A stretch of DNA of 64,000 nucleotides from Alphaproteobacteria bacterium. GTDB taxonomy: Bacteria; Pseudomonadota; Alphaproteobacteria; TMED109. The notes below the pieces were generated by a model. That model was not told the origin of the DNA. It searched no databases and was given only the letters and a program-made list of their open reading frames with translations. The stretch covers positions 1 to 64,000 of the forward strand of contig JAJDWH010000035.1 of assembly GCA_022825705.1 (NCBI GenBank), read 5' to 3'. Numbering within the stretch: position 1 is the stretch's first letter; every line of letters starts with the position of its first letter. The position numbers and the translations under genes are program-made. Of this stretch, positions 1 to 64,000 are shown piece after piece.

Positions 1-1
1 C

Positions 2-1237
2 ACGAGCCGGGTGCCGGCGGCGGGGGTGCGTCTGTCGGAATCGCTCGCGGTCTCGCACGAGGAGCGCGCCGCCGAGGCGCACTCGATGGCCCGGAACTGG
101 GACGTGCAGGCGGCGACGGCACGGACGGCCGCGGCCACGGATGCCACGCAGATTGTGGAGCGGTACTCGCACGACGTGAGCGTTGGCAAGGCGCACGCGC
201 GGGGCGTGACAGAGAGCGAGAGTGCGCAGGCCCAGGAGCTTGCGAGCCATATCGAGAAGCTGGCGGACGCCGGCGGGATCACTAGGGAGCAGGCGGCAAG
301 CCTGACCGGCGAGGCCAAGCTCGGCGGGGGGTTCAACATGATCGCGCGGTTCGGTGCCGACGGCTCCGCGATGTGGCGCGGCCAGACCTTCGAGCGCGAA
401 ACCTGGGAGCGCATGCGCGACTATGCCGAGAGTCAACAGGTCACGGACCTCTGGTCCCGTGTCGCCGAGGCGTCGCGGCGCTACTCGACCTCGACGGGCG
501 ACAGTGAGCTTGCGAGCCTGGAGGAGAGCTTCGGCGCCAACCTCACCCGGATGCAGCGCTTCGAGGATCGGGCCGCGCTGAGCTACGGCGAATCGGAGCA
601 GTGGTCGGAGCAGGCTGCTCAGGTGCGCGCCGACGCGCAGGCGATCGAGCGCGACCTCGGGCAGCCCTTCTTCGCCTGGCTCGCGGAGCGCGAGGGCACG
701 GCCGGGAGGCCCATCGGCGTCGCCGGGGCCATGCGCCTCGCCTCCCCGCAGACCCCGGAGGACGCCGAGGCGCTCCGCGAGCACGCGGCGGCATTCATCG
801 GCGAGCGGTTCCCGGCGCCGGCCGGGCCTGACCCGGCGTCCGTCGCCGGACGGGCGGAGTACGAAGTCGAACGTGCAGGGTTCGGTGAAGCCCGCGGGCC
901 GGCGCCCGCGGCGGCGCACGCTGGCTGGACTGCGGACATCCATGACCGGGCCGCGGCGGCGGGTGCGCCCGAAGCGGGCGAGGTCGGGGCGAAGGCCGGG
1001 ACTCACCGGGCCGCCGCGGAAGGCGACCTCGCGCAGCGCGGGAAGGTCCGCGCCACGCGGACGGAACTGACGGAGGACATGGTCCGCGACGGCCGACATG
1101 CGACCGCGGGTGAAGTCGAGCGACCGTTCGCGGAGCATGCCACGGCGGGCGTGCCGTTCGGCGGCGAGTGGCTGGCCGGGAAGCTCTACGGCACGGCCAG
1201 GAACGCTGCGCCCGACCGGGGAGAGTCGGCCCGGTGA
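2..1237 (+). CDS. traG: TraG-like conjugation protein, C-terminal part (cut by window edge)
   Basis: The frame is open from the first bases, so the gene begins upstream and only about 411 C-terminal codons are seen. The segment is hydrophilic and rich in Ala, Glu and Arg, with no membrane segment. It has the helical pattern of the periplasmic half of F-type TraG, including a run beginning RYSHDVSVGKAHARG and a later LGQPFFAWLA block. In F-like systems TraG works in mating-pair assembly and stabilisation at the inner membrane and periplasm. Genes for Ssb, TraD and TraI follow on the same strand, which supports the assignment. The last 150 residues are low-complexity Ala/Gly/Glu. Family assignment rests on recall of the domain pattern; the missing N-terminal membrane region would settle it. 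Confidence 0.75.
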   Translation, partial: TSRVPAAGVRLSESLAVSHEERAAEAHSMARNWDVQAATARTAAATDATQIVERYSHDVSVGKAHARGVTESESAQAQELASHIEKLADAGGITREQAASLTGEAKLGGGFNMIARFGADGSAMWRGQTFERETWERMRDYAESQQVTDLWSRVAEASRRYSTSTGDSELASLEESFGANLTRMQRFEDRAALSYGESEQWSEQAAQVRADAQAIERDLGQPFFAWLAEREGTAGRPIGVAGAMRLASPQTPEDAEALREHAAAFIGERFPAPAGPDPASVAGRAEYEVERAGFGEARGPAPAAAHAGWTADIHDRAAAAGAPEAGEVGAKAGTHRAAAEGDLAQRGKVRATRTELTEDMVRDGRHATAGEVERPFAEHATAGVPFGGEWLAGKLYGTARNAAPDRGESAR

Positions 1238-1242
1238 GCGGA

Positions 1243-1599
1243 CTAGCGGAGGTGGTCGTCGTCGAACCCGCGCCGGTCTTCCCACTCGCGGAGCCAGGCG
1301 TAGCGTCCGGTGCGGGAGGACCAGTCGACCAGGTCGGCGTTGTCGGGGAACTCGTAGCCGCGGAAGGCGGACCAGTCGCGGTGCCGCAGGCCGCGCCGGA
1401 AAGCCAACGCGAAGCTGGCCAGGACGGCCCAGCCGGCCGCAAGCCACCAGACCGCGCCTGCCGCATCAATGCCGCTTCCGGTCGCCACCGATACGGCCGT
1501 TGCCGCCGCCGCGACCCCGAAGCCGCCGAGCACGAGCAGGCGTTCACGCCAGGTGACAGGATTGCCGGAAGAATCCCTCTCTGTTGGTACTGTGTGCAT
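1243..1599 (-). CDS. Small two-helix membrane protein, function unknown
   Basis: This 118-aa frame lies opposite the conjugation genes, between the end of traG and ssb. It starts at ATG (1599) and its stop is 5 bases past the traG stop, so the two genes converge. Two hydrophobic segments, near residues 22-40 and 45-66, are followed by a charged, aromatic tail (WLREWEDRRGFDDD). That is a typical small inner-membrane protein. I do not recognise the family. Its antisense position inside a conjugation cluster suggests an accessory such as an entry-exclusion or regulatory protein, but this is inference only. A spurious frame cannot be fully excluded, although the two helices and acidic tail look protein-like. 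Confidence 0.5.
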   Translation of the reverse strand: MHTVPTERDSSGNPVTWRERLLVLGGFGVAAAATAVSVATGSGIDAAGAVWWLAAGWAVLASFALAFRRGLRHRDWSAFRGYEFPDNADLVDWSSRTGRYAWLREWEDRRGFDDDHLR

Positions 1600-1710
1600 G
1601 ACGTCGCACTATACGCATGCAGTATGAAAAGGGAACACTTCGCGACTCCCGACACCCTGCCGCCGCCCGCCCCGGACGTTCCAACCCCGCACCTCGACCG
1701 GAGACCTCCC

Positions 1711-2130
1711 ATGCTGAACGTCAACCGCGTGACCCTGCTCGGCCATGTCGGGCGCGATCCCGAATTCCACAGCCATGCGAACGGCGACCGCGCCGCCCGG
1801 TTCAGCCTGGCGACCACGGAGCGCTGGAAGAGCCGGAACGGGGAGGCCCAGGAGCGGACCGAGTGGCACCGCGTCATCGTGTTCGGCGGCGCGGTCGGGG
1901 TGGTGGAGCGGCTGGTCCGCAAGGGAACGGCGGTCCTCGTTGAGGGCCGCCTGACGGTTCGCGAGTACACCGACAGGGAGGACCAGCCCAGGCGGGCGAC
2001 CGAGATCATCGTCGCAGGCCCGCAGGGCATGGTGAACGTGCTCGCCCCGGGAGCCGGGCGCGCGCCGGAAGCACCGGCGGCGATGTCCGCGGCTGCGAGT
2101 CCGGACGCCAGCCCCGGCGACTGGGCCTGA
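1711..2130 (+). CDS. ssb: Single-stranded DNA-binding protein, element-encoded
   Basis: The protein is 139 aa with the canonical SSB opening MLNVNRVTLLGHVGRDPE, an OB-fold of about 105 residues (WHRVIVFG, LVRKGTAVLVEGRL, REYTD) and a short Ala/Pro-rich tail. The tail ends GDWA instead of the usual acidic DDDIPF, so contact with host repair proteins may be weak. The start is placed at the ATG at 1711, where family homology begins and a GGAG lies upstream; an in-frame ATG at 1624 would add 29 unconserved residues. SSB coats single-stranded DNA. On conjugative elements it is thought to protect the transferred strand in the recipient. The gene stands directly before traD and traI. Confidence 0.88.
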   Translation: MLNVNRVTLLGHVGRDPEFHSHANGDRAARFSLATTERWKSRNGEAQERTEWHRVIVFGGAVGVVERLVRKGTAVLVEGRLTVREYTDREDQPRRATEIIVAGPQGMVNVLAPGAGRAPEAPAAMSAAASPDASPGDWA

Positions 2131-2174
2131 CCGCGCCGCCGGGCATGCCCCCGCCACGGTTCTGAGCACGCACG

Positions 2175-4190
2175 ATGCGCGGCATCGGTGGGAGCACCTT
2201 GCGTGGTGGCCAGACGGTCTTCCACGGCATCCGCATGTGGGGGCAGTTGCTGCAGGCCGGGATGATGCTGGGCGCCCTCGTGGTCGTGGCCGTGCCGGCT
2301 TGGAACCTCTGGCACACGACCACGGGCGCCGACTGGTACGCGACCGGCCTGCTGACGCTGGCCGAAGCCAAGCTCGCGATCGGCTACCAGCCGGATTCGG
2401 GTCAGGTCGTCCGCGACGCGGGCGGCACCCGGCGGGTGCTCACGATCCGCACCATCGCCTCCTCGGTGCCGGCCGAGCGCATCCGCGAGCGGATCCTCGA
2501 CGAGATCATCCGGAGCGCGTGGCGCGGCGGCCAGGCGGGGGCCGGCGTGATCGCGCTCTTCCTCGCCTGGTTCTGGTACCGCGGCGTGCAGCTCGGGCGC
2601 AAGCACCGTGTCCGGGGCGCAGAACTCGTGACCGCGGCGCAACTCCGCCGCCGCATCCGGCCGCTCCACCGGCGCGCTCTGGAGAGCCTGCCGGGCACGA
2701 AGCGGGACCGCGCCTACCGGCTGGCCAGTATCCCGTTTCCGACGCGAAGCGAGACCCAGCACACGATCGTCTCTGGCACCACGGGCTCCGGCAAGACGGT
2801 GCTGATCTCCGATCTCGTCTCGCAGATCCGGGCGAAGGGCGAGCGCTGCGTCATCTACGACAAGATGGGCTCCTACACGCGCGCCTTCTTCGATCCCGCG
2901 CGCGACGTGCTGCTCAACCCGCTCGACGCCAGGGCGCCCCGGTGGTCGCCGTTCCTCGAGGCCCGGAACGCCCGCGACTTCGACATGATGGCGGTGGCCC
3001 TCATCCCGCAGCAGCGCGACAGCGCCGATCCGTTCTGGGTGACGGCGGCCCGGCAATTGTTCGCCAACGGCGCCGCGGTCCTCGCGCAGAAGGGCGTCAC
3101 CGCGAACCGGGTCCTCGTCGACCACCTCCTGAAGGCCGACCTCACGGCGTTGGCGCAGGCGATGGAGGGGACGGTCGCGCAGTCGATCGTCGATCCCGAC
3201 AACCCGCGCACTGCGCTCAGCGTACGTGCCATGCTCACCGCCAACTTGTCGGCGCTCGAGGTCCTGCCGGACGACGGCGTGCCGTTCTCGATCCGGGAGT
3301 GGGTTTCCCGTGAAGACCAGGACGGGTTCCTGTTCCTCACCTCGCGTGGCGACCAGCACGCGAGCCTCCGGGGCCTGATCTCGACCTGGCTCGAGATCGC
3401 GGTCAACGCGATGCTCTCGCTCGACCAGGCCGACGACCGGCGCATCTGGGTGATCCTCGACGAGCTCCCGACGCTCCACCAGGTGCCGTCGCTGCAGCCC
3501 GGGCTCGCCGAGAGCCGGCAGTTCGGCGGCTGCTTCGTCCTTGGCGTCCAGGTGGCCTCGGCGCTCCGTGATCTCTACGGGCGGAACGGCGCCGAGACCA
3601 TCTCGGGCCTCTGCGGCACGCGCGTTGTGCTCGCCGCCCCGGACCGTGACACCGCCCAGTGGTCGGCCGACAGCCTCGGCCGGAGCGAGGTTGAGGAGGT
3701 GGCCGAGAACGTCAGCTACGGCGCCAACACGATCCGCGACGGGGTGTCGCTGACGCCCCGGCGGGAACTCCGTGCGCTGGCGCTCCCTGCCGACATCATG
3801 CGGCTCCCCAACCTCCGCGGCTTCCTCAAGTTCCCGGGGCCGTACCCGGTGGCGTCGATCAGGCTCAGGCCGGTTGACCGGCCGGTGCGCGCCCCCCGGT
3901 TCGTGCCGCGCGATGACCGGGAACCCCCGAACGCGTCGGGTGAAGCCCACGTCCCGGCATCCCCGGCGGGCGCAGCCGACGAGCTGCCCTGGCCAGATGA
4001 GCCGGTCTCCGGCCGCGGCGAAAGCGTGCCTCAAGAGCCTGCCGGCGAGATGAAAACTGCGCCCGCGGACGTGGACAACATCGCGGCGCCGGTGCCCGAC
4101 CGCCCGGCGGCTGTTCCGGAAACAGCCCGCGGGGCGACCCCGCCAGGGCACGCGCCCGCGCCGTCGGCCGTGACGGACGGATGGGCCTGA
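2175..4190 (+). CDS. traD: Type IV coupling protein TraD
   Basis: This 671-aa protein is a VirD4/TraD-type coupling ATPase that links the relaxosome to the type IV secretion channel. Two N-terminal membrane segments lie near residues 25-46 and 118-137. A Walker A motif (GTTGSGKT, about residue 201) and a Walker B motif (IWVILDELPTL, about 425) define the RecA-like motor. The C-terminal 130 residues are Pro/Ala/Glu-rich and end in GWA, as expected of the TraD tail that docks the relaxase. The length is close to that of F TraD. The stop codon is one base before the traI start, so TraD and TraI are probably translationally coupled. The gene is intact. Confidence 0.92.
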   Translation: MRGIGGSTLRGGQTVFHGIRMWGQLLQAGMMLGALVVVAVPAWNLWHTTTGADWYATGLLTLAEAKLAIGYQPDSGQVVRDAGGTRRVLTIRTIASSVPAERIRERILDEIIRSAWRGGQAGAGVIALFLAWFWYRGVQLGRKHRVRGAELVTAAQLRRRIRPLHRRALESLPGTKRDRAYRLASIPFPTRSETQHTIVSGTTGSGKTVLISDLVSQIRAKGERCVIYDKMGSYTRAFFDPARDVLLNPLDARAPRWSPFLEARNARDFDMMAVALIPQQRDSADPFWVTAARQLFANGAAVLAQKGVTANRVLVDHLLKADLTALAQAMEGTVAQSIVDPDNPRTALSVRAMLTANLSALEVLPDDGVPFSIREWVSREDQDGFLFLTSRGDQHASLRGLISTWLEIAVNAMLSLDQADDRRIWVILDELPTLHQVPSLQPGLAESRQFGGCFVLGVQVASALRDLYGRNGAETISGLCGTRVVLAAPDRDTAQWSADSLGRSEVEEVAENVSYGANTIRDGVSLTPRRELRALALPADIMRLPNLRGFLKFPGPYPVASIRLRPVDRPVRAPRFVPRDDREPPNASGEAHVPASPAGAADELPWPDEPVSGRGESVPQEPAGEMKTAPADVDNIAAPVPDRPAAVPETARGATPPGHAPAPSAVTDGWA

Positions 4191-4191
4191 C

Positions 4192-7100
4192 ATGCTGTCG
4201 ATCGGTGCCATTACCTCGGCGGCCCAGGGCGCGTCCTACTACGAGAAGGACGGGTATTACGCGAAGGACGATCCGGAGCACCGGGACGCCAGCGCCTGGT
4301 TCGGGAAGGGTGCCGAGGGGCTGGGGCTCAGCGGGCCCGTCGACCCGGAAACCTTCCGCGCAATCCTCGAGGGCAAGGTACCCGACGGCTCCGGGACCGA
4401 GCTGGGCAAACGCGGCAGGGACGGCGAGATCACGCACCGGCCCGGCCGCGATCTCACGTTCTCCGCGTCCAAGTCCGTCTCGATCGCGGCCCTCGTGGGC
4501 GGCGACGACCGCATCGTCGGTGCCCACGACCGGGCGGTGCAGGCGACGCTCGCCTGGGTCGAGAAGAACGCGGTCCAGACCCGGATGTGGGACCCGGAGA
4601 CCGGTCGCATGGTTCACGTAGGCGGCCAGAAGTGCGTCGTCGCGACATTCCGCCACGACACCTCGCGCAACCTCGATCCGCAGCTCCATACCCATTCCGT
4701 GCTGGCCAACATGGTCCAGGGCGAGGACGGCAAGTGGCGGACGATGGCCAACGAGAAGCTCTACGACTCGAAGATGCTGATCGGCGCCATCTACCGGAAC
4801 GAGCTCGCCGCCGGGCTCACGCGGCTCGGGTACGACATCGAGAAGACGCACGCGGACGGTCGCTTCGAGCTTGCCGGCGTCTCCCGCGAGGCGATCACGG
4901 CGTTCTCGACCCGCAGGGGCGAGATCGAGGCGGCGATGGAAGCGCGCGGGCTCGACCAATCGGCCGACAACCCCCGCCACGCCGAGCGCGCGGCGTTGAT
5001 GACACGGGCCACGAAGCGGGAAATCGACCGCGACGAACTCCGTCACGTGTGGCATCGGCAGGCGGCCGACCTGGGCCTCGACGTCGGCGGGTTCGTCGCC
5101 GGTGCGCTTGCCCGCCGCATCGAGCAGGAGAGGGGATCGGGGAGCCGGGTACAGGACTTCGTGCCGGGCGGCGCTCTCTCGCCGGAGCCGGCGCTGAATC
5201 CCGTTGCCGACCCGGCGCCGGCGGCGAAAACGGACAGGCGGCATGAGGGGCGAGTGGCACCGGTTTCGGGCAATGAGCGGGACACGCCGCCGGACCCACC
5301 GAACGCAGTTGAACGACCGGGGCGCCTGCCGACCGGGAAAGCCGCACCGGCGGGGCCAGAAGAGGCGCTGCAGGATCGCGGCACGGTGAGCTCCTCTGTG
5401 GCGTGGGCGATGGCGCACCTTTCGGAGCGCGCGGCCGTATTTGCGCGGGCGGATCTGCTCGCCGCAGCCCTGACCCACGCCCCGGGCAGGCACGCCGTCG
5501 GGGACGTCGAACACGAGGTGGCACGGCTGGAGAAGGCGGGAGCGCTGCACGCGGTGACACTGCCGGGGGCCCGGGACTCGCTTGCGACCGACCGCACGGT
5601 CGGGGAGGAGCGCGAGACCATCGCCCTGATGCGCGCGGGCGCGGGCCGCGGGCAGGCCCCGATGCGCCGCTGGGCGGTCCGCGATCACCTCCACAAGTCG
5701 TCGCTCACGGTTGGACAGAGGGACGCGGTGAAGCTGATCCTGTCGGCGAAGGACCGGGTGGTGAGCGTGCAGGGCTACGCGGGGACGGGGAAGACTACCA
5801 TGCTCGACCGGGCGCGCGCGCTGGCGGAGAAGAAGGGCTGGCGCATGGTGGGTCTCGCGCCGTCCGCGTCGGCGGTCAAGACGCTCGCCGCCGAGGCCAG
5901 CATCGAGTCGCAGACCTTGCAGGGGTTCCTCGCCCGCAACGCCGGCGTGGCCGCGGGGCGCCTCACGAAGCACGGCGCGCGCGAGATGCGCGCAGCTTTC
6001 GCGAAGACGATCCTGGTGGTCGACGAGGGCTCGCTCGCCTCGACCATGCAGGCTAGGGACCTGCTGCGCATCGCGGACGAGCTCCGCGTCCCCCGCGTCG
6101 TCTTGGTTGGCGACGCCAAGCAGCTTGACGCGGTCGACGCCGGGAAGCCGTTCGCCCAGTTGCAGGCTGCCGGCATGCAGACGGCCGTCATGGACGAGGT
6201 CATGCGCCAGCGCGACCCGGCCCTGAAGGAGGCGGTCGAGGCGAGCATCAGGGGCGACATCGGCCGGGCCTTCGGGAAGCTCGGTGCCAACGTGGCCGCG
6301 GTGCCGCGGGGCGGGATCGCGGCGGCGGTGGCCGCGCGCTGGCTGGCGCTGGCGCCGGAGGTGCGGGAAAAGACCGGCGTCATGGCCCCGAGCCATGACC
6401 TCCGCCTGAAGATCAACGGCCATATCCGCGAGGAGCTCGCCCGCGAGGGATGGCTCCACGGGCCCGTCGTGCAGGTCGAACGGCTGGTTTCGAAGGGCTA
6501 CACCAATGCCGAGAAGGCGCTCGCGGGCAACTATGCGAAGGGCGACGTGGTCGCCTTCTACCGAACCTACCGGCGGATCGGCGTCGAGAAGGGGGACGAG
6601 CGCCGCGTCGTGGGCGTCGACGGCAGGCGCCGCGCGGTGCTGCTGAGCGACGGCAAGGGCGGGACCGTCGCCTGGAAGCCGTCGCAGGTCGGCGGCCTCA
6701 AGGGCGGCACCGAGGTGTACCGGTCCGCCGGGATCGAGCTCCGCGCCGGTGACCGCATCCGCTGGACGCGGAACGACGACGGCCTGGGCGTGGTCAACAG
6801 CCGCACCGCCGAGGTGCTGGGCGTCGGGCAGGGCCGTGTCGCGTTCCGCCTGGAGGACGGGCGGCGGCTGGAACTGGTGAGAGGCGACCCGCAGCTCCGG
6901 CATCTCGACCACGCCTGGGCCTCTACGGTGCACGCTTTCCAGGGCCGCACGGTCGACAATGTGATCGCCGCAATGGAAGCGAGGCACCCCCACCTGACGA
7001 CCCAGAAGAGCTTCTACGTGGAGATCAGCCGCGCACGCGAGCACGCCGAGCTGGTGACTGACGACGCGGCCGAGCTCCGCGCGCAGCTCCAGGCGGTCAC

Positions 7101-7317
7101 GGGCGCGCGCATCGCCGCACTCGAAGGCATCGGCGAGATGCCGGTGGCCGGGTCGGAGCGGGCACCGGAGACCGGTGGAGCGCGCGGGAAGGCGTCAGGA
7201 AAAGCACCGGGGAACGGAGCTGACGGCAGAGATGCCAGCGCAGATGCGCGGGCAGCGGAGCCGAATGCGCCCGCCCGGGACCGCGGCCGGGGCGCCGGGC
7301 TGGACCTCGAGCTGTAG
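4192..7317 (+). CDS. traI: MobF-family conjugative relaxase-helicase TraI
   Basis: This 1041-aa protein nicks oriT, stays bound to the 5' end and unwinds the strand for transfer. The N-terminal TrwC/MobF relaxase domain shows paired tyrosines near residues 16-17 and 22-23 and the metal-binding histidines H155, H166 and H168 (RHDTSRNLDPQLHTH). A variable Pro/Ala linker (about 310-400) precedes a RecD-type helicase with Walker A (GYAGTGKTT, about 528), Walker B (LVVDEGSLAS, about 607) and the motif WASTVHAFQGRT. The length resembles TrwC (about 970) rather than F TraI (about 1750), so the extra F helicase domain is absent. The gene follows traD by one base. It is intact, so the element may still be mobilisable. 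Confidence 0.93.
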   Translation: MLSIGAITSAAQGASYYEKDGYYAKDDPEHRDASAWFGKGAEGLGLSGPVDPETFRAILEGKVPDGSGTELGKRGRDGEITHRPGRDLTFSASKSVSIAALVGGDDRIVGAHDRAVQATLAWVEKNAVQTRMWDPETGRMVHVGGQKCVVATFRHDTSRNLDPQLHTHSVLANMVQGEDGKWRTMANEKLYDSKMLIGAIYRNELAAGLTRLGYDIEKTHADGRFELAGVSREAITAFSTRRGEIEAAMEARGLDQSADNPRHAERAALMTRATKREIDRDELRHVWHRQAADLGLDVGGFVAGALARRIEQERGSGSRVQDFVPGGALSPEPALNPVADPAPAAKTDRRHEGRVAPVSGNERDTPPDPPNAVERPGRLPTGKAAPAGPEEALQDRGTVSSSVAWAMAHLSERAAVFARADLLAAALTHAPGRHAVGDVEHEVARLEKAGALHAVTLPGARDSLATDRTVGEERETIALMRAGAGRGQAPMRRWAVRDHLHKSSLTVGQRDAVKLILSAKDRVVSVQGYAGTGKTTMLDRARALAEKKGWRMVGLAPSASAVKTLAAEASIESQTLQGFLARNAGVAAGRLTKHGAREMRAAFAKTILVVDEGSLASTMQARDLLRIADELRVPRVVLVGDAKQLDAVDAGKPFAQLQAAGMQTAVMDEVMRQRDPALKEAVEASIRGDIGRAFGKLGANVAAVPRGGIAAAVAARWLALAPEVREKTGVMAPSHDLRLKINGHIREELAREGWLHGPVVQVERLVSKGYTNAEKALAGNYAKGDVVAFYRTYRRIGVEKGDERRVVGVDGRRRAVLLSDGKGGTVAWKPSQVGGLKGGTEVYRSAGIELRAGDRIRWTRNDDGLGVVNSRTAEVLGVGQGRVAFRLEDGRRLELVRGDPQLRHLDHAWASTVHAFQGRTVDNVIAAMEARHPHLTTQKSFYVEISRAREHAELVTDDAAELRAQLQAVTGARIAALEGIGEMPVAGSERAPETGGARGKASGKAPGNGADGRDASADARAAEPNAPARDRGRGAGLDLEL

Positions 7318-7398
7318 GGAAATGGCGGGCGGGCGGCACCAGGCCGGGCCCCGACGGGCCCGCATCGCGCGCGGAACGGCAGTCACGGGAGGCGAAAG

Positions 7399-7788
7399 AT
7401 GAACCGGAATATGGTCCGGCGACCGGTCGGCGAGGACGGGAAGTGGGGAAAGCTGACGCCGCGGACAATCCGGTTCCATGACCGGGACTGGGACCGGATC
7501 GAGACCTACGCCGTCATGCGGGGCATGACCGTCACGGAACTGATCCGCGCCACGGTCCTGACGGCGCTCGGCGAGGAGCCCGGGCTCACCGATTCGGGTG
7601 GCCGGCTCACCCGGCAGATCGAACAGATCTTCCGGTACACGCACATCATTGCGACCGCCCTGCGCGATGACATGCTGAAGAACGGCCGTGGCGACGAACT
7701 GGAGGAGCTGGTCCGGTCGGCGCGCGAGCTGCAGCGTGAGCTAAACAAGCGCGCTGCGGCCCGTCCGGACCAGGCCTCCAGGGAGTAA
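7399..7788 (+). CDS. Ribbon-helix-helix-like accessory DNA-binding protein
   Basis: The protein is 129 aa. Residues 20-60 read as a short strand (TIRFHDRDW) followed by two helices (DRIETYAVMRGMTVTELIRA), the layout of a ribbon-helix-helix fold. A helical C-terminus follows. It starts at ATG 7399, behind a GGAGGCGAAAG ribosome-binding site, 81 bases after traI. Small proteins of this kind next to MobF relaxases (TraY-, TrwA- or NikA-like) bind oriT and assist nicking, or repress the transfer operon. The palindrome-rich DNA immediately downstream is the obvious target. Exact family not recognised; the DNA-binding role is inferred from fold pattern and place. Confidence 0.7.
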   Translation: MNRNMVRRPVGEDGKWGKLTPRTIRFHDRDWDRIETYAVMRGMTVTELIRATVLTALGEEPGLTDSGGRLTRQIEQIFRYTHIIATALRDDMLKNGRGDELEELVRSARELQRELNKRAAARPDQASRE

Positions 7789-8023
7789 AACACACCGGGA
7801 TCGGTGCCCGACCGGCGGGATACGGAAGCACCGGCGGCCGAGAACGCTCCCGACTGCTGGCAAACGCGGCACCGGACTCGACTGGAAGCGGGGCGGAAAC
7901 GACACCGGAATGGGCCCGGTTTGCGGCCGGTGGAGCGATGCGCGTCAGCGATAGAGCGTGTGTCAATGCCCGGACAGGGCGCGGATCGGGCGGGATTTGC
8001 CCGCTTCGGAAACCGCCCGGCGC

Positions 8024-8116
8024 GTATGCTCGCGAGCATACGGCGTATGCTCCGGAGCATACAAAGGCGGCAGGGCAAGCGAATACAGGGCCCTGCGTGT
8101 ATGCTCGCGAGCATAC
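8024..8116. repeat. Three copies of an 18-bp palindrome, putative oriT/operator/partition site
   Basis: Copies at 8024-8041 and 8099-8116 read GTATGCTCGCGAGCATAC; the copy at 8045-8062 differs only in the central four bases (CCGG for GCGC-type centre). The first two centres are 21 bp apart, two helical turns. The third is 54 bp further and extends to a perfect 26-bp palindrome at 8095-8120. The conserved half-site is GTATGCTC. The array lies 236 bp downstream of the ribbon-helix-helix-like gene in DNA without a convincing gene. Spaced identical palindromes are typical of binding sites for dimeric regulators, relaxosome accessories or ParB/Omega-like proteins. Confidence 0.75.
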
Positions 8117-8140
8117 ACGCGCCCCTCATAGCCGAGGCGC

Positions 8141-8171
8141 CGTCAGGCACCTGAAGTGCCCGTCAGGGCAC
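8141..8171. other. Two overlapping, mutually exclusive hairpins
   Basis: GGCAC-(5)-GTGCC at 8146-8160 and GTGCCC-(4)-GGGCAC at 8156-8171 share the GTGCC arm, so only one can form at a time. The direct repeat CGTCAGG(G)CA flanks them. Relaxase recognition hairpins next to a nic site look like this. Position, downstream of traI and beside the palindrome array, fits oriT, but no nic consensus is recognised. Confidence 0.45.
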
Positions 8172-8243
8172 GCCATAGCGCACATGCGCGCATCCGCAGG
8201 GACCTGCGTCGGGTGTGGTCCCGAAACGCCGAAGGGCGTCTCC

Positions 8244-8416
8244 ATCCCGCTTCCTGGCTGCTCAAACGATCAGGCGAAGCAAACCAATTTGTAACTGGCA
8301 GTTAGCCTGAGCGGCGCTTGAGCGACCGCGTCCGCGACGCACCTCCGGAAACGGTTCCCGATCCGCCACGCGGCTTCCGGGCGGGAGTGTAGGAAGCGGG
8401 AGGTAATAACACAATG
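8244..8416 (+). repeat. Noncoding 174-bp repeat, copy A (upstream of higBA-1)
   Basis: This sequence aligns over its whole length, with a single one-base gap, to the reverse complement of 46077-46250. I count about 139 matches in 174 positions by hand. No frame is conserved. Shared blocks include CTGGCAGTTAGCC, GAGCGGCGCTTGAGCG, ACGGTTCCCGA and a GCTTCC-(13)-GGAAGC hairpin. Both copies point toward a higBA operon, which begins 150 bases past this copy. Confidence 0.8.
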
Positions 8417-8529
8417 CAGAAAGATGCACGCTCACGCACTGGCAGCGTCATTTGCTCGGTCTGCGCCCTCGGAGGGCACGGACGCCCCACCGTAATGAAC
8501 GCGAGCATGAGTTTGTCCGTCAGCATCCT

Positions 8530-8555
8530 TTACGGAAAGCGTAAGAAGAGTTACG
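8530..8555 (+). promoter_or_regulatory. Probable HigA operator upstream of higB-1
   Basis: TTACG-(5)-CGTAA is a perfect inverted repeat at 8530-8544, and a further TTACG half-site lies at 8551-8555, just before the higB start at 8566. Antitoxins of the HigA family repress their own operon through such sites. The assignment rests on position and symmetry. Confidence 0.55.
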
Positions 8556-8565
8556 GTCGGCGCAC

Positions 8566-8844
8566 ATGATACGGAGCTTCAGGGATCGGGAGACGCGCCG
8601 CTTCTTCGAGGGGCGACGCGTCGCGGCGTTTCATGGCTTCACCAATCAGGCAGTGCGCCGACTGCTCCTGCTGGACAGCGCAGAAACGCTCGGAGACCTT
8701 GCCGCATTGCCGAGCAACCGGCTGGAGGCGCTGCGGGGCGACCGCGCCGGTCAGCACAGCATTCGGATCAACGTGCAATGGCGCGTCTGCTTCCGGTGGG
8801 CGGATGACGGGCCATTAGACGTGGAGATCGTGGATGATCACTGA
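8566..8844 (+). CDS. higB: HigB/RelE-family toxin
   Basis: The 92-aa protein shows the compact RelE/HigB fold signature: LRGDRAGQHSIRINVQWRVCFRW followed by the C-terminal VEIVDDH. HigB toxins cleave mRNA at the ribosome; the basic residues and C-terminal His match the family. The ATG at 8566 is the first start after the operator. The antitoxin gene begins 11 bases after its stop, giving the toxin-first order typical of higBA. It lies directly behind the conjugation module and likely stabilises the element. It is only distantly similar to the second HigB at 45714-45986. Confidence 0.88.
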   Translation: MIRSFRDRETRRFFEGRRVAAFHGFTNQAVRRLLLLDSAETLGDLAALPSNRLEALRGDRAGQHSIRINVQWRVCFRWADDGPLDVEIVDDH

Positions 8845-8855
8845 GGGAGTCTGAC

Positions 8856-9188
8856 ATGAACGCAAGGAACGGCATGAGGCCGGTGCATCCCGGCGAAATC
8901 CTGCGCGGCGAACTCGACGAGCTCGGGCTGTCGGCCAATGCGCTGTCGAAGGAGCTGGGCGTCCCGGTGAACCGGGTGACGATGATCCTGAACGGCCAGC
9001 GTGGGGTGAGCGCGGACACCGCGCTGCGGCTCGCACGGTATTTCGGGACGACGCCGCAACTCTGGCTGAACCTGCAAAAGACCTGGGAGCTTCGCCAAGC
9101 GGAGATCGCGGCGGGCCGCGAGATCGCAAAGCGCGTGACGCCCCGACAGTCGGCGGCAACGGGCGCGATGACCGATGCCCGTCCCTGA
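8856..9188 (+). CDS. higA: HigA-family antitoxin
   Basis: The 110-aa protein begins with the HigA signature MRPVHPGEILRGELDELGLS and continues with an XRE helix-turn-helix (ANALSKELGVPVNRVTMILN, then GQRGVSADTALRLARYFG). It then has the aromatic WLNLQKTWELR segment found in plasmid-maintenance HigA proteins. It neutralises HigB and represses the operon. Its last 14 bases overlap the start of the mrr-like gene in another frame, so the restriction gene may be cotranscribed with the toxin-antitoxin pair. Confidence 0.88.
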   Translation: MNARNGMRPVHPGEILRGELDELGLSANALSKELGVPVNRVTMILNGQRGVSADTALRLARYFGTTPQLWLNLQKTWELRQAEIAAGREIAKRVTPRQSAATGAMTDARP

Positions 9189-10106
9189 TTTCCAGTCGCT
9201 GATGCTCCCTGCCCTCAAGGCGTTTGCCGGTGGTGGGGAGCCGCCGCTTTCGGAAGTCCGCGAACGGATCGCCGCCGCGGCAGGACTCTCGGCGGAAGAT
9301 GTCGAGGAAGTGCTCCCGAGCGGCCGGCAGGCAATCTTTGTGAACCGTGTGAGTTGGGCCGTGATCTACATGGTGCGGGCCGGGTTGCTGGAACGGGTCC
9401 GTCGCGGTGTCTATCGGCTCACGGAAGAGGGTGAACGCCTGTTGTCCCGCGCGCCCCCGCACATCGACATGAACCTCCTTGGCGAGTATCCCGATTTCGC
9501 CAAATGGAAGCAGCGGGCGAACGCTTCGCTCCCCGGCAGGGCTGCGACACCCAAACCGAACGAGGAAATCTCCTACACGCCGGAGGAGGCACTGGACCGC
9601 GCTGCGCGACAGTTGAGCAGTGCCTTGGAGGCCGACGTGCTGCATCGGGTCCGCGATGCAGCACCGGCGTTTCTCGAACGGTGGTCGTCGATTTGTTGAT
9701 CGCGATGGGCTACGGCGGCGGCGATGCTGCGATGGGCCGTGTGACCGGACGTTCCGGCGATGGTGGAATCGACGGCACGATCCGGGAGGATGCGCTCGGC
9801 TTGGACGAGGTGTACGTGCAGGCGAAGAAGTATGCGGCAGGCAATGCCGTGGGCGAAGGCGACCTGCGCAACTTCGCAGGCGCGATCGACGCTGCGGGCA
9901 CGACCAAGGGCGTGTTCGTCACCACGTCCGGCTTTACGCGCGCTGCAAAAGACTACGTGGCGCGGAGTCCCAAGCGGATCGTCCTGATCGATGGCGATGA
10001 ACTGGCACGGCTCATGGTCCTGCACGGAATCGGCGTGCGAACGCGCCTTCCACGTTACGAGGTCAAGCGGATCGACGAAGACTACTTCGATCAGGACGCG
10101 CCGTAA
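9175..10106 (+). pseudogene. mrr: Mrr-type restriction endonuclease, frameshifted
   Basis: Two frames join into one Mrr protein. The first (9175 on) opens MPVPDFQSLMLPALKAFAGG with the winged-helix Mrr_N domain and reaches AAPAFLER. The second continues VVVDLLIAMGYGG and carries the Mrr catalytic domain (GRSGDGGIDGTI, then YVQAKKY, the D...QxK form of PD-(D/E)XK), ending EVKRIDEDYFDQDAP. The join is at 9679-9681, where one base is missing; the reading frame then hits a stop at 9697. Mrr cuts methylated foreign DNA. Apart from this base the gene looks complete (about 310 codons), so a recent mutation or a sequencing error is possible. Confidence 0.85.
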
Positions 10107-10109
10107 GCC

Positions 10110-10685
10110 GTGCGCCTGTCGTGGAACGAGGTTCGCGCCCGCGCGGCCATCTTCGCCGAAGACTGGAAGGACGCAGCCTACGAGAAGGGCGAGACGCAGA
10201 GTTTCTACAACGAGTTCTTCGAGGTCTTCGGGAAGCGCCGTCGCGAGGTTGCCCGCTACGAGCAATACGTCTCCAAGCTCGACAATCGCTCCGGGTTCAT
10301 CGATCTGTTTCGGCCCGGCGTACTGATCGTCGAGCAGAAGAGCGCCGGGCGCGACCTGACGGCAGCCTACAAACAGGCCGGGGAGTATTTCGACGCGCTG
10401 CCGGAATGGGAGTGCCCGCGCTGCATCTTGGTGAGCGACTTCCAAACCTTCGATTTCCACGAACTGCAGGAGCGAGGGTCGTCGCCCATCCCTGGCGGAC
10501 TCGCACCAACATGTGCGGTGGTCCGATTTCACCTCCGGTGTGCGGCGCCGAAATCTCCGTGGCCAGAACCCAGCGCACATCGGGGCCGCCGAACCGGGCG
10601 GGCGGTTGCTCGACGCACTTGCCGACGCCGGCCATAAGGAACACGATCGGGACCGCTTCCTCTTGCGGGTCGTGCCTGCGAGACT
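10110..10685 (+). pseudogene. Remnant of an MmeI-like restriction-methyltransferase gene
   Basis: A GTG at 10110, three bases after the mrr stop, opens RLSWNEVRARAAIFAEDWKDA and continues EKGETQSFYNEFFEVFG, YVSKLDNRSGFIDLFRPG and VEQKSAGRDL. This is the N-terminal domain of MmeI-like fused restriction-modification enzymes. After ILVSDFQTFDFHELQE (about 10475) the frame breaks. A later piece in another frame, near 10570-10680, reads GRLLDALADAGHKEHDRDRFLLRV, the next conserved block of the family. The methyltransferase, target-recognition and remaining parts (about 700 residues) are gone. With mrr it formed a restriction cassette behind higBA. Confidence 0.72.
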
Positions 10686-10754
10686 CTGTTCCCGGCGTCG
10701 TACGCTACTCTGCCAGGGTAGCCCCGTGTCGTCGGTGCGGACCATCTGAAGACA

Positions 10755-11030
10755 ATGAACAACATGAATGTTTCAGCGGCCGACATCCAAGAGACGCTTC
10801 AGGCATTAAGAGGCCTTCCGACACCGGTCAGCAGTTGGCAGGTGGAGACGGGCTTCGACGCCACCGACGACCCCGCAGTCTGGGTCTGGGCGTGGCTTGA
10901 GAAGGACAAAGTTGACCGACGCTCCCTTTCTGACCTCCGTGCCAAGATTCGTGATGCGATTCACGAGCAAGTGCCTGAGCGGGTTTGGGTCTATACACGC
11001 TTCCCTCGCGCCTCCGAAATGGGCTCATAA
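10755..11030 (+). CDS. Small protein, probable partner of the HEPN-like gene
   Basis: The 91-aa soluble protein has an alpha/beta pattern: a helix (ETLQALRGLP), a strand-rich WQVETGFD and VWVWAWLE region, a helix (LRAKIRDAIHEQ) and a last strand (RVWVYTRF). I know no named family. It lacks the GSx10DxD signature of MNT nucleotidyltransferase antitoxins. The stop is three bases before the GTG of the HEPN-like gene, so the two are almost certainly cotranscribed and perhaps act as a pair. Two overlapping ATGs (10755 and 10764) are possible starts. Confidence 0.62.
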   Translation: MNNMNVSAADIQETLQALRGLPTPVSSWQVETGFDATDDPAVWVWAWLEKDKVDRRSLSDLRAKIRDAIHEQVPERVWVYTRFPRASEMGS

Positions 11031-11032
11031 CG

Positions 11033-11542
11033 GTGAGCTTACACACCGATCTGCTGAAGCAGGCCCGTCATCTGGCACGTAAGGAGCCCAAACGCCCATC
11101 GCAGGAAAGCCTTCGCCGCGCTGTGTCTGCTTCCTACTACGAGTTGTTCCACCTTCTCATTGGTGAGGCCACCCAGCTCATGCTCTCCGGTCGACGTCGT
11201 CGGCCACTGCGGCAGTCTTTGGCCCGCGCGTTTGCCCATTCGACGATGAAACGGGTGGCGCAGCAATTTGCAAACCAGAGCGTTTCAGACAAGCTTATTC
11301 ACGGCTTCAACGATGAGGCACTCGATTCCGACCTAGTCGATTTTGCTGATGCCTTCGTCGAGCTTCAACAAGCTCGGCACGAAGCAGACTACGCTCTGCA
11401 CCGTCGGTTCACTCGCAGCGAAGTGGTCGAACTCATCGACCGCGTGGATACGGCATTTCAGAACTGGACACAAATTCGAGGTTCGCTTCAAGCGGATACG
11501 TTCCTCGTGGGATTGCTCGCATTTAACCTCATGCAAGGCTGA
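11033..11542 (+). CDS. HEPN-like helical protein
   Basis: A GTG at 11033 gives 169 aa, almost entirely helical. The C-terminal half carries LQQARHEADYALHRRF, the ARHxADY pattern of HEPN-domain proteins, and ends RGSLQADTFLVGLLAFNLMQG. An upstream in-frame start at 10985 would overlap the preceding gene by 46 bases. HEPN proteins are often RNases in toxin-antitoxin or abortive-infection systems, paired with a small partner; here the 91-aa gene upstream is the candidate partner. A decayed relative lies at 24265-24461. An insertion sequence begins 8 bases after the stop. Confidence 0.65.
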   Translation: MSLHTDLLKQARHLARKEPKRPSQESLRRAVSASYYELFHLLIGEATQLMLSGRRRRPLRQSLARAFAHSTMKRVAQQFANQSVSDKLIHGFNDEALDSDLVDFADAFVELQQARHEADYALHRRFTRSEVVELIDRVDTAFQNWTQIRGSLQADTFLVGLLAFNLMQG

Positions 11543-11549
11543 CACTGAT

Positions 11550-13053
11550 ATGGATTGACCTGTCAACCTGCAACAAGATCCAGTGGTCGTGGGGCCCGTC
11601 CCGTGTCTGGGAGCCGGAGCGGCAGCGCTTGCAACGACGGTAGATCACTCTGATATCCGCGGATTGGTTACCGCCTGACCTTTCTTCGTCGTGGAGCTGC
11701 CTCCCTCTAGCGGCGTGGGTCGTCCGGGTGCGAGCCCGGCGCCACGTAGTGTCATCGAGGGTTCTCCTGACCGGCGCTGGCCGCTCCGGCTGCCAGACAC
11801 GGGCCCCGGCCCGTGTCGCGACGGCTGCTGTGACGTGGGGTGATCTCATGCGCTCGCGCGGGGCCGGACGTCGACCGTGCGGGCGATGGCCCACAGGTAG
11901 CCGGCCAACTCTCGGGCGATGGCGGTGGCGACCTTGCACGCGGGCTTCCCGGTCCGGGCGAGTGTCCGGTAGCGTCCGCACAGGCGTTTCTGCGCCTTCC
12001 AGGCGATGGCCTGGACCTCGGCGGTGGCGTGGCCGCCCTTGCGCTGCAGGTGGTCGGTCTGGCGCGCCGGGAAGCGATAGCTCCAGGCCGCTTCGACAAG
12101 CACTCGGCGGGCGTGTCCGTTGCCGGTCTTGGTGATCGCTCCCTGCCGGCGGCGCGCGCCGGACGAGTGCTCGCCGGGGATCAGGCCGAGGAAGCCCATC
12201 AGCTGCCGCGGGTGGTCGAAGCGGGTGAGGTCGCCGAGCTCGGCCGGCACGGTGACGGCGGTCAGCAGGTTGACGCTCCGCAATGCCATCAGCGCGAGTG
12301 CGACCGGGGCCAGGGACCAGCCGGGCACGGCCGTGCGGATCTGCTCATCGAGCCCCGCCACCCGGTCGCCCGCCGCGGTGACAGCGTCGACATACTCCTG
12401 GAACACGATCTGCTGGACGGGCTGGGCAAACGACTGGGCCTGCAGCCAGCGCGTGCTGCTGGGTCCACGCGCTCTTCCCCTCCCGGTAGACCCGGCCGTG
12501 GCGCAGCAGGAACGCGCTCAGGCGCTGGCGCGCCTTGAGCTGGGCAGCCTTCATGTCCTCGCGCGCCCGCGTCAGGTCGCGGATCGCCTCCTGCTCCGGA
12601 CCCGGCACCCAGACCGGGGTCAGCTCGCCGGCACGGAGCAGCCGGGCCAGCGTCAGCGCGTCGCGCCGGTCCGTCTTCACCCGCTCGCCCGGCTTGCGCG
12701 GGACCAGGCCCGGCGCGACCACACGGCAGCGATGACCCATCTCTCTCAACGTCCGGTACAGGCCGTAGCCGCAGGGGCGGGCCTCGTAGCACAACTCCAG
12801 CATCTGCCCGTTCGGGCCCAGCTTCGCCAGCAGCTTCCGCATCGCCGCCGGACGGTGCGCGATCACCCCGAACGACGTCACCTCGCCACCACGCGGACGG
12901 GCCACCGCCACCGCGATCGTCTCCTTGTGGACGTCGAGCCCCACATACGCGCTACACTTGCTCATGACCTGCCCTCCTTGAGGTGGCACTGCCTGCCTGG
13001 TCTCCACCGGGGAACGTAACCCACGGTTTCAAGGCAAGGGCAGGTCAATCCAT
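11550..13053 (-). mobile_element. IS110/IS1111-type insertion sequence
   Basis: The element is about 1504 bp. Its ends carry inverted repeats ATGGATTGACCTGTC (11550-11564) and, reversed, ATGGATTGACCTGCC (13039-13053), 14 of 15 identical. Terminal or subterminal repeats place it nearer the IS1111 subgroup than typical IS110. It holds one transposase gene, frameshifted, read leftward. About 280 bp of noncoding DNA follows the transposase at the left end. It inserted directly behind the HEPN-like gene; no target duplication is evident. Confidence 0.8.
11846..12965 (-). pseudogene. IS110-family transposase, frameshifted
   Basis: The N-terminal part starts at ATG 12965 (MSKCSAYVGLDVHKETIAVA) with the DEDD-type catalytic start of IS110 transposases, and continues KTDRRDALTLARLLRAGELTPVWVP. 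The C-terminal part in another frame has the transposase_20 signature LLTAVTVPAELGDLTRFDHPRQLMGFLGLIPGE and GNGHARRVLVEAAW. The break is near 12440-12450 (after KSAWTQQHAL), where one base too many shifts the frame; the correct continuation reads WLQAQSFAQPVQQIVFQEYV. Otherwise the protein would be full length, about 370 aa. Probably inactive, or the shift is an assembly error. Confidence 0.85.
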
Positions 13054-13231
13054 GATGTCTAGTTGGGTCTTAAGGCCTTGCCGGTGGCTCTAACCAACTT
13101 TCACAAGGAAATTGCAGGCCCATGAGAGCATGGGAAGCTTCTGTTAAGAGCCCCGAAATCTCCGAAGAACCAAGTAGTATCAGTAGATCAGATAAAGCCA
13201 GTAAGAGTTCTTGATTTAACCGGCCAAGGGG

Positions 13232-16200
13232 ATGCAGGTGAACCACAACGAGCCGGTGCCCCTCGTGCGCCGCTTTTGCCCTGCCTGTCAGTCAGGTGAC
13301 GATTCGGACGAACACGAAGTCCGGGCGCTTCTGGGGTATCCCAACTTCAAGACTTGGCGAGAAATCGACACGGGATACCGCTCCGTGATCTTGGCGGAAG
13401 CTGGAGCCGGCAAAACATTCGAAATGCTAGCCCGGGCGCGACACGTTGAGCAGCAAGGCAATCCGTCGTTCTTAATTCGCATCGAGGATATCGTCGATAC
13501 CTTCGAAGACGCGTTCGAAGTCGGAAGCGCGGAGTCGTTTGAGCAGTGGCTCGATTGCCAGAAAGAGGCTTGGTTCTATCTCGATTCCGTTGATGAGGCC
13601 AGGCTCGGCAATCCAACCTTGTTTGAGAAGGCGATCCGCCGCTTCTCCGCCAAGATTCGGTATGCACAGTTGCGAGCCCGCGTTTGTATTTCCAGCCGGC
13701 CATATGCCTGGCGCGCGAAGTCCGACCGGGAACTGGTGCTTCGATATCTGCCATTCAAGAAACCGCTGGCCGAATGCAGTGGCAAGAATCAAGAATCGAC
13801 TGAACGAACTGAGTGTCCCCGTGATGCGCTTGAGGTTCTCCTCCTGCAGCCTTTGGAAGAAGACGATATTCGAACGTTCGCTGCACACCGCTCGGCGCCA
13901 GATATCGACCGCTTGATTAGGGAGCTGGAGCGGACCAACCTAATGGGAATGGCGGGCAGACCCTTCGACTTGGAGGAGATTCTCGACAAGTGGAAAGCGC
14001 GCCGCGCACTCGGCGGCCGGAGGGAGTTGCTGCGTCACAGCGTTGGACGAAGACTCGGCGAGCCGGACCCGGACCGAAGTATCCGGCAGCCATTGAATCC
14101 GGAGAAGGCACGCATCGGCGCGCAGGCACTCGCTGCAGCGGTCGTGCTTACCGGCGTGGCCGGCATCCGCGTCCTAGACGGCGGACATGCTCGCGCCGGC
14201 ATCGATCCTCAGGCCGTCCTCATCGACTGGCAGCCGGAAGAAGTTCAACACCTTCTGGCGAGGGCCATCTTCGACGATGTGACGTACGGGTGCGTGAGAT
14301 TCCGCCAACGCGATGTTCGCGAGCTATTGGCAGCCGAATGGTTCTGCGAACTGCTGCGGAGGGGTCACTCGCGCCATGCGGTTGAAACGTTGTTCTTCCG
14401 CGAACAGTACGGGGTGGCGTTCGTTTCGCCGCGCCTGCGTGTCGTACTGCCTTGGTTGATTCTCGAGGACCATAGGTTCCGCAATCGGGCACTGGATACA
14501 GATCCCGAAATCGCGATGGAGGGTGGCGACCCCGCCCTACTGCCATTGCCGGAACGAAAGAAGATCCTTGCCGACGTCGTTGACCGAATCGCCAGCGGCG
14601 AGGATGACGGCGCCGCACGCGATAACCATGCGATCGCGCGCATTACCCAGCCCGACCTCGCTCCCGAAGCGGGTGCGCTAATCGGCAGGCATGGTGACAA
14701 CGACGATGCCATCTTCTTTCTCGGCAGGCTCGTGTGGCAGGGGGACATGGTGGAGTGCGTGCCGCCAATGATTGATCCAGCCGCCGACCCTACGCGTGGG
14801 GTGTTTGCCCGCGTTGCGGCTGCGCGGGCAGTCATGACCTGCGGGACGAATGCACATAAGGCGACGCTCTGGAACCGCCTGTGCGCCCCCCAGAGGCTTC
14901 CGCGCGAACTGCTCGCAGAACTGGTGCAGGACACTGAAGCCAATGCTGACTCCGTATCTCTGCTTCTTGAATCGATCGAGAAGCTAGCTCCGTACGAGCG
15001 CTTCCGGGTGACGGGATTGACGCTGGCCCTGCACGGTTTCATTGAGCGTTTGCCGCTACCTCTGAACACGAACATTGAGCAACCGCTTCCCATGCTGGTA
15101 GCCGGCTTCGCTGCCATCCTTCGCCGACCGCCCTTCATCAAACCGAGTGAATGCCATGTTTCAGCAGAGTTGTCTTGGCTTCTGGGGCCCGCTCTCCATG
15201 CCGTAGAGAGGCTCGTCTTGGGGCGCGCCGAAGCGGCAATGTGGGAACCCTCCCTGGCAATCTTGCTCAAGGCCCCGAGCGCTCGCCGCTGGCATGATCG
15301 TGGCATCGACGAATACAAGGACCGATTGGACGAACTGGTGCCCGCCTGGCCAGTACTAAATGACTGCCTGTTTTGGAAGGACGTGAATTCCGCCCGAATC
15401 CGGCTCGAAGACGAGGGAAGGAAACTCGACGACGATTGGCCGGTGCAGTGGCCGAAACGCTACTGGTCGTTCGGCCCTGACAGTTTTCCCCGGATACTCG
15501 AATGGCTGAGCGAGCGCGAACTGGAAGACGATCGGCTGGTCGCTCTCTCACTTGTATTCCGTGTGTACCGGGAAGCGGAGGAGCCCGCCGAATGGCTTGC
15601 ACGGCTACGCGCCTCGGTGATGAACGACTCGGTGCTGGTCGGGCGACTGAACAGACTGCTGAATCCTCCCGTGTCGAAGGAGAACCAAGAGTGGCAGCGG
15701 CAGGAGGCAGAGTGGAGGCAGGAGCGCGAGCGCCAGGGTAAGGAGGACCGAGAACAAAGGTTGGCTTGGGTAGCCAGCCTCAAGGCAGACCCGAATCTTG
15801 TTCGGAGCCCGCCCGGGCTGCAGCCAGGCGAGGTCAGCTCGGATCAATGGTGGCTCCTCGCGGAGATCGAAGGTGACGGCCTACGGACCAACCGTGCCCA
15901 AGCGGCGAATTGGCGGTCACTGATCGACGAGTTCGGAGATGACGTGGCCGTTGCCTATCGCGACGCAGCTATGGCGCACTGGCGACACTACAGACCTGGG
16001 ATCAGGTCCGAAGGGGCGGATATGCGTTCCATTCCGGCCTCCGTTGTGTTCGCCGTGGCAGGGCTTGCGATCGAGGCGAATGAAGTGGAAGGCTTCCCTG
16101 AACATCTCGGCGTGTCCGAGGTGCGCCTGGCGCTGCGATACATCGTTTGGGAACTGAACGGCTTTCCGGCTTGGTTGGAAACCATGTATCGGGCCTGCCC

Positions 16201-17563
16201 AGAAGCCGTGATGGAAGCCATCAAGGCTGAACTCTTCTGGGAGTTGGCGCACACCGAAGCCGGTCAGCCGATGCACTACATTCTGCATGACCTTGCCGTC
16301 TACGCTCCGTGGTTGCACGGTTCGCTTGTCACGCCGCTTCTGACCTGGCTCCGAGCAAGCGACCCGCCAAGCGACGATGCGCTGCGCCATATTCTCCACA
16401 TACTCAAAGGCGGTTGCTCGAATCTGGTAGAGCTTGCTGCCCTTGCCGAGGTCAAGGCCACGCAGGGGACCGTCGACGAGCATCGCCCGTATTGGTACGC
16501 CATTTGGGTCGACGTCAATCCAGACACGTGTATCGAGGCTATTGCGGACCTGCTTGCCGGGCTCGAGCGGGAGGAGAGTTCACGCATCGCGCAGATTTTC
16601 GTCACGGCGCTGATGGGCGGCCGCCATGGTATGGCCGAGGGGTACAAGTTCGGAAAGTTTCTGACGCCGAGGCACCTCAAACGCTTATATGTGCTTATGC
16701 ACGAACATATTCGTGTTAGCGAGGACGTAGACCGGGTCGGCAAAGGCATCTATTCGCCCAAACTGCGGGACTACGCCCAAGACGCCCGCAACAGGCTGTT
16801 CAAGCTGCTTTCCGACATTCCCGGTAAAGAAGCGTATATCGCGCTCGCGGAACTCATTAAGGACCATCCCAATCCGGGTCACCGGCCCTGGATGGCGAAG
16901 CGGGCCCGCCATCGTGCGCAAGCGGACGGCGACATCGAGCCGTGGACCGCCGAACAGGTCTGCGAGTTTTCTTCCTATCTCACCACCACTCCAGCAACCC
17001 AGCGCCAGCTGTTCGATTTGACGGTCGCCCGTGTAACCGATCTCAAGAACTGGCTCGAGCAGGGCGATGACAGCCCGTACCGCACTTGGCAGAGGGCGGC
17101 AGATGAGCGCGAAATCCGAAATTTGGTAGCAGGTTCGCTCAATCAGAATTGGGGCAATGCGTTCACTATCGCGCAGGAACACGAGCTCGCAAATAGCCAG
17201 CGCCTGGACATCCGGCTACAAAGCCCGAACGTCCCATTGCCGATTCCTGTAGAGCTCAAACTGCTCGACATGAAGTGGAGTGGGCCGAAGCTTTGTGAAC
17301 GTCTTCGCAACCAGCTAGCCGGCGACTACCTGCGGGAGGCAGATGAGCGCTACGGCGTGATGCTCCTAGTCTGGAAGGGTAAGAGGCCCGGGCGGCAATG
17401 GTTGATCGATGGCAAGCGGGTCGGAGTATCTGGCCTTTGTCCTGCTCTCAAGCAATATTGGGAAACCGTTTCCAACTTCTTCCCCAACGTCGCAGCCGTT
17501 GAGGTGGTCCTGATCGATTTGACGACGAGGGCACTTCGGTCTAGCAACCAACACTGCGGGTAG
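13232..17563 (+). CDS. STAND-like P-loop NTPase with C-terminal PD-(D/E)XK nuclease-like domain
   Basis: This is a single intact protein of 1443 aa. The N-terminus has a short CPAC motif (17-20) and a P-loop ATPase with Walker A AEAGAGKT (55-62), a Walker B-like WFYLDSVDE (114-122) and a sensor-like CISSRPYAW (152-160), as in NACHT/STAND proteins. Residues 400-1280 are long and mostly helical, with no clear short repeat, and would be a recognition region. The C-terminus carries E1316/E1318, D1326 (RLDIRL), E1341-x-K1343 (PVELK) and Q1361 in a helix (RNQLAGDYL), the E-D-ExK-Q order of PD-(D/E)XK nucleases. An AAGGGG site precedes ATG 13232. Its place among restriction, toxin and HEPN genes suggests phage-triggered DNA cleavage. 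Motifs are seen; function is inferred. Confidence 0.8.
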   Translation: MQVNHNEPVPLVRRFCPACQSGDDSDEHEVRALLGYPNFKTWREIDTGYRSVILAEAGAGKTFEMLARARHVEQQGNPSFLIRIEDIVDTFEDAFEVGSAESFEQWLDCQKEAWFYLDSVDEARLGNPTLFEKAIRRFSAKIRYAQLRARVCISSRPYAWRAKSDRELVLRYLPFKKPLAECSGKNQESTERTECPRDALEVLLLQPLEEDDIRTFAAHRSAPDIDRLIRELERTNLMGMAGRPFDLEEILDKWKARRALGGRRELLRHSVGRRLGEPDPDRSIRQPLNPEKARIGAQALAAAVVLTGVAGIRVLDGGHARAGIDPQAVLIDWQPEEVQHLLARAIFDDVTYGCVRFRQRDVRELLAAEWFCELLRRGHSRHAVETLFFREQYGVAFVSPRLRVVLPWLILEDHRFRNRALDTDPEIAMEGGDPALLPLPERKKILADVVDRIASGEDDGAARDNHAIARITQPDLAPEAGALIGRHGDNDDAIFFLGRLVWQGDMVECVPPMIDPAADPTRGVFARVAAARAVMTCGTNAHKATLWNRLCAPQRLPRELLAELVQDTEANADSVSLLLESIEKLAPYERFRVTGLTLALHGFIERLPLPLNTNIEQPLPMLVAGFAAILRRPPFIKPSECHVSAELSWLLGPALHAVERLVLGRAEAAMWEPSLAILLKAPSARRWHDRGIDEYKDRLDELVPAWPVLNDCLFWKDVNSARIRLEDEGRKLDDDWPVQWPKRYWSFGPDSFPRILEWLSERELEDDRLVALSLVFRVYREAEEPAEWLARLRASVMNDSVLVGRLNRLLNPPVSKENQEWQRQEAEWRQERERQGKEDREQRLAWVASLKADPNLVRSPPGLQPGEVSSDQWWLLAEIEGDGLRTNRAQAANWRSLIDEFGDDVAVAYRDAAMAHWRHYRPGIRSEGADMRSIPASVVFAVAGLAIEANEVEGFPEHLGVSEVRLALRYIVWELNGFPAWLETMYRACPEAVMEAIKAELFWELAHTEAGQPMHYILHDLAVYAPWLHGSLVTPLLTWLRASDPPSDDALRHILHILKGGCSNLVELAALAEVKATQGTVDEHRPYWYAIWVDVNPDTCIEAIADLLAGLEREESSRIAQIFVTALMGGRHGMAEGYKFGKFLTPRHLKRLYVLMHEHIRVSEDVDRVGKGIYSPKLRDYAQDARNRLFKLLSDIPGKEAYIALAELIKDHPNPGHRPWMAKRARHRAQADGDIEPWTAEQVCEFSSYLTTTPATQRQLFDLTVARVTDLKNWLEQGDDSPYRTWQRAADEREIRNLVAGSLNQNWGNAFTIAQEHELANSQRLDIRLQSPNVPLPIPVELKLLDMKWSGPKLCERLRNQLAGDYLREADERYGVMLLVWKGKRPGRQWLIDGKRVGVSGLCPALKQYWETVSNFFPNVAAVEVVLIDLTTRALRSSNQHCG

Positions 17564-17920
17564 AAGCTGGCGTGTTGCTTACCATAGGCGAACAAATGCG
17601 CTGCCATCCGCCTAGTTTTCGGAGTCTTGACCACCTTGAATTACTTCTACGCTGAACGACGGGCTGCGACTACAAGCGACAGCGTGGCGGTCGGAATCAA
17701 GACGCGGTTGCCGGTGATGGCGAGCGCGAACGATCATCGGCCTTGCGCGGGCCCGTAGGCAGATTGGTCTGGCAAGCCCCTCCCACAACTCCCGGCAGCT
17801 AGTCTTCCGCAAACGACGATGTGTGCGCTCGCGTCTACCGATTGTTAGAGGCGTTCGGCTTGGTTCTGACATCGCAAATGTACTAGCATTTCCATTGAAC
17901 TCGTCGCCGGGGAGACGTTG
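17564..17920. other. Intergenic region, no gene seen
   Basis: The stretch separates the NTPase-nuclease from the membrane coiled-coil gene. No convincing frame on either strand, no strong hairpin. A promoter for the following gene is likely here but no clear -35/-10 pair stands out. Confidence 0.5.
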
Positions 17921-19129
17921 ATGGTTGATATCAGCGAACTTACGAAGCGCCATGTTTTTTCCTTCGAGACTGAATCTCTAGGCACCGTTCGGTGCGGCTT
18001 TCTCGCAGTTGGGATGCTTCCCAGCATCGAGAACGTTCTGAAAGCTAAAGAGCTGGATGCTGTCTCTTTTGCACGCCAATTGCTTACAAGAATTGGGCAC
18101 CGTGTCACTGTGTTGGATGGCGATGAGGCCGGAAACGGGACTGACCAGACCGATCATTCAATGCTCAGCGAAGAAGACACACATTACATCTCCGATGACG
18201 AAATAGAAGTGTTTTCCAGAGAATTCGTGGCCCATAACGACTGGCTTCTGACGTCCTTTGAAGATACCCAGCGTTCGGATACGAAAAACAGCGATGGCGA
18301 AAGCATAGCTAGCGTTCAAACTGCACCCGACAACCTACTGAAAGACGAATCGGAACGTGATAGCGACTACCTTATTCGCATTGTTCGCCACTACCTGGAT
18401 GAACAAGCGGAACGAATAAATCGGATGTTTGGGTCAAATTCCACACCGCTTATCAGGAGCGCGCTCTCACGGCCGACGAACGATCTCCTGAAGAAGCACT
18501 TCTCTTTGTCGGATCAACTAGGCACGGCCCTGCGTGGTCTTTCTAATGGCCCAACTGAGCCACACGTCGGTGGAATAGCCGAACTTGAACGTCCAGATTT
18601 GACGTTACCGGAGAATCCAATTCGAGAAACTAACCGGCACCTCGGCGATGTAGTGGGCCACGCGGAGGAGCTCCGGGCAATCGTTTTTCAATGTGCTGAA
18701 CTATTTCGAAGCATGAGTGATTCTGCTTTACACATGCATGCTGACTTCAACAAAAGTGCAAAACGCTCGACAGCTGTCTCGTTGCTTGTTGCAAGTATAG
18801 CGGTCGCTAGCCTATTCGTTACTGCGATGTATTCCTGGTGGAGTTATGGGGAGTCTTCGACTCAGGAGGTATTCAACCAACGTACGCTTCAAGAACAGCA
18901 ATCTCACATTGAAACCTTGATAGAGCAGCAGGATCGGCGGTATGAACAGATGCTGGACCGTCACCAGAAGCAATTGGAGACATTACTTGATCGGCAAGAC
19001 GAACGGATTGAACGAATTGCGGAAGACCTTGTAACCGCTGCCGCCGATCAATCCCAGAGAAATAGGAGGCAACTGGCCGAAATGCTCTTGAATCTATTGC
19101 GGCTGGATCAAGGCGAACAACCTGAATAG
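17921..19129 (+). CDS. Single-pass membrane protein with coiled-coil tail, unknown function
   Basis: The 402-aa protein starts at ATG 17921 behind GGGGAG (an in-frame TTG lies just before). The N-terminal 110 residues are globular (HVFSFETESLGTVRCGFLAVG, then a helix ending QLLTRIGHR). An acidic, Ser/Asp-rich stretch follows, and one membrane segment lies near residues 283-306 (VSLLVASIAVASLFVTAMY). The last 90 residues form a strong coiled coil rich in Gln, Arg and Glu (repeats like LIEQQDRRYEQMLDRHQKQ). Base composition is clearly lower in GC than that of the core genes, a sign of transfer. It follows the NTPase-nuclease in the same direction and could be its membrane partner, but 357 bases separate them. 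Confidence 0.72.
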   Translation: MVDISELTKRHVFSFETESLGTVRCGFLAVGMLPSIENVLKAKELDAVSFARQLLTRIGHRVTVLDGDEAGNGTDQTDHSMLSEEDTHYISDDEIEVFSREFVAHNDWLLTSFEDTQRSDTKNSDGESIASVQTAPDNLLKDESERDSDYLIRIVRHYLDEQAERINRMFGSNSTPLIRSALSRPTNDLLKKHFSLSDQLGTALRGLSNGPTEPHVGGIAELERPDLTLPENPIRETNRHLGDVVGHAEELRAIVFQCAELFRSMSDSALHMHADFNKSAKRSTAVSLLVASIAVASLFVTAMYSWWSYGESSTQEVFNQRTLQEQQSHIETLIEQQDRRYEQMLDRHQKQLETLLDRQDERIERIAEDLVTAAADQSQRNRRQLAEMLLNLLRLDQGEQPE

Positions 19130-19137
19130 CAGGAGTG

Positions 19138-19702
19138 TTTGATCTTCAGTGTGCCCGACCAACTTCCGCAGGGACTGAAAACCACTTCGTGCCCCGCACG
19201 CTGTTGACGGCGAGCCAGCCGCCATCGCAAGTGATTCGAGCCCTGATGGAACTTAAGCGAGACAGCAACAGCAATTCCTGTTTGCCGACAGCGTTAGCGT
19301 TGCGATGTACCACAACAGGCACCTGGAAGGCATACGAGTTCTTGCTCGAACGCATACAGCATTACATGAGAGAGTACCACCCGAAGCATCGGGCGCTCAT
19401 TGTGATGGATGATACGAGCAGACAGTTGAACCGCGCAGTTGCGATGAAACACGCCTCGTTTCAGCGAGTCGGCAACCGGAACGTGAAGTTTCCAGCAGTC
19501 GTGGAATATCCGTTCTTTACGCGGAGCGAATTATCGAATGGCGTACAGCGTCTACCGTGCGTTCACGTATAAGGATTTCAGTTACCCGTATTTCGAGAAG
19601 TTGCAGCCCAGTATTTACCGCCGCTCAGGGGGAAACATTCTCAACGGGCTCAAGGTGTGGCCTGATGATTCGCCGCCCCTCAGCGCAGCTAGGCAAGCTT
19701 GA
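19138..19702 (+). pseudogene. DUF3800-family protein remnant
   Basis: The first frame reads LLERIQHYMREYHPKHRALIVMDD and VEYPFFTRSELSNGVQ, the C-terminal half of DUF3800 proteins. The expected continuation LADLCAYSVYRAF is broken: the text jumps from SNGVQ to AYSVYRAFTYKDFSYPYFEKLQP in another frame (19541-19702). The junction GGCGTACAGCG looks like a deletion between two GCGTACAG repeats. The N-terminal half, with the catalytic-looking Asp-Glu-Ser motif, is missing. DUF3800 genes are common on mobile islands; this copy is dead. Confidence 0.68.
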
Positions 19703-19879
19703 GAAGCGCACAAACGCAAGGACTTGCATACAGGGAGCGGGTGATGTCAGGTTGGGCGAACCATATCGAGCCCATAAAGGGCACCCGACAGTCAGTATTT
19801 GGCACGCGAGGAAGGCGGTGTCAACCCCAGCCGAGAGAAGCCACGCTTGGCATCGGAAATGGCGCCCAGGCGGGTCGTC

Positions 19880-20062
19880 CTATGCGATCGACAATCCGAT
19901 GCTGTCGCCGACCCGTGAGCCCGACGCCTTCACCGAGTTATTCGCCAGGTGCGCATACCGTGCGGCCGTTTGCACCTGGGTGTGACCAAGCAGCTTCCCG
20001 ATCATCGTGAGGCTCTCGCCCAAGGTCAGCGCCCTTGAAGCATACGAATGCCGCAATTCATG
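19880..20062 (-). pseudogene. Tyrosine recombinase, C-terminal fragment (remnant 1)
   Basis: The fragment reads HELRHSYASRALTLGES, MIGKLLGHTQVQTAARYAHLA and ends GSRVGDSIGLSIA. It contains the catalytic HxxR, the GH box and the nucleophile Tyr in ARYAHL. Only about 60 residues remain; homology starts abruptly at 20062. It closely resembles remnant 2 at 23201-24220, including the AxxSVKASGSRVGDSIG tail. Confidence 0.82.
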
Positions 20063-20106
20063 GTCCGGCCTGTTGACAGGTGTAGTCGCCATTGACAACA
20101 TACTTC

Positions 20107-20457
20107 ATGAACCATGACACAAGGCCTGTCGGTTGGGTCAAGGCAGCGCGGAAGACGTTCGAGTCGTTCCCCGCAACGGTGCGGGATCGGGTCGGCACGG
20201 CGCTTACGATCGCGGCGGAGGGCGGCAGGGCGGACATCGCGAAACCGCTGAAGGGCCTCGGGGCGGGCGTCATGCAGATCGCCGTCCGCTATCGCACGGA
20301 CGCTTGGCGGGTGGTCTACGTGACGGAGCTGGCGGGCCGGCTCTGGGTGATCCACGCGTTCCGGAAGAAGTCGAAGACGGGGATCGGGACGCCGAAGGCC
20401 GAGATCGATCTGGTCCGGGGCCGGCTGGCGCGGCTGAGGAGGGAGACGATGCCATGA
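20107..20457 (+). CDS. RelE/HigB-like toxin (Gp49/DUF891 family)
   Basis: From ATG 20107 the protein is 116 aa: PVGWVKAARKTFESFPATVRDRVGTAL, then KPLKGLGAGVMQIAVRYRTDAWRVVYV and IHAFRKKSKTGIGTP. This is the phage-derived Gp49-like branch of RelE toxins, which inhibit translation by mRNA cleavage. An in-frame TTG at 20092 is a less likely start. Its stop overlaps the antitoxin ATG (ATGA), so the two are coupled. TTGACA-like boxes lie just upstream, in DNA fused to the integrase fragment, so its promoter may be a junction product. Confidence 0.85.
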   Translation: MNHDTRPVGWVKAARKTFESFPATVRDRVGTALTIAAEGGRADIAKPLKGLGAGVMQIAVRYRTDAWRVVYVTELAGRLWVIHAFRKKSKTGIGTPKAEIDLVRGRLARLRRETMP

Positions 20458-20777
20458 GCGAGAGCGAATTCGAGCTGGTTGAGGGCAGCGGCAACGTTTT
20501 CCGCGACCTGGGCGATTCCGACGCAGACCTGAAGCAAGCCAAGGCGGTGGTGGCGGCCCGCATCATCAGGGTGCTCGACGACCGCGGTCTGTCGGTCCGC
20601 AAGGCCGCCGCGCTGACCCGTTTCGCCGCTGCGGATTTCTCGCGGATTCGGAACGCGGACCTCGGGCGCTTCACGCTCGACCGGCTGATAAAAATGCTTG
20701 CGGCGCTCGACAGCAATCTGCGGGTCACTGTACATGTCGACGCGAGACCCGACAGCCAAGCCACGGCGGCGATTTGA
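20454..20777 (+). CDS. XRE-family antitoxin
   Basis: The 107-aa protein has an acidic N-terminus (FELVEGSGNVFRDLGDSDAD) and a helix-turn-helix (VRKAAALTRFAAADFSRIRN, then DLGRFTLDRLIKMLAALDSNLRVTV). This is the usual partner of Gp49-like toxins (HigA2/XRE type). The ATG overlaps the toxin stop by four bases. It should neutralise the toxin and repress the pair. Intact. Confidence 0.86.
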   Translation: MSESEFELVEGSGNVFRDLGDSDADLKQAKAVVAARIIRVLDDRGLSVRKAAALTRFAAADFSRIRNADLGRFTLDRLIKMLAALDSNLRVTVHVDARPDSQATAAI

Positions 20778-21143
20778 GGCAGCCATGTCGGTGTCCCCGG
20801 GTACGATGTAGAAATTTCTATGAGTGAGGTGGCCGGCACCGAAGCGCCTCAGAGTGGCTGGGGACAGGGCACCGGAATGGGCCTGCGCGATCACGGTGAG
20901 CATCCGTCTTCGGGCAGTGCTGATAAAGCGTGATGCATCCCAGAGACCGAAGTACCCGCCGAAGCGCTCCGGTTGGAGTGGTAACACCTCAGCTCCGCTC
21001 GACAGGGCTCACAAACGCGTATCCCTTGGGTGCTACCAAACCGCGGACAGCTGTGTTGAAATCAAAACAGATCCTCGGATCGAACGGCTGAACCGGGCTG
21101 GCTCACACCATTCCAAAAAATGACGCCATAGCAAGGGCTGACG
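20778..21143. other. Intergenic region before apeA
   Basis: A leftward frame through here begins MLPLQPERFGGYFGLWDASR, but it continues into the antisense of the antitoxin and is not supported. No clear hairpin. It must hold the apeA promoter. Confidence 0.4.
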
Positions 21144-22574
21144 ATGCGACTATCCGATCCCATCGACAAACCCGGATTCTTTTGGCTTCCAAGCCATCCG
21201 AACCAGCACTATCCCGGAACTCTACGTATCTCGACATCAGGCGAAATAACCCTCAGACTAGTCCATCGACCTACCGCCGTTGATCCCCAACAGCTTCAAA
21301 GTAACAGTCTCTTTGGCGAAGAAACCCAGCGTATTTTGGGTATAGTCGATAATGACCCGGTAACTTTGGAGCAATGCGTAGTCGTAGACGATCCCTTCTA
21401 TTTCGTGCGAATTATCGAAGGGTATGTGTCTGAGTCGAGATTTCATGTTGGCGCGGCGTTCGTTGGAGCTTCATTTGTCGAAGACGAACCGATTGCGTTC
21501 TCACGGATAGAGTTTTCGTTGGAGAATCTCAACGAATGGTTTTCGATCTCCGGTTTTCGTCCAAAGTTAAACTCGGATTCCGAAAAGGCAGAGTGGGCGA
21601 TTCATTACACGCAGCCGGATGACATTTCTATAGCCTTGCCAGAGGGGATTGGACTCCAGTTCGTATTCTCGCCTTCATTTTCTCTTCCTGACTACAAGGT
21701 ATCTCAACTGTCGTCGACGATTTCTCAGCGTATGTATGTTTCTCTAACGTCGGAGGGGCCGCTCCCCGTTGAGCGCTGTTTCGTCATGTTACACCGGATA
21801 CATACTTTCCTTTGCTTGGTGATGAACAAGATTGTGGCGATAGAATGGGTGAGGGGTTATTCAAGAAACAAGCTGGATAAATGGGGTCAAGAGGTTGCGA
21901 CGAGTATTTTCTATCACAGTCAACTGCAAGGTCAACAACCGGATACACGCGTCTCCAGGACTTTTGGATACAATGATATCTCTGGTGATATCGAAAAAAC
22001 GATCCTGAGATGGTTGGCCGACTACGAAACTATATATCCCGCGTTTGATTTGTACCTGTCTTCTAAAATTGGTGCCCACAGGAATTTGAACGGCGTCTTC
22101 CTGTCACTTGTACAGGGTCTAGAAACTCTTCATAGAAGAACCTCTGACGAAACTGAATTGAATTTGGACGATTTTGAACGGTTGCGTGCAACCATCAGCG
22201 AATTAGTGCCGTCCGAGAGAAAAGATTTCATAGAGTCCAGACTGACGTACGCGAACGAAATTTCTTTGCGAAAGAGAATGAAGCGACTGATTGAGCCGTT
22301 TAAGGATCTGTTTGGAACGACAAATGAAATAAAATCTCTGGTACAAGACATAGTTGACATGAGGAATTATTTGACACACTACGACAAGAGATTGGAGCGC
22401 AGGGCAAGGGGCATTGATGACAGTAAGATGTATGGTATTTGTCTAAGACTTGACGCCCTGTTTCATCTCCATTTCCTGCGACTTACAGGAATGGATGCTG
22501 ATCGAATTAGATCCATGGCAACGGAGAATCCAGCACTTCGTGATCGGCTGGCTCTCAATGGGTGTGACGATTAG
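21144..22574 (+). CDS. apeA: ApeA-like anti-phage HEPN protein
   Basis: This intact 476-aa protein has the two-part ApeA layout: a beta-rich N-terminal domain of about 230 residues (KPGFFWLPSHPNQHYPGTLRI, then ITLRLV), and a helical HEPN domain. The HEPN domain carries SLVQGLETLHRR (about 315) and the RNase motif RNYLTH, with R407 and H412 in the Rx4-6H pattern. ApeA is a known abortive-infection RNase-type defence protein; single-gene action is typical. The DNA is much richer in A+T than its neighbours, a mark of recent transfer. The gene is flanked by the toxin/antitoxin pair and a subtilase remnant. Family assignment rests on domain layout and the motif. Confidence 0.78.
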   Translation: MRLSDPIDKPGFFWLPSHPNQHYPGTLRISTSGEITLRLVHRPTAVDPQQLQSNSLFGEETQRILGIVDNDPVTLEQCVVVDDPFYFVRIIEGYVSESRFHVGAAFVGASFVEDEPIAFSRIEFSLENLNEWFSISGFRPKLNSDSEKAEWAIHYTQPDDISIALPEGIGLQFVFSPSFSLPDYKVSQLSSTISQRMYVSLTSEGPLPVERCFVMLHRIHTFLCLVMNKIVAIEWVRGYSRNKLDKWGQEVATSIFYHSQLQGQQPDTRVSRTFGYNDISGDIEKTILRWLADYETIYPAFDLYLSSKIGAHRNLNGVFLSLVQGLETLHRRTSDETELNLDDFERLRATISELVPSERKDFIESRLTYANEISLRKRMKRLIEPFKDLFGTTNEIKSLVQDIVDMRNYLTHYDKRLERRARGIDDSKMYGICLRLDALFHLHFLRLTGMDADRIRSMATENPALRDRLALNGCDD

Positions 22575-22599
22575 GTGCCTTTTCAAAGGGGGACAGAAC

Positions 22600-23020
22600 C
22601 CCCGAGGTGGTCGCGTCTACGCGAGAACACGGTGGCAGCGGTCGCGGTGGGAGAGGACGGGGAGATGGCGGCGTACTCGAACCGCTGGGGTCTTGCGGCC
22701 GCGTGGTGCATCGCGGCCCCCGGGCGACGGCGTCGCCCTGGCTTATTTCGGGCCGGACGAGGAGACCGGCGCGCCGGGGGCGCGCCGCACCTGGGTGGCG
22801 GGCGGGACCTCGTTCGCGGCGCCGATGGTGACCGGGGGGCTGGCGGTGATGAAGCACGGGTTCCGGGGCCAGCTCTCGAACACGGACCTGCTGGCGCCGC
22901 TGCCGGAGACGGCGGACCGGTCGGGGCGCTACGCTGATGCGAAGACTTACGGGCGCGGCCTGATGGACCTTGCGGCCGCGACCTCTCCGATGCCCCTTAC
23001 GGATCGTCGGGCGCGGGCAT
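22600..23020 (+). pseudogene. Subtilisin-like (S8) peptidase fragment, frameshifted
   Basis: Two frames together read VAVGEDGEMAAYSNRWGLAAAW...IAAPG, then GVALAYFGPDEETGAPG, TWVAGGTSFAAPMVTGG (the catalytic GTSxAxP serine motif) and a tail ending KTYGRGLMDLAAATSP. That is the C-terminal half of a secreted or autotransporter subtilase; the Asp and His parts are missing. The frame changes near 22720. Confidence 0.72.
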
Positions 23021-23200
23021 GCGGTAACCGTTTGGGGATCGCGGCGGATGGGGGCAGCAGGCGTGACATGCGGCATGCGACGCCTGGAACATGATCGAAT
23101 CTGGTGACTATTCGATTACGGATTTTGTATGAGAAGAATTAAATTAATGATTACGGTGTGTTAGGAGGTTACGCCGCACGAGAGTGGCGGACATTACCGT

Positions 23201-24220
23201 TCAAGGCTCGATCGGCGCGATATGAGCACCGATGCTGTCCCCAACGCGCGACCCCGAGGCCTTCACGGATTCATTGGCCAGTTGCGCGTACCGCGCCGTG
23301 GTCTGAACCTGCGTGTCACCGAGGATCTTCCCGATCATGGGAAGGCTCTCGCCGAGGGCCAGAGCGCGGGACGCGAAGGAGTGCCTCAGGTCATGGATGC
23401 GTACGCCCTCCAGCTCCGCGTGCGCCTTGATGGGGTTCCAGTAGTAGGTGAGGTTCGGCAAATGGATGCCGCGCCACTTGCTGCGGATGACCCAGGGATT
23501 GCCCTCGACGTGCTCGATGCCGTCCAGCACCTTCGGCACCGGCGTAGTCAGCGGCACCATGTGCGGGCCACGTTTGCTATCGCGGAGCCGGAACTCGTCG
23601 GCCGTGCGGTCGACTTCGTTCCACCGCAGGGTGAGGATCTCGGAATTGCGGCATCCGGTCAGCATCAGCACAGCAGGATCGCCGGGATCGCGGCGGGCCA
23701 CATCCAGCCCTCGGCTTCCGCCGCCCTGAGCGACGCGCCGACGCTCCGGTACTCCTCGGGCGACATGAACCGTTCCCGCGAGTGCTCGCGGTAGTTGTTA
23801 ACCACCCGGCAGGGATTGCGGCCCCAGGGCGCGAGCTCCCATGTTTGCGCGAGCGAAAACATCTTCGAGAGCATCGCGACGATGTGGTTGGCCATCGACG
23901 GCGTGTCGGGCAGGCGATCATGGAGCTCGATGACGTGGCTGGACCGCACGTCCTTCACCGCCATGGAGCCGAGCGCCGAGACGATGTGCCGGTCGATGGC
24001 GGTCCGGTAGAGGCTTTCCGTCTTGGGCCTGCAGTGGACCTTCACATAGGCGCGCATGCAGCGCGCCGCGACATCGGCGACGGTGGGCTCGGGCTCGGGC
24101 TCCGGCGGGACCGGTTCGAGGCCGCAGTTGATGCGGTCGATGACCTCGGCCGCCTCGCGGCGCCTCTGGTCGATCGCGTCCTCTGCGACGGGCCCGAGGG
24201 TTATCTCCGAAGCTCTCGTC
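23201..24220 (-). pseudogene. Tyrosine recombinase, frameshifted and 5'-truncated (remnant 2)
   Basis: Read leftward, the frame opens near 24220 (AEDAIDQRRREAAEVIDRIN), with the core-binding domain TVADVAARCMRAYVKVHCRPKTE and NPCRVVNNYREHSRERFMSPEEY. It breaks near 23690 where two extra bases (TG) follow AILL. The catalytic domain resumes MLTGCRNSEILTLRW, then HDLRHSFASRALALGES, KILGDTQVQTTARYAQL. The GH box is GD here. About 90 N-terminal residues are missing where the gene abuts the HEPN-like remnant. Confidence 0.82.
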
Positions 24221-24264
24221 CGGCTTCGACGGGCGCCCTGTCCCCCAGCCGCTGATCGACGTCG

Positions 24265-24461
24265 CGTCCGCCTTTTTTCAGTCGCAGGAAGCCCGCCGCG
24301 ATGCGGCCTACAACCGCGCGCTTTGTTTCACCACGGCGCGAGGCGCTCGACCTGGTCAAGCTGATCGACTAGGCGTTCAGGGACTGGTAGGACGTGCGAG
24401 GCAGCTTGCATGCCGACACGTTCCTGACAGGGCTTCTGGCCCACAGGTACATGCAGGGTTA
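24265..24461 (+). pseudogene. C-terminal remnant of a HEPN-like gene (relative of 11033-11542)
   Basis: Translation in the listed direction gives FFQSQEARRDAAYNRALCFTT, then DLVKLID, AFRDW and DVRGSLHADTFLTGLLAHRYMQG, with two stop codons inside. The intact gene reads LQQARHEADYALHRRFT ... VVELID ... AFQNW ... RGSLQADTFLVGLLAFNLMQG. The match is clear and colinear, so a second copy of this gene once stood here. Confidence 0.75.
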
Positions 24462-24589
24462 AGATCGGCGCAATGAGTAAGCGAAGGAATTGAACGCTCA
24501 AGAACTTTCATTTGGAAGGAATAGGCCGTGACGATCACTCATGCTGAGCGAGCCATCGTCCCGCGCACAACGCAGGGGCCGAATGAGAC

Positions 24590-25069
24590 CGGCCAAGCGC
24601 TCCGGACACCGGTGACGGGCGTGGGCCACGTGCTGATGGCGATCCGCAACGGGCTGCTGGTGGACGGCCTGCCGAGCCGGACGATGGGACAGGCAGAAAG
24701 CCTAGCCGGCGAGGTCATGGTGTTCCGGAAGGAACCAGACCGGCCGGTGACGGTGGGAGCGCGGACAAGGCCTATGACACGGCGGAGTTCGTCAGGACCA
24801 GCACGGCCTTCGGCGTCGAGGCGGATACGGCGCGCAACAACGCGGGCAGGCGCTCGAACTTCGGCGAAGAGATGGTGGCGAGTGAGGCCAACCGGGCGAG
24901 CCAAGTTCATCGTAAACGGTTCGGGGAGGTCTTCGGCTGGGTGAGGACGGTGGCGCGTTTCTCGAAGACCCGGCATCGCGGACTGCCGCGGGTAGACTGG
25001 CAGTTCACCCTGACGTTTGCGGCCTACGACCTGATCCCTCTGCCGAAATTCTTGAAGGCTGCCGCATGA
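24590..25069 (+). pseudogene. IS5-family transposase, C-terminal half, frameshifted
   Basis: The first frame reads GHVLMAIRNGLLVDGLPSRT, as IS5 transposases do after the second catalytic Asp. The frame shifts near 24760 and resumes ADKAYDTAEFV, HRKRFGEVFGWVRTVARFSKTRHRG (with the final DDE glutamate) and LPKFLKAAA. The N-terminal half and the terminal repeats are absent. Confidence 0.8.
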
Positions 25070-25297
25070 CCGCCGGGACCAGGTGCAGGGCCGCCGTCGG
25101 GCGCACTGTGACGCCGGCGCCGCGTCCGACAGGGATTCCCGTCCGCAGGGCCGCAACGCTGGGCCGAAATTCCTCACGTCGTCCCTCCGAACAAACCGAC
25201 CCAACCGACATGTTCATGCCGAAAGTCGCCCATAAAGAGCCCGAAGGACCGCGTTCTTCGGCAGCTTAGTAAGGCCATGGGAGAGGAGGACCGTACT

Positions 25298-26587
25298 ATG
25301 CCGAAAACGCTCCTGATGATCGTCGCGGCAGTGATCCTTAGCGGATGCGGTGCGGACTTTACGTCCATCTATAGGGACTACAGCGTCGTCCCGAGCAATA
25401 AGACTACGACTGTAGTCATTGATGCTAAGCAGCGCGCGATAATTAGTACGCCGAACACGGTCTCCAACTCTAATCGGACGGCATTCGTCTGCGCTGAGCC
25501 GAGCCCAGACGCCTTGTCCGCGATTTCGGCGAGCTTCGCTGGGGGTGTGGGCCTCGCTCGGCCAGATAGGGAAGAACGAATAGCATTGTCGTCCGCTATA
25601 CAGGAGGCCGCCAAGCAGCTCGGAACGCGGAATGCGACCATTCAACTCTTGCGTGACGGACTTTACCGTCAATGCGAAGCGTACATGAACGGTCTCATCA
25701 GTGATGAGACCTACGATCAGATTGCAAACAAATATATCAACGCAATGGTTGTGCTTCTGGCAGTGGAGCAGATTACCACACCGGTGCCGGCGACCATACA
25801 AGGTGGAGAAGAAGTAGTTTCTGACGGCGCGGTGACAACCGAAGTCAACGTGAGCGTTCCGAGGATAGAACGTCAGAAGGAAACGGACCAGGAATCCTCC
25901 GAAACGCCGAAGACACCGGCCGACGCCGAGGTACCCAAGGATGGTACCCAGAAGGAAGCAACAGAAGGGTCGACGGCCGACACTACCCATGGAGACTCAC
26001 CGGGAGAACCGTCAGGCAGTCAAGGAACGCCCAATGCACCCGGGCAACCTGACCAAGCTGGCGATACCTCGAAGCCGCCCAGCGACACTGAGGAACCGGA
26101 AGGAGAAGAGCGGACAGAAATTACTAACAACAGTGACTCGTCTGGTGACATCTCTGCCAGCGGCGCGGCAGGTTCGCCGACAGTGAGTGTCCAAATTCCG
26201 CGAGTTGCGGGATCTGGCGTGAGTGACTCGGTGGCAGCCGCTGTTCGAGAGATGACACACATGTTTCTGCGGAAAGACACGGTTGATTTCTGTCTTTACA
26301 CACTGCCACGCCTAGCGGAGGGGTCTTCTTCCGAAGCTAAGAATATAAGTAGGACATTAGTCGACGGGTTTGTGGGTGTGTGTAATCTGATTATCGCGAC
26401 AGAATACACGGGGGGTACGACTCTTCCGACAAACATTTTCGATTTCTTGAAAAAAGAAGCCGAAATACGCGACAGACTTAGTAAGGCTGGGAGAAATATC
26501 CCTACCGAGCTGCCAAGGAATCCTGACCCACCAACGGGAGAGAATCCTGAGCCGCCGCCGACGGGAGAGGAGCGTGACCAAGGATAA
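25298..26587 (+). CDS. Lipoprotein with disordered acidic linker, unknown function
   Basis: The 429-aa protein starts at ATG 25298, seven bases after a strong GAGGAGGA site. A lipoprotein signal (MPKTLLMIVAAVILSGC) puts the lipidated Cys at residue 17. The first domain holds TRNATIQLLRDGLYRQCEAYMNG and MVVLLAVEQIT, a pattern I recall from unannotated proteobacterial lipoproteins. About residues 190-295 are a Pro/Thr/Glu/Ser-rich disordered linker, and a second small domain (MTHMFLRKDTVDFCLYTLPR) precedes a Pro-rich tail. It should sit in a membrane facing the periplasm. GC content is below that of core genes. The small gene at 26636 follows by 48 bases and is likely cotranscribed. Confidence 0.75.
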   Translation: MPKTLLMIVAAVILSGCGADFTSIYRDYSVVPSNKTTTVVIDAKQRAIISTPNTVSNSNRTAFVCAEPSPDALSAISASFAGGVGLARPDREERIALSSAIQEAAKQLGTRNATIQLLRDGLYRQCEAYMNGLISDETYDQIANKYINAMVVLLAVEQITTPVPATIQGGEEVVSDGAVTTEVNVSVPRIERQKETDQESSETPKTPADAEVPKDGTQKEATEGSTADTTHGDSPGEPSGSQGTPNAPGQPDQAGDTSKPPSDTEEPEGEERTEITNNSDSSGDISASGAAGSPTVSVQIPRVAGSGVSDSVAAAVREMTHMFLRKDTVDFCLYTLPRLAEGSSSEAKNISRTLVDGFVGVCNLIIATEYTGGTTLPTNIFDFLKKEAEIRDRLSKAGRNIPTELPRNPDPPTGENPEPPPTGEERDQG

Positions 26588-26635
26588 TTTTGTTGATATT
26601 ACAAGCTCCGCCGACGAGGGATGGAAGAGGAAGCG

Positions 26636-26818
26636 ATGGCGACCGACAACGACACAAAAGTCACTGTTGAGACCACGGTACTCCGAGTAAGGGCAGACGA
26701 GGAGCTCGTGCAGAACCTAGAACGACAGGCCAATAAAATGGGCGAGCGAGGCTTTGTATTACGGTCCAGTTTTCTCCTTGTAGAAGACGTCATCTGCGTT
26801 TACCAGCGTATTGGTTGA
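26636..26818 (+). CDS. Small DUF4177-like protein
   Basis: The 60-aa protein starts at ATG 26636 behind GAGGAAG; an upstream in-frame ATG (26621) has no such site. The pattern, a beta strand (TVETTVLRV), a helix ([19 protein letters not shown]) and a last strand ending VICVYQRIG, resembles DUF4177 proteins. Function unknown. It probably forms a two-gene unit with the upstream lipoprotein. Confidence 0.55.
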
Positions 26819-26929
26819 GGGTACTCGGACCTCGATAGCGTGCGACAATGCGCGAGTTAGAGGCTCAGACAAGGTCCGAGACATCGTTGGGCTCTTTCTC
26901 TCGCCGTCGGACCGCGCGCTGGTGCTTTG

Positions 26930-27108
26930 TATGGATGAAAAGAACCAGGTTCAGGCGCTCGACCGCACGTAGCCTGTCCTGCCGATGCTGCTGGGTATAC
27001 ACCCGAACACTGAGCGGTGAGGACGCGGGCCCGGAACACCATGTCGCGCTCGACCGAGAGCGGTACCACCGTGAGGTTGGAGAGCGTCCTGTATTGCAGG
27101 ACCGCCAT
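26930..27108 (-). pseudogene. Tyrosine recombinase, N-terminal fragment (remnant 3)
   Basis: From ATG 27108 leftward the frame reads AVLQYRTLSNLTVVPLSVERDMVFRARVLT, then in another frame VRVYTQQ, matching the arm-binding start of this integrase family (DxxFWDRxLPGFGVRVYPSG). Nothing recognisable follows. It lies directly behind the C-terminus of remnant 4, in the same direction. Confidence 0.6.
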
Positions 27109-27114
27109 CGTCCA

Positions 27115-28110
27115 TCCTCCCCTATGCCGCTTCGGCGTATTGCGGCGCGAGATGGGCGTCGATTGCGATCCCCGGTGCGCGCAGCGGCGGCCTTTTCGGC
27201 GTCGTGCGCCAGATGCGTATACCCGGCGGTGATGCCGACCTTCGTGTGGCCGAGCAATTTGCCGATCATGAACAGGCTCTCCCCGAGCGCCAAGGCCCTG
27301 CCTGCGAAGCTGTGCGGGAGGTCATGGATTCACACATCCTCAAGCACCGCGCGCCCGAGCCCGGCGCCAGGGATGCTGCAGGTCGGTAAGGTGGGCGCCG
27401 GGCTTCCTGCCGACGATCACCCAGGGATTGCCCTCGTGCCGGGCAGCGCCGCGAGGATGCCGACTGCGGCCGCTGAGAGCGGGACCATCCGCGCACCGGT
27501 CTTCGAGTCGCGCAACCGCAGTTCCGCCGCGTTCAGTTCGACGTCCTCCCAGCGCAAGGTCTGGATTTCGCCCAGCCGGCAGCCGGTCAGCATTTGCAGG
27601 CGAACGGCGGCCACGGCCGACGGCGTCTCCGCGCCCGCGGCCTCGACCTCGGCCAGCACCAGGCGAGCCGTTGGAACTCCTCATCGGTCAGGAAACGCTC
27701 GCGCCGCTTCTGCTGGTACTTCTGCACGAAACGGCACGGGTTGCCGCCGTCCGTCCGCAGGCCCCAGGCTTCCGCGAGGTTGAACATCTTGCGCACGACT
27801 TCGAGGATCCGGTTCGCCTGGTAGGGCGTGGCCCGGTGCCGGTAGCGCCGCGCCGCGATGCGTTTGCCCCCGACTTCGTCGACGGCGAGCTTGCCGAGCT
27901 TGGGCAGCTCGAACTTCTGCACCAGCCAGCGGCCGCTCGCGATGGTGCGCGGCTTGCAGCGCACCTCGACATGCTCGACGAGGTACCGCTGCGCAGGGTC
28001 GGCAACCGTGGGGGTGTCGGCAGCCCGCCTGACGGGCGGCTCGGGATATTCTCCGGCCTCGATGCGCACGGTCATCCTGGCGGCCTTGCGCCGGGCCTGG
28101 TCGGCTGTCT
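27115..28110 (-). pseudogene. Tyrosine recombinase with several frameshifts (remnant 4), next to a tRNA site
   Basis: Read leftward, the pieces are MTVRIEAGEYPEPPVRR, VADPAQRYLVEHVEVRCKPRT, NPCRFVQKYQQKRRERFLTDEEF, then in a second frame LQMLTGCRLGEIQTLRWEDVELN and, in a third, RALALGESLFMIGKLLGHTKVGITAGYTHLAHDAEKAA. HDLRHSF has become HDLPHSF, losing the catalytic Arg. At least two frameshifts (near 27660 and 27300-27430) disable the gene. It stands about 420 bases from a tRNA-Arg 3' end on the same strand, the normal place for an island integrase. Confidence 0.8.
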
Positions 28111-28528
28111 CCGGACTTCATCGCGTTGGTGTCGATTTCCAACCACTTCAAACGGATCACACATTGACACCGCGAAAGCGCCCGCCGGTTGTCACATGCG
28201 CCGGTCCGGCCCTCCGCGGAATGTCCGGACAGTTGGTATGTGTTCGAACAGGGGGTGATGGAGCGTAACCGTACCGCTACCGATGCGGTGGAAGCATCGG
28301 GTCAAGCGGGCTCGTTCAGGACGCTGAGCGCCATCGACTCCGAGTCCCACCCGGTGACCGAACGAAAACACGACAGTTGCCCGTGACAGTCAGCTAATCC
28401 CGTTTCTCGGCCGCTACTGACGCCGAACGCCGACCCAAATTTCCGTCCAAATGATTCCCAAGTCGCAATTCTGATCGGTTGATGATTACGGAACATGTCC
28501 TTTTTTACGCTATCAGATCAATCATTTG
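28111..28528. other. Spacer between integrase remnant and tRNA fragment
   Basis: No gene seen on either strand. In intact islands this interval holds attachment and excision-factor sites; none is recognisable here. Confidence 0.4.
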
Positions 28529-28580
28529 TGGTGGCGCGCCCGGAAGGATTCGAACCCTCAGCCTCCTGATCCGTAGTCAT
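28529..28580 (-). tRNA. 3' part of a tRNA-Arg(ACG) gene, probable attachment site
   Basis: The reverse complement reads CTACGGA (anticodon loop, ACG), then TCAGG, a T-arm with GGTTCGAATCC and the acceptor strand GGGCGCGCC-A-CCA. The D-arm and 5' acceptor strand are absent: upstream the text departs from tRNA just beyond the anticodon stem, where only three bases of the 5' stem still pair. Integrative elements commonly leave such a 3' tRNA copy as attL or attR. The neighbouring integrase remnant supports this. Confidence 0.75.
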
Positions 28581-28878
28581 CAAGCGGGACGGCCAGCAGG
28601 AGCTTCTCGCCGCCTTCTGTGAGCGCATCAGCCGCGGCGAAGGCGTCGAGTGCCACTTCTTCCAGCAGACACGGCAGTATCTCTTCCTGGGCGGCTACAA
28701 ATACTGGACCATGACCGATTGCCCGGACATCGACCTCAGCACCGACGACTACGTGCTGAACCGCGCGCTCCTGTATCGCGACCGTCGTGACTTTGCCATA
28801 CGCAAGGGTGACAGCGGTACGCGAGGCCCACAGGAGCAGCGGATTGCACACGTCGAAGGTGTTCACGAAGAACCGTGA
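28576..28878 (+). pseudogene. Open fragment of an unknown protein
   Basis: An open frame of 100 codons without a usable start runs straight out of the tRNA fragment: LLAAFCERISRGEGVECHFF, RQYLFLGGYKYWTMTDCPDID, DDYVLNRALLYRDRRDF, ending in TGA. The composition is protein-like (many aromatic and Cys residues). The family is not recognised. It looks like the 3' end of a gene cut by the integration or deletion event at the tRNA site. Confidence 0.4.
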
Positions 28879-28968
28879 GTGTCTTCTGGCGGGCGATGTG
28901 GCGTCTCGCTTTCTGTCGCAGGAGCACTTCTCGGTGAACGGGTGAGGTGGTTCCTTCTGAAATCAGTT

Positions 28969-30447
28969 TCATTCGGAGATTTGCAGGACCTCGTCGATGA
29001 TCGGAATCGTCAGTAACGCCGTTTCAACGAACCGGCCACAGAAATAGTCCGTCAGTTCGTCTGGCTCCTGCGTCTCCCTGTGCAGGTTCGCCAGCAGCGG
29101 CTCCCAGTTCCCGTGCTCTTCCTCCAAGTAGCGGTACCAAGGCCAGCTTTTAGATATGAAGCTTCCCTTCAGATCGGCTTTGTTCTTTTGCAGGCGCTCA
29201 CGCAGGCATTCGTTCAGCCTTTCTTCGGCATCTCAAGTACCGGGATCCACCAAGACGCCGACGTACCAGCCATTGGCTTTGGAATCACAACTGAGACAGA
29301 CCAGTGGAAGAGCACCGCCGAACCCCGTCCTCCATGCCTGCCTGAATGCCCAGACGCCGTTCTTCGATTTGGGTGCGCTGTCGAGGAACCCGGAATGGAC
29401 CTGAAGGTCATCGTAGACATGTAGTTTGTCATCGAGCCGCTTGCGCAAGACCTCAAGAAACCGCCTCACGACATTCTTCCTAATGCATGGCCAGGTCTCG
29501 ACAACCGCAAGAGCCGTCCTGAAGTTGTCATCGCTGGCCAGAATGAAGTCTCTCACTTCCTTTTTTTCGCTCGCTGTCGTCACGATTCCTCCAAAGGACT
29601 TGTGGCAGAACGTCTCGAACTCGCGCAGAAACCAGCGCAGGCGCTCCACATCGCATAGCCGCCGACATTCCTGCAGCCAGTCCGTCAATGCGAAGGGCAG
29701 ATGCAACGGACAGGCATCCTCGTCATCGCCGGCGGGCGTGCCCGGGCAGAACGACATGATCGCCAGCCCGTCCTTGCAGGCATGCCGGGGGAGGCTCCAT
29801 TCGGAAGGCATGCCGCCATGTCCGGACAGGTAGATGAGCAGGAACCGGCCGCCATATTCCTGTTTCAGGAACTCGAGATAATCCTCGATCTGGCACTCGC
29901 CGTCCGCCGCATAGGGCTTGTTCTCGATAGCGATGCAGGCCGGCTCCTGCCCCGGTGACGGCAGTTCGACGGAAATATCCCGGAAGCGACCGCCATGCGT
30001 CATGCGTTCCCGCACGACCCTGGCGCCGAAGTCGCCGGCCCCGACGTCTTCATCCGCCGGCCATCGGTCCGATCCGACCAGGTTCCGGAATCGCTCGAGG
30101 AAGCTTGCCCCCTGACCGTGTGGTCCGTTCGGGTTGAGCAGGTGCGCAATGATTCGCGACAGCCCGAGCTCGTCCGTGCGCAGATAGTCGAACGTATTGA
30201 AGCGCCCGGCGTGCAGGCGGTCCTGTTCGCGTTCCTCGACCCGTGCGCTCTCCATCCGCTCGCCCACCACCATGAAGAAACGCCTGTAACGCTCCATGTC
30301 GGCCTGTCTGGCCGAGGCCAAGCGTTCCGAAAGTTGCGCAAGCCGTTTCGCATGGGCGCCGTTCATGCCGTTTCGGTCCGCCTCATTCCGTTCGGCGCCA
30401 ATTATCACACCGGGACGATCCGGGATGCGCCGCAGGAAACTGCGCAT
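28969..30447 (-). pseudogene. PD-(D/E)XK nuclease family protein with one in-frame TGA
   Basis: The protein matches the PDDEXK_4 pattern: RFNTFDYLRTDELGLSRIIAHLLNPNGPHG near the N-terminus, then D157 (FRDISV), E175-x-K177 (AIENK) and Q186, the nuclease motif. Reading stops at TGA 29233-29235 after 404 codons. The same frame continues for 87 protein-like codons (ERLNECLRERLQKNK, SWPWYRYLEEEHGNWEPLL, IDEVLQISE) to a TGA at 28969. So a single nonsense codon separates body and tail; no base shift is involved. The likely native start is M28 (ATG 30366). The catalytic domain lies before the stop, so a truncated protein could be active. Confidence 0.8.
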
Positions 30448-30960
30448 TCCTGCGTCCTGCGTCGGAATTCCCCATGATCGATTTAAGTCATTGAAAGCGC
30501 GTTCAACAAGTCGCGAAACGAACCGGCACCCGTCGTTATCCCCCTCGGCCCAACCGGCCCCCTGGCAGTAGCCTTATAGCCGTAGGGAGAATCCCGCTGC
30601 AGTCGGGGGGCATCCAGGGGTCGACGAAGGAGCGGCGCGGGCACCAGGGGAAGATGTGGGCAGATGTGCGAGCCTGAAGATCGTTCCGTTTAATCCCCCG
30701 CCTGTTCGTTCGGCAGGATGCTTCGCAAAGCCTGCCGCGGACTGCGACCCAGAGCTGCGTTCGCCGGTGACCATGGTGGTGATCGCCATCGGGAACGTTG
30801 CGCGCTTCGGCCGTGGCCGAGCTCCGCGTCAATGGCGCCTCGATCGACTGCCGCCAGACCCGGCGCTTGGGCGGCAGCCGGATCTTCCTCTACCGGATGC
30901 TCAGGCCCGTGCCCGAGGCGGAATCGTGACGCCCCGGGCCCATAACGACCGGACAGTGCC
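30448..30960. other. No confident gene
   Basis: A short frame near 30797-30930 reads AELRVNGASIDCRQTRRLGG and SRIFLYRMLRPVPEAES, protein-like but without a start or known family. Otherwise nothing seen. Confidence 0.35.
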
Positions 30961-31272
30961 TCAGACACCATTGCGATCAGTGGCTGGACTTTCTCGACGA
31001 GGAAGATCGCGAAGCAGCATCCTCGCGAACTCGCGCAGCACGGTCGGATCCGGAGCCGTCTCGGGCGCCTCTACCCGGCTAGCGCGGTTTTCGAGCAGCC
31101 GGGCCATGAGGTCGATATCGTTGCGGTCCAGCGTGCCGTTCCTGTGCAGGCAGTGGATCAGGACGAAGACGATTTGCAGATCGGCACGTGCTACTTGCCG
31201 GATCTCCGTCTCCAGAACGCTCACAGCTGCAGCCAGGTCGGTCCGCATTTCGCTAATCTGCTCTTCCGTCAT
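30961..31272 (-). CDS. Small helical protein, unknown
   Basis: ATG 31272 follows a GAGGGG site by nine bases and gives 103 aa: MTEEQISEMRTDLAAAVSVLE, then LQIVFVLIHCLHRNGTLDRNDIDLMARLLENRA and VLREFARMLLRDLP. It is all-helical, soluble and charged. No family recognised. It is one of few intact frames between the nuclease and the TonB receptor, which argues for a real gene, but short length leaves doubt. Confidence 0.5.
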   Translation of the reverse strand: MTEEQISEMRTDLAAAVSVLETEIRQVARADLQIVFVLIHCLHRNGTLDRNDIDLMARLLENRASRVEAPETAPDPTVLREFARMLLRDLPRRESPATDRNGV

Positions 31273-32771
31273 TTTCGCGATTCCCCTCTCAGGGCATGGT
31301 TTGGTAGACCCCCAGAGTAGGGAATAGGAGAACGGCGCGCCTGCACCCACGCACATGTGCGCACCGGCGCCGGGGACGCCGGTCACGATGGTCGTGAAGT
31401 TGCCCCGGACTGCGGTCGGTGCAGCCGGAGCGTGCCGAGCGAGGCACGACGCGCATGCGACCGGCGTTGCCACAACAGCGCCGACGCTGATGCGCGAAAC
31501 GGAAACGGACCGTACCGCCGACCCAATGCCAGGAGAACGATGCGGCCCGACGAGGCGTGTTGGTCAAGCTGCGCATTCTCGATCAAATAGCGGTCGTCGG
31601 TCAGGCCGGGCCTGAAGAAATGGGTGAAGGAGGTCGCTGCCGTGTTGCCGGGCATTGCGGTTGCGGCGCTCATGGTGAGGTATCCATTGTGCCGGGGGCG
31701 GAACGCGGCCGGGACGCCCTCCCCAGACGCTCACGCGCACCGCTTTCGGCCGGACCACTCCTTGTCGGCGGCACGGGGCGCTCGGACGAAGACAGCGCCA
31801 GGCGAGCGGCGCAGCAGGCGAACGCCGGTATCGCCGGTGGACGGCAATAGAGACCCCCGCGCTATAGCGGTGTCGAGGGCATGTTTCCCGCCGACCGTGA
31901 CGATGGGCGCCGCTGGCGGTCCCGCTGGGTGCTCCGGCCGCGCCGATTCAGACCGGAACCAGCTCGGCAGGTGCATGGTTGCGCCGAAATCCGGTGCGCG
32001 GGGAGAGTGGCACCACCCCGGCGGAACGTGGCCGAGCTTCTCGCTGCAGGTCCGGCTCTTGGCCTTCCAACATGCGCCAATGAGGCCGGGGCACGAATGC
32101 CCCGGAAACGCCCCGACGCTGTGTCTACTTCATCATCATGCAGATGTTTGAATGAGGTTGGGTCACAATGGAATTCGATTTGTCGGGATGTCACGGGCTC
32201 GGTCACGATCAAGAACCTGCATCCGTCCAACGAGCCCCGCCGCGTGTGGTGACGCTCGGCTACGTTACACTCGGACAAGGTACATCGGCCCCTGCACCCC
32301 AACCGCCTCACCGGCGCACAAACACTCCGCCCGCCTAAAACTGCTACTTGGTTGCTGCAAACAGGCCGCCTGCCATATGCGCCGTACGTCCGATCACGAG
32401 CGGCCCCTCCTGCGCCACGGCCAAGGTAAGCCTCCTAAGCCCGCCTGGCACCCCAAGCCGTACCGACAAGACCTTGACACCCGCCGGCGTGGGCCAACCG
32501 ATGCGACCCAGCTCGGCGAGGGCGTAGGCCGTCAGCGCTCCGTCATCGCCGAGGCGAGGATTGGGAATGCATCGTTGCCGGGGAAAGCGGCGGCGAGACA
32601 TTCGCCCTGGCAGGGAAGCCGTCGAATGGGAACGGTCGCTTGATTCTCTTCGTCGGGGCCGAATCCGTCTCCCGTGCGCAGTCGATTGCGCGGGAGCTCA
32701 ATGCGCTGGAGCGGGACGGGTCGTTGCCGGCCGAGTGGGAACTGTGCTGCCGATGAGCGCTCGGCGATTGC
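31273..32771. other. Degraded region
   Basis: Long frames on both strands here are low-complexity Arg/Ala-rich products of high GC. Fragments such as TSFTHFFRPGLTDDRYLIENA (leftward, near 31600) look like real protein pieces but cannot be assigned. Only the weak frame at 32344-32601 is listed separately. Confidence 0.4.
32344..32601 (-). CDS. Possible small protein, doubtful
   Basis: The 85-aa frame from ATG 32601 reads PRLGDDGALTAYALAELGRIG, VKVLSVRLGVPGGLRRLTLA and GRTAHMAGGLFAATK. Its composition is less Arg-biased than the surrounding chance frames. No family recognised, and the ribosome-binding site is too close to the start. Confidence 0.25.
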   Translation of the reverse strand: MSRRRFPRQRCIPNPRLGDDGALTAYALAELGRIGWPTPAGVKVLSVRLGVPGGLRRLTLAVAQEGPLVIGRTAHMAGGLFAATK

Positions 32772-32968
32772 GCCCCCTCCCCACTTAGGAACCCGCGGGG
32801 AGGGGGCTAGCCGGGCGGGATGTAGTGCGCATTACCCGCCCGGTGTCTATGCGCTCTCAAGGTCCATGCGCCTCTAGTGTTCGAGCGCGGCGGTGGCCCC
32901 TCTCGACCCGGTTGCGACGAGAGGGGCCTGCCCGGCGGCGTCGGTTAGCAGCTCGGCAGCCGCCGGGC
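32772..32968. other. Cluster of four strong hairpins
   Basis: Four perfect inverted repeats follow each other: 32772-32782 with 32797-32807 (11-bp arms, 14-base loop); 32811-32819 with 32835-32843 (9-bp arms, 15-base loop); 32895-32905 with 32918-32928 (11-bp arms, 12-base loop); 32930-32939 with 32959-32968 (10-bp arms, 19-base loop). Arms differ in sequence between hairpins. No U-tracts follow. They lie just downstream of the leftward small frames at 33011-33404 and could end their transcripts. Confidence 0.7.
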
Positions 32969-33010
32969 GTTGAAATGAACTTCGGGACTCCGCAAGCGAT
33001 GAGCAGTGGC

Positions 33011-33118
33011 CTATCGGTCATACTTCAGCACGGTGTATCCGGGATCTGCGTTTGCGAGCGTCGGTGCAATCAGCGCGAACGGCACGAGGAATACTGCTCC
33101 AACGGTGGCGCTGGTCAT
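33011..33118 (-). CDS. 35-residue peptide with signal-like sequence
   Basis: ATG 33118 overlaps the stop of the upstream frame (ATGA). The peptide, MTSATVGAVFLVPFALIAP followed by TLANADPGYTVLKYDR, has a hydrophobic core and an ANA-D signal-peptidase-like site, leaving a ten-residue product. Too short to assign. The overlap and the signal-like design make it more than a chance frame. Confidence 0.4.
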   Translation of the reverse strand: MTSATVGAVFLVPFALIAPTLANADPGYTVLKYDR

Positions 33119-33404
33119 GACTCGACTTCTCTCGGTCGGAGTTCGGGGAAGTCCTCAGCCTTGATCTTATCAGTAAGCGTGCTGACCTGTTCGTTGATGA
33201 CTCCCGTTGGCTCCACAAGTCCTCACGCTCCCCCTCTCGCTTCGCAATCTGCCCGCGATTTGCGTCGGGGCGCAGTTCGAGGCGGGAAACGTCGACGTTG
33301 GCGTTCTCGTATCTGGCGTACAGGTTCCCCGCCTTCATCTGCAGGCTAAAGAGCTCTTCTCTGTCGTCGGAGATGCACCGGACCGCATTCATGTCGGCGC
33401 GCAT
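33115..33404 (-). pseudogene. Small helical protein, frameshifted
   Basis: The first frame from ATG 33404 reads MNAVRCISDDREELFSLQMK and AGNLYARYENANVDVSRLEL; near 33217 one base is missing and a second frame continues VEPTGVINEQVSTLTDKIKA, EDFPELRPREVES, ending at 33115. Together this would be about 95 charged helical residues. With the overlapping small secreted peptide the arrangement recalls nested phage lysis genes, but the lipobox of an outer spanin is absent. Family unknown. Confidence 0.4.
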
Positions 33405-34278
33405 CGCCGTTGCTTACGTATGTAACTGCCAAACAGAATCCGCATGCTGCACGCAGCACGGTCTCACGCCCGTCCGCAGACACGAACGTGCGCGCCGGTG
33501 ACCGTGGTTCCGTTCTCCACGTTTTGGTTCATTCACGTTTGTTTGGACCGAGGCCGGCACGGCTCAGATGCCCAGTCATCGGGAAATACCCAAGTCGTGA
33601 TGGGTAACGGCGTCGGGTTCGGAGAGTGCCCAAGGATCGAAACTGCTTCGCTCGAATACCGCACGGGCTGCAAGCCGTTGCCATGGCCGGGCCCGCAGCG
33701 CTTCGCAAGCGCGTGGTGCGACCGGGATTTCCTGACGCCGCCCGACCCGGCGCCTGTACCTCCGAAGCGTGCGGTTTTCGGCTGACTTTGACACCCGTCG
33801 CGCTTACGGGGGGCACCCTGCTGGATCCTGGCAGATTTCCACGTAATTGGAGGGTTCTTCATTCTCCGTCCGAGTGTGCAGGCGTGTCAGGAGCACTTTC
33901 CCTGGAGGCGAGAGGACAGGTGAAGCGACAAATGATCCAGTTTTGCCGGTTTACGCCAACCCACCGCAACCCGGCCAGCAACGAGGAGAGTGCGGGCAGG
34001 CGCCATCAATATCGTTTCGGGCTGCGGTTGAGTCTCCGGCGGGCCACAGGCACGGGGATGGCTGATTCGCGCAGCGTGGAACCGCTTTTCGGCCCGGGTG
34101 CGGTGGCCGGATGCGTATTTGGTTTCCTTATCTTCCAGATACGAAATCGATATTGGACTTAGGTTCTGCGGCGTGCCTAGCTTCTGGAGACTGAACGCGC
34201 AACGAAGAGGTAGCGGAACCGCCTCTCCGGCGCGGGCTGTAGGACACTCTGCCCGTTCACGAACGAACAGGGGAAACG
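33405..34278. other. No gene seen
   Basis: The 874 bases before the TonB receptor hold no convincing frame. An AGGGG ribosome-binding site at 34269-34274 serves the receptor. No Fur-box-like palindrome was noticed. Confidence 0.45.
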
Positions 34279-36768
34279 ATGATGCGAACCATCCTCGCAG
34301 CGCTCGCCGCCACCGCCATCTTCGCGGCGGGTCAGGCCCGCGCCGACGCGCGCGACACGCCGGGGCCAGCCCCGCAGATCATCGCCGAGTACGACCGCGA
34401 CTTCATCGAGCGCTCCGGCGCCCAAACGTTTGGCGAGATGCTCGACACGGGCATCATCCGCTATTTCTTCACCGGGGGGCGCGACCTGCTCATCATGGTC
34501 AACGGGCGCCCCTACGCCACGACTGCGGGCGATCTCGACACCCTCCCGCTCTCTGCGGTCGAGCGCATCGAGGTGCTGCGGGCCGAGAGCCTGGGGACGT
34601 TGGACGGCCACGCGGCAGTCCGCGGCGCATTCAACCTCGTGCTGAGGAAGGATCTGGACGGCTTCGACGTGCGGAGCGTCGCCCGGATGCCGGGGCGCGA
34701 CGGCGGCAACGCGCGCCAGGGCAGCGTCGTATGGGGCGGCGCAGTCGGAGCCGGCGGACACTTTACCGTCGGCATCGACATCCTCGACCGCGAGGAGATC
34801 GCCGGCAGCACCCGCGAGCACAGCCGCTCGGAGTGGACGGAGGGCGGGAGCTTCGCCACGGCGCGGAACGTGAGCGTCGGCGGCAACACCGTCTACGTCT
34901 TCGACACGAGCGCAGACGCGTTGCGGGCCGTGCCACTCGGCTTGTGCGACCAGGCACTGGGCTACACCGGTCCGCTCAGCAACCCGCCGGGGATCGACAC
35001 GGGCGACAAGGGTTGCGGGTTCGCCTACGGCAGCTTCTGGTGGGACAGCGCGAGCTACGACCAGAGGAACGTGATCCTCAGCCTTGACCACCCGATGGGA
35101 GAGCGCGCCGAGATCCACGTGGATGCAAACCTCACGCAGGGACGCTCGGCGTTCCGCTATGCCCCGTCGATCAGTGTCTTCTCCGTCGCCCCGAGCGAGC
35201 GCCTGCTCGACGCGATCAACGAGTCGGCGCGCGAAGCAAGCCCGGCGTTCCAGGCAACGAACGAGGATGTCTTCTCGGTCGGGCATCGCTTCATCGGCCA
35301 TGGCAACCGGGACTGGTGGACGAGCACCGAGGAGTACGACGCCTCGGCACGAATCCGGGGCCGGCTCACCGAAGGCCTGGGCTACGAGGCCCGCGTCAGC
35401 GCCTGGCGACTCGACGGCTCCGTATCGGGCGATACCTTCGTTGACGCCGAAATCATTCGCGACGAGATCCAGGCCGGACGGTACGACTTGGCTGACCCGC
35501 TGTCGACGGACCCGGACCACCTGCGAGCGATCGAGAGGAGCAGTCTCCGCGAGGAAGAGGACTTCGGCGGAAGATATCTGGAAGCGCGTCTCGCGCTCGC
35601 GGCCGCCGGGCCGGCCATCGGCGGTCGCGCCACGGCATGGACCGCCGGGGTCGAACTCGCCGATGTGGAGGCGCACCGGCTGCTGGCGTTCCGGGCAGGC
35701 GACGGCCGAACCCGCGACGTCAACGGGGTGCTTGGCTCGGGCGGCACCAGCTACGCCGGCGAGCGCGATGCAGTGGGAGCCTTCGCCGAGGTGTCCCTGC
35801 CCCTCGCCGACGCCGTGGACGTGAGGGCCGCAGCACGGGCCGACGAGCTTGATGACGTCGGCGGGCTGCGCGCGTGGCGCCTCGGGGCCGAGTACCGGCT
35901 CACCAACATCGTGACCCTGCGCGGCTCCTGGAGCTCGGGCGACGGGGCACCCTCCATGCACCACCTGCACAGCACCGCGGCACAGGGCCATCCCTACGTT
36001 CGTTGCGTCCCGGAGAGCGGGCCGCCGCCGCGCACGTGCGACACGGCGAACTACCGGCAGGTGACCCGGCGCACGAGCGGCAACCCCGAACTCGAGCCGG
36101 CGGGATCGGAGAGGCACTCCATCGGCGCCGAGGCCCGCAAGGGAACGTTCTACCTCGTCGTCGACTGGTACCGGCTCACGACCTCCGATCTGCCGGGGCT
36201 TCACGACCCCACCTGGGCGATGCTGAACCACCCCGAGTGCCCGCCTGGCGGTGGCAGCAGCTGCATCGAGCGCGCGGCCGGAGACATCACGATCCACGAG
36301 AGCTTCGCGAACATCGTCGAAACCGAGCTCTCCGGGGTCAACACCCGGTTCGGAGCGCGCATGGAGACCGGCTGGGGCTTCGTCGCAATGCGCGGGTTCT
36401 GGCGCTACGTCACCAGCAGCGATGAGCGCATCGCGGGCGAGGAGCAACCGTATCCGCTCCCGCGCAACGCCGTGCGCATCGTGACTTCGGCCGGGCGCGG
36501 CGACCTCACCGCGTTCTGGGCCCTGAACTACCGCGACGCGATCGAGAACCGGTGGGACGACGGACAGTTCAACTCCTGGACCGGCCACGACTTGACTCTC
36601 GATTGGAGAGCGCCGTTGGGACTCGAAAATATGCGCCTCACTGCGGGCGTGTACAACGTCACGGACGCGAAGCTCTCCACGAACACGGCGCATCCCTCCG
36701 CGACCGATGGGCCGCGCGCGGCCGGCTGGGGACGCACCTACTTCGCAGCCCTCAACACGCAGTTCTGA
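34279..36768 (+). CDS. TonB-dependent outer-membrane receptor
   Basis: The 829-aa protein has a signal peptide (residues 1-23, cut after GQARA), a plug domain of about 110 residues (FIERSGAQTFGEML, IMVNGRPY, VERIEVLRAESLGTLDG) and a 22-strand-type barrel ending in the C-terminal Phe required for insertion (YFAALNTQF). The C-terminal YNVTDAKL block is typical. The substrate cannot be named. It has no adjacent FecI/FecR, ABC importer or TonB genes, so it is an orphan. It is intact and GC-rich like core genes, in contrast to the decayed DNA on both sides. Confidence 0.88.
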   Translation: MMRTILAALAATAIFAAGQARADARDTPGPAPQIIAEYDRDFIERSGAQTFGEMLDTGIIRYFFTGGRDLLIMVNGRPYATTAGDLDTLPLSAVERIEVLRAESLGTLDGHAAVRGAFNLVLRKDLDGFDVRSVARMPGRDGGNARQGSVVWGGAVGAGGHFTVGIDILDREEIAGSTREHSRSEWTEGGSFATARNVSVGGNTVYVFDTSADALRAVPLGLCDQALGYTGPLSNPPGIDTGDKGCGFAYGSFWWDSASYDQRNVILSLDHPMGERAEIHVDANLTQGRSAFRYAPSISVFSVAPSERLLDAINESAREASPAFQATNEDVFSVGHRFIGHGNRDWWTSTEEYDASARIRGRLTEGLGYEARVSAWRLDGSVSGDTFVDAEIIRDEIQAGRYDLADPLSTDPDHLRAIERSSLREEEDFGGRYLEARLALAAAGPAIGGRATAWTAGVELADVEAHRLLAFRAGDGRTRDVNGVLGSGGTSYAGERDAVGAFAEVSLPLADAVDVRAAARADELDDVGGLRAWRLGAEYRLTNIVTLRGSWSSGDGAPSMHHLHSTAAQGHPYVRCVPESGPPPRTCDTANYRQVTRRTSGNPELEPAGSERHSIGAEARKGTFYLVVDWYRLTTSDLPGLHDPTWAMLNHPECPPGGGSSCIERAAGDITIHESFANIVETELSGVNTRFGARMETGWGFVAMRGFWRYVTSSDERIAGEEQPYPLPRNAVRIVTSAGRGDLTAFWALNYRDAIENRWDDGQFNSWTGHDLTLDWRAPLGLENMRLTAGVYNVTDAKLSTNTAHPSATDGPRAAGWGRTYFAALNTQF

Positions 36769-37267
36769 GGCGCTGACCAGAGGGGAAGCGCGTGGCGTGC
36801 AGCGGCCGGGCAGGTGTCGGTTTGCACGCCGATGCGTGGGATCCAGACGCGTTGCTGTTGGAGAACATGCCGGTCGCCCTGTTCCAATCGCTCCCCTGCG
36901 TCGGAGTCGCGACGGGCGCAACGCGGGTACCTCGCCGTCTCGGGGAACACCCAGGAAACGCCGGATAACGGAGGAGGGTTCGATAACCGGAAGGGTCGGA
37001 AGTGTTGCCCCCAATCGCCGGGCAAGTTGCAAACCGTAGCGACAACTGGAGCTTCAGCGCTTCGCAGATGTGCGGGCTGAGCACCGTTCGACTCATTCGG
37101 GGCCTGCTCGTACACGCCCCACACACGATGTCGGGCCAGTGAGTCACGTACGTCAGACTTTCTCTACAGCGCTTCAAGAAGGAGTTCAGCAGGCACCGGC
37201 TCCAGGTCCACGGCAAAGCCGTTTCCGTTTGGTGGGTCGCCAACGCAACGGATCGGAGCCCAAGCGG
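36769..37267. other. No gene seen
   Basis: Nothing recognisable lies between the receptor and the IS1182 left end. Confidence 0.45.
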
Positions 37268-39056
37268 CAATTGAGACTGTGAGAGTATCAGCTCGCCACA
37301 GGCTGATTTCCATTCGTCCGGATGACGGTTTCGATGTCCAGACCGGATAAGCCACCGGGAGGGGAGGGATAATGCGTTGAATTGACTACATCGTGCCAAG
37401 GGACGAGAGATTTACGCTGCAAGGCTGCTCTGGATGGCGGGAGACACGGCCTCCCGGTCAATATCACACTCCGATCGCCGTTGCCCGCTGCTTCTGCAGG
37501 CAATGCTCCCTGACTGCATCCACGCCCAGCTCGTTCACCATCCGCTTGAAGTTGTAGCCCAGCGCCATCAGGCTGAACTCGCCGCGGCACTTGTCGAGTC
37601 CGCGCATCAGGAAATGATCGATCCCCGCCCAGCGCCTGATGGTGCCGAATGGGTGCTCGACGAGCGCGGATCGCCCGCGCATCAACGGCGAAGCGGTGCT
37701 CATCTTCTCGCGATGCCGGTCCACCCAGTCCGCATGCTCCCAGCGCACCACCCTGCGCCTTGGCTTTGGGTTCGCCTTTTCCAGGCATCGGCTCGACAGC
37801 GCACAACCCCGACAATCCGCCGGCGCCGCACGATAAACGAAATACCGCCTGTTACGCCTGACGGTGGTCTCGTTGGCTCGAGCCAGCCGTTGCCCGGCCG
37901 GACAGACATACGTGTCGTCCTGCGGGTCGTAACGGAAATCATCGTTGCCGAACCGATCTCCCTTGCCCTTGCGACCCGGTTGCCTGGGGATCGGAACGTA
38001 CACATCCATCCCCCTGTCCTCGCATTCCTTCAAATGCGAGCCGTTGTAATAGCCGGCATCCGCCAGACCGATCAGCCCGGCATTGCCCGCGGCTTCGCAG
38101 GCATTCGTCATCATCGGCTCGAACTGACAGAAATCATTGCCGTCCTGGACCACGTCCGCCGCCACAATCAGCTTGTGCTTGTCGTCCACCGCAATCTGGC
38201 AGTTGTAGCCGCCCACCAGCTTGGCGTGCTTCTTCATCATCCGCGCATCGGGATCGACCTCCGATACCTGGCTCTCCCCGCTTTCCTGAAGGCGCTCCTG
38301 CAGGGCCTTCTTGTGCTTCTGCTTCTCCACCAGGGCTTCGATCTTCGCCGCCAGTTCCGGATCCTCCCCACCGTCCGTACCGTCTTCCGGTTCTGCATCC
38401 GCCTCGTCCAGTTGCCGGTGATACGCCGCGATCCTCTCGTCCAGCTTCTTCAGCTCCTTTTCCAGTCTCACCTTGGTGTGGATGCTGCCGGGATTCGCAT
38501 TGGCCTTCAGAAAGGTGCCGTCGACCGCCACCCGGCGGTCGCCCAGCAGGGACAGTTCCCGGCACAGCAGCACGAACTCCCGGTTGGTCGCCCGCAGCGC
38601 CGCCAGATTGTCCTTGCGGAAATCCGCGATCGTCTTGTAGCTCGGCCTGGCTCCCTGACACAGCCAGATCACTTCCAGGTTGCGATGCGTCTCGGCTTCG
38701 AGCCGGCGTGAGCTGCGGACCCGGTGCTGGTAACCGTACAGGTAGAGCTTCAGCAGCAATCCCGGATCGTAGGCCGGCTGACCGGCCCCGCGGCGGTCTT
38801 CCGTATGCCGGAAGCCCAGCGCCTGCAGGTCCAGCGTGTCGACGAAGGCATCGATCGCGCACACCGGGTTGTGTTCGGACACGTACTCGTCCAGGCAGGG
38901 CGGCAGAAGCATCATCTGGCCTCGGGACTGCACCTCCCGGTAGCGGCGCTCGGGCATCGCGGTACACCTCGGGGTTGCCTGGAATGCTGGCCAAGGTAGC
39001 ACCGGCGGCCGCGCCGCAAACTCGGCTTCATGCAAATACTTTCACAGTCTCAATTG
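37268..39056 (-). mobile_element. IS1182-family insertion sequence
   Basis: Terminal inverted repeats CAATTGAGACTGTGAGAGTA (37268-37287) and, reversed, CAATTGAGACTGTGAAAGTA (39037-39056) match at 19 of 20 positions. The outer CAATTG is itself palindromic, so the exact edge (and any target copy) may be inside it. The element is about 1.79 kb with one intact transposase, read leftward. Confidence 0.85.
37464..38957 (-). CDS. IS1182-family transposase
   Basis: From ATG 38957 (MPERRYREVQSRGQMMLLPP) the protein is 497 aa, the normal IS1182 size; an upstream in-frame ATG at 39035 lies in the terminal region. It carries the N-terminal DUF772 domain (YDPGLLLKLYLYGYQHRVRS), first Asp in VAVDGTFLKANAN, second in GLADAGYYNG and Glu in VEHPFGTIRRW, then the tail GYNFKRMVNELG. 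All DDE residues are present, so it may be active. A Glu/Asp-rich insertion follows the first Asp. Confidence 0.92.
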   Translation of the reverse strand: MPERRYREVQSRGQMMLLPPCLDEYVSEHNPVCAIDAFVDTLDLQALGFRHTEDRRGAGQPAYDPGLLLKLYLYGYQHRVRSSRRLEAETHRNLEVIWLCQGARPSYKTIADFRKDNLAALRATNREFVLLCRELSLLGDRRVAVDGTFLKANANPGSIHTKVRLEKELKKLDERIAAYHRQLDEADAEPEDGTDGGEDPELAAKIEALVEKQKHKKALQERLQESGESQVSEVDPDARMMKKHAKLVGGYNCQIAVDDKHKLIVAADVVQDGNDFCQFEPMMTNACEAAGNAGLIGLADAGYYNGSHLKECEDRGMDVYVPIPRQPGRKGKGDRFGNDDFRYDPQDDTYVCPAGQRLARANETTVRRNRRYFVYRAAPADCRGCALSSRCLEKANPKPRRRVVRWEHADWVDRHREKMSTASPLMRGRSALVEHPFGTIRRWAGIDHFLMRGLDKCRGEFSLMALGYNFKRMVNELGVDAVREHCLQKQRATAIGV

Positions 39057-39446
39057 AGGAGACACCGGGTCACGCAGCACCTGAACATCCGTTGCCGCCC
39101 TGGTTACCTCGACGCACAAGCACCGTCGCACACAGGCGTTGGGATCGGGATGACCGCATTCCCCCGCAATCCCGGCCTGTGCCGGTCAGTTCCGCAGCGG
39201 CCCAGGATCGGAATGTGTCAGCCGCCGGATTGGTCGCAGCGGTGGGCCGCATGACGAGCGCAGCCTGAAGGCTGGCCTTCGTGACAAGTTGGTCGAACGG
39301 CGTCCCCGGCCGTCAGGCCGCCACCGCAGCGCTGTCCGACTCCGCCGGTACTGGCATGGGCGTACCACGGCACGTCCGTTGCTGCGATGGTGGACCGGTT
39401 CGCGCTAGACTCTTCTACTGCGGAGTACCAGCGGGGGAGCGGCACC
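39057..39446. other. Leader of the symporter gene, no gene seen
   Basis: No gene. A TAGACT hexamer at about 39408 could be a -10 element for the symporter, without a clear -35 partner. GGGGGAG precedes the start codon. Confidence 0.35.
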
Positions 39447-40826
39447 ATGGAACGGCTGAACACGGTCATCAATTCGGTCAATGCATTCGCCTGGGGACCG
39501 CCGATGCTGGGCATCCTCGGCGTCACCGGCGTCCTGCTGACGCTGGGGCTGGTGTTCATGCCGTGGCGAAAGGTGGGCTACGGCTTCAGGCTTCTGTTCG
39601 ACAGGAGCTCCGCCGTCGGCGAAGGCGAGGTCAAGCCGTTCAATGCGCTGATGACGGCGTTGTCGGCAACGGTCGGGACCGGGAATATCGCCGGCGTGGC
39701 CACCGCCATCGCGCTCGGCGGACCGGGCGCCATCTTCTACATGTGGCTCATCGCCCTGTTCGGGATGGCGACCAAGTACGCGGAAGCGGTGTGCGCGGTT
39801 ACCTACCGTGAGGTGGACAAGTCCGGGAAGTACGTCGGCGGGCCGATGTACTACCTGCGGAACGGTGTCGGCGAGTTCGCCCCTGAGCTCGGCAAGTGGC
39901 TGGGGCTGGCGTTCGCGGTCTTCGGTGCCGTGGCGGCGTTCGGCATCGGCAACGCGGTTCAGGTCAACTCCATGGCCGCGGCCCTGGTCAACAGCTTCGG
40001 CGTGCCCACCTGGCTGACCGGTGTCATCGTCGCGGCGCTGGTGGGCGTGGTGGTGATCGGCGGTATCCGCCGGATCGGGGAGGTCGCCGGCAAGCTGGTG
40101 CCGACCATGATCGTGCTCTACCTCGGTGCCGCGTTGCTGATCGTTGCCATCAACATCACCAGCGTGCCGGACGCCATCGGCCTGATCTTTACCCACGCTT
40201 TCACGCCGGCGGCGGCGACCGGCGGATTTGCCGGAGCGGCGGTGGCCGCGGCGGTCCGTTTCGGGGTGGCCCGCGGCGTGTTCTCCAACGAATCCGGGCT
40301 GGGCTCGGCGGCCATTGCGCACGCGGCCGCCCAGACCAACAGCCCGGTGCGTCAGGGAATCATCGCCATGCTCGGGACGTTCATCGACACCCTCGTCGTG
40401 TGCACCCTGACGGCCCTGGTGATCCTCACGTCCGGCGCATGGACCATGACCGGGGCGGACGGCGGCGGGCTGACCGGCGCGGTGCTGACCTCGGCGGGCT
40501 TCCAGAACTCGATCGCCGGCGGCCAGTACATCGTCACCATCGCCCTGGCGGTGTTCGCCTTCACCACCATCCTCGGGTGGTCGTACTACGGGGAGCGGTG
40601 CTGGCAGTACCTGTTCAGCGAACGGAGCCTGCTGGTCTACCGCGCGCTCTGGGTGCTGGCGGCGCTCACCTTCGCCAACGTCAAGGTCGACCTGGTCTGG
40701 AACCTGTCCGACACCCTCAACGGTCTGATGGCGATCCCCAACCTCATCGGACTGCTGCTGCTCGCGCCGATGGTGTTCAAGGTGACCCGCGAGTACTTCG
40801 AATCCATCGGGCGGCCGCTCGCCTGA
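39447..40826 (+). CDS. AGCS-family sodium/amino acid symporter
   Basis: The 459-aa membrane protein starts at ATG 39447 behind GGGGGAG. It has about eleven membrane helices and the AGCS signatures: FNALMTALSATVGTGNIAGVATAI (the G-T-G-N sodium-site region), GGPGAIFYMWLIALFGM, GGPMYYLRNG and GVARGVFSNESGLGSAAIAHAAA. These proteins import alanine or glycine with sodium. A monocistronic gene, intact, with core-like GC content. Substrate between alanine, glycine and glutamine cannot be decided from sequence. Confidence 0.92.
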   Translation: MERLNTVINSVNAFAWGPPMLGILGVTGVLLTLGLVFMPWRKVGYGFRLLFDRSSAVGEGEVKPFNALMTALSATVGTGNIAGVATAIALGGPGAIFYMWLIALFGMATKYAEAVCAVTYREVDKSGKYVGGPMYYLRNGVGEFAPELGKWLGLAFAVFGAVAAFGIGNAVQVNSMAAALVNSFGVPTWLTGVIVAALVGVVVIGGIRRIGEVAGKLVPTMIVLYLGAALLIVAINITSVPDAIGLIFTHAFTPAAATGGFAGAAVAAAVRFGVARGVFSNESGLGSAAIAHAAAQTNSPVRQGIIAMLGTFIDTLVVCTLTALVILTSGAWTMTGADGGGLTGAVLTSAGFQNSIAGGQYIVTIALAVFAFTTILGWSYYGERCWQYLFSERSLLVYRALWVLAALTFANVKVDLVWNLSDTLNGLMAIPNLIGLLLLAPMVFKVTREYFESIGRPLA

Positions 40827-41153
40827 TTTCATCAGGCCGGTGCCGCCTGCCCGGGCCCCGCCGAACACGCGAAGGACGCCTACAATCTGGCCGCGCTGAT
40901 CGCCAGGATGGCATTCTGGGCCGAGGCCTCCGGGGAAGGCTGATGTCGGGCGACGGCGCACTTCAACGTGAACGACGGCAGGCCGGTCCTGTTGCGCTCG
41001 GTGTGCCGGATGCAGCTCAAGCCACTGAAACTCGATGACCGGATCGCGGTCGACCGGGGGCATTACTGCGTTGGCTGCCAGATCGACATCAGGTTGGCGG
41101 CCAACAGCTCGAGCCACTAGCATCAGCCCCTTGAAAACTGAGGGGCTATTCCC
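40827..41153. other. Fragments only
   Basis: One frame reads EHAKDAYNLAALIARMAFWA and stops at 40943; a later one reads FNVNDGRPVLLRSVCRMQLK and DRIAVDRGHYCVGCQIDIRLA. Both look like gene debris. Not assignable. Confidence 0.35.
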
Positions 41154-41450
41154 ATGACCAAGACAATCGCAATTGCGATCGTTGCCGCGACCATGCTCGC
41201 GGGATGCCGGAGCACGGAAGAGGGCCGGTGGTTTAAGTACAAAGACTTCGAGTGCCGGGCCGGGGCCAGTGAGCTGACTGTCGATTCCGAATTCGTGACA
41301 TCTGTCGGCGGCCTGGTTGAAACCATGAAAGCCCCACCAGTCATCCCAAACGGCGATTCGGGCAGGGCGGTACCGCCTAGTGAACTGGAAGTTGCCGCGC
41401 GAGCGTGCAAGCTATTTTTGACCACTGAAACTGTTGTGAACGACAGTTAG
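41154..41450 (+). CDS. Small lipoprotein, unknown
   Basis: The 98-aa protein has a lipoprotein signal (MTKTIAIAIVAATMLAGC) with the lipidated Cys at residue 18. The mature part is short and polar (WFKYKDFECRAGASEL, PPSELEVAARACKLFL), with two further Cys residues that could pair. ATG 41154 follows GAGGGG. No family recognised. Confidence 0.6.
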   Translation: MTKTIAIAIVAATMLAGCRSTEEGRWFKYKDFECRAGASELTVDSEFVTSVGGLVETMKAPPVIPNGDSGRAVPPSELEVAARACKLFLTTETVVNDS

Positions 41451-41457
41451 AAATGTT

Positions 41458-42557
41458 GTGAACGACCCCGACCCCCTGAACGTCCCGCCCGAGGAGGCGA
41501 TTGAGCACTTCCGGGCCAAGGGCTATCACGTCGGCTTCGACTGGCGCGACACCGCGGCCGCGCAGCACCTCCGCTCCTTCACGGTGGCCGACGTGATGGA
41601 GGTCGACATCCTTCAGGACATCCGCGGCGCCGTCGACCGGGCGATCGCCGAGGGGCGCGCCTTCGAGCAGTTCCGCAACGAGCTGGAGCCGTTGCTCCGG
41701 CGCTGCGGCGGCTGCGCGCGATCTTCGACACCAACATCCGGACGGCCTACGCGCGCGGGCGCTAGAAGCGCATCAAGCGCGTGGCCGACGCCCGGCCGTT
41801 CCTCCGCTACGTCGCGGTCCTGGACAACCAAACGCGCCCGCTGCATCGCGCCTGGCACGGCACCGTGCTGCCCTGGGACCATCCCTGGTGGAACACCTTC
41901 GCGCCGCTCAACGGCTGGGGCTGCCGGTGCGTCATCCAGCAGTTCTCGCAGGACGAGCTCGACGACCTGGGCTACCGAGTGTCGCAGTCGCCGCCGGCGT
42001 CGCACGGCCGGCTGTGGACCAATTCCCGGACTGGCGCGACCCGCATGCTGCCCTCCGGCATCGATCCCGTGGGCGAATCACGAGAGCTGCTGGCAGCCAA
42101 GCTCCAGACGGCGCCGTCCGCCGTCCGGCGCCGCGTCGAGGACGATCTCGATTTCTACATCGCAGCCGGGGCGGACCGAGCGCGAGCGGATGTTCCAGGC
42201 AGCCGGCGGGGTCGACGCGCCGGACTTCTCCGAGCGCGGCGTCGGTACCGTGGCGGCCGATATCGGTTCCGGGCGACGCCCGGCCTTGACGTCCGCTTTG
42301 CAAATCTGCACTGCCGGCGCACCAAAGGCGAGAGACGGGTCGCCGTCGGCGGCCAGCGGGGGCGGGAAGACGGCTACGTCCGTCCCTACACCGGGCGCGA
42401 ATACAGCATCGCCGAGGCGCCGCTCGAGGTGCTCACGATGGCCATGCAGATGACGTTCCACCCGGTCTGGCGGACCGAGCATCTGCGCGACCTGGTCCGC
42501 AAGGATCTCGAGATGCTGGATTTGGCGTTGGGGGCGCTGTTCCACTACGATCCCTGA
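41458..42557 (+). pseudogene. Mu-like phage head morphogenesis protein (gpF type), degraded
   Basis: The N-terminal frame reads PPEEAIEHFRAKGYHVGFDW, then VMEVDILQDIRGAVDRAIAEG and FEQFRNELEPLLR, typical of Mu gpF/SPP1 gp7-like minor head proteins. After an internal deletion near 41705 a second frame gives RAIFDTNIRTAYARGR, an in-frame TAG (41763), and RPFLRYVAVLDNQTRPLHRAWHGTVLPWDHPWWNTFAPLNGWGCRCVI in conserved order. Another shift follows near 42175; the end reads EVLTMAMQMTFHPVWRTEHLRD. A dead prophage gene. Confidence 0.75.
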
Positions 42558-42911
42558 ATGGCCGTGCACACCGTCATGATTCCCGACTGGCTCCGAGGCG
42601 ACGAGCTCCGCTCGGTCGTCTGGGACGACGAGGCCGGGACGATCACGGGCACGCACAACCGGGTGGCCGACATTCAACGGATCTTCGACGCGCCGAAGCC
42701 GGTCACGATCGGCGATCCCGGCGGGACCTGGGACCTGACGGATCCCGCGCACAACCCGCGGGAGTTCCTGACGATGCTGGGCGACCTATTCCGGCCGTCA
42801 TTGCGGGAGCCGCTGCGCTCGACGCTGCCCGCGGTGTTCGACGGACTTGAGCCGCTTGAGGCCGACCCGGGCGAGATCCTCTACAACGCGGACGGCTCGG
42901 CCCTGGTCTAG
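42558..42911 (+). CDS. Phage-associated hypothetical protein
   Basis: The ATG directly follows the stop of the gpF-like remnant. The 117-aa protein (MAVHTVMIPDWLRGDELRS, WDDEAGTITGTH, VADIQRIFDAP) is open throughout. The tight spacing suggests it was cotranscribed with the Mu-like head gene. No function recognised; it may survive only because it is short. Confidence 0.5.
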   Translation: MAVHTVMIPDWLRGDELRSVVWDDEAGTITGTHNRVADIQRIFDAPKPVTIGDPGGTWDLTDPAHNPREFLTMLGDLFRPSLREPLRSTLPAVFDGLEPLEADPGEILYNADGSALV

Positions 42912-43856
42912 GCCATCATCTGCAACGCCCGCCAGAAGGCCGCGACCACCAGGACGATCAGATCAGTACAACCAGAACGGCCAGGCAGATCAGCACGATG
43001 CCGTTAGTCAGCCACCTTGAGAGCTTGCGCCTGCGCGAATAAGCCACGCTTGGTCCCCGTTCGATGCGCTCCATGCAACGGCGCCGCGGCGACTTTAGCA
43101 GCCCGCCGTTTCTGTCGGCGATTCAGAGGGGGCGAATTATCGACAAATGGCTTGGCATTCATGTACGCTGCAGCGACGAGGAAACGACGCTGAAAGACCG
43201 TTTTCGCTGGAAATGTGCAATTACTTTTTTGATGTGCGTCGCTGGCGGTGATCGCGCCGCAAATCCGCCAATTGCAAGGGTTTCGTCCGGAATTGTTCGG
43301 CGTCATCTGGAGTCTTCCGGGGTGCAGGGACTTATGTCGCCCCGCAGCGTCGTCGGCGCCGTCCGCCCGGCGACCGACGGTGCACCGGTACCCACCGCCG
43401 GGTTCGGCTGGCAAGATTCTCGCCAACGACTGTCAGCGGGGTGCATGACCTCCGCATCCGATTTCGTATCCGACATCCGGCCAAACCGCTGCAGCATGCC
43501 GGATTGCTGCGCGTCGCCAAGTACACGACTGATACAAGGATGCGCATCGGGAGTGCGGCACTGAGCTACCGCACTCTATGTGTGGAATAGCGCCACGATG
43601 CAATGACATCTCAGATGACCGGATTTCGCCGACTCGACGGCCTTGGTCATCTGCCGCAGACCACCGCCTTGAGCGAGACTCCCCCGGCTTTCCCGAGAGA
43701 TCGATTTCCGTAGTCGGTTCAGACCGTTAGAGGCCCTTGCGCCTGACCCGCGATCCCGCGCAGGGGCCCCGTTGTCTTCCTCAAACCGCCGTCCCCGTTT
43801 CCCCCGGAGCGGAGCAGCATCCGAGGGAACAGGCCGGGAGACCGCGCCATGCGCAT
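42912..43856. other. Degraded phage/island DNA
   Basis: Only weak frames. A leftward 52-aa frame near 43004-43160 contains LNRRQKRRAAKVA, a pattern seen at the start of TPR or glycosyltransferase proteins. Not counted as a gene. Confidence 0.35.
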
Positions 43857-44462
43857 CTACGCCACCGTCAACGACCGAACCCGAAGAAGGCCGTTGCCTG
43901 CTATCTCGACGAGGACGAGCTTGCGCGGCTCGGCGCGGTGCTGAACCGGCACGCGGACGAGCACCCCTGGCCGGTGGCGGCGCTTCGCCTGCTGACCCTC
44001 ACGGGCGCGCGGTTGTCGGAAGTGCTCAACCTGCAATGGGACGAGATCGGCGTGCTGTCCGAGAATGGCGCGAGCGCGCGCATCGACGACACCAAGACCG
44101 GGCCGCGCACCCTATGGTTCGGGCCGGAGGTGGCGAAGCTGGTCGGGGCGCTGCCCCGCGCCGACGGCGCGGAGCGAGTGTTTCCCGAAGTCCTCGCATC
44201 GCATCGCCTCTATATGCTCTGGTGCGTCGTCCGCGAGGAAGCCGGGCTGCCTGGTTTGCGTATCCATGACTGCCGGCACACATGGGCCTCGTAGGGCGTC
44301 AGGAACGGCGTGGGCCTCCCCACTGTCGGCAGGTTGCTTGGACACGGGCGGCTCGCCACGACGGCCGGCTACGCCCACCTTGCCGATGCGCACCTTGTCG
44401 AAGCGGCGGAGAAGGTCGGAACGCTATTGTTCGACGCGATGCAGGGGACTCGACAAGGGTAA
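43857..44462 (+). pseudogene. Tyrosine recombinase, catalytic half with in-frame TAG (remnant 5)
   Basis: The frame reads YLDEDELARLGAVLNRH, LRLLTLTGARLSEVLNLQWDEI, DDTKTGPRTLWFG and GLPGLRIHDCRHTWAS, then TAG (44293-44295). In the same frame it continues VGRLLGHGRLATTAGYAHLADAHLVEAAEKVG to the stop. It has the catalytic Arg, HxxR and Tyr, but the N-terminal half is lost. Confidence 0.82.
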
Positions 44463-44470
44463 CAGCCTTG

Positions 44471-45328
44471 TCATGTTGCGTTCTCAAATTCTGCGATTAA
44501 CGATGTGCGGTCTCCGGGAAAGAACGGCGGAACCCCGTGAATCTTTCCGGCCATGAACCGAGCAGCGTAGTCCGTTTCCACAGGGCAGTCGCTTTTCAGC
44601 GCCCTCAGACTACTTGGTTTGGATAAAGCCCCACTCTTTCGGCAGTCGCGCAAGGCATAGGCGCGCATCGTCAAAGTGTGCGCCAATAGCTCGCATTTCG
44701 CCGCTTCGCGATCTTCCTCCCACTTGGTACGAGCATCGCGGTAAGCCGGGATGGCAGAGTCAACGACCGACTCCGTTTTTCCTGTTGCCGAAAGCAAATC
44801 GATGAATTCGGAGCGCTTCTTGGGACGGCGCTTCCTTGGCATCGCATCCAACTCAATCAGGATTTGGCGCATGTCTGCGACCCGGAGATACCCCACAGCG
44901 TTCCCAATCGTGGACGGCGGCCGAGGCGGATCGATAACGAGGGCCTTTCCGTGAGTCCTCCACATGTACGGGAATTCCCCCTTGGCTTCGAAGCGCTGTT
45001 TCCATTCCCCAAAGTACACCTCTCCCCATTCGATCCCATCCAGCGCCGCCTCGACGCCTTCGACCTCTCGTCGTGGATCCCCCGACCGGTGTGCCTTCAC
45101 GAAACGCGATCTAATCCTGCCTTTCGCATCGTCAGGCATATCAATGTCGGCGAGGATCTGACCGATTGCTTCCTCGACTACGCTTGTCGGTGTGGCGAAG
45201 GCAGACTCTGTTTCCGTCGGTAGGCGCTCGGCAACCACGCTAACGTCAAATTGAATTTCGGCATCCTCACGGTTCGCCTTGACCCGCTTAGGCCGAAATG
45301 GGCGGAGCAGCCTGCCAAACATTCCCAT
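44471..45328 (-). CDS. Hypothetical protein beside higBA-2
   Basis: The ATG at 45328 stands eight bases after GGAGG and gives 285 aa (MGMFGRLLRPFRPKRVKANR). A Lys/Arg-rich N-terminus is followed by a soluble mixed fold: VVEEAIGQILADIDMPDDAKGR, WGEVYFGEWKQRFEAKGEFPY, MRQILIELDAMPRKRRPKKR. No signal peptide, no membrane segment, no family recognised. It lies 30 bases behind higA-2 in the same direction and may be the third gene of that operon. It converges with integrase remnant 5. Confidence 0.65.
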   Translation of the reverse strand: MGMFGRLLRPFRPKRVKANREDAEIQFDVSVVAERLPTETESAFATPTSVVEEAIGQILADIDMPDDAKGRIRSRFVKAHRSGDPRREVEGVEAALDGIEWGEVYFGEWKQRFEAKGEFPYMWRTHGKALVIDPPRPPSTIGNAVGYLRVADMRQILIELDAMPRKRRPKKRSEFIDLLSATGKTESVVDSAIPAYRDARTKWEEDREAAKCELLAHTLTMRAYALRDCRKSGALSKPSSLRALKSDCPVETDYAARFMAGKIHGVPPFFPGDRTSLIAEFENAT

Positions 45329-45358
45329 CTGCATTTCCTCCGTGCGAGAGACCAACAA

Positions 45359-45700
45359 TCAGTGCGCCGCCGCCGGTGGCCGCTGCGTCATCGCGCCCGT
45401 GTGCCCTTCTGCGGCGGTCCGGTCGCGGCGCGCCTGCGCAAGCTCGTAAGCAGCCTGCATCCGCATCCAGTGCTCGGCAGTGCCCCAGCCGATATCCTCC
45501 AGCGACAGCGCCATGTTCGCCGACACGCCCGCCTTGCCGTTCAGCAGGCGCGACAGCGTTCCGCGCTCGCAGCCGAGACGCGCCGCCGTCTCGGTCACGT
45601 TCCAGCCCACATCGTCCATGCTCTCGCGGATCAGTTCGCCCAGGTGCGGCGGGTTCAGCATCGGCCCGACGCGATCGCCTGCAACATCGTTCATGGTCAT
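45359..45700 (-). CDS. higA: HigA-family antitoxin (second locus)
   Basis: The 113-aa protein reads LNPPHLGELIRESMDDVGWN, TETAARLGCERGTLSRLLNG, KAGVSANMALSLEDIGWG and WMRMQAAYELAQAR, the HigA helix-turn-helix family. It differs widely from HigA-1 at 8856-9188; only scattered positions match. It follows the toxin by 13 bases. It should bind the toxin and the operator at 45994-46012. Confidence 0.87.
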   Translation of the reverse strand: MTMNDVAGDRVGPMLNPPHLGELIRESMDDVGWNVTETAARLGCERGTLSRLLNGKAGVSANMALSLEDIGWGTAEHWMRMQAAYELAQARRDRTAAEGHTGAMTQRPPAAAH

Positions 45701-45713
45701 CGCTCCCGTTCGG

Positions 45714-45986
45714 TCAGTGGTAGTCGATCAGGTCCACGGCCACGGCCTCGCCGTCCTCGAAGCGGAACACCACGCGCCAGTTGCCCGAGGCGCGGACGCT
45801 CCACTGGCCCGCGCGGTCGCCCTTGAGGGGATGCAGCCGGAAGCCCGGCGCGTCGACGCTGCCCGGATGCGTCGCCTCTTGCAGCCTGAACAGGATTCGC
45901 CGAAGCCGTGGTGCGAGACCGGCAGGCAGTCGCGCCGCGTCGCCGCGCTCGTGCAGCGCCCGCAATCCCTTGTGCCTGATCCTCAT
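45714..45986 (-). CDS. higB: HigB-family toxin (second locus)
   Basis: The 90-aa protein reads MRIRHKGLRALHERGDAARL, then PLKGDRAGQWSVRASGNWRVVFRFEDG and VDLIDYH, a HigB/RelE ribosome-dependent mRNase. The GDRAGQ..R...NWRVVFRF core is shared with HigB-1, the rest is not. Toxin-first order, as in the first locus. The upstream 174-bp repeat is shared too. Confidence 0.88.
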   Translation of the reverse strand: MRIRHKGLRALHERGDAARLPAGLAPRLRRILFRLQEATHPGSVDAPGFRLHPLKGDRAGQWSVRASGNWRVVFRFEDGEAVAVDLIDYH

Positions 45987-45993
45987 GATTCAC

Positions 45994-46012
45994 TGTAGCG
46001 CGACACGTTACA
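45994..46012 (-). promoter_or_regulatory. Probable HigA operator upstream of higB-2
   Basis: TGTAACG-(5)-CGCTACA on the minus strand is an inverted repeat with one mismatch, ending seven bases before the higB start. It resembles the TTACG-(5)-CGTAA site of the first locus in layout. Confidence 0.5.
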
Positions 46013-46076
46013 CGCCGCAAGCGCTCGCCCTGTCGTCGCGTCCGGCGACACGCGGACGATGAACGAGATTTCTCAC

Positions 46077-46250
46077 ATTGAGTTGTTGCCTCCTGCTTCC
46101 TATAGTGCGGCTCGGAAGCCGCGCGACGGTTCGGGAACCGTTTTCCCAAGGTGCGTGGCGGGCGCTGCCGCTCAAGCGCCGCTCGGGCTAACTGCCAGCC
46201 AGATAACGGTTTGCATCGCCCGGGCGCTTGAGAAGATCGGAAGCGGGATT
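46077..46250 (-). repeat. Noncoding 174-bp repeat, copy B (upstream of higBA-2)
   Basis: It is the reverse-strand partner of 8244-8416, about 80% identical by hand count with one gap. In this copy the hairpins CGGTT-(4)-AACCG and GCGGCT-(4)-AGCCGC are perfect; in copy A they are eroded, while GCTTCC-(13)-GGAAGC is kept in both. It ends 90 bases before higB-2. No conserved reading frame. Confidence 0.8.
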
Positions 46251-46359
46251 AGGGAACGCCTTGCGGCGATTGGTGGTCACACCATCCGCATCAATAGCGC
46301 CGGGTGCGCATGCGCTCTACGGGGTGTGCTGACGGGCGCTGCAGGTGCCCTGGAGCGCC

Positions 46360-46692
46360 TCAGTGCGAGATCATCCAGGGCCGTCGCCCCGGAAATCGCT
46401 TCGCGCCGTTTCGGTCCGGCTTCCGGGGACCATCACCGGTCTGACGAGCCTGACGACCGGACCGGTCAAACTGGTGGGGCGCCCCCCGCTTCGGGCTGTC
46501 GGCACTGCGTTCGTTCAGCTCGTGCGCCTCGCGCCTGTGGGCGCTCATCCCTGCAATTCTGGGTGCGGTGAGCAGCACGCGCCGCGCCGGGGCCGAACAC
46601 TTGGGACAGGCGGCGGGCCGCGCGCACTCCGCCATTGGCGCCCGCGCCTCGAAGGGCCCGCAGTCGTCGCACTGATATTCGTAGAGCGGCAT
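46360..46692 (-). CDS. fmdB: FmdB-family zinc-ribbon protein
   Basis: The 110-aa protein opens MPLYEYQCDDCGPFEARAPM and has two CxxC pairs (CDDC, CPKC) forming a zinc ribbon, then a disordered basic tail. FmdB is the putative regulator next to formamidase in Methylophilus. It lies 63 bases behind fmdA in the same direction and is the last gene of the urt-fmd operon. Confidence 0.88.
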   Translation of the reverse strand: MPLYEYQCDDCGPFEARAPMAECARPAACPKCSAPARRVLLTAPRIAGMSAHRREAHELNERSADSPKRGAPHQFDRSGRQARQTGDGPRKPDRNGAKRFPGRRPWMISH

Positions 46693-46755
46693 GCGTCCGT
46701 CTCTGTCGCTACGTGGGGACAGCGGGCGCCCGCCGGGGCGGGCGCCCGAACCGGC

Positions 46756-47985
46756 TCAGCGATCGGGAGCGAGCGGCACGTCGATCGAGCCGTCGAGATG
46801 CCGGACGGGGCCGTCCGCGGCCGGCATGAGGTCCCAGTCGAAGATCTCGTTCGGGATCCAGAGCGTCGCGCACGCGTTCGGAATGTCGACCACCCCGGAG
46901 ATATGCCCCTGGACGGGCGCCGTCCCGAGAATCGCGTAGGCCTGCGCCCCCGAGTACCCGAACTTCTTGAGGTATTCGATCGCGTTCAGGCACGCCTGGC
47001 GGTACGCGACATGCACGTCGAGGTAGTGCTGCTTGCCGTGCTCGTCGACCGAGATCCCTTCGAAGATCAGGTAGTCGTCGTAGGCGGGCGTGATAGGCGA
47101 CGGCCGGAACACCGGGTTGCGGATGCCGTACTTCGCGACGCCGTCCCTGATCAGCCCGACCTTGAGATGCAGCCAGCCGGCCATCTCGATCGCGCCGCAG
47201 AAGGTGATTTCGCCGTCGCCCTGGCTGAAGTGGAGATCACCTGCGGAAAGGCCAGCTCCGTCCACGTAGACGGGAAAGTAAACCTTCGACCCCCGCGAGA
47301 GGTCCTTGATGTCGCAGTTGCCGCCGTGCTCGCGCGGCGGCACGGTGCGGGCCGCTTCGGCCGCGGCCGCGGTGCCGGCATCGCCGGTCAGCCTGCCCAT
47401 GTGCGCCGCCTGCGCCGTCGGCAACGCGGCGAGCGGGGGGACGCGCTGCGGGTTCGTCTCGAACAGCGCCTTCTCGCGGGCATTCCAGGTCTCGAGCATC
47501 GCGCGGTCCGGCAGGCACCCGATGAGGCCGGGATGGATCAGCCCCGCGTAGCGCACGCCGGGGACGTGGCGCGAGGTCGTGAACATGCCGTGGAAATCCC
47601 AGATGGACTTCTGCGCCTCGGGGAAGTAGTCGGTGAGGAAGCCGCCGCCGTTCTGCCGCGAGAAGAAGCCGTTGAAGCCCCAGAGGCTGTCGTTCTTCGC
47701 CCCGATATCGAGGAGGTCCACGACCAGCAGGTCGCCCGGCTGGGCGCCGCGCACGCCGATCGGTCCGGACAGGTAGTGCACCTGCTCCAGTTCCACGTCG
47801 CGGACGTCGGCGGCATCGTCGTCGTTCGCAATCTGGCCGCCGGTCCAGTCGTACGTCTCGATCCTGAACTCGTCGCCCGGATCGACCCAGACGGCGATGG
47901 GAATGTCGGGATGCCAGCGGTTGTGGACGTTCTCGTTCGTGGCGGGACTGTCGTCCAGGTTTACCGGTATCAGCGTGTCGGCCAT
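46756..47985 (-). CDS. fmdA: Formamidase (acetamidase/formamidase family)
   Basis: This 409-aa enzyme hydrolyses formamide to formate and ammonia in the cytoplasm. It begins MADTLIPVNLDDSPATNENV and shows the family blocks VHNRWHPDIP, GVRYAGLIHPGLIGCLPD, HGGNCDIKDLSRGSKVYFPVYVDGAGLSAGDLHFSQGDGE and QAYAILGTAPVQGHISG. Length matches Methylophilus FmdA. It stands 34 bases after urtE. The link of amide hydrolysis with a urea/amide importer implies use of formamide or related amides as nitrogen source. Confidence 0.94.
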   Translation of the reverse strand: MADTLIPVNLDDSPATNENVHNRWHPDIPIAVWVDPGDEFRIETYDWTGGQIANDDDAADVRDVELEQVHYLSGPIGVRGAQPGDLLVVDLLDIGAKNDSLWGFNGFFSRQNGGGFLTDYFPEAQKSIWDFHGMFTTSRHVPGVRYAGLIHPGLIGCLPDRAMLETWNAREKALFETNPQRVPPLAALPTAQAAHMGRLTGDAGTAAAAEAARTVPPREHGGNCDIKDLSRGSKVYFPVYVDGAGLSAGDLHFSQGDGEITFCGAIEMAGWLHLKVGLIRDGVAKYGIRNPVFRPSPITPAYDDYLIFEGISVDEHGKQHYLDVHVAYRQACLNAIEYLKKFGYSGAQAYAILGTAPVQGHISGVVDIPNACATLWIPNEIFDWDLMPAADGPVRHLDGSIDVPLAPDR

Positions 47986-48019
47986 GGTCGTACCTTTCGG
48001 CTGGCTGTCAGGGAGCGGG

Positions 48020-48709
48020 TTAGACGGAGAGGAACTGCGCGACCCGGTCGGCGTCGACGTCCCCGCGCCGCCGGTCGAGCACGAACGCGCCGTTCTCGAT
48101 GACGATCACGCGGTCGGCCACGTCCAGGGCGAAGTTCAGGACCTGCTCGGACACCACGATCGTGAGTGCGCGGTCGTCGCGGATGCGGCGGAGCGTGCGC
48201 GCCAGGTCGCGGATGATCGATGGCTGGATGCCTTCCGTGGGCTCGTCCAGCAGGAGCACCTTGGGGTTCGAGGCGAGGGCCCTGGCGATGGCGAGCTGCT
48301 GCTGCTGGCCGCCGGACAGGTTGCCCCCCCGGCGGCGCCGCATCTCGAGCAGCACGGGAAACAGCGCGTAGATGTCTTTGGGGACGGCGCGGGCGCCGGT
48401 GACGATGAGGCCGGCCTCAATGTTCTCCTGCACCGTCATGGCGCCGAAGATCATGCGCCCCTGGGGCACGTAGCCGAGCCCCCCCGCCACCCGCCGGTGC
48501 GTCTTCTGCCCGGTGATCGGCGCCCCGGCAAGCACGATCTCGCCGGCGGTCTCGGGGACGATCCCCATGAGCGTCTTCATGAGGGTCGTCTTGCCCATCC
48601 CGTTGCGACCCAGGACCGCCACGATGTCGCCCGCATCGACGTTGAGATCGAGCCCGCGCAGGATTTCGCTTTCGCCGTAGGCGGAGCGGAGGTTCCGGAC
48701 CTGCAGCAT
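48020..48709 (-). CDS. urtE: Urea/amide ABC transporter ATPase UrtE
   Basis: From ATG 48709 (MLQVRNLRSAYGESEILRGL) the protein is 229 aa. Walker A GRNGMGKTT, signature LSGGQQQQLAIARAL, Walker B VLLLDEPTEGIQPS and a switch region with VSEQVLNFA (Gln in place of His, as in LivF/UrtE). It is one of two ATPases energising the UrtBC permease. The open frame runs further upstream but that part is antisense to nothing and lacks homology in this frame; urtD lies there in another frame, ending 11 bases before urtE. Confidence 0.94.
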   Translation of the reverse strand: MLQVRNLRSAYGESEILRGLDLNVDAGDIVAVLGRNGMGKTTLMKTLMGIVPETAGEIVLAGAPITGQKTHRRVAGGLGYVPQGRMIFGAMTVQENIEAGLIVTGARAVPKDIYALFPVLLEMRRRRGGNLSGGQQQQLAIARALASNPKVLLLDEPTEGIQPSIIRDLARTLRRIRDDRALTIVVSEQVLNFALDVADRVIVIENGAFVLDRRRGDVDADRVAQFLSV

Positions 48710-48720
48710 CGCCCCCACCG

Positions 48721-49466
<746 letters not shown>

Positions 49467-49470
<4 letters not shown>

Positions 49471-50702
49471 GGTCCCGGCTCCGGCGAAGCGCCGCCGCGG
49501 GCCTGGAGCGATCTGCCGGACTGCCGGCCGCCGGCGACGGACCGGGCCGGCGCCATCTCCCGGGCCGCGCCGCCCGCGACCGGCGCCGGCATGGCGCCGC
49601 GCACCCCGAGCCAGGCCAGGAGCGCCCTGATCCGGGGCTCCACGTGGTCGGCGTAGAGCCCGGCGAGCCCGTTCGGGAACGCCATCACGACGCCGATGAA
49701 GAGGGCGCCGAGGCCGAGCAGCCAGAGCTCGGGAAAGCTCTCGGAGAACGTGGTCTTGGCCCAGTTCACGAGCAGGGTCCCGTAGACCGCTCCCAGGATG
49801 GAGAGCCGCCCGCCCACGGCACAGAAGATCACCATCTCGATCGACGGCACGATCCCGACCAGCGTCGGCGACATGAACCCGACCTGAAGCGTGAACATCG
49901 CCCCGCCCACCCCGGCGAACGCGGCGCCGGCGCAGAAGATGAACATCTTGAACTGCGCGACGTCGTAGCCCGAGAACCGGACCCGGTCCTCCTGGTCGCG
50001 CATCGCGACCAGGACGCGCCCCAGCTTGGACTTCAGGATGAACCGTGCCAGCAGCAGGCACGCGAACAGGAGGGCGCCGTTGACGAAGTACAGGATCTCC
50101 TTGGCGGCGTCGGTGCGGATGTCCCAGCCCAGCAGGGTGCGGAGGTCGGTGATGCCGTTCACGCCGCCGGTGAAGCCCTGCTGCCCGATGACCAGGATAG
50201 TGAGGATGGCCGCCAGGGACTGGGTGATGATCGCGAAGTACACGCCGCCCACACGGCGGCGGAACATCGCGAGCCCGATGATCCAGGCGAGCGCGACCGG
50301 CACCGCGACCACGGCCACGAGGCTGAACGCCAGGCTGTGGAAGGGCTCCCACCACCACGGCAGGGCGGTCAGCTGGTTCCAGTCCATGAAGTCCGGGATG
50401 CCCGGCGTCGACTGGATCCGGGTGGCCGCCGGGGTCGACGCCTCCAGCTTCAGGAACATCGCCATGCAGTAGCCGCCGAGGCCGAAGAACACGCCCTGTC
50501 CCAGGCTGAGGATCCCGCCCGCGCCCCAGCACAGGACGAGGCCGACCGCGACGAACGCGTAGGTCAGGTACTTGCCCGCGAGGTTGAGGCGGAAGGTGTC
50601 GAGCGCCAGCGGCAGCACCAGGAAGACGACGGCCGCGAGGATCGCGAAGCCGGCGATCTCCGCGGGGGAGAAGCGGAGCGCCCCGGTCATGCGTGCCAGC
50701 AT
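49467..50702 (-). CDS. urtC: Urea/amide ABC transporter permease UrtC
   Basis: This 411-aa inner-membrane permease has about nine hydrophobic segments and the UrtC/LivM-type blocks LTYAFVAVGLVLCWGAGGILSLGQGVFFGLGGYCMAMFLKLE and TLVGIVPSIEMVIFCAVGGR. The last 45 residues are a soluble Ala/Gly/Arg tail. The start may be M1 (50702) or M5. It begins 13 bases after urtB and overlaps urtD by four. Confidence 0.93.
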
Positions 50703-50715
50703 CCTCCGCGCCCGC

Positions 50716-51639
50716 CTATTTGCGGAGCCGCACGGCGAAGAGGCCCTGCGGGCGCAGCATGAGAATGGTCACCACGAGCAGCAGTGTGAGCACTTTGGCC
50801 ATGGAGCCGGACAGGAAGAACTCCATGATCGACTGGGCCTGGCTGATCGAGAGCGCGCTTGCGACCGTGCCGAGCAGGCTGGCCGCGCCGCCGAAGACGA
50901 CCACGAGGAAGGTGTCGACGATGTAGAGCTGCCCGGCGGTCGGGCCGGTGGAGCCGATCATCGTGAAGGCGGAGCCGGCCATCCCCGCGACCCCGCACCC
51001 GATGCCGAACGTCAGCCGGTCGGTCCACTCGGTGTTGATGCCCACGGCGGCGGCCATGACCCGGTTCTGCTTGATGGCCCGCACCTGCCTGCCCCAGGTG
51101 GAGCGGAACAGCAGGAGCCACACGCCGAGCGACACCGCGAGCGCCAGCGCCATGACGCACAGGCCGTTGATGGGGACCTCGATCAGGTCCGTGACCGGGA
51201 GCGAGCCCATCATCCAGTCGGGGATGGTCACGCCGACCTCGCGCGCACCGAAGACCGAGCGGTAGACCTGCTGGAGGATCAGGCTCACGGCCCAGGTCGC
51301 GAGCAGCGTGTCGAGGGGGCGCCGGTAGAGGTGCCGGATCAGCGCCCATTCCACGAAGATGCCGAGCGCGCCCGAGGCAAAGAACGCGAAGACCGTCGAG
51401 ATGAAGAAGTATGCGCCGAACAGCGCCGGCAGAAAGCCGCCGAACAGGTTCGACATCAGGTAGGTGACGTACGCACCGAGAATCATGAACTCGCCGTGGG
51501 CCATGTTGATGACTCCCATCTGCCCGAAGATGATCGCCAGTCCCAGCGCCATCAGCACGAAAACCGAAAACAGGATCAGCCCGGCAAATCCCTGCATGGC
51601 CAGGATGGCGCCAAGCTCGCTCAGCGAATACGCAAACAC
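50716..51639 (-). CDS. urtB: Urea/amide ABC transporter permease UrtB
   Basis: A GTG start at 51639 gives 307 aa (FAYSLSELGAILAMQGFAGL). Eight or so membrane helices and the LivH/UrtB motifs GLAIIFGQMGVINMAHGEFMILGAY and VDTFLVVVFGGAASLLGT are present. It forms the channel with UrtC. No cleaved domain precedes it, unlike the longer UrtB of many species (about 500 aa), so the N-terminal periplasmic extension is missing or never present here. Confidence 0.93.
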   Translation of the reverse strand: MFAYSLSELGAILAMQGFAGLILFSVFVLMALGLAIIFGQMGVINMAHGEFMILGAYVTYLMSNLFGGFLPALFGAYFFISTVFAFFASGALGIFVEWALIRHLYRRPLDTLLATWAVSLILQQVYRSVFGAREVGVTIPDWMMGSLPVTDLIEVPINGLCVMALALAVSLGVWLLLFRSTWGRQVRAIKQNRVMAAAVGINTEWTDRLTFGIGCGVAGMAGSAFTMIGSTGPTAGQLYIVDTFLVVVFGGAASLLGTVASALSISQAQSIMEFFLSGSMAKVLTLLLVVTILMLRPQGLFAVRLRK

Positions 51640-51722
51640 GATGGGGATCCTTCAGGCGGGGAGGCAGGCGGTGCGGCGCCGCGCCGCGCGGTTCGTCCTC
51701 CGGTTCCGGAACGCGGGGCCCC

Positions 51723-51790
51723 GGAACGTGTCCGCCGGCCGGGCGTGGGTGGAGGAGGGAGGGTGAGTCCCGTCCGGCCGGCGGTGTTCC
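51723..51790 (-). promoter_or_regulatory. Large stem-loop between urtA and urtB
   Basis: Perfect 11-bp arms CCGCCGGCCGG (51732-51742) and CCGGCCGGCGG (51774-51784), extended by GGAAC (51723-51727) and GTTCC (51786-51790), enclose a 31-base loop. It sits in the 242-base gap after urtA. Such structures commonly protect the upstream binding-protein mRNA or attenuate the downstream genes. Confidence 0.65.
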
Positions 51791-51881
51791 GGCGGAGGAG
51801 GGCCGGAATGCGGTGTGACGCGGGGCCTTGCACGCTGGCGGTGCCGCGGCCGGCGCGTCGGGGAATCACGCCCTGCCGGCC

Positions 51882-53150
51882 CTACTGGTAGCCGGCGGGG
51901 AAGGGGTCGGGCTCGACGAGATCGGCCGTCTCGAACACCACGTCGTACTGTCCGTCGGTCCGGGCGCGGCCGACGCGGGTCTTGGACCAGAGGTGGTGGT
52001 TCTCGTGCACCCTGACGTAGCCCTCGGGCGCGGTCGTCAGCTCGATGCCGGGGCTCGCGGCCCGCACCTTGTCGACGTCGAACGAGCCCGCCTTCTCGAC
52101 CGCGGCCTTCCACAGCCAGGGACCGAGGTAGGCGGCTTGGGTGACGTCGCCGATCACCATGTCGTCGCCCCACATGGCCTTGAAGGCGTCAACGAAGGCC
52201 AGGTTGTTCTCGTTCTCGAGCGACTGGAAGTACTTCATGCACGCATACGCGCCCTCGATGTTCTCGCCGCCGATGCCGCGGATCTCGTCCTCGGTCACCG
52301 AGATCGTCAGGAGGACGGGGTCCTCGCTCGTCATGTCGATGCCGGCCGCCTTGAGCTGCTTGTAGAAGGCCACGTTCGAGCCCCCGACCACGATCGCGTA
52401 GATGACGTCGGGCTTCCGCAGGCGGATCTTGTTGATCACGGAGTTGAACTGGGTGTGGCCGAGCGGGTAGTACTCCTCGCCCACGACCTTCTGGCCGAGG
52501 AAGTTCTCGATGTGCTTGCGGGCGATCTTGTTGGACGTGCGCGGCCAGATGTAGTCCGAGCCCAGCAGGTAGTAGGTCTCGGCGCCCTTGGTGCGGGCCA
52601 CCCAGTCAAGCCCCGCGATGATCTGCTGGGTCGCCTCCTGGCCCATGTAGATCACGTTCGGGCTCTGCTCGAGACCCTCGTAGAACGTGGGGTAGTAGAG
52701 GAACCCGTTGTACTGCTCGAAGACCGGCAGCACCGCCTTGCGGCTCGCCGACGTCCAGCAGCCCATGACCGACGGCACCCGGTCGTTGACGAGCAGCTTC
52801 CTGGCCTTCTCGGCGAACGTGGGCCAGTCGGACGCGCCGTCCTCCTGGATATAGTCGAGCTGCCTTCCCAGGACGCCGCCCAGCGCGTTGATCTGGGCGA
52901 TGGCAAGCTTCTCGGCCTGCACCGACCCGGTCTCCGAGATCGCCATGGTGCCGGTGACCGAGTGCAGGATGCCGACCGTCGCGGTCTCGTCGGTGACGGC
53001 GAGGCCGGTCGTGTTGACCTCGGACGTGGGATAGTCCTGGGCCCGGAGGTACCCGGGGGCGAACAGGGATGATGTCAGCGCCGCGCCACCGGCCAATACG
53101 CTGCGCCGGCTCACGCCGGACGGCCTCCTGAAGTCTTTCCGCTGCGGCAT
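51882..53150 (-). CDS. urtA: Urea/amide ABC transporter substrate-binding protein UrtA
   Basis: From ATG 53150, five bases after GGGAGG, the protein is 422 aa. A twin-arginine signal (SGVSRRSVLAGGAALTSS) indicates Tat export to the periplasm. The mature part shows UrtA blocks: TVGILHSVTGTMAISETGSV, QINALGGVLGRQLDYIQEDGASDWPTFAEKA, VPSVMGCWTSASRKAVLPVFE and GLLYYPTFYEG-like text (FLYYPTFYEGLEQSPNVIY). It delivers substrate to UrtBC. Urea is the usual ligand; with formamidase in the operon, short-chain amides are equally plausible. Confidence 0.94.
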   Translation of the reverse strand: MPQRKDFRRPSGVSRRSVLAGGAALTSSLFAPGYLRAQDYPTSEVNTTGLAVTDETATVGILHSVTGTMAISETGSVQAEKLAIAQINALGGVLGRQLDYIQEDGASDWPTFAEKARKLLVNDRVPSVMGCWTSASRKAVLPVFEQYNGFLYYPTFYEGLEQSPNVIYMGQEATQQIIAGLDWVARTKGAETYYLLGSDYIWPRTSNKIARKHIENFLGQKVVGEEYYPLGHTQFNSVINKIRLRKPDVIYAIVVGGSNVAFYKQLKAAGIDMTSEDPVLLTISVTEDEIRGIGGENIEGAYACMKYFQSLENENNLAFVDAFKAMWGDDMVIGDVTQAAYLGPWLWKAAVEKAGSFDVDKVRAASPGIELTTAPEGYVRVHENHHLWSKTRVGRARTDGQYDVVFETADLVEPDPFPAGYQ

Positions 53151-53497
53151 GTTGCCTCCCCTTGAAATGCAGGGCCTCGTCTGGCGGCCCGCCCTTGCGG
53201 GAAAGGCTCGTGCACCGCGCGCGCCTGCGGAATACGTCGTACGGCCCATGTCGGGGGAGCGTTTGACGGGGTAGGCTGGGAATGCCCAGGCAGCAGGTGG
53301 TCGAGCCGTCCCCGGCGGGAGGGGCAGGGGGGGCCGTGCAGGCGTTCGGCGGCCGGCTGGCCGCCCGGATGGGCGCCGGGAAAAGCGCACCGGTTCCATG
53401 CCTGCGTACAGGACGGCCGGCGCGCAGGCCGGCCCGCGTCCGGGCGGGGCCTGCGGACGCGGGATCGGAGTAGGGGGCGGCGGACAGGAGGACGAGG
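53151..53497. promoter_or_regulatory. Divergent promoter region of urt operon and two-component genes
   Basis: The 347-base region separates the leftward urt-fmd operon from the rightward kinase gene. A TACG-T-CGTA palindrome at 53233-53241 resembles TAC...GTA sites bound by LuxR/NarL-type response regulators and lies 83 bases before urtA. An AGGAGG site at 53486-53491 serves the kinase. No clear -35/-10 or sigma-54 box was recognised. Confidence 0.5.
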
Positions 53498-55255
53498 GTG
53501 CCGGGTTGGCTCATGCCGGCGAAGGCCGGTCGACCACGTATCTGCAGGGCTGTCTCCAGGGCGTGGCGGCGCGCGCGACCGAGCCGGCGGGGGCTCGGCT
53601 GGGCCTCGGCCGTCCTCCTTGCGGCCGGCCTTGGTGGCGGCCTCCTGATCGTTCGCGCCTACCGGGGGTCGCCGGCGTTCGATCCGGTACTGGCCGGCGT
53701 GTACGCCCTGATGCTGGCCGTCATCGTCCTCGCGGTTTGGTGGTTCGCCGCGACCGTCGAGGCTCAGCGCCGGGCGCTGCAAGCAGCCAGGCGGCGCACG
53801 CAGCGCTTCCTCCGGGAGCGGCGCGCGCTCCGGCTGAGCGGCCGCGAACAGCAGACCGCCAGGGACAAGGCGGAAGCCGCCAACCAGGCCAAGACCCGCT
53901 ACATGACCGGCCTCAGCCACGAGCTCCGGACCCCGCTCAACGCGATCTACGGGTTCGCGCAGATCCTCGAGAAGGCGCCCGACATCCCGGCCGGGCACCG
54001 GAGCGCGATCACCACCATCCGCAGGAGCAGCGAGCATCTCGCGGGACTGATCGAGGGCCTGCTCGACGTCTCCCGCATCGAATCCGGCCGGCTCGAGATC
54101 CAGCGGGACCGGATCGACCTGCGCGCCTTCCTGACGCAGATCGCGTCGATCTTCGAGGCGAGCGCCGGCCACAAGGGCATCGAATTCGCCATGGAGACGC
54201 GCGGCCGGCTGCCGCGGTGGATCGCCGGGGACGAGAAGCGCCTGCGCCAGATCATCATCAACCTCCTGTCCAACGCGATCCGCTACACCGACGCCGGGCG
54301 CGTGGATTTCCTGTTCCACTACCGGAGCGAGGTCGCCGTCATGGAGGTCCGGGATACGGGCATCGGCATCGGGGCCGACGAGATCGACACGATCTGGCTA
54401 CCCTTCCGGCGCGGCCGCGACCGGCGCCAGCCGGGCTCGGGCCTGGGGCTCACGATCACCAAGCTTCTCGTCGAGATCCTCGGCGGCGAAATCCGGCTCG
54501 AGAGCGAGGTGGGCAAGGGCAGCACATTCCGCGTGCGCCTGCTGCTGCCCTCCATGCCGGACCCGGGTCCGGGCGCCCCGCGGCACGACGCGGAGCCGGC
54601 GACGCAGCCGCCGGCGGAGTGCGAGGGGAGGGGGTGCACGATCCTGGTGGTGGACGATGACCGGACCCACCTGGCCATGATCGAGAGCTTCCTCAAGCCG
54701 GCCGGCTTCGCGGTGCGCACGGCCTGGACCGCCGAGCAGGCGCTGGCCGTGCTTCCCCGCTGCCGCCCGGACCTCTTCATCCTCGATATTGACCTGCCCG
54801 ATCTCGATGGCTGGGAACTCGCGCGCCGGGTTCGGGCGGGCGAGCGCGCCACAGCTCCTATCATCATGATCTCGGGCCATGCCGCCGACGGCCTGGCGCC
54901 CGATCCGGAGGACGTGCCGTGCGACGCCTTTTTCGCGAAGCCGTACCGTCTCGACGACCTGCTGGCCCGGATCGCCGGCCTGCTGAACATCCAGCCGCGT
55001 CCCGTGGCGGGGAGTCCGTCCGCGGCGGCACCGGAACCCGCCATTGGCGGCAGTCTGCCGGCGGAGGTCGCCGAGGAACTGGCCGCGCTGGCGTCGATCG
55101 GGCGCGCGCGCCGGTTGGCAACCCGCCTCGACGAGATCGAAGGGGCGCATCCGGACGCGCGGGCTCTCATCGCTAGGCTGCGAAGGCTGCACGCGGCCTT
55201 CGACATGCCCGGCATCGTCCGGTTGTTGGAGAGCGCGCCGCGCCATGGCTCCTGA
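53498..55255 (+). CDS. Hybrid sensor histidine kinase with receiver domain
   Basis: A GTG at 53498 behind AGGAGG gives 585 aa. Two membrane helices (about 35-54 and 64-85) enclose almost no periplasmic loop, so the signal is probably sensed in the membrane or through a partner. HisKA has H141 in TGLSHELRTPLNAIYGF; the ATPase domain shows NLLSNAIRYTD, DTGIGIG and GSGLGLTI. A receiver follows (CTILVVDDDRT, phospho-Asp in LFILDIDLPDLDGWEL, KPYRLDD), then about 90 residues of helical tail. It overlaps the response regulator by 11 bases. Placement suggests control of the urt-fmd operon. Confidence 0.9.
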   Translation: MPGWLMPAKAGRPRICRAVSRAWRRARPSRRGLGWASAVLLAAGLGGGLLIVRAYRGSPAFDPVLAGVYALMLAVIVLAVWWFAATVEAQRRALQAARRRTQRFLRERRALRLSGREQQTARDKAEAANQAKTRYMTGLSHELRTPLNAIYGFAQILEKAPDIPAGHRSAITTIRRSSEHLAGLIEGLLDVSRIESGRLEIQRDRIDLRAFLTQIASIFEASAGHKGIEFAMETRGRLPRWIAGDEKRLRQIIINLLSNAIRYTDAGRVDFLFHYRSEVAVMEVRDTGIGIGADEIDTIWLPFRRGRDRRQPGSGLGLTITKLLVEILGGEIRLESEVGKGSTFRVRLLLPSMPDPGPGAPRHDAEPATQPPAECEGRGCTILVVDDDRTHLAMIESFLKPAGFAVRTAWTAEQALAVLPRCRPDLFILDIDLPDLDGWELARRVRAGERATAPIIMISGHAADGLAPDPEDVPCDAFFAKPYRLDDLLARIAGLLNIQPRPVAGSPSAAAPEPAIGGSLPAEVAEELAALASIGRARRLATRLDEIEGAHPDARALIARLRRLHAAFDMPGIVRLLESAPRHGS

Positions 55256-56153
55256 CGCGCGTCCGAGCCACATCGCGCTGGTCGTGGACGACGACCCCGA
55301 TGCCCTCCGGATTGTCGTCACGGCACTGGAGAACAGCGGGATCACGGCGCTGGTGGCTCGCGACGGGGCGACCGCCCGGGGCATCGCCGGCCGGCTCCGG
55401 CCGGATGTCGTCCTGCTCGACGTGACGATGCCGGGCCCGGACGGGTTCGAGACGTGCCAGCAGCTCAAGGCCATGCCTGGCCTCGCGGCGACGCCCATCA
55501 TCTTCGTGACCGGGCTGAGCGAGCCGGAGCATATCGTCCGGGGCCTGAAGTGCGGTGCGGTCGACTACCTGACGAAGCCGCTGGACCTCGAGGAGCTGGT
55601 CGCCCGGCTGACGATCCACATCATGAACTCGAAACTGATCCGGGGAGCACTTGACGCTATCGACCTCTCGGGGCCGGCGCTTCTCGCGTTCGACGAGACG
55701 GGCCACTTCGCCTGGGGGTCGCCCGGCGCAGTCGACATGCTCCCGGACGCGGCCGAAGCAGCGGCTCCGGGGCGCGACACCGGCAGCGAGCTGGTCAGTT
55801 GGGCCAGGCAGGCGTTCAGCAATCCGCTGTCCGAGGTGCAGCCGTTCGGCTTCCGGGACCGCGAGCTCTGCGTGGTCGGCGTGAGCGCGTCGAGGGAACT
55901 GCTGGTGAAGGTCGTGTCGCGCCTGGAGTCGGACAACGAAGGCCGCCTGCGCCAGGCGTTCGGCCTGACCCGCCGCGAGGCGGACGTCCTGGTCTGGCTG
56001 ACCCGCGGCAAGACGAACCGCGACATCGCGCTGATCCTGAACCGTAGCCCGCGCACGATCAACAAGCACCTCGACCAGATCTACCAGAAGATGGGCGTGG
56101 AGAACCGGACGTCGGCGGCGGTCGCCGCCGACCGTCTGCTGCAGGCCGGATGA
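55245..56153 (+). CDS. LuxR/FixJ-type response regulator
   Basis: ATG 55245 overlaps the kinase gene end and gives 302 aa. The receiver has DDDPDA, phospho-Asp D59 (VVLLDVTMPGPDGFE) and Lys in YLTKPLD. A middle segment of about 100 residues (LSGPALLAFDETGHFAWGSPGA) resembles a degenerate PAS-like domain. The C-terminal LuxR helix-turn-helix reads LTRREADVLVWLTRGKTNRDIALILNRSPRTINKHLDQIYQKMGV. It should bind DNA when phosphorylated by the partner kinase, probably in the divergent region. Confidence 0.9.
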   Translation: MAPDARPSHIALVVDDDPDALRIVVTALENSGITALVARDGATARGIAGRLRPDVVLLDVTMPGPDGFETCQQLKAMPGLAATPIIFVTGLSEPEHIVRGLKCGAVDYLTKPLDLEELVARLTIHIMNSKLIRGALDAIDLSGPALLAFDETGHFAWGSPGAVDMLPDAAEAAAPGRDTGSELVSWARQAFSNPLSEVQPFGFRDRELCVVGVSASRELLVKVVSRLESDNEGRLRQAFGLTRREADVLVWLTRGKTNRDIALILNRSPRTINKHLDQIYQKMGVENRTSAAVAADRLLQAG

Positions 56154-56266
56154 CCGGGAGTCTGGTCGGCCGGTCAACCGGAACGTGCGCCTCATGTGTA
56201 CGCTGATGCGGTCGGGCGCGTGCGCCGCCTGTATTCGCCCGAGCAGACTCACCCAGGGTTGTCACC

Positions 56267-56827
56267 ATGCCGAAGCCGCCCGAAACCGTGCGCGAGCAGA
56301 TCGTGCGCTGCTACGCGAACCTCGCGCGTGCGCACGCGGCGCTCGGTCGCGGCGATCACGCCTATCGGCGGATTGATCACATGATCCGGGCCAAGCTGGA
56401 ACGCCGGCTGCTCGACGGCACGATGCAGATGCGCTCGCTGTACGACGACGAGCGGATCAAGATGACGGCCGCGCAGGCTTGCTGCTACTGCGGGGACGCC
56501 GACAACCTGTGCGCGGATCACCTGATTCCGAAGATGCGCGGGGGTCCGGACGCGTCGGACAACCTGGTCTGGGCGTGCCGGTCGTGCAACAGTTCGAAGG
56601 GCGCGCGCGACCTGCTCCAATGGATGGCGGCGAAAAGGCAGTTTCCGCCGCTCCTGCTGCTACGGCGCTACGTCAAGATCGTGGCGCGGTACTGCGAGGC
56701 GCACGGGTTGCTTGATCTTCCGCTGGACGGCCTGGACGGCGCACCCCCGATGCCATTCGACGTGCGATGGCTTCCCACGTCGTTTCCGCCGCTGGACCGG
56801 CTGACGTTGTGGGTGCGCCCCAAGTGA
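56267..56827 (+). CDS. HNH endonuclease
   Basis: The 186-aa protein has an HNH/beta-beta-alpha-metal nuclease site: CCYCGD (zinc pair, about 73), CADHLIPKMRGGPDASDNLVWACRSCNSSKG with His, Asn and the second CxxC. Flanking parts are helical (REQIVRCYANLARAHAALGRG). Stand-alone HNH proteins include restriction and repair enzymes; the exact role is unclear. It lies 113 bases after the response regulator and likely has its own promoter. Confidence 0.85.
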   Translation: MPKPPETVREQIVRCYANLARAHAALGRGDHAYRRIDHMIRAKLERRLLDGTMQMRSLYDDERIKMTAAQACCYCGDADNLCADHLIPKMRGGPDASDNLVWACRSCNSSKGARDLLQWMAAKRQFPPLLLLRRYVKIVARYCEAHGLLDLPLDGLDGAPPMPFDVRWLPTSFPPLDRLTLWVRPK

Positions 56828-57507
56828 ACGGGGTGCGAATGTCGACCCTTGTGCCGCCGGACGTTCTGGCCTCGTTCGCGGCCGATATCGGGCCATACCT
56901 GGGGCGTACGCGGACAGCTTGACCGAGCCGTTGCTGCCGTCGGGGCCGTAATTGGTGGGCGTGCGAGTGGGTGCAGTGACCGTGAAGTTCCCCGGCGAGC
57001 GGTTACGATAACGACCGCGTAGACGTCGTGGGTCCTGGCGCATAGCGCAAGTTGGAACCGGCCGGTTCACCGCCGCCGGGCAAACAATGCGCGAACCCGC
57101 CCGCCGACGGGGAAACAAGCCATGCCGCACCCGGTCGTGGCGGTGCGAGCCTTGCGATGGGGAAGTGGCAAGCGTGAGAACCAACTACTTCCCCAGGAAG
57201 TGCGAACGGCCTCGTGCCCCGCGCGCTGCTGACGGGTTGTTGGCCGCTCACGCGGAGAATTGGAGTCGTTGCGGCGATTGATCGGAACAGTCCGGGTTTA
57301 ATCGCTGTCCGTCCGGCACCGCCGCAGACGGTATGAATACCGTCTGCTCATGCAAGCTACGCTTTGAGCGCCTCCACATCCCGTCGCATCGCACGGCGGC
57401 CAGTACCCGTTGCGACGGAACTGGCCAGTATCCGATGTCTCTGAAGAGAGTACTGCCGGTTGCAGTGGGCTCTTAATCTAGAAAAGCGTCACACCCGACG
57501 CAGGCGG
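56828..57507. other. No gene seen
   Basis: Only GC-driven frames. A leftward frame with RNRSPGNFTVTAPTRTPTNY near 56950-57000 looks protein-like but has no start or family. No strong hairpin noticed. Confidence 0.4.
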
Positions 57508-57810
57508 CTATCGTCGCTCGGGAAGCCGCTCCTCGAGCAGGGTCTCGATCCGTGTGAGACGTTCGGAGACGTTGTCGATCCGGTCGCGATTGGCGGCGAT
57601 CTCTGTCCGCAGTTCACCAATGTCACTCCTGACCCAGCCGATGCCAATGGCGAGCAAGCCGAACCCTGCCAGCGTAGCAGCGATCAGGATTGACATGGCG
57701 GACGGACCCGCACGCCGTTCCAGCCGGTGCGCGATCGCGGCGGCGAGCTTCGGATCGGCGCCGGCTGCCTCAAGGTCGTGGATCGTGTTCTGGACGTCGG
57801 TCGTGGCCAT
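57508..57810 (-). CDS. Small membrane coiled-coil protein (DUF1640/CCDC90-like)
   Basis: The 100-aa protein has a helix (TTDVQNTIHDLEAAGADPKL), one membrane segment near 39-60 (SILIAATLAGFGLLAIGIGW) and a coiled coil (IGELRTEIAANRDRIDNVSERLTRIETLLEE). Order of parts resembles DUF1640 proteins, which however usually have the membrane helix at the C-terminus. Likely anchored to the inner membrane. Intact, monocistronic. Confidence 0.7.
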   Translation of the reverse strand: MATTDVQNTIHDLEAAGADPKLAAAIAHRLERRAGPSAMSILIAATLAGFGLLAIGIGWVRSDIGELRTEIAANRDRIDNVSERLTRIETLLEERLPERR

Positions 57811-58423
57811 GACTGGAGTCTACTCCATCGGGAATTCTATGGAGCGGCTGGAAGGGTCAGCCTGTCCTTGCAAGCACCATATCCTGGGCGATGCAAGGCG
57901 GACAAAGACTGAAGTCGAGAATGCCGCGCAAGATGTCGGGAGTCGGCGAGCGTGGCACGCGCACCGGGACCGACACGGTTTTCGCGACGGGGGCGGTGTC
58001 GGTGGCCATGGTCCGCTTGACGCAGCTACCGGGTCCGAGTCTCGCACTGCCCGGCTCTTCCCGTCGTCCGCGATGGCCGGTGGTCCGCCCGCCACGGTGC
58101 TTCGGCAAGGACGCACAGCCAGTCCTGTCCGGCCACGGGAACCGGCCGCAGAGCCGGCTCACACATCCGGCGCTCCGGGCTTTTCGGTCCCCCGGTCCCA
58201 TCAATTGCGATGGGCGGCAGCTTCACCGGGCCGGCGGTCTGCAACGAGAGCCTGGAGGTGACCGCGACAGGCCCGCTGCGCTTCGGCGGGGTCCAGTCCC
58301 TGGATCCCGCCGTTCTGCCGCTGTGCCTCGCGGGTGGCGGGGCGCGGGTCGGGGAGACCCCGACCCGCGCAGGCAGGAAGCGCGCGCCCGGCCCGAGACC
58401 GGCTGCCGAGGCTGCGTCCGTGA
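57811..58423. other. Spacer between small protein and amtB
   Basis: No convincing gene. A rightward frame MGGSFTGPAVCNESLEVTAT near 58210 has a protein-like start but degrades into Arg/Pro. The amtB terminator hairpin lies at 58342-58370. Confidence 0.4.
58342..58370 (-). terminator. Probable amtB terminator hairpin
   Basis: Perfect 13-bp arms GCGCGGGTCGGGG and CCCCGACCCGCGC enclose a three-base loop, 53 bases after the amtB stop. No U-tract follows, as is common in high-GC genomes. Confidence 0.6.
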
Positions 58424-59728
58424 TCAGCCCGCCCGGCCCGACACGAACTCTGGATACGACACCACGCCCACCTCCATCACGTCGGAACCGTGCATCTCGT
58501 CATCCTCGTCCAGACGAATGCCAAGGACCAGCTTGACCCCGTACCACGCGAGAAGGCTGAACGCGAACGTGAACAAGCCGATGGCGAGGATGCCGATGAC
58601 TTGCGCGCCGAGGCTCGCGTCCGGATTGGTCAGGCACACCGCGAGCGTCCCCCAGACGCCCGCGAAGAGGTGCACCGGTACTGCACCGACGACATCGTCG
58701 AGCTTCATGCGGTCGAGGGCGGGCACGCCCACGGCGACGATCACGCCGCCGACGGCGCCGATCAGGATGGCCTGCACGAAAGACGGGGCCAGGGGCTCCG
58801 CCGTGATGCTGACGAGGCCGCCCAGGACACCGTTGAGGATCAGGGTAATGTCCAGTTTCCGGTAGGCCGCGTAGTAGGCAATGCCTGCCGCGAGAGCGCC
58901 GCCGCAGCCGGCAAGGTAGGTGTTGGCATAGATCCGCGCCATCGAACTCGCGTCGGCGACCGACCCGAGGGCCAGTTGCGAGCCGCCGTTGAAGCCCAGC
59001 CAGCCGATCCACAGGATGAACGCTCCGAGCGTCACCAGCGGGATCGCCGAAGCCTGCATCGGATTGACCCGTCCGTCAGCGCTGAACTTGCCGCGCCGCG
59101 CACCCAGCAGGATGATGCCTGCGAGGGCGCACCAGCCGCCCACCGAGTGCACGATGGTGGAGCCCGCGAAGTCCGAGAATCCGAGTTCGCTGAGCCATCC
59201 GCCGCCCCATGACCAGGCTCCCTGGATCGGGTAGATCAGCGCTACCAGCACGGTGATCACGATCAGGAACGGGATCACGCGCACCCGCTCGGCCACGGCG
59301 CCCGAGACGATCGAGGCGGTCGTGGCCACGAACACCACCTGGAAGAACCAATCGGAAGCGCCGGCGTATCCACCCTCGGCAGATTCCGCCGCAGGGTCGG
59401 GGGTATCGAAGAGCCCCGGCGAGCCGAAGATTCCGCCGTCGACGCCGTTGTACATCAAGTTGTAGCCGATGATGGCGTAGGTGACGCCCGCGAGGGAAAA
59501 CAGTCCGACGTTCTTCACGCAGATCGCGCTCGTCGACTTGGTCCGCACCATGCCAGCTTCCAGCATGCAGAACCCGATCGCCATCGCGAACACCAGCGCG
59601 CCGTTCGCGAGAAACGAAAACGTGTTGAAGATGAATGCGGCGTCGTCCGGCGACGGGCCGGCCAGGGCCGCCGTCGGGCCCAGCAGGGCAGCTGCCGAGG
59701 CGGCCCCGGAAATGAGGATTGTCTTCAT
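58424..59728 (-). CDS. amtB: Ammonium transporter AmtB
   Basis: The 434-aa protein has a signal peptide (cut near PTAALAG) and eleven membrane segments. Signatures: ALVFAMAIGFCMLEAGMVRTKS, DFAGSTIVHSVGGWCALAG (first pore His), GFNGGSQLALG and VGAVPVHLFAGVWGTLA (second His). It carries ammonium across the inner membrane as ammonia/ammonium. No glnK lies beside it, which is unusual. It belongs to the same nitrogen theme as the urt-fmd operon nearby. Confidence 0.94.
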   Translation of the reverse strand: MKTILISGAASAAALLGPTAALAGPSPDDAAFIFNTFSFLANGALVFAMAIGFCMLEAGMVRTKSTSAICVKNVGLFSLAGVTYAIIGYNLMYNGVDGGIFGSPGLFDTPDPAAESAEGGYAGASDWFFQVVFVATTASIVSGAVAERVRVIPFLIVITVLVALIYPIQGAWSWGGGWLSELGFSDFAGSTIVHSVGGWCALAGIILLGARRGKFSADGRVNPMQASAIPLVTLGAFILWIGWLGFNGGSQLALGSVADASSMARIYANTYLAGCGGALAAGIAYYAAYRKLDITLILNGVLGGLVSITAEPLAPSFVQAILIGAVGGVIVAVGVPALDRMKLDDVVGAVPVHLFAGVWGTLAVCLTNPDASLGAQVIGILAIGLFTFAFSLLAWYGVKLVLGIRLDEDDEMHGSDVMEVGVVSYPEFVSGRAG

Positions 59729-59963
59729 GCGATTCTCCGACTCGTTCCCGGCTCCCCCTGTTTCTCAGGAAACCGGTCTCCGCCCCGAGGGCAGCTGCCG
59801 GCCTCTTTTCCGGGCATGGATGTGATGTAAAAAAACTCCCAGATGGAGCCCGGCACCATGGAAGGCGCGACGGCAGGTCAACCGCCAGCTCCCTCGAACA
59901 CGTGGTCCGCAATGCCGCAACCACGCGCACAGCCGGGCCCCGAAATACCCACTGACTGGTAGC

Positions 59964-59981
59964 AAACAAGTTCCGTGCCAA
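59964..59981 (-). promoter_or_regulatory. Candidate sigma-54 promoter of amtB
   Basis: TTGGCACG-(GAAC)-TTGTT on the minus strand matches the -24 box (TGGCACG) exactly with correct spacing; the -12 box is TTGT in place of TTGC. It stands 236 bases upstream of the amtB start. Sigma-54 control is usual for ammonium transporters. Confidence 0.5.
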
Positions 59982-60327
59982 CAGGTATTTCCGCTCAGTA
60001 CCGAGGCTCGAACCGGACGTACTGATGATAATATAAGCACTCCATATTAAACAGTGATGAAATATTGGTCATATGCGGGTCCACTATGGACGAGCGGTAC
60101 GACCGCTTGCCCGGAACGCCCCCGAGGGTTTTCAGCCGGTCAGTTGCGCACGCGGTGCGGGAGGCCCGTGCGAACCCCGCTCCTCCGCCGGGAACCGGGG
60201 CGTCTCCGCGCGGGGCTGTCGGGCCGGGCGACATCGCGGCCGAACGGAGGGAGGCGACGGGTGCTCCGCTGCACGCGGGGCGAACAGGCCGCCCGGGGGC
60301 AGAGGCCGGCGTTTCCCGGCGTGCCGG
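59982..60327. other. Spacer behind LysR gene
   Basis: No gene seen between the candidate amtB promoter and the end of the LysR gene. Confidence 0.4.
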
Positions 60328-61311
60328 TCAACCGTCCGGGTCGTGCCGACCGGGGTCTTGCGATTGATCGCCGCCCGCAGGCGGGGAGCGGCCGTTCGTC
60401 GCCTCCCAATACGGCGTGGGGCCGAAGCGCGTGACGAGGAAATCCACGAGGGCCCGGACCTTGGGCGAGAGATGCCGGTTGGCGGGGTAGAGCGCGTGGA
60501 TCGCCGTGTCGAGCGCACCGGGGGCCGCCCGGTAGTCCGGGAGGATCCGGACGAGGCGGCCCGACTGCACCTCGTCGCCGACCAGCCAGGCCGGCAGCAG
60601 CGCGATGCCGAGCCCGCCGAGCGTCGCCGCCCGCACGGCCTCGGTGTTGTTGGTCCGGAAATTGCCGCCGACCCGGACCTCGCACGCCCCCTCCGGCCCC
60701 CCGAGGTTCCAGTGCACGTCACCGTGATGGCGGGTGTAGACGAGGCAGTTGTGGTTGCCCAGCTCCACGGGGTCGCCCGGCGCCCCGGTCTCCGCCACGT
60801 AGGCGGGGCTGGCGCAGAGGATGCGGTGGTTGGGCGCCAGCCGGCGGGCGATCAGGCTGGAATCCTCGAGCTCGCCCACCCGGATGGCGACGTCGGCGCC
60901 GACCTCGAGCAGGTCCACGAAGTTGTCGGTCAGGGTGAGGTCGACCTGGACCTCCGGGTACCGGCCGAGGAATGCGGGCAGCGCCGGAACGATGTGCCGG
61001 ACCGCGAAGGCGGGCGGGCCGTTGACGCGTAGCAGCCCGCGGGGGGCCTCCTCGAGATCCGTCACCGCGGCCGTCGCCTCGTCCAGGTCGGCCAGCACTG
61101 AGACGATGCGCTGGGAGTAGAGGCGGCCGGCCTCGGTGAGGCTCACGTGCCGGGTGGTGCGGACCAGCAGCTGGGCGCCGAGGCCATCTTCCAGCGAGGC
61201 GACCTGCCGGGACACCGACGACGGGGCGACGCCGTGGCGCCGGCCGGCGGCGGAGAAGCTGCCGGTGTCGGCCGTGGCGACGAAGAGGCGGAGGGCATGG
61301 AGCGTCGGCAT
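60328..61311 (-). CDS. LysR-family transcriptional regulator
   Basis: The 327-aa protein has an N-terminal winged helix-turn-helix (LHALRLFVATADTGSFSAAGRRHGVAPSSVSRQVASLEDGLG) and a substrate-binding domain (about 90-295; LLRVNGPPAFAVRHIVPALPAF, VDLLEVGADVAIRVGELEDSS). It matches the LysR subgroup that regulates a neighbouring or divergent gene. The 110-base gap to the divergent 57-aa gene would hold its operator. Inducer unknown. Confidence 0.92.
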   Translation of the reverse strand: MPTLHALRLFVATADTGSFSAAGRRHGVAPSSVSRQVASLEDGLGAQLLVRTTRHVSLTEAGRLYSQRIVSVLADLDEATAAVTDLEEAPRGLLRVNGPPAFAVRHIVPALPAFLGRYPEVQVDLTLTDNFVDLLEVGADVAIRVGELEDSSLIARRLAPNHRILCASPAYVAETGAPGDPVELGNHNCLVYTRHHGDVHWNLGGPEGACEVRVGGNFRTNNTEAVRAATLGGLGIALLPAWLVGDEVQSGRLVRILPDYRAAPGALDTAIHALYPANRHLSPKVRALVDFLVTRFGPTPYWEATNGRSPPAGGDQSQDPGRHDPDG

Positions 61312-61420
61312 GGACCTACCTTTGCAGAAACCGCACGAATATTGTGCAAATGCTACGGCTTGTAGACGAGATGCACAGTACTAGATGATGGCTTAACGCA
61401 ACCCGAACCGGGAGAGATCA

Positions 61421-61594
61421 ATGAACCGCAGGCTAAACAACCCTTCGCAGAACCGTATCGACCACGCCGTCGCCCGCGGGCGCCACTTGCAGAGCCTGGC
61501 TTTCGCCGACGCGTTCCGCCGGCTGGCGCGCGCCGTCGCTGGTGGCCTGGACACGGTGCGCTTCGGCGCCCCGCGTATCCTCGGGGCGGGCTGA
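61421..61594 (+). CDS. Small basic protein (57 aa), unknown
   Basis: ATG 61421 follows GGGAGAG by five bases. The peptide MNRRLNNPSQNRIDHAVARG, RHLQSLAFADAFRRLARAVAG is helical and basic with an amphipathic middle, a type of short protein I recall from alphaproteobacteria. It is divergent from the LysR gene and may be its target. Too short for a family call. Confidence 0.6.
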   Translation: MNRRLNNPSQNRIDHAVARGRHLQSLAFADAFRRLARAVAGGLDTVRFGAPRILGAG

Positions 61595-61739
61595 AGCGAC
61601 CCTGCCGCGGCCCGATCTGGTCAGCCGGCCGGTTCGCGCACGTGACCCCGCCGGCCGCACCGGGCGACCGGCGGCAGTCGTGCGAGCCCCGCTCCGGAAA
61701 CGCCTCGCAGGCCGCCGGTGCGCGGCAGCGGGATGGTCG

Positions 61740-62969
61740 TCAGCCGCCACGGCGCCACGCGATCTGCACCACGTCGGTGGTTCCGGCCGCGAACCCGGCT
61801 GCGCTCGCGGCGAGGTAGAAGTTCCACATCCGCCGAAACCGGTCGTCGAACCCGAGGGCCGCAATCCGGCTCCAGCCCGCGTTGAACCGCCGCCGCCACG
61901 TGCGGAGCGTGCGCACGTAGCTGTCGGCGAAGGCTTCCTCCCCGACCCTGGCGAGGCCCGCGGCTGCCGCCCGGTCGAGCAGCGCCCCGCGGCAGGGAAG
62001 CAGGCCGCCCGGAAAGATGTACTTCTGCATGAAATCCGTTCCCCGGCGGTACCGGGGGAACAGCCGGTCGTCGATCGTGATCGCCTGCAGGGCGGCCACG
62101 CCGCCCGGCCGGAGCCGGTCGCGGAGCGTCGCGAAGTACGCCGGCCAGTTCGCCTCGCCGACGGCCTCGATCATCTCGATCGACACGATGTGGTCATAGG
62201 TTCCGCGTTCGTCGCGGTAGTCGCGGAGCACGATCTCGGCCCGCTCGGCGAGCCCCGCCTCGTACAGCCGCCGCTGCGCGTAGGCGAGTTGCGCCCGCGA
62301 GATCGTGAGCCCGGTGACCCGCGCGCCGCATTCGCGCACGGCGAACTCCGCGAACCCGCCCCAGCCGCAGCCGATCTCCAGGATCGAGTCGCCGGGGGCG
62401 GGCGCGAGGTGTGCACAGATGGCGGCGTACTTGTTCCGCTGCGCCGTCCGCAGTTGCTCGCGCCCGGTGCGGTACAGGGCCGACGAGTAGGTCATCGTCT
62501 CGTCGAGCCACGCCCCGTAGAAGGCATTCCCGAGGTCGTAGTGATAAGCGATGTTGCGCGCCGCGCGCCGCCGGCTGTTCCCCTTGAGCCCCTGCCTGAG
62601 GCGCCCCCAGGCGCGGTACAGGCCGAGCCCCGGAAAGCCCCGAGCCACCTCGCGGTTGTTCAGCAGGACGACGTCGAGCAGGTCCTGGAGGTCGGGCGTG
62701 GTCCACCAGCGCTCGACGTACATCTCGCCGAAGCTGAGCTCGCCCTCGCTGATGAGGCGCCGGAAGAAATCGGGATGCCGCACGAGGAGGCGGCCCACCG
62801 GGCCCGGTTCTGCGCCCGCCACGCGGAACCGCCGGCCGTCGGGGACGGTGACCTCGATCGCGCCGCGCGCCATGCCCTGGAGGATCGCGAGAAAGGCGCC
62901 CAGCGCCCGGCGCGGCGGGCGGTGCGGCGCCGCTGGCGTCGTGCCTGCCGGCCCGCCCGGATCGCTCAC
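61740..62969 (-). CDS. Cyclopropane-fatty-acid-synthase-like methyltransferase
   Basis: A GTG at 62969 overlaps the SDR stop (GTGA), giving 409 aa. After a disordered start come the CFA blocks: ISEGELSFGEMYVERWWTTPDL, RNIAYHYDLGNAFYGAWLDETMTYSSALY, SAM-binding LEIGCGWGGFAEFA, VSIEMIEAVGE and MQKYIFPGGLLP. It transfers a methyl or methylene from S-adenosylmethionine to an unsaturated phospholipid acyl chain. Its clustering with SDR and DUF3833 genes is seen in stress-regulated (RpoE/ChrR-type) lipid operons, some of which make methylated or furan fatty acids; which product forms here is not clear. Confidence 0.9.
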   Translation of the reverse strand: MSDPGGPAGTTPAAPHRPPRRALGAFLAILQGMARGAIEVTVPDGRRFRVAGAEPGPVGRLLVRHPDFFRRLISEGELSFGEMYVERWWTTPDLQDLLDVVLLNNREVARGFPGLGLYRAWGRLRQGLKGNSRRRAARNIAYHYDLGNAFYGAWLDETMTYSSALYRTGREQLRTAQRNKYAAICAHLAPAPGDSILEIGCGWGGFAEFAVRECGARVTGLTISRAQLAYAQRRLYEAGLAERAEIVLRDYRDERGTYDHIVSIEMIEAVGEANWPAYFATLRDRLRPGGVAALQAITIDDRLFPRYRRGTDFMQKYIFPGGLLPCRGALLDRAAAAGLARVGEEAFADSYVRTLRTWRRRFNAGWSRIAALGFDDRFRRMWNFYLAASAAGFAAGTTDVVQIAWRRGG

Positions 62970-63745
62970 GGGTTTCTGCCCGTAGTATTGGCCGGGCGCG
63001 CCGCCAGCGCGAAATAGATCGCGCGCGGGAGGAAGGCGGCGAGCCGGAAGGCGGCCGCCATGACGAAGGGAAACGCGAACTCGAAGCGGCCCCGCTCGAG
63101 GCCGCGCACGATCCGCCGCGCTGCCGCCTCCGGCGTCATGAGGTACGGCATCCGGAACGCGTTCTTGGCGGTGAGCCGGGTCTGCACGAACCCGGGATTG
63201 CAGACCTGGACCCGGACCCCCGACCCGGCCAGGTCGCAGCGCAGGTTCTCGGCAAGGTGGATGAGCGCCGCCTTGGTCGCGCCGTACCCCCACGCCTCGG
63301 GGAGGCCGCGGTAGCCGGCGAGCGAACCGACCAGGAGAATCGCGCCCGACCGGCGCCGGCAGAAGGCCGGGACGCACGCCGCGAGGACCCGGAGGGCGCC
63401 CGTGAGATTGACGTCGACGATCGTCTCGAGGGCGCCGAGGTCGGGCGCGCGGGCCGACATCGGCTCGTAGGCGCCGGCGCAGTAGATCATGCCGTCCACG
63501 TCCCCGACCCGGGCGAACGCCCGCTCGACGGAGACGGCGTCGGTGACGTCGAGGGCCACGGCGGCGTGGCCGCCCTTCGCCGTGCGGACCGGGGCCATCT
63601 CGTCCACCAGCGCCGCGAGGGTCTCGCCGTTCCGTGCCGAGGCGGCAACCGCAACCCCCTCCCGGGCGAGGCGCAGCGCGAGGCTCCGGCCGATCCCGGC
63701 GCTGGCGCCGACCAGCCAGTAGCGCCGGCCGGCAAGACCGCTCAC
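62966..63745 (-). CDS. Short-chain dehydrogenase/reductase
   Basis: A GTG at 63745 overlaps the DUF3833 stop and gives 259 aa. NAD(P)-binding GASAGIGRS, NLTGALR and the catalytic Ser (LLVGSLAGYRG) with YGATK (Tyr and Lys) are present; a C-terminal hydrophobic segment (FVMAAAFRLAAFLPRAIYFALA) suggests membrane contact. It should oxidise or reduce a lipid-linked substrate in the CFA-type operon. Exact reaction unknown. Confidence 0.9.
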   Translation of the reverse strand: MSGLAGRRYWLVGASAGIGRSLALRLAREGVAVAASARNGETLAALVDEMAPVRTAKGGHAAVALDVTDAVSVERAFARVGDVDGMIYCAGAYEPMSARAPDLGALETIVDVNLTGALRVLAACVPAFCRRRSGAILLVGSLAGYRGLPEAWGYGATKAALIHLAENLRCDLAGSGVRVQVCNPGFVQTRLTAKNAFRMPYLMTPEAAARRIVRGLERGRFEFAFPFVMAAAFRLAAFLPRAIYFALAARPANTTGRNP

Positions 63746-63999
63746 GCGCCCCCCGGCGGGTCGGCCGCACCGCCGTCGTCCCGGCGGAAGGCAACCACCA
63801 GTTCGCCGACCTTGATCCCGAACTTCGCCATGCACGCCCGGTTGATCAGCGTGCCGTCGTCCATGAGATAGAGCCAGTCGTCCATCGTGACGGTGATCGC
63901 GCCGCGGGCCCTCGGGATCCGCAGGCGGTAGCGCATCGCCGCCGCGTTGCCGCATTGGCGCCCGGTGGCCGAACCCTCCACGTCGGGCGCGGTGGCCGT
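63742..63999 (-). CDS. DUF3833 protein, C-terminal part (cut by window edge)
   Basis: The frame enters from the right edge (DVEGSATGRQCGNAAAMRYR) and ends LRIPRARGAITVTMDDWLYLM, DDGTLINRACMAKFGIKVGE, LVVAFRRDD, the conserved end of DUF3833 lipocalin-like lipoproteins. Its stop overlaps the SDR start (GTGA). Members are found in the same lipid-modification clusters. Only about 85 residues are visible. Confidence 0.82.
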   Translation of the reverse strand, partial: TATAPDVEGSATGRQCGNAAAMRYRLRIPRARGAITVTMDDWLYLMDDGTLINRACMAKFGIKVGELVVAFRRDDGGAADPPGGA

Positions 64000-64000
64000 G

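Follow-up and report, generated by a model that had tools for sequence, protein, structure and literature searches.

A predicted MOBF oriT in an alphaproteobacterial genome, with palindromes that may dock a small ribbon-helix-helix protein

The stretch of DNA analysed here (the window, 64 kb in all) carries at 8024-8217 what is very probably the oriT of a MOBF conjugative or integrative element, in which three palindromes would be bound by a ribbon-helix-helix (RHH) protein and the word that they repeat would serve as an address label. The palindromes are most likely docking sites of the small RHH protein encoded beside them. Palindromes, gene linkage, the nic sequence, hairpin covariation and the replacement of one word by another among relatives are what we observed; RHH binding, nicking, the direction of transfer and the role of the word in specificity are features that we infer from the DNA and its relatives. 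The relevant features are these:

1621-2130, + strand: ssb, single-stranded DNA-binding protein, head of the transfer cassette (Pfam SSB, E=4.2e-30)
2175-4190, + strand: traD/trwB-type coupling protein (Pfam TrwB_AAD_bind, E=7.9e-140)
4192-7317, + strand: traI/trwC-type MOBF relaxase-helicase (Pfam TrwC relaxase, E=2.5e-86, and helicase domains)
7399-7788, + strand: rhh, 129-aa RHH protein with beta-strand PRTIRF, proposed relaxosome accessory protein (NikA profile match; linkage to traI in relatives)
8024-8041, no strand assigned: palindrome 1, predicted accessory site, starting 193 bp 5' of the predicted nick
8045-8062, no strand assigned: palindrome 2, predicted accessory site, 21 bp from palindrome 1 and starting 172 bp 5' of the predicted nick
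8095-8120 (core 8099-8116), no strand assigned: palindrome 3, predicted accessory site nearest to nic, conserved in relatives; its core starts 118 bp before the predicted nick
8121-8133, + strand: conserved block GCCCCTCATAGCC, directly 3' of palindrome 3 and identical in the seven A/B-class loci
8196-8207, + strand: nic hairpin GCAGG-GA-CCTGC, equivalent of IR2 of R388, with covarying arms in relatives
8208-8217, + strand: nic sequence GTCGGGTGT^G, predicted nick between 8216 and 8217, laid out as in the F plasmid record
8217-9188, + strand: start of the predicted leading region (direction from nic polarity)
8566-8844 and 8856-9188, within the predicted leading region: higB and higA toxin-antitoxin genes (HigB and HTH Pfam matches)

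Three perfect palindromes of the form GTATGCTC-NN-GAGCATAC are present in the window, with starts 21 bp (two turns) and 54 bp apart, and the third of them can be extended to 26 bp, its 13-bp arms being 100% complementary. An earlier note on this DNA had claimed three 18-bp palindromes, two of them spaced by two helical turns and one extended to 26 bp, and all of this was confirmed. The half-site GTATGCTC occurs six times in the 64 kb, always inside the three palindromes; shuffled sequences gave a mean of 1.01 copies and at most four, so that six was reached in none of 100 shuffles. When up to three mismatches were allowed in the 18-bp pattern, one further site was found in the window, at 56231 (three mismatches). 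The block GCCCCTCATAGCC, perhaps an additional protein site, is as well conserved as palindrome 3 in A/B-class loci, and a CCAACA-type block stands at that place in other classes.

The array lies 3' of rhh, in the same-strand gene order ssb-traD-traI(MOBF)-rhh; the relaxase and RHH genes named as neighbours in the earlier note are indeed there, as a TrwC-type relaxase and a 129-aa RHH-like protein. The same order of four genes was found in loci L019, L020 and L034, and rhh lies between traI and the array in the window, L005, L024, L028, L029, L034 and others. The best plasmid relatives of the window TraI are about 36% identical to it and are annotated MobF. The 129-aa protein has an RHH-like start, and its Pfam DUF6290 and NikA-like matches fall below the curated cut-offs; a profile built from 25 RHH relatives matched NikA (2ba3) at E=0.0014, the sole PDB sequence match below E=0.01. 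An AlphaFold2 model of the protein is of low confidence (pLDDT 65), and a Foldseek search with it gave nothing at E<=0.001, NikA 2ba3 coming second at E=1.8. Among 72,556 plasmid records, no RHH homologue was matched at E<=0.01.

RHH proteins are often repressors, and MobC of RA3, an RHH protein of the relaxosome, reportedly autoregulates, so the array could be pictured as an operator, with the RHH protein repressing its own operon or leading-region genes from there. This is very unlikely: the array sits 3' of the operon to which rhh belongs, there is no half-site before ssb or anywhere else in the window outside the array, and no sigma-70-like promoter was detected in 7700-8700, in a scan that is weak for alphaproteobacteria.

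The feature runs on past 8120, and a nic site that was absent from the earlier note belongs to it. About 100 bp 3' of the array is a predicted MOBF nic site, GCAGG-GA-CCTGC-GTCGGGTGT^GG (8196-8218). When the DNA downstream of rhh was aligned, 32 of 33 loci proved to share a small hairpin that runs directly into GTNNGGTGT and a purine (GG replaces GT in two of them) and lies 80-95 bp to the 3' side of the block next to the array; L025 is the exception. The arms of the hairpin differ among loci, with GATGC, GCTGC, CCTGC, GGTGC, AGTGC, AATGC, GGTGA and GCTGT as proximal variants, and they covary: pairing is perfect over at least 4 bp in all 28 distinct loci and over 5 bp in 23 of them, whereas shuffling the proximal arms among loci (2000 shuffles) left a mean of 8.3, and at most 18, perfect. 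A scan of 46 loci for motif plus hairpin downstream of rhh (or traI) gave exactly one site, on the sense strand, in 32, and none in 413,883 bp of control DNA (antisense and upstream); because the motif had been defined on many of the same loci, it is the control and not the hit rate that tests it. The 14 loci without a match are L025, L030, L036, L038, L044, L045, L053, L054 and L068-L073, of which L030, L038, L044, L045 and L071 have less than 2 kb of downstream sequence and L025 has the array. In the window the bare motif has eight matches on either strand, and the hairpin accompanies only the one at 8208. According to the available part of a published account, MOBF nic sites have G17, T18, T23 and a purine at 26, with 9 nt from arm to nick (PMC4176350); each of these is found in the window nic. 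Thus the relaxase gene in the cassette, an inverted repeat directly 5' of nic and the nic positions, the features by which we looked for a MOBF oriT, are all present.

An alternative placement of the nick, within the conserved block (GCCCCTC^ATAGCC, 8127/8128) and with the 26-bp palindrome as the relaxase hairpin, was rejected, because in 32 of 33 loci the MOBF motif and its covarying hairpin are located another 80-95 bp to the 3' side. It is the combination of nic and covarying hairpin that leads us to regard the locus as an oriT, and the palindromes as its putative accessory-protein array. The polarity of nic suggests that the + strand is nicked and that the higBA side would lead into the recipient, the transfer genes entering last.

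Several other features of this neighbourhood deserve mention. The predicted leading region includes a gene for an Mrr-type methyl-directed restriction enzyme (9504-10106; PADLOC mREase_IV, E=8.9e-45), and an IS110-type transposase, matched in its N-terminal domain, is encoded on the minus strand at 12345-13007. Beside the oriT element is a gene for a 1443-aa protein (13232-17563) with a P-loop-like GAGKT near its N-terminus, for which no match was found in searches of Pfam and PADLOC. Just 3' of nic in paralogous elements (L005, L024, L021, L026), a stretch CACTTCCGCA(A)GGAAGTGGGAATGACCTTGTGCGCAGCAC is conserved with small variations; it is absent from the window, and may act as a promoter of the leading region or as a priming site.

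Iterated palindromes together with an RHH protein are also found at partition loci, and a ParG-like or Rep-like protein might on that model use the array as a site for plasmid partition or replication. We regard this as extremely improbable, since no parA or rep gene was seen beside the array when the ORF list was inspected by eye, and since it is nic and rhh that the array accompanies in relatives.

The distribution of the palindrome also links it to transfer genes. At up to one mismatch there are six copies in the organism's own genome (3.49 Mb), each belonging to a transfer locus or a remnant of one: three in the window, two at C4:137257-137330, where they adjoin another traI and another rhh (83% and 59% identical, respectively), and one at C23:1536, where the contig measures 3 kb and its rhh is truncated. 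Seven genomes of the genus contain 23 palindromes at the same threshold (the reversed control gave 0), all 23 sharing a contig with a traI or rhh homologue and lying within about 5 kb of it; three of the seven genomes have none. A search of 28 genomes of the family found matches in the same four genus genomes and in none of 21 genomes of other genera, and an exact copy was present in just one of 289 genomes of the class, namely the organism's own. Palindromes do, then, adjoin homologous traI genes in related elements, as the earlier note had proposed to check, and the scattered genome-wide repeat that it had named as a refutation was not seen. A dispersed intergenic repeat was accordingly rejected as a reading of the array. 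Where an operon ends, perfect palindromes could still suggest terminator hairpins, which, like a scattered intergenic repeat, we consider scarcely credible here: no terminator match was found at the array, the palindrome is absent from elsewhere in the genome and the class, and in two groups of relatives (those with the GTGTATC and GTAGTAC words described below) the corresponding sites are mainly direct repeats.

All 27 named RHH relatives come from metagenome-assembled genomes, 26 of them with alphaproteobacterial names and one (L030) labelled Chloroflexi. The latter, the record of Chloroflexi bacterium IRC2_bin_8, carries a traI and an rhh that belong to this alphaproteobacterial family (75% and 66%, respectively), and either a recent transfer or a mis-binned contig may account for its label. 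Genomes G000 and G003-G005 have three to ten MOBF relaxase matches each, a repertoire of related conjugative elements that is unusually large.

Relatives of the window locus keep its layout and change its letters, with GTATGC, GTGTATC, GAGTTGC or GTAGTAC as the repeated word. GTATGC takes the GTATGCTC form in the window, L028 and L029, is mostly GTATGCG in L005, L022, L023 and L024, appears as GTATGCTC without the two central bases in L034 and L065, and is found also in L067 (GTATGCAAAT), L006 and L037. GTGTATC is the word of L039, L046, L047, L049, L050, L051 and L060 (direct repeats and one hairpin), GAGTTGC that of L040-L043 and L048, and GTAGTAC that of L061-L063 and L035; sites of the GTGTATC and GTAGTAC classes are for the most part direct repeats. 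In a blind 7-mer search of the DNA downstream of rhh (37 loci, 40 shuffles each), the word topped the list in 16 loci, with none of 40 shuffles as high, and in L006, L037, L050, L060, L061 and L035 one to four of the 40 shuffles scored as high. At L040, L042, L043, L063 and L067 the word scored no better than chance within its locus, and a different repeat ranked first in L048; for these six loci the word was taken from the alignment of hairpin and block. The remaining nine of the 37 loci have no word. The repeats tend to lie at about 28, 81-85, 101-106 and 127-129 bp from the block edge, a pattern spotted post hoc, and one that L034, L065 and the GAGTTGC class fit poorly.

In the RHH fold it is the beta-strand that reads DNA, as in Arc. 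At the 26 loci in which both word and beta-strand could be read, PRTIRF went with GTATGC (10/10), PRSIRF with GTAGTAC (3/3), TRGIRF with GTGTATC (7/7) and TRSIRF with GAGTTGC (5/5), and a single IRGIRF was paired with GTATGC; because there are near-copies among the loci, these pairings are not independent events. Each beta-strand motif is thus paired with one word, and GTATGC with two motifs (PRTIRF and IRGIRF). L006 and L035, which have a word and an unreadable strand, fall outside this count. An exception to the rule is L073 (PRSIRF), in which no GTAGTAC cluster was found in 14 kb. A different kind of departure is seen in L021, L026 and L027, MOBF loci of the same genus that have no detectable rhh, yet possess the GTATGC word and a nic site. 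L021 carries copies of GTAGTAC besides its GTATGC word. In genome G004, elements with the GTATGC word, elements with the GTAGTAC word and RHH-less GTATGC elements are found side by side.

To which protein does the word belong? If the palindromes were sites of the relaxase TraI (or of its helicase part), with the RHH protein binding elsewhere or acting only as a bridge, the GTATGC word retained beside traI in the RHH-less L021, L026 and L027 would be readily explained, and words do cluster on the TraI tree as well, the relaxase-domain and whole-TraI trees both needing four changes of word (15 loci; least possible three). TraI, on the other hand, has a canonical site of its own in the nic hairpin (8196-8217). 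The word also parts company with the relaxase: L061, whose relaxase domain is 91% identical to that of the window, has GTAGTAC, while the less closely related domains of L005 (87%) and L034 (88%), and even those of L026 and L027 (67-68%), go with the window's GTATGC. Moreover, the RHH tree, made with the beta-strand left out, follows the words slightly better, requiring three changes, which is the minimum (16 loci shared with the relaxase set); this tree has 38 rows, and ten without a known word (L030, L036, L038, L044, L045, L052, L053, L068, L072 and L073) were not counted. Approximately unbiased (AU) tests of the GTAGTAC loci as a single clade were mixed, with rejection on the relaxase domain (p=0.0215) and none on whole TraI (p=0.376). 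We consider ownership by TraI unlikely; the trees lean to the RHH protein, by one event of difference, which falls short of proof. The reading of the earlier note, in which the palindromes would be bound by the 129-aa protein or by the relaxosome, gains support as a prediction, from the nic site with its covarying hairpin about 100 bp to the 3' side and from the way the word tracks the RHH beta-strand, with L021, L026 and L027 as the counter-examples.

Taking the RHH protein as the probable owner of the word, we envisage that the 129-aa protein, as dimers or tetramers, occupies the three GTATGCTC palindromes, whose spacing would put them on one face of the helix, and that the resulting complex forms the accessory part of a relaxosome, guiding TraI to the small hairpin and nic some 100 bp further on. 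TraI would cut the + strand between 8216 and 8217 and remain on the new 5' end, and the strand would exit with the leading region (higBA side) first and ssb-traD-traI-rhh last. The word may be likened to an address label: related elements have another word and another version of the RHH protein, and such different pairs would cause each relaxosome to assemble on its own oriT. A bolder idea, which we offer tentatively and think somewhat doubtful, is that MOBF elements of these alphaproteobacteria carry rhh and the array as an address module that can be exchanged: word and beta-strand would change jointly and be swapped between relaxases, and the RHH-less elements L021, L026 and L027 would borrow, in trans, the RHH protein of another element in the same cell.

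An oriT location, a predicted nick and a direction of transfer can now be proposed for conjugative elements, mostly of metagenome-assembled alphaproteobacteria, that occur in several copies per genome. At least four words, each found in nature with its linked RHH proteins, are available on a common scaffold, and the writing and switching of relaxosome specificity, a question worked out for staphylococcal plasmids (PMC8136818), is therefore testable in MOBF elements. The kind of system is already known, as a MOBF oriT with RHH accessory sites; what is new here is the gene order, the hosts and the words. No paper on the oriT of this group, or on this word, was found in a literature search in which subscription papers were thinly covered.

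The closest precedent is the specificity of SmpO for its oriT in the pWBG749 family. In the portion of that work available (PMC8136818), SmpO is an RHH protein that binds two copies of a word in oriT; there are five oriT subtypes, the beta-strand reads the DNA, one substitution in it switches the word, and oriT subtype is incongruent with the other transfer genes. The likeness to ossA and ossB lies in an oriT-linked RHH protein, a related word at spaced sites and several oriT types (PMC8136818, same portion). As described there, the staphylococcal system has two sites with centres 65-67 bp apart, and ossB is within an inverted-repeat arm near the core (PMC8136818), whereas here there are two to four sites, often palindromic, and nic has a separate hairpin. 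Those plasmids are Gram-positive, and the present elements mostly alphaproteobacterial.

Plasmid F is nicked at its GTGGGGTGT^GG point. The F record (NC_002483.1) reads GCAAAAAC-TT-GTTTTTGC-GTGGGGTGT^GG in the gap that separates traM from the transglycosylase gene. TraY and TraM sites lie 5' of nic in the F oriT, going by the accessible sections of a recent account (PMC12117103), and the two systems thus have in common a MOBF relaxase, a hairpin leading directly into GTGGGGTGT^GG, and sites of RHH-type accessory proteins on the 5' side. F differs in using IHF, TraY and TraM, encoded elsewhere, and an array of 18-bp palindromes is not among the F sites named in those sections (PMC12117103). The nic hairpin arm, moreover, is 8 bp in F and 5 bp here.

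With the TrwA-TrwB-TrwC system of R388, so far as the parts available describe it, there are shared a TrwC-type relaxase, a TrwB-type coupling protein, an RHH accessory protein, a 5-bp IR2 arm and 9 nt to the nick (PMC4176350, PMC4853378). In contrast to R388, rhh and oriT are here 3' of traI. In its letters the window nic is F-like and not R388-like. The oriTs of F and R388 both have an IHF site placed between nic and the accessory sites. NikA of R64 (PDB 2ba3) resembles the RHH protein by the profile match at E=0.0014; NikA serves a MOBP relaxase, whereas the NikA-like protein of these elements is partnered with a MOBF relaxase. From the SmpO system, the closest precedent, the present locus is set apart by an array separate from the nic hairpin, by the position of rhh and oriT 3' of traI, by this partnership of a NikA-like protein with a MOBF relaxase, and by its host group.
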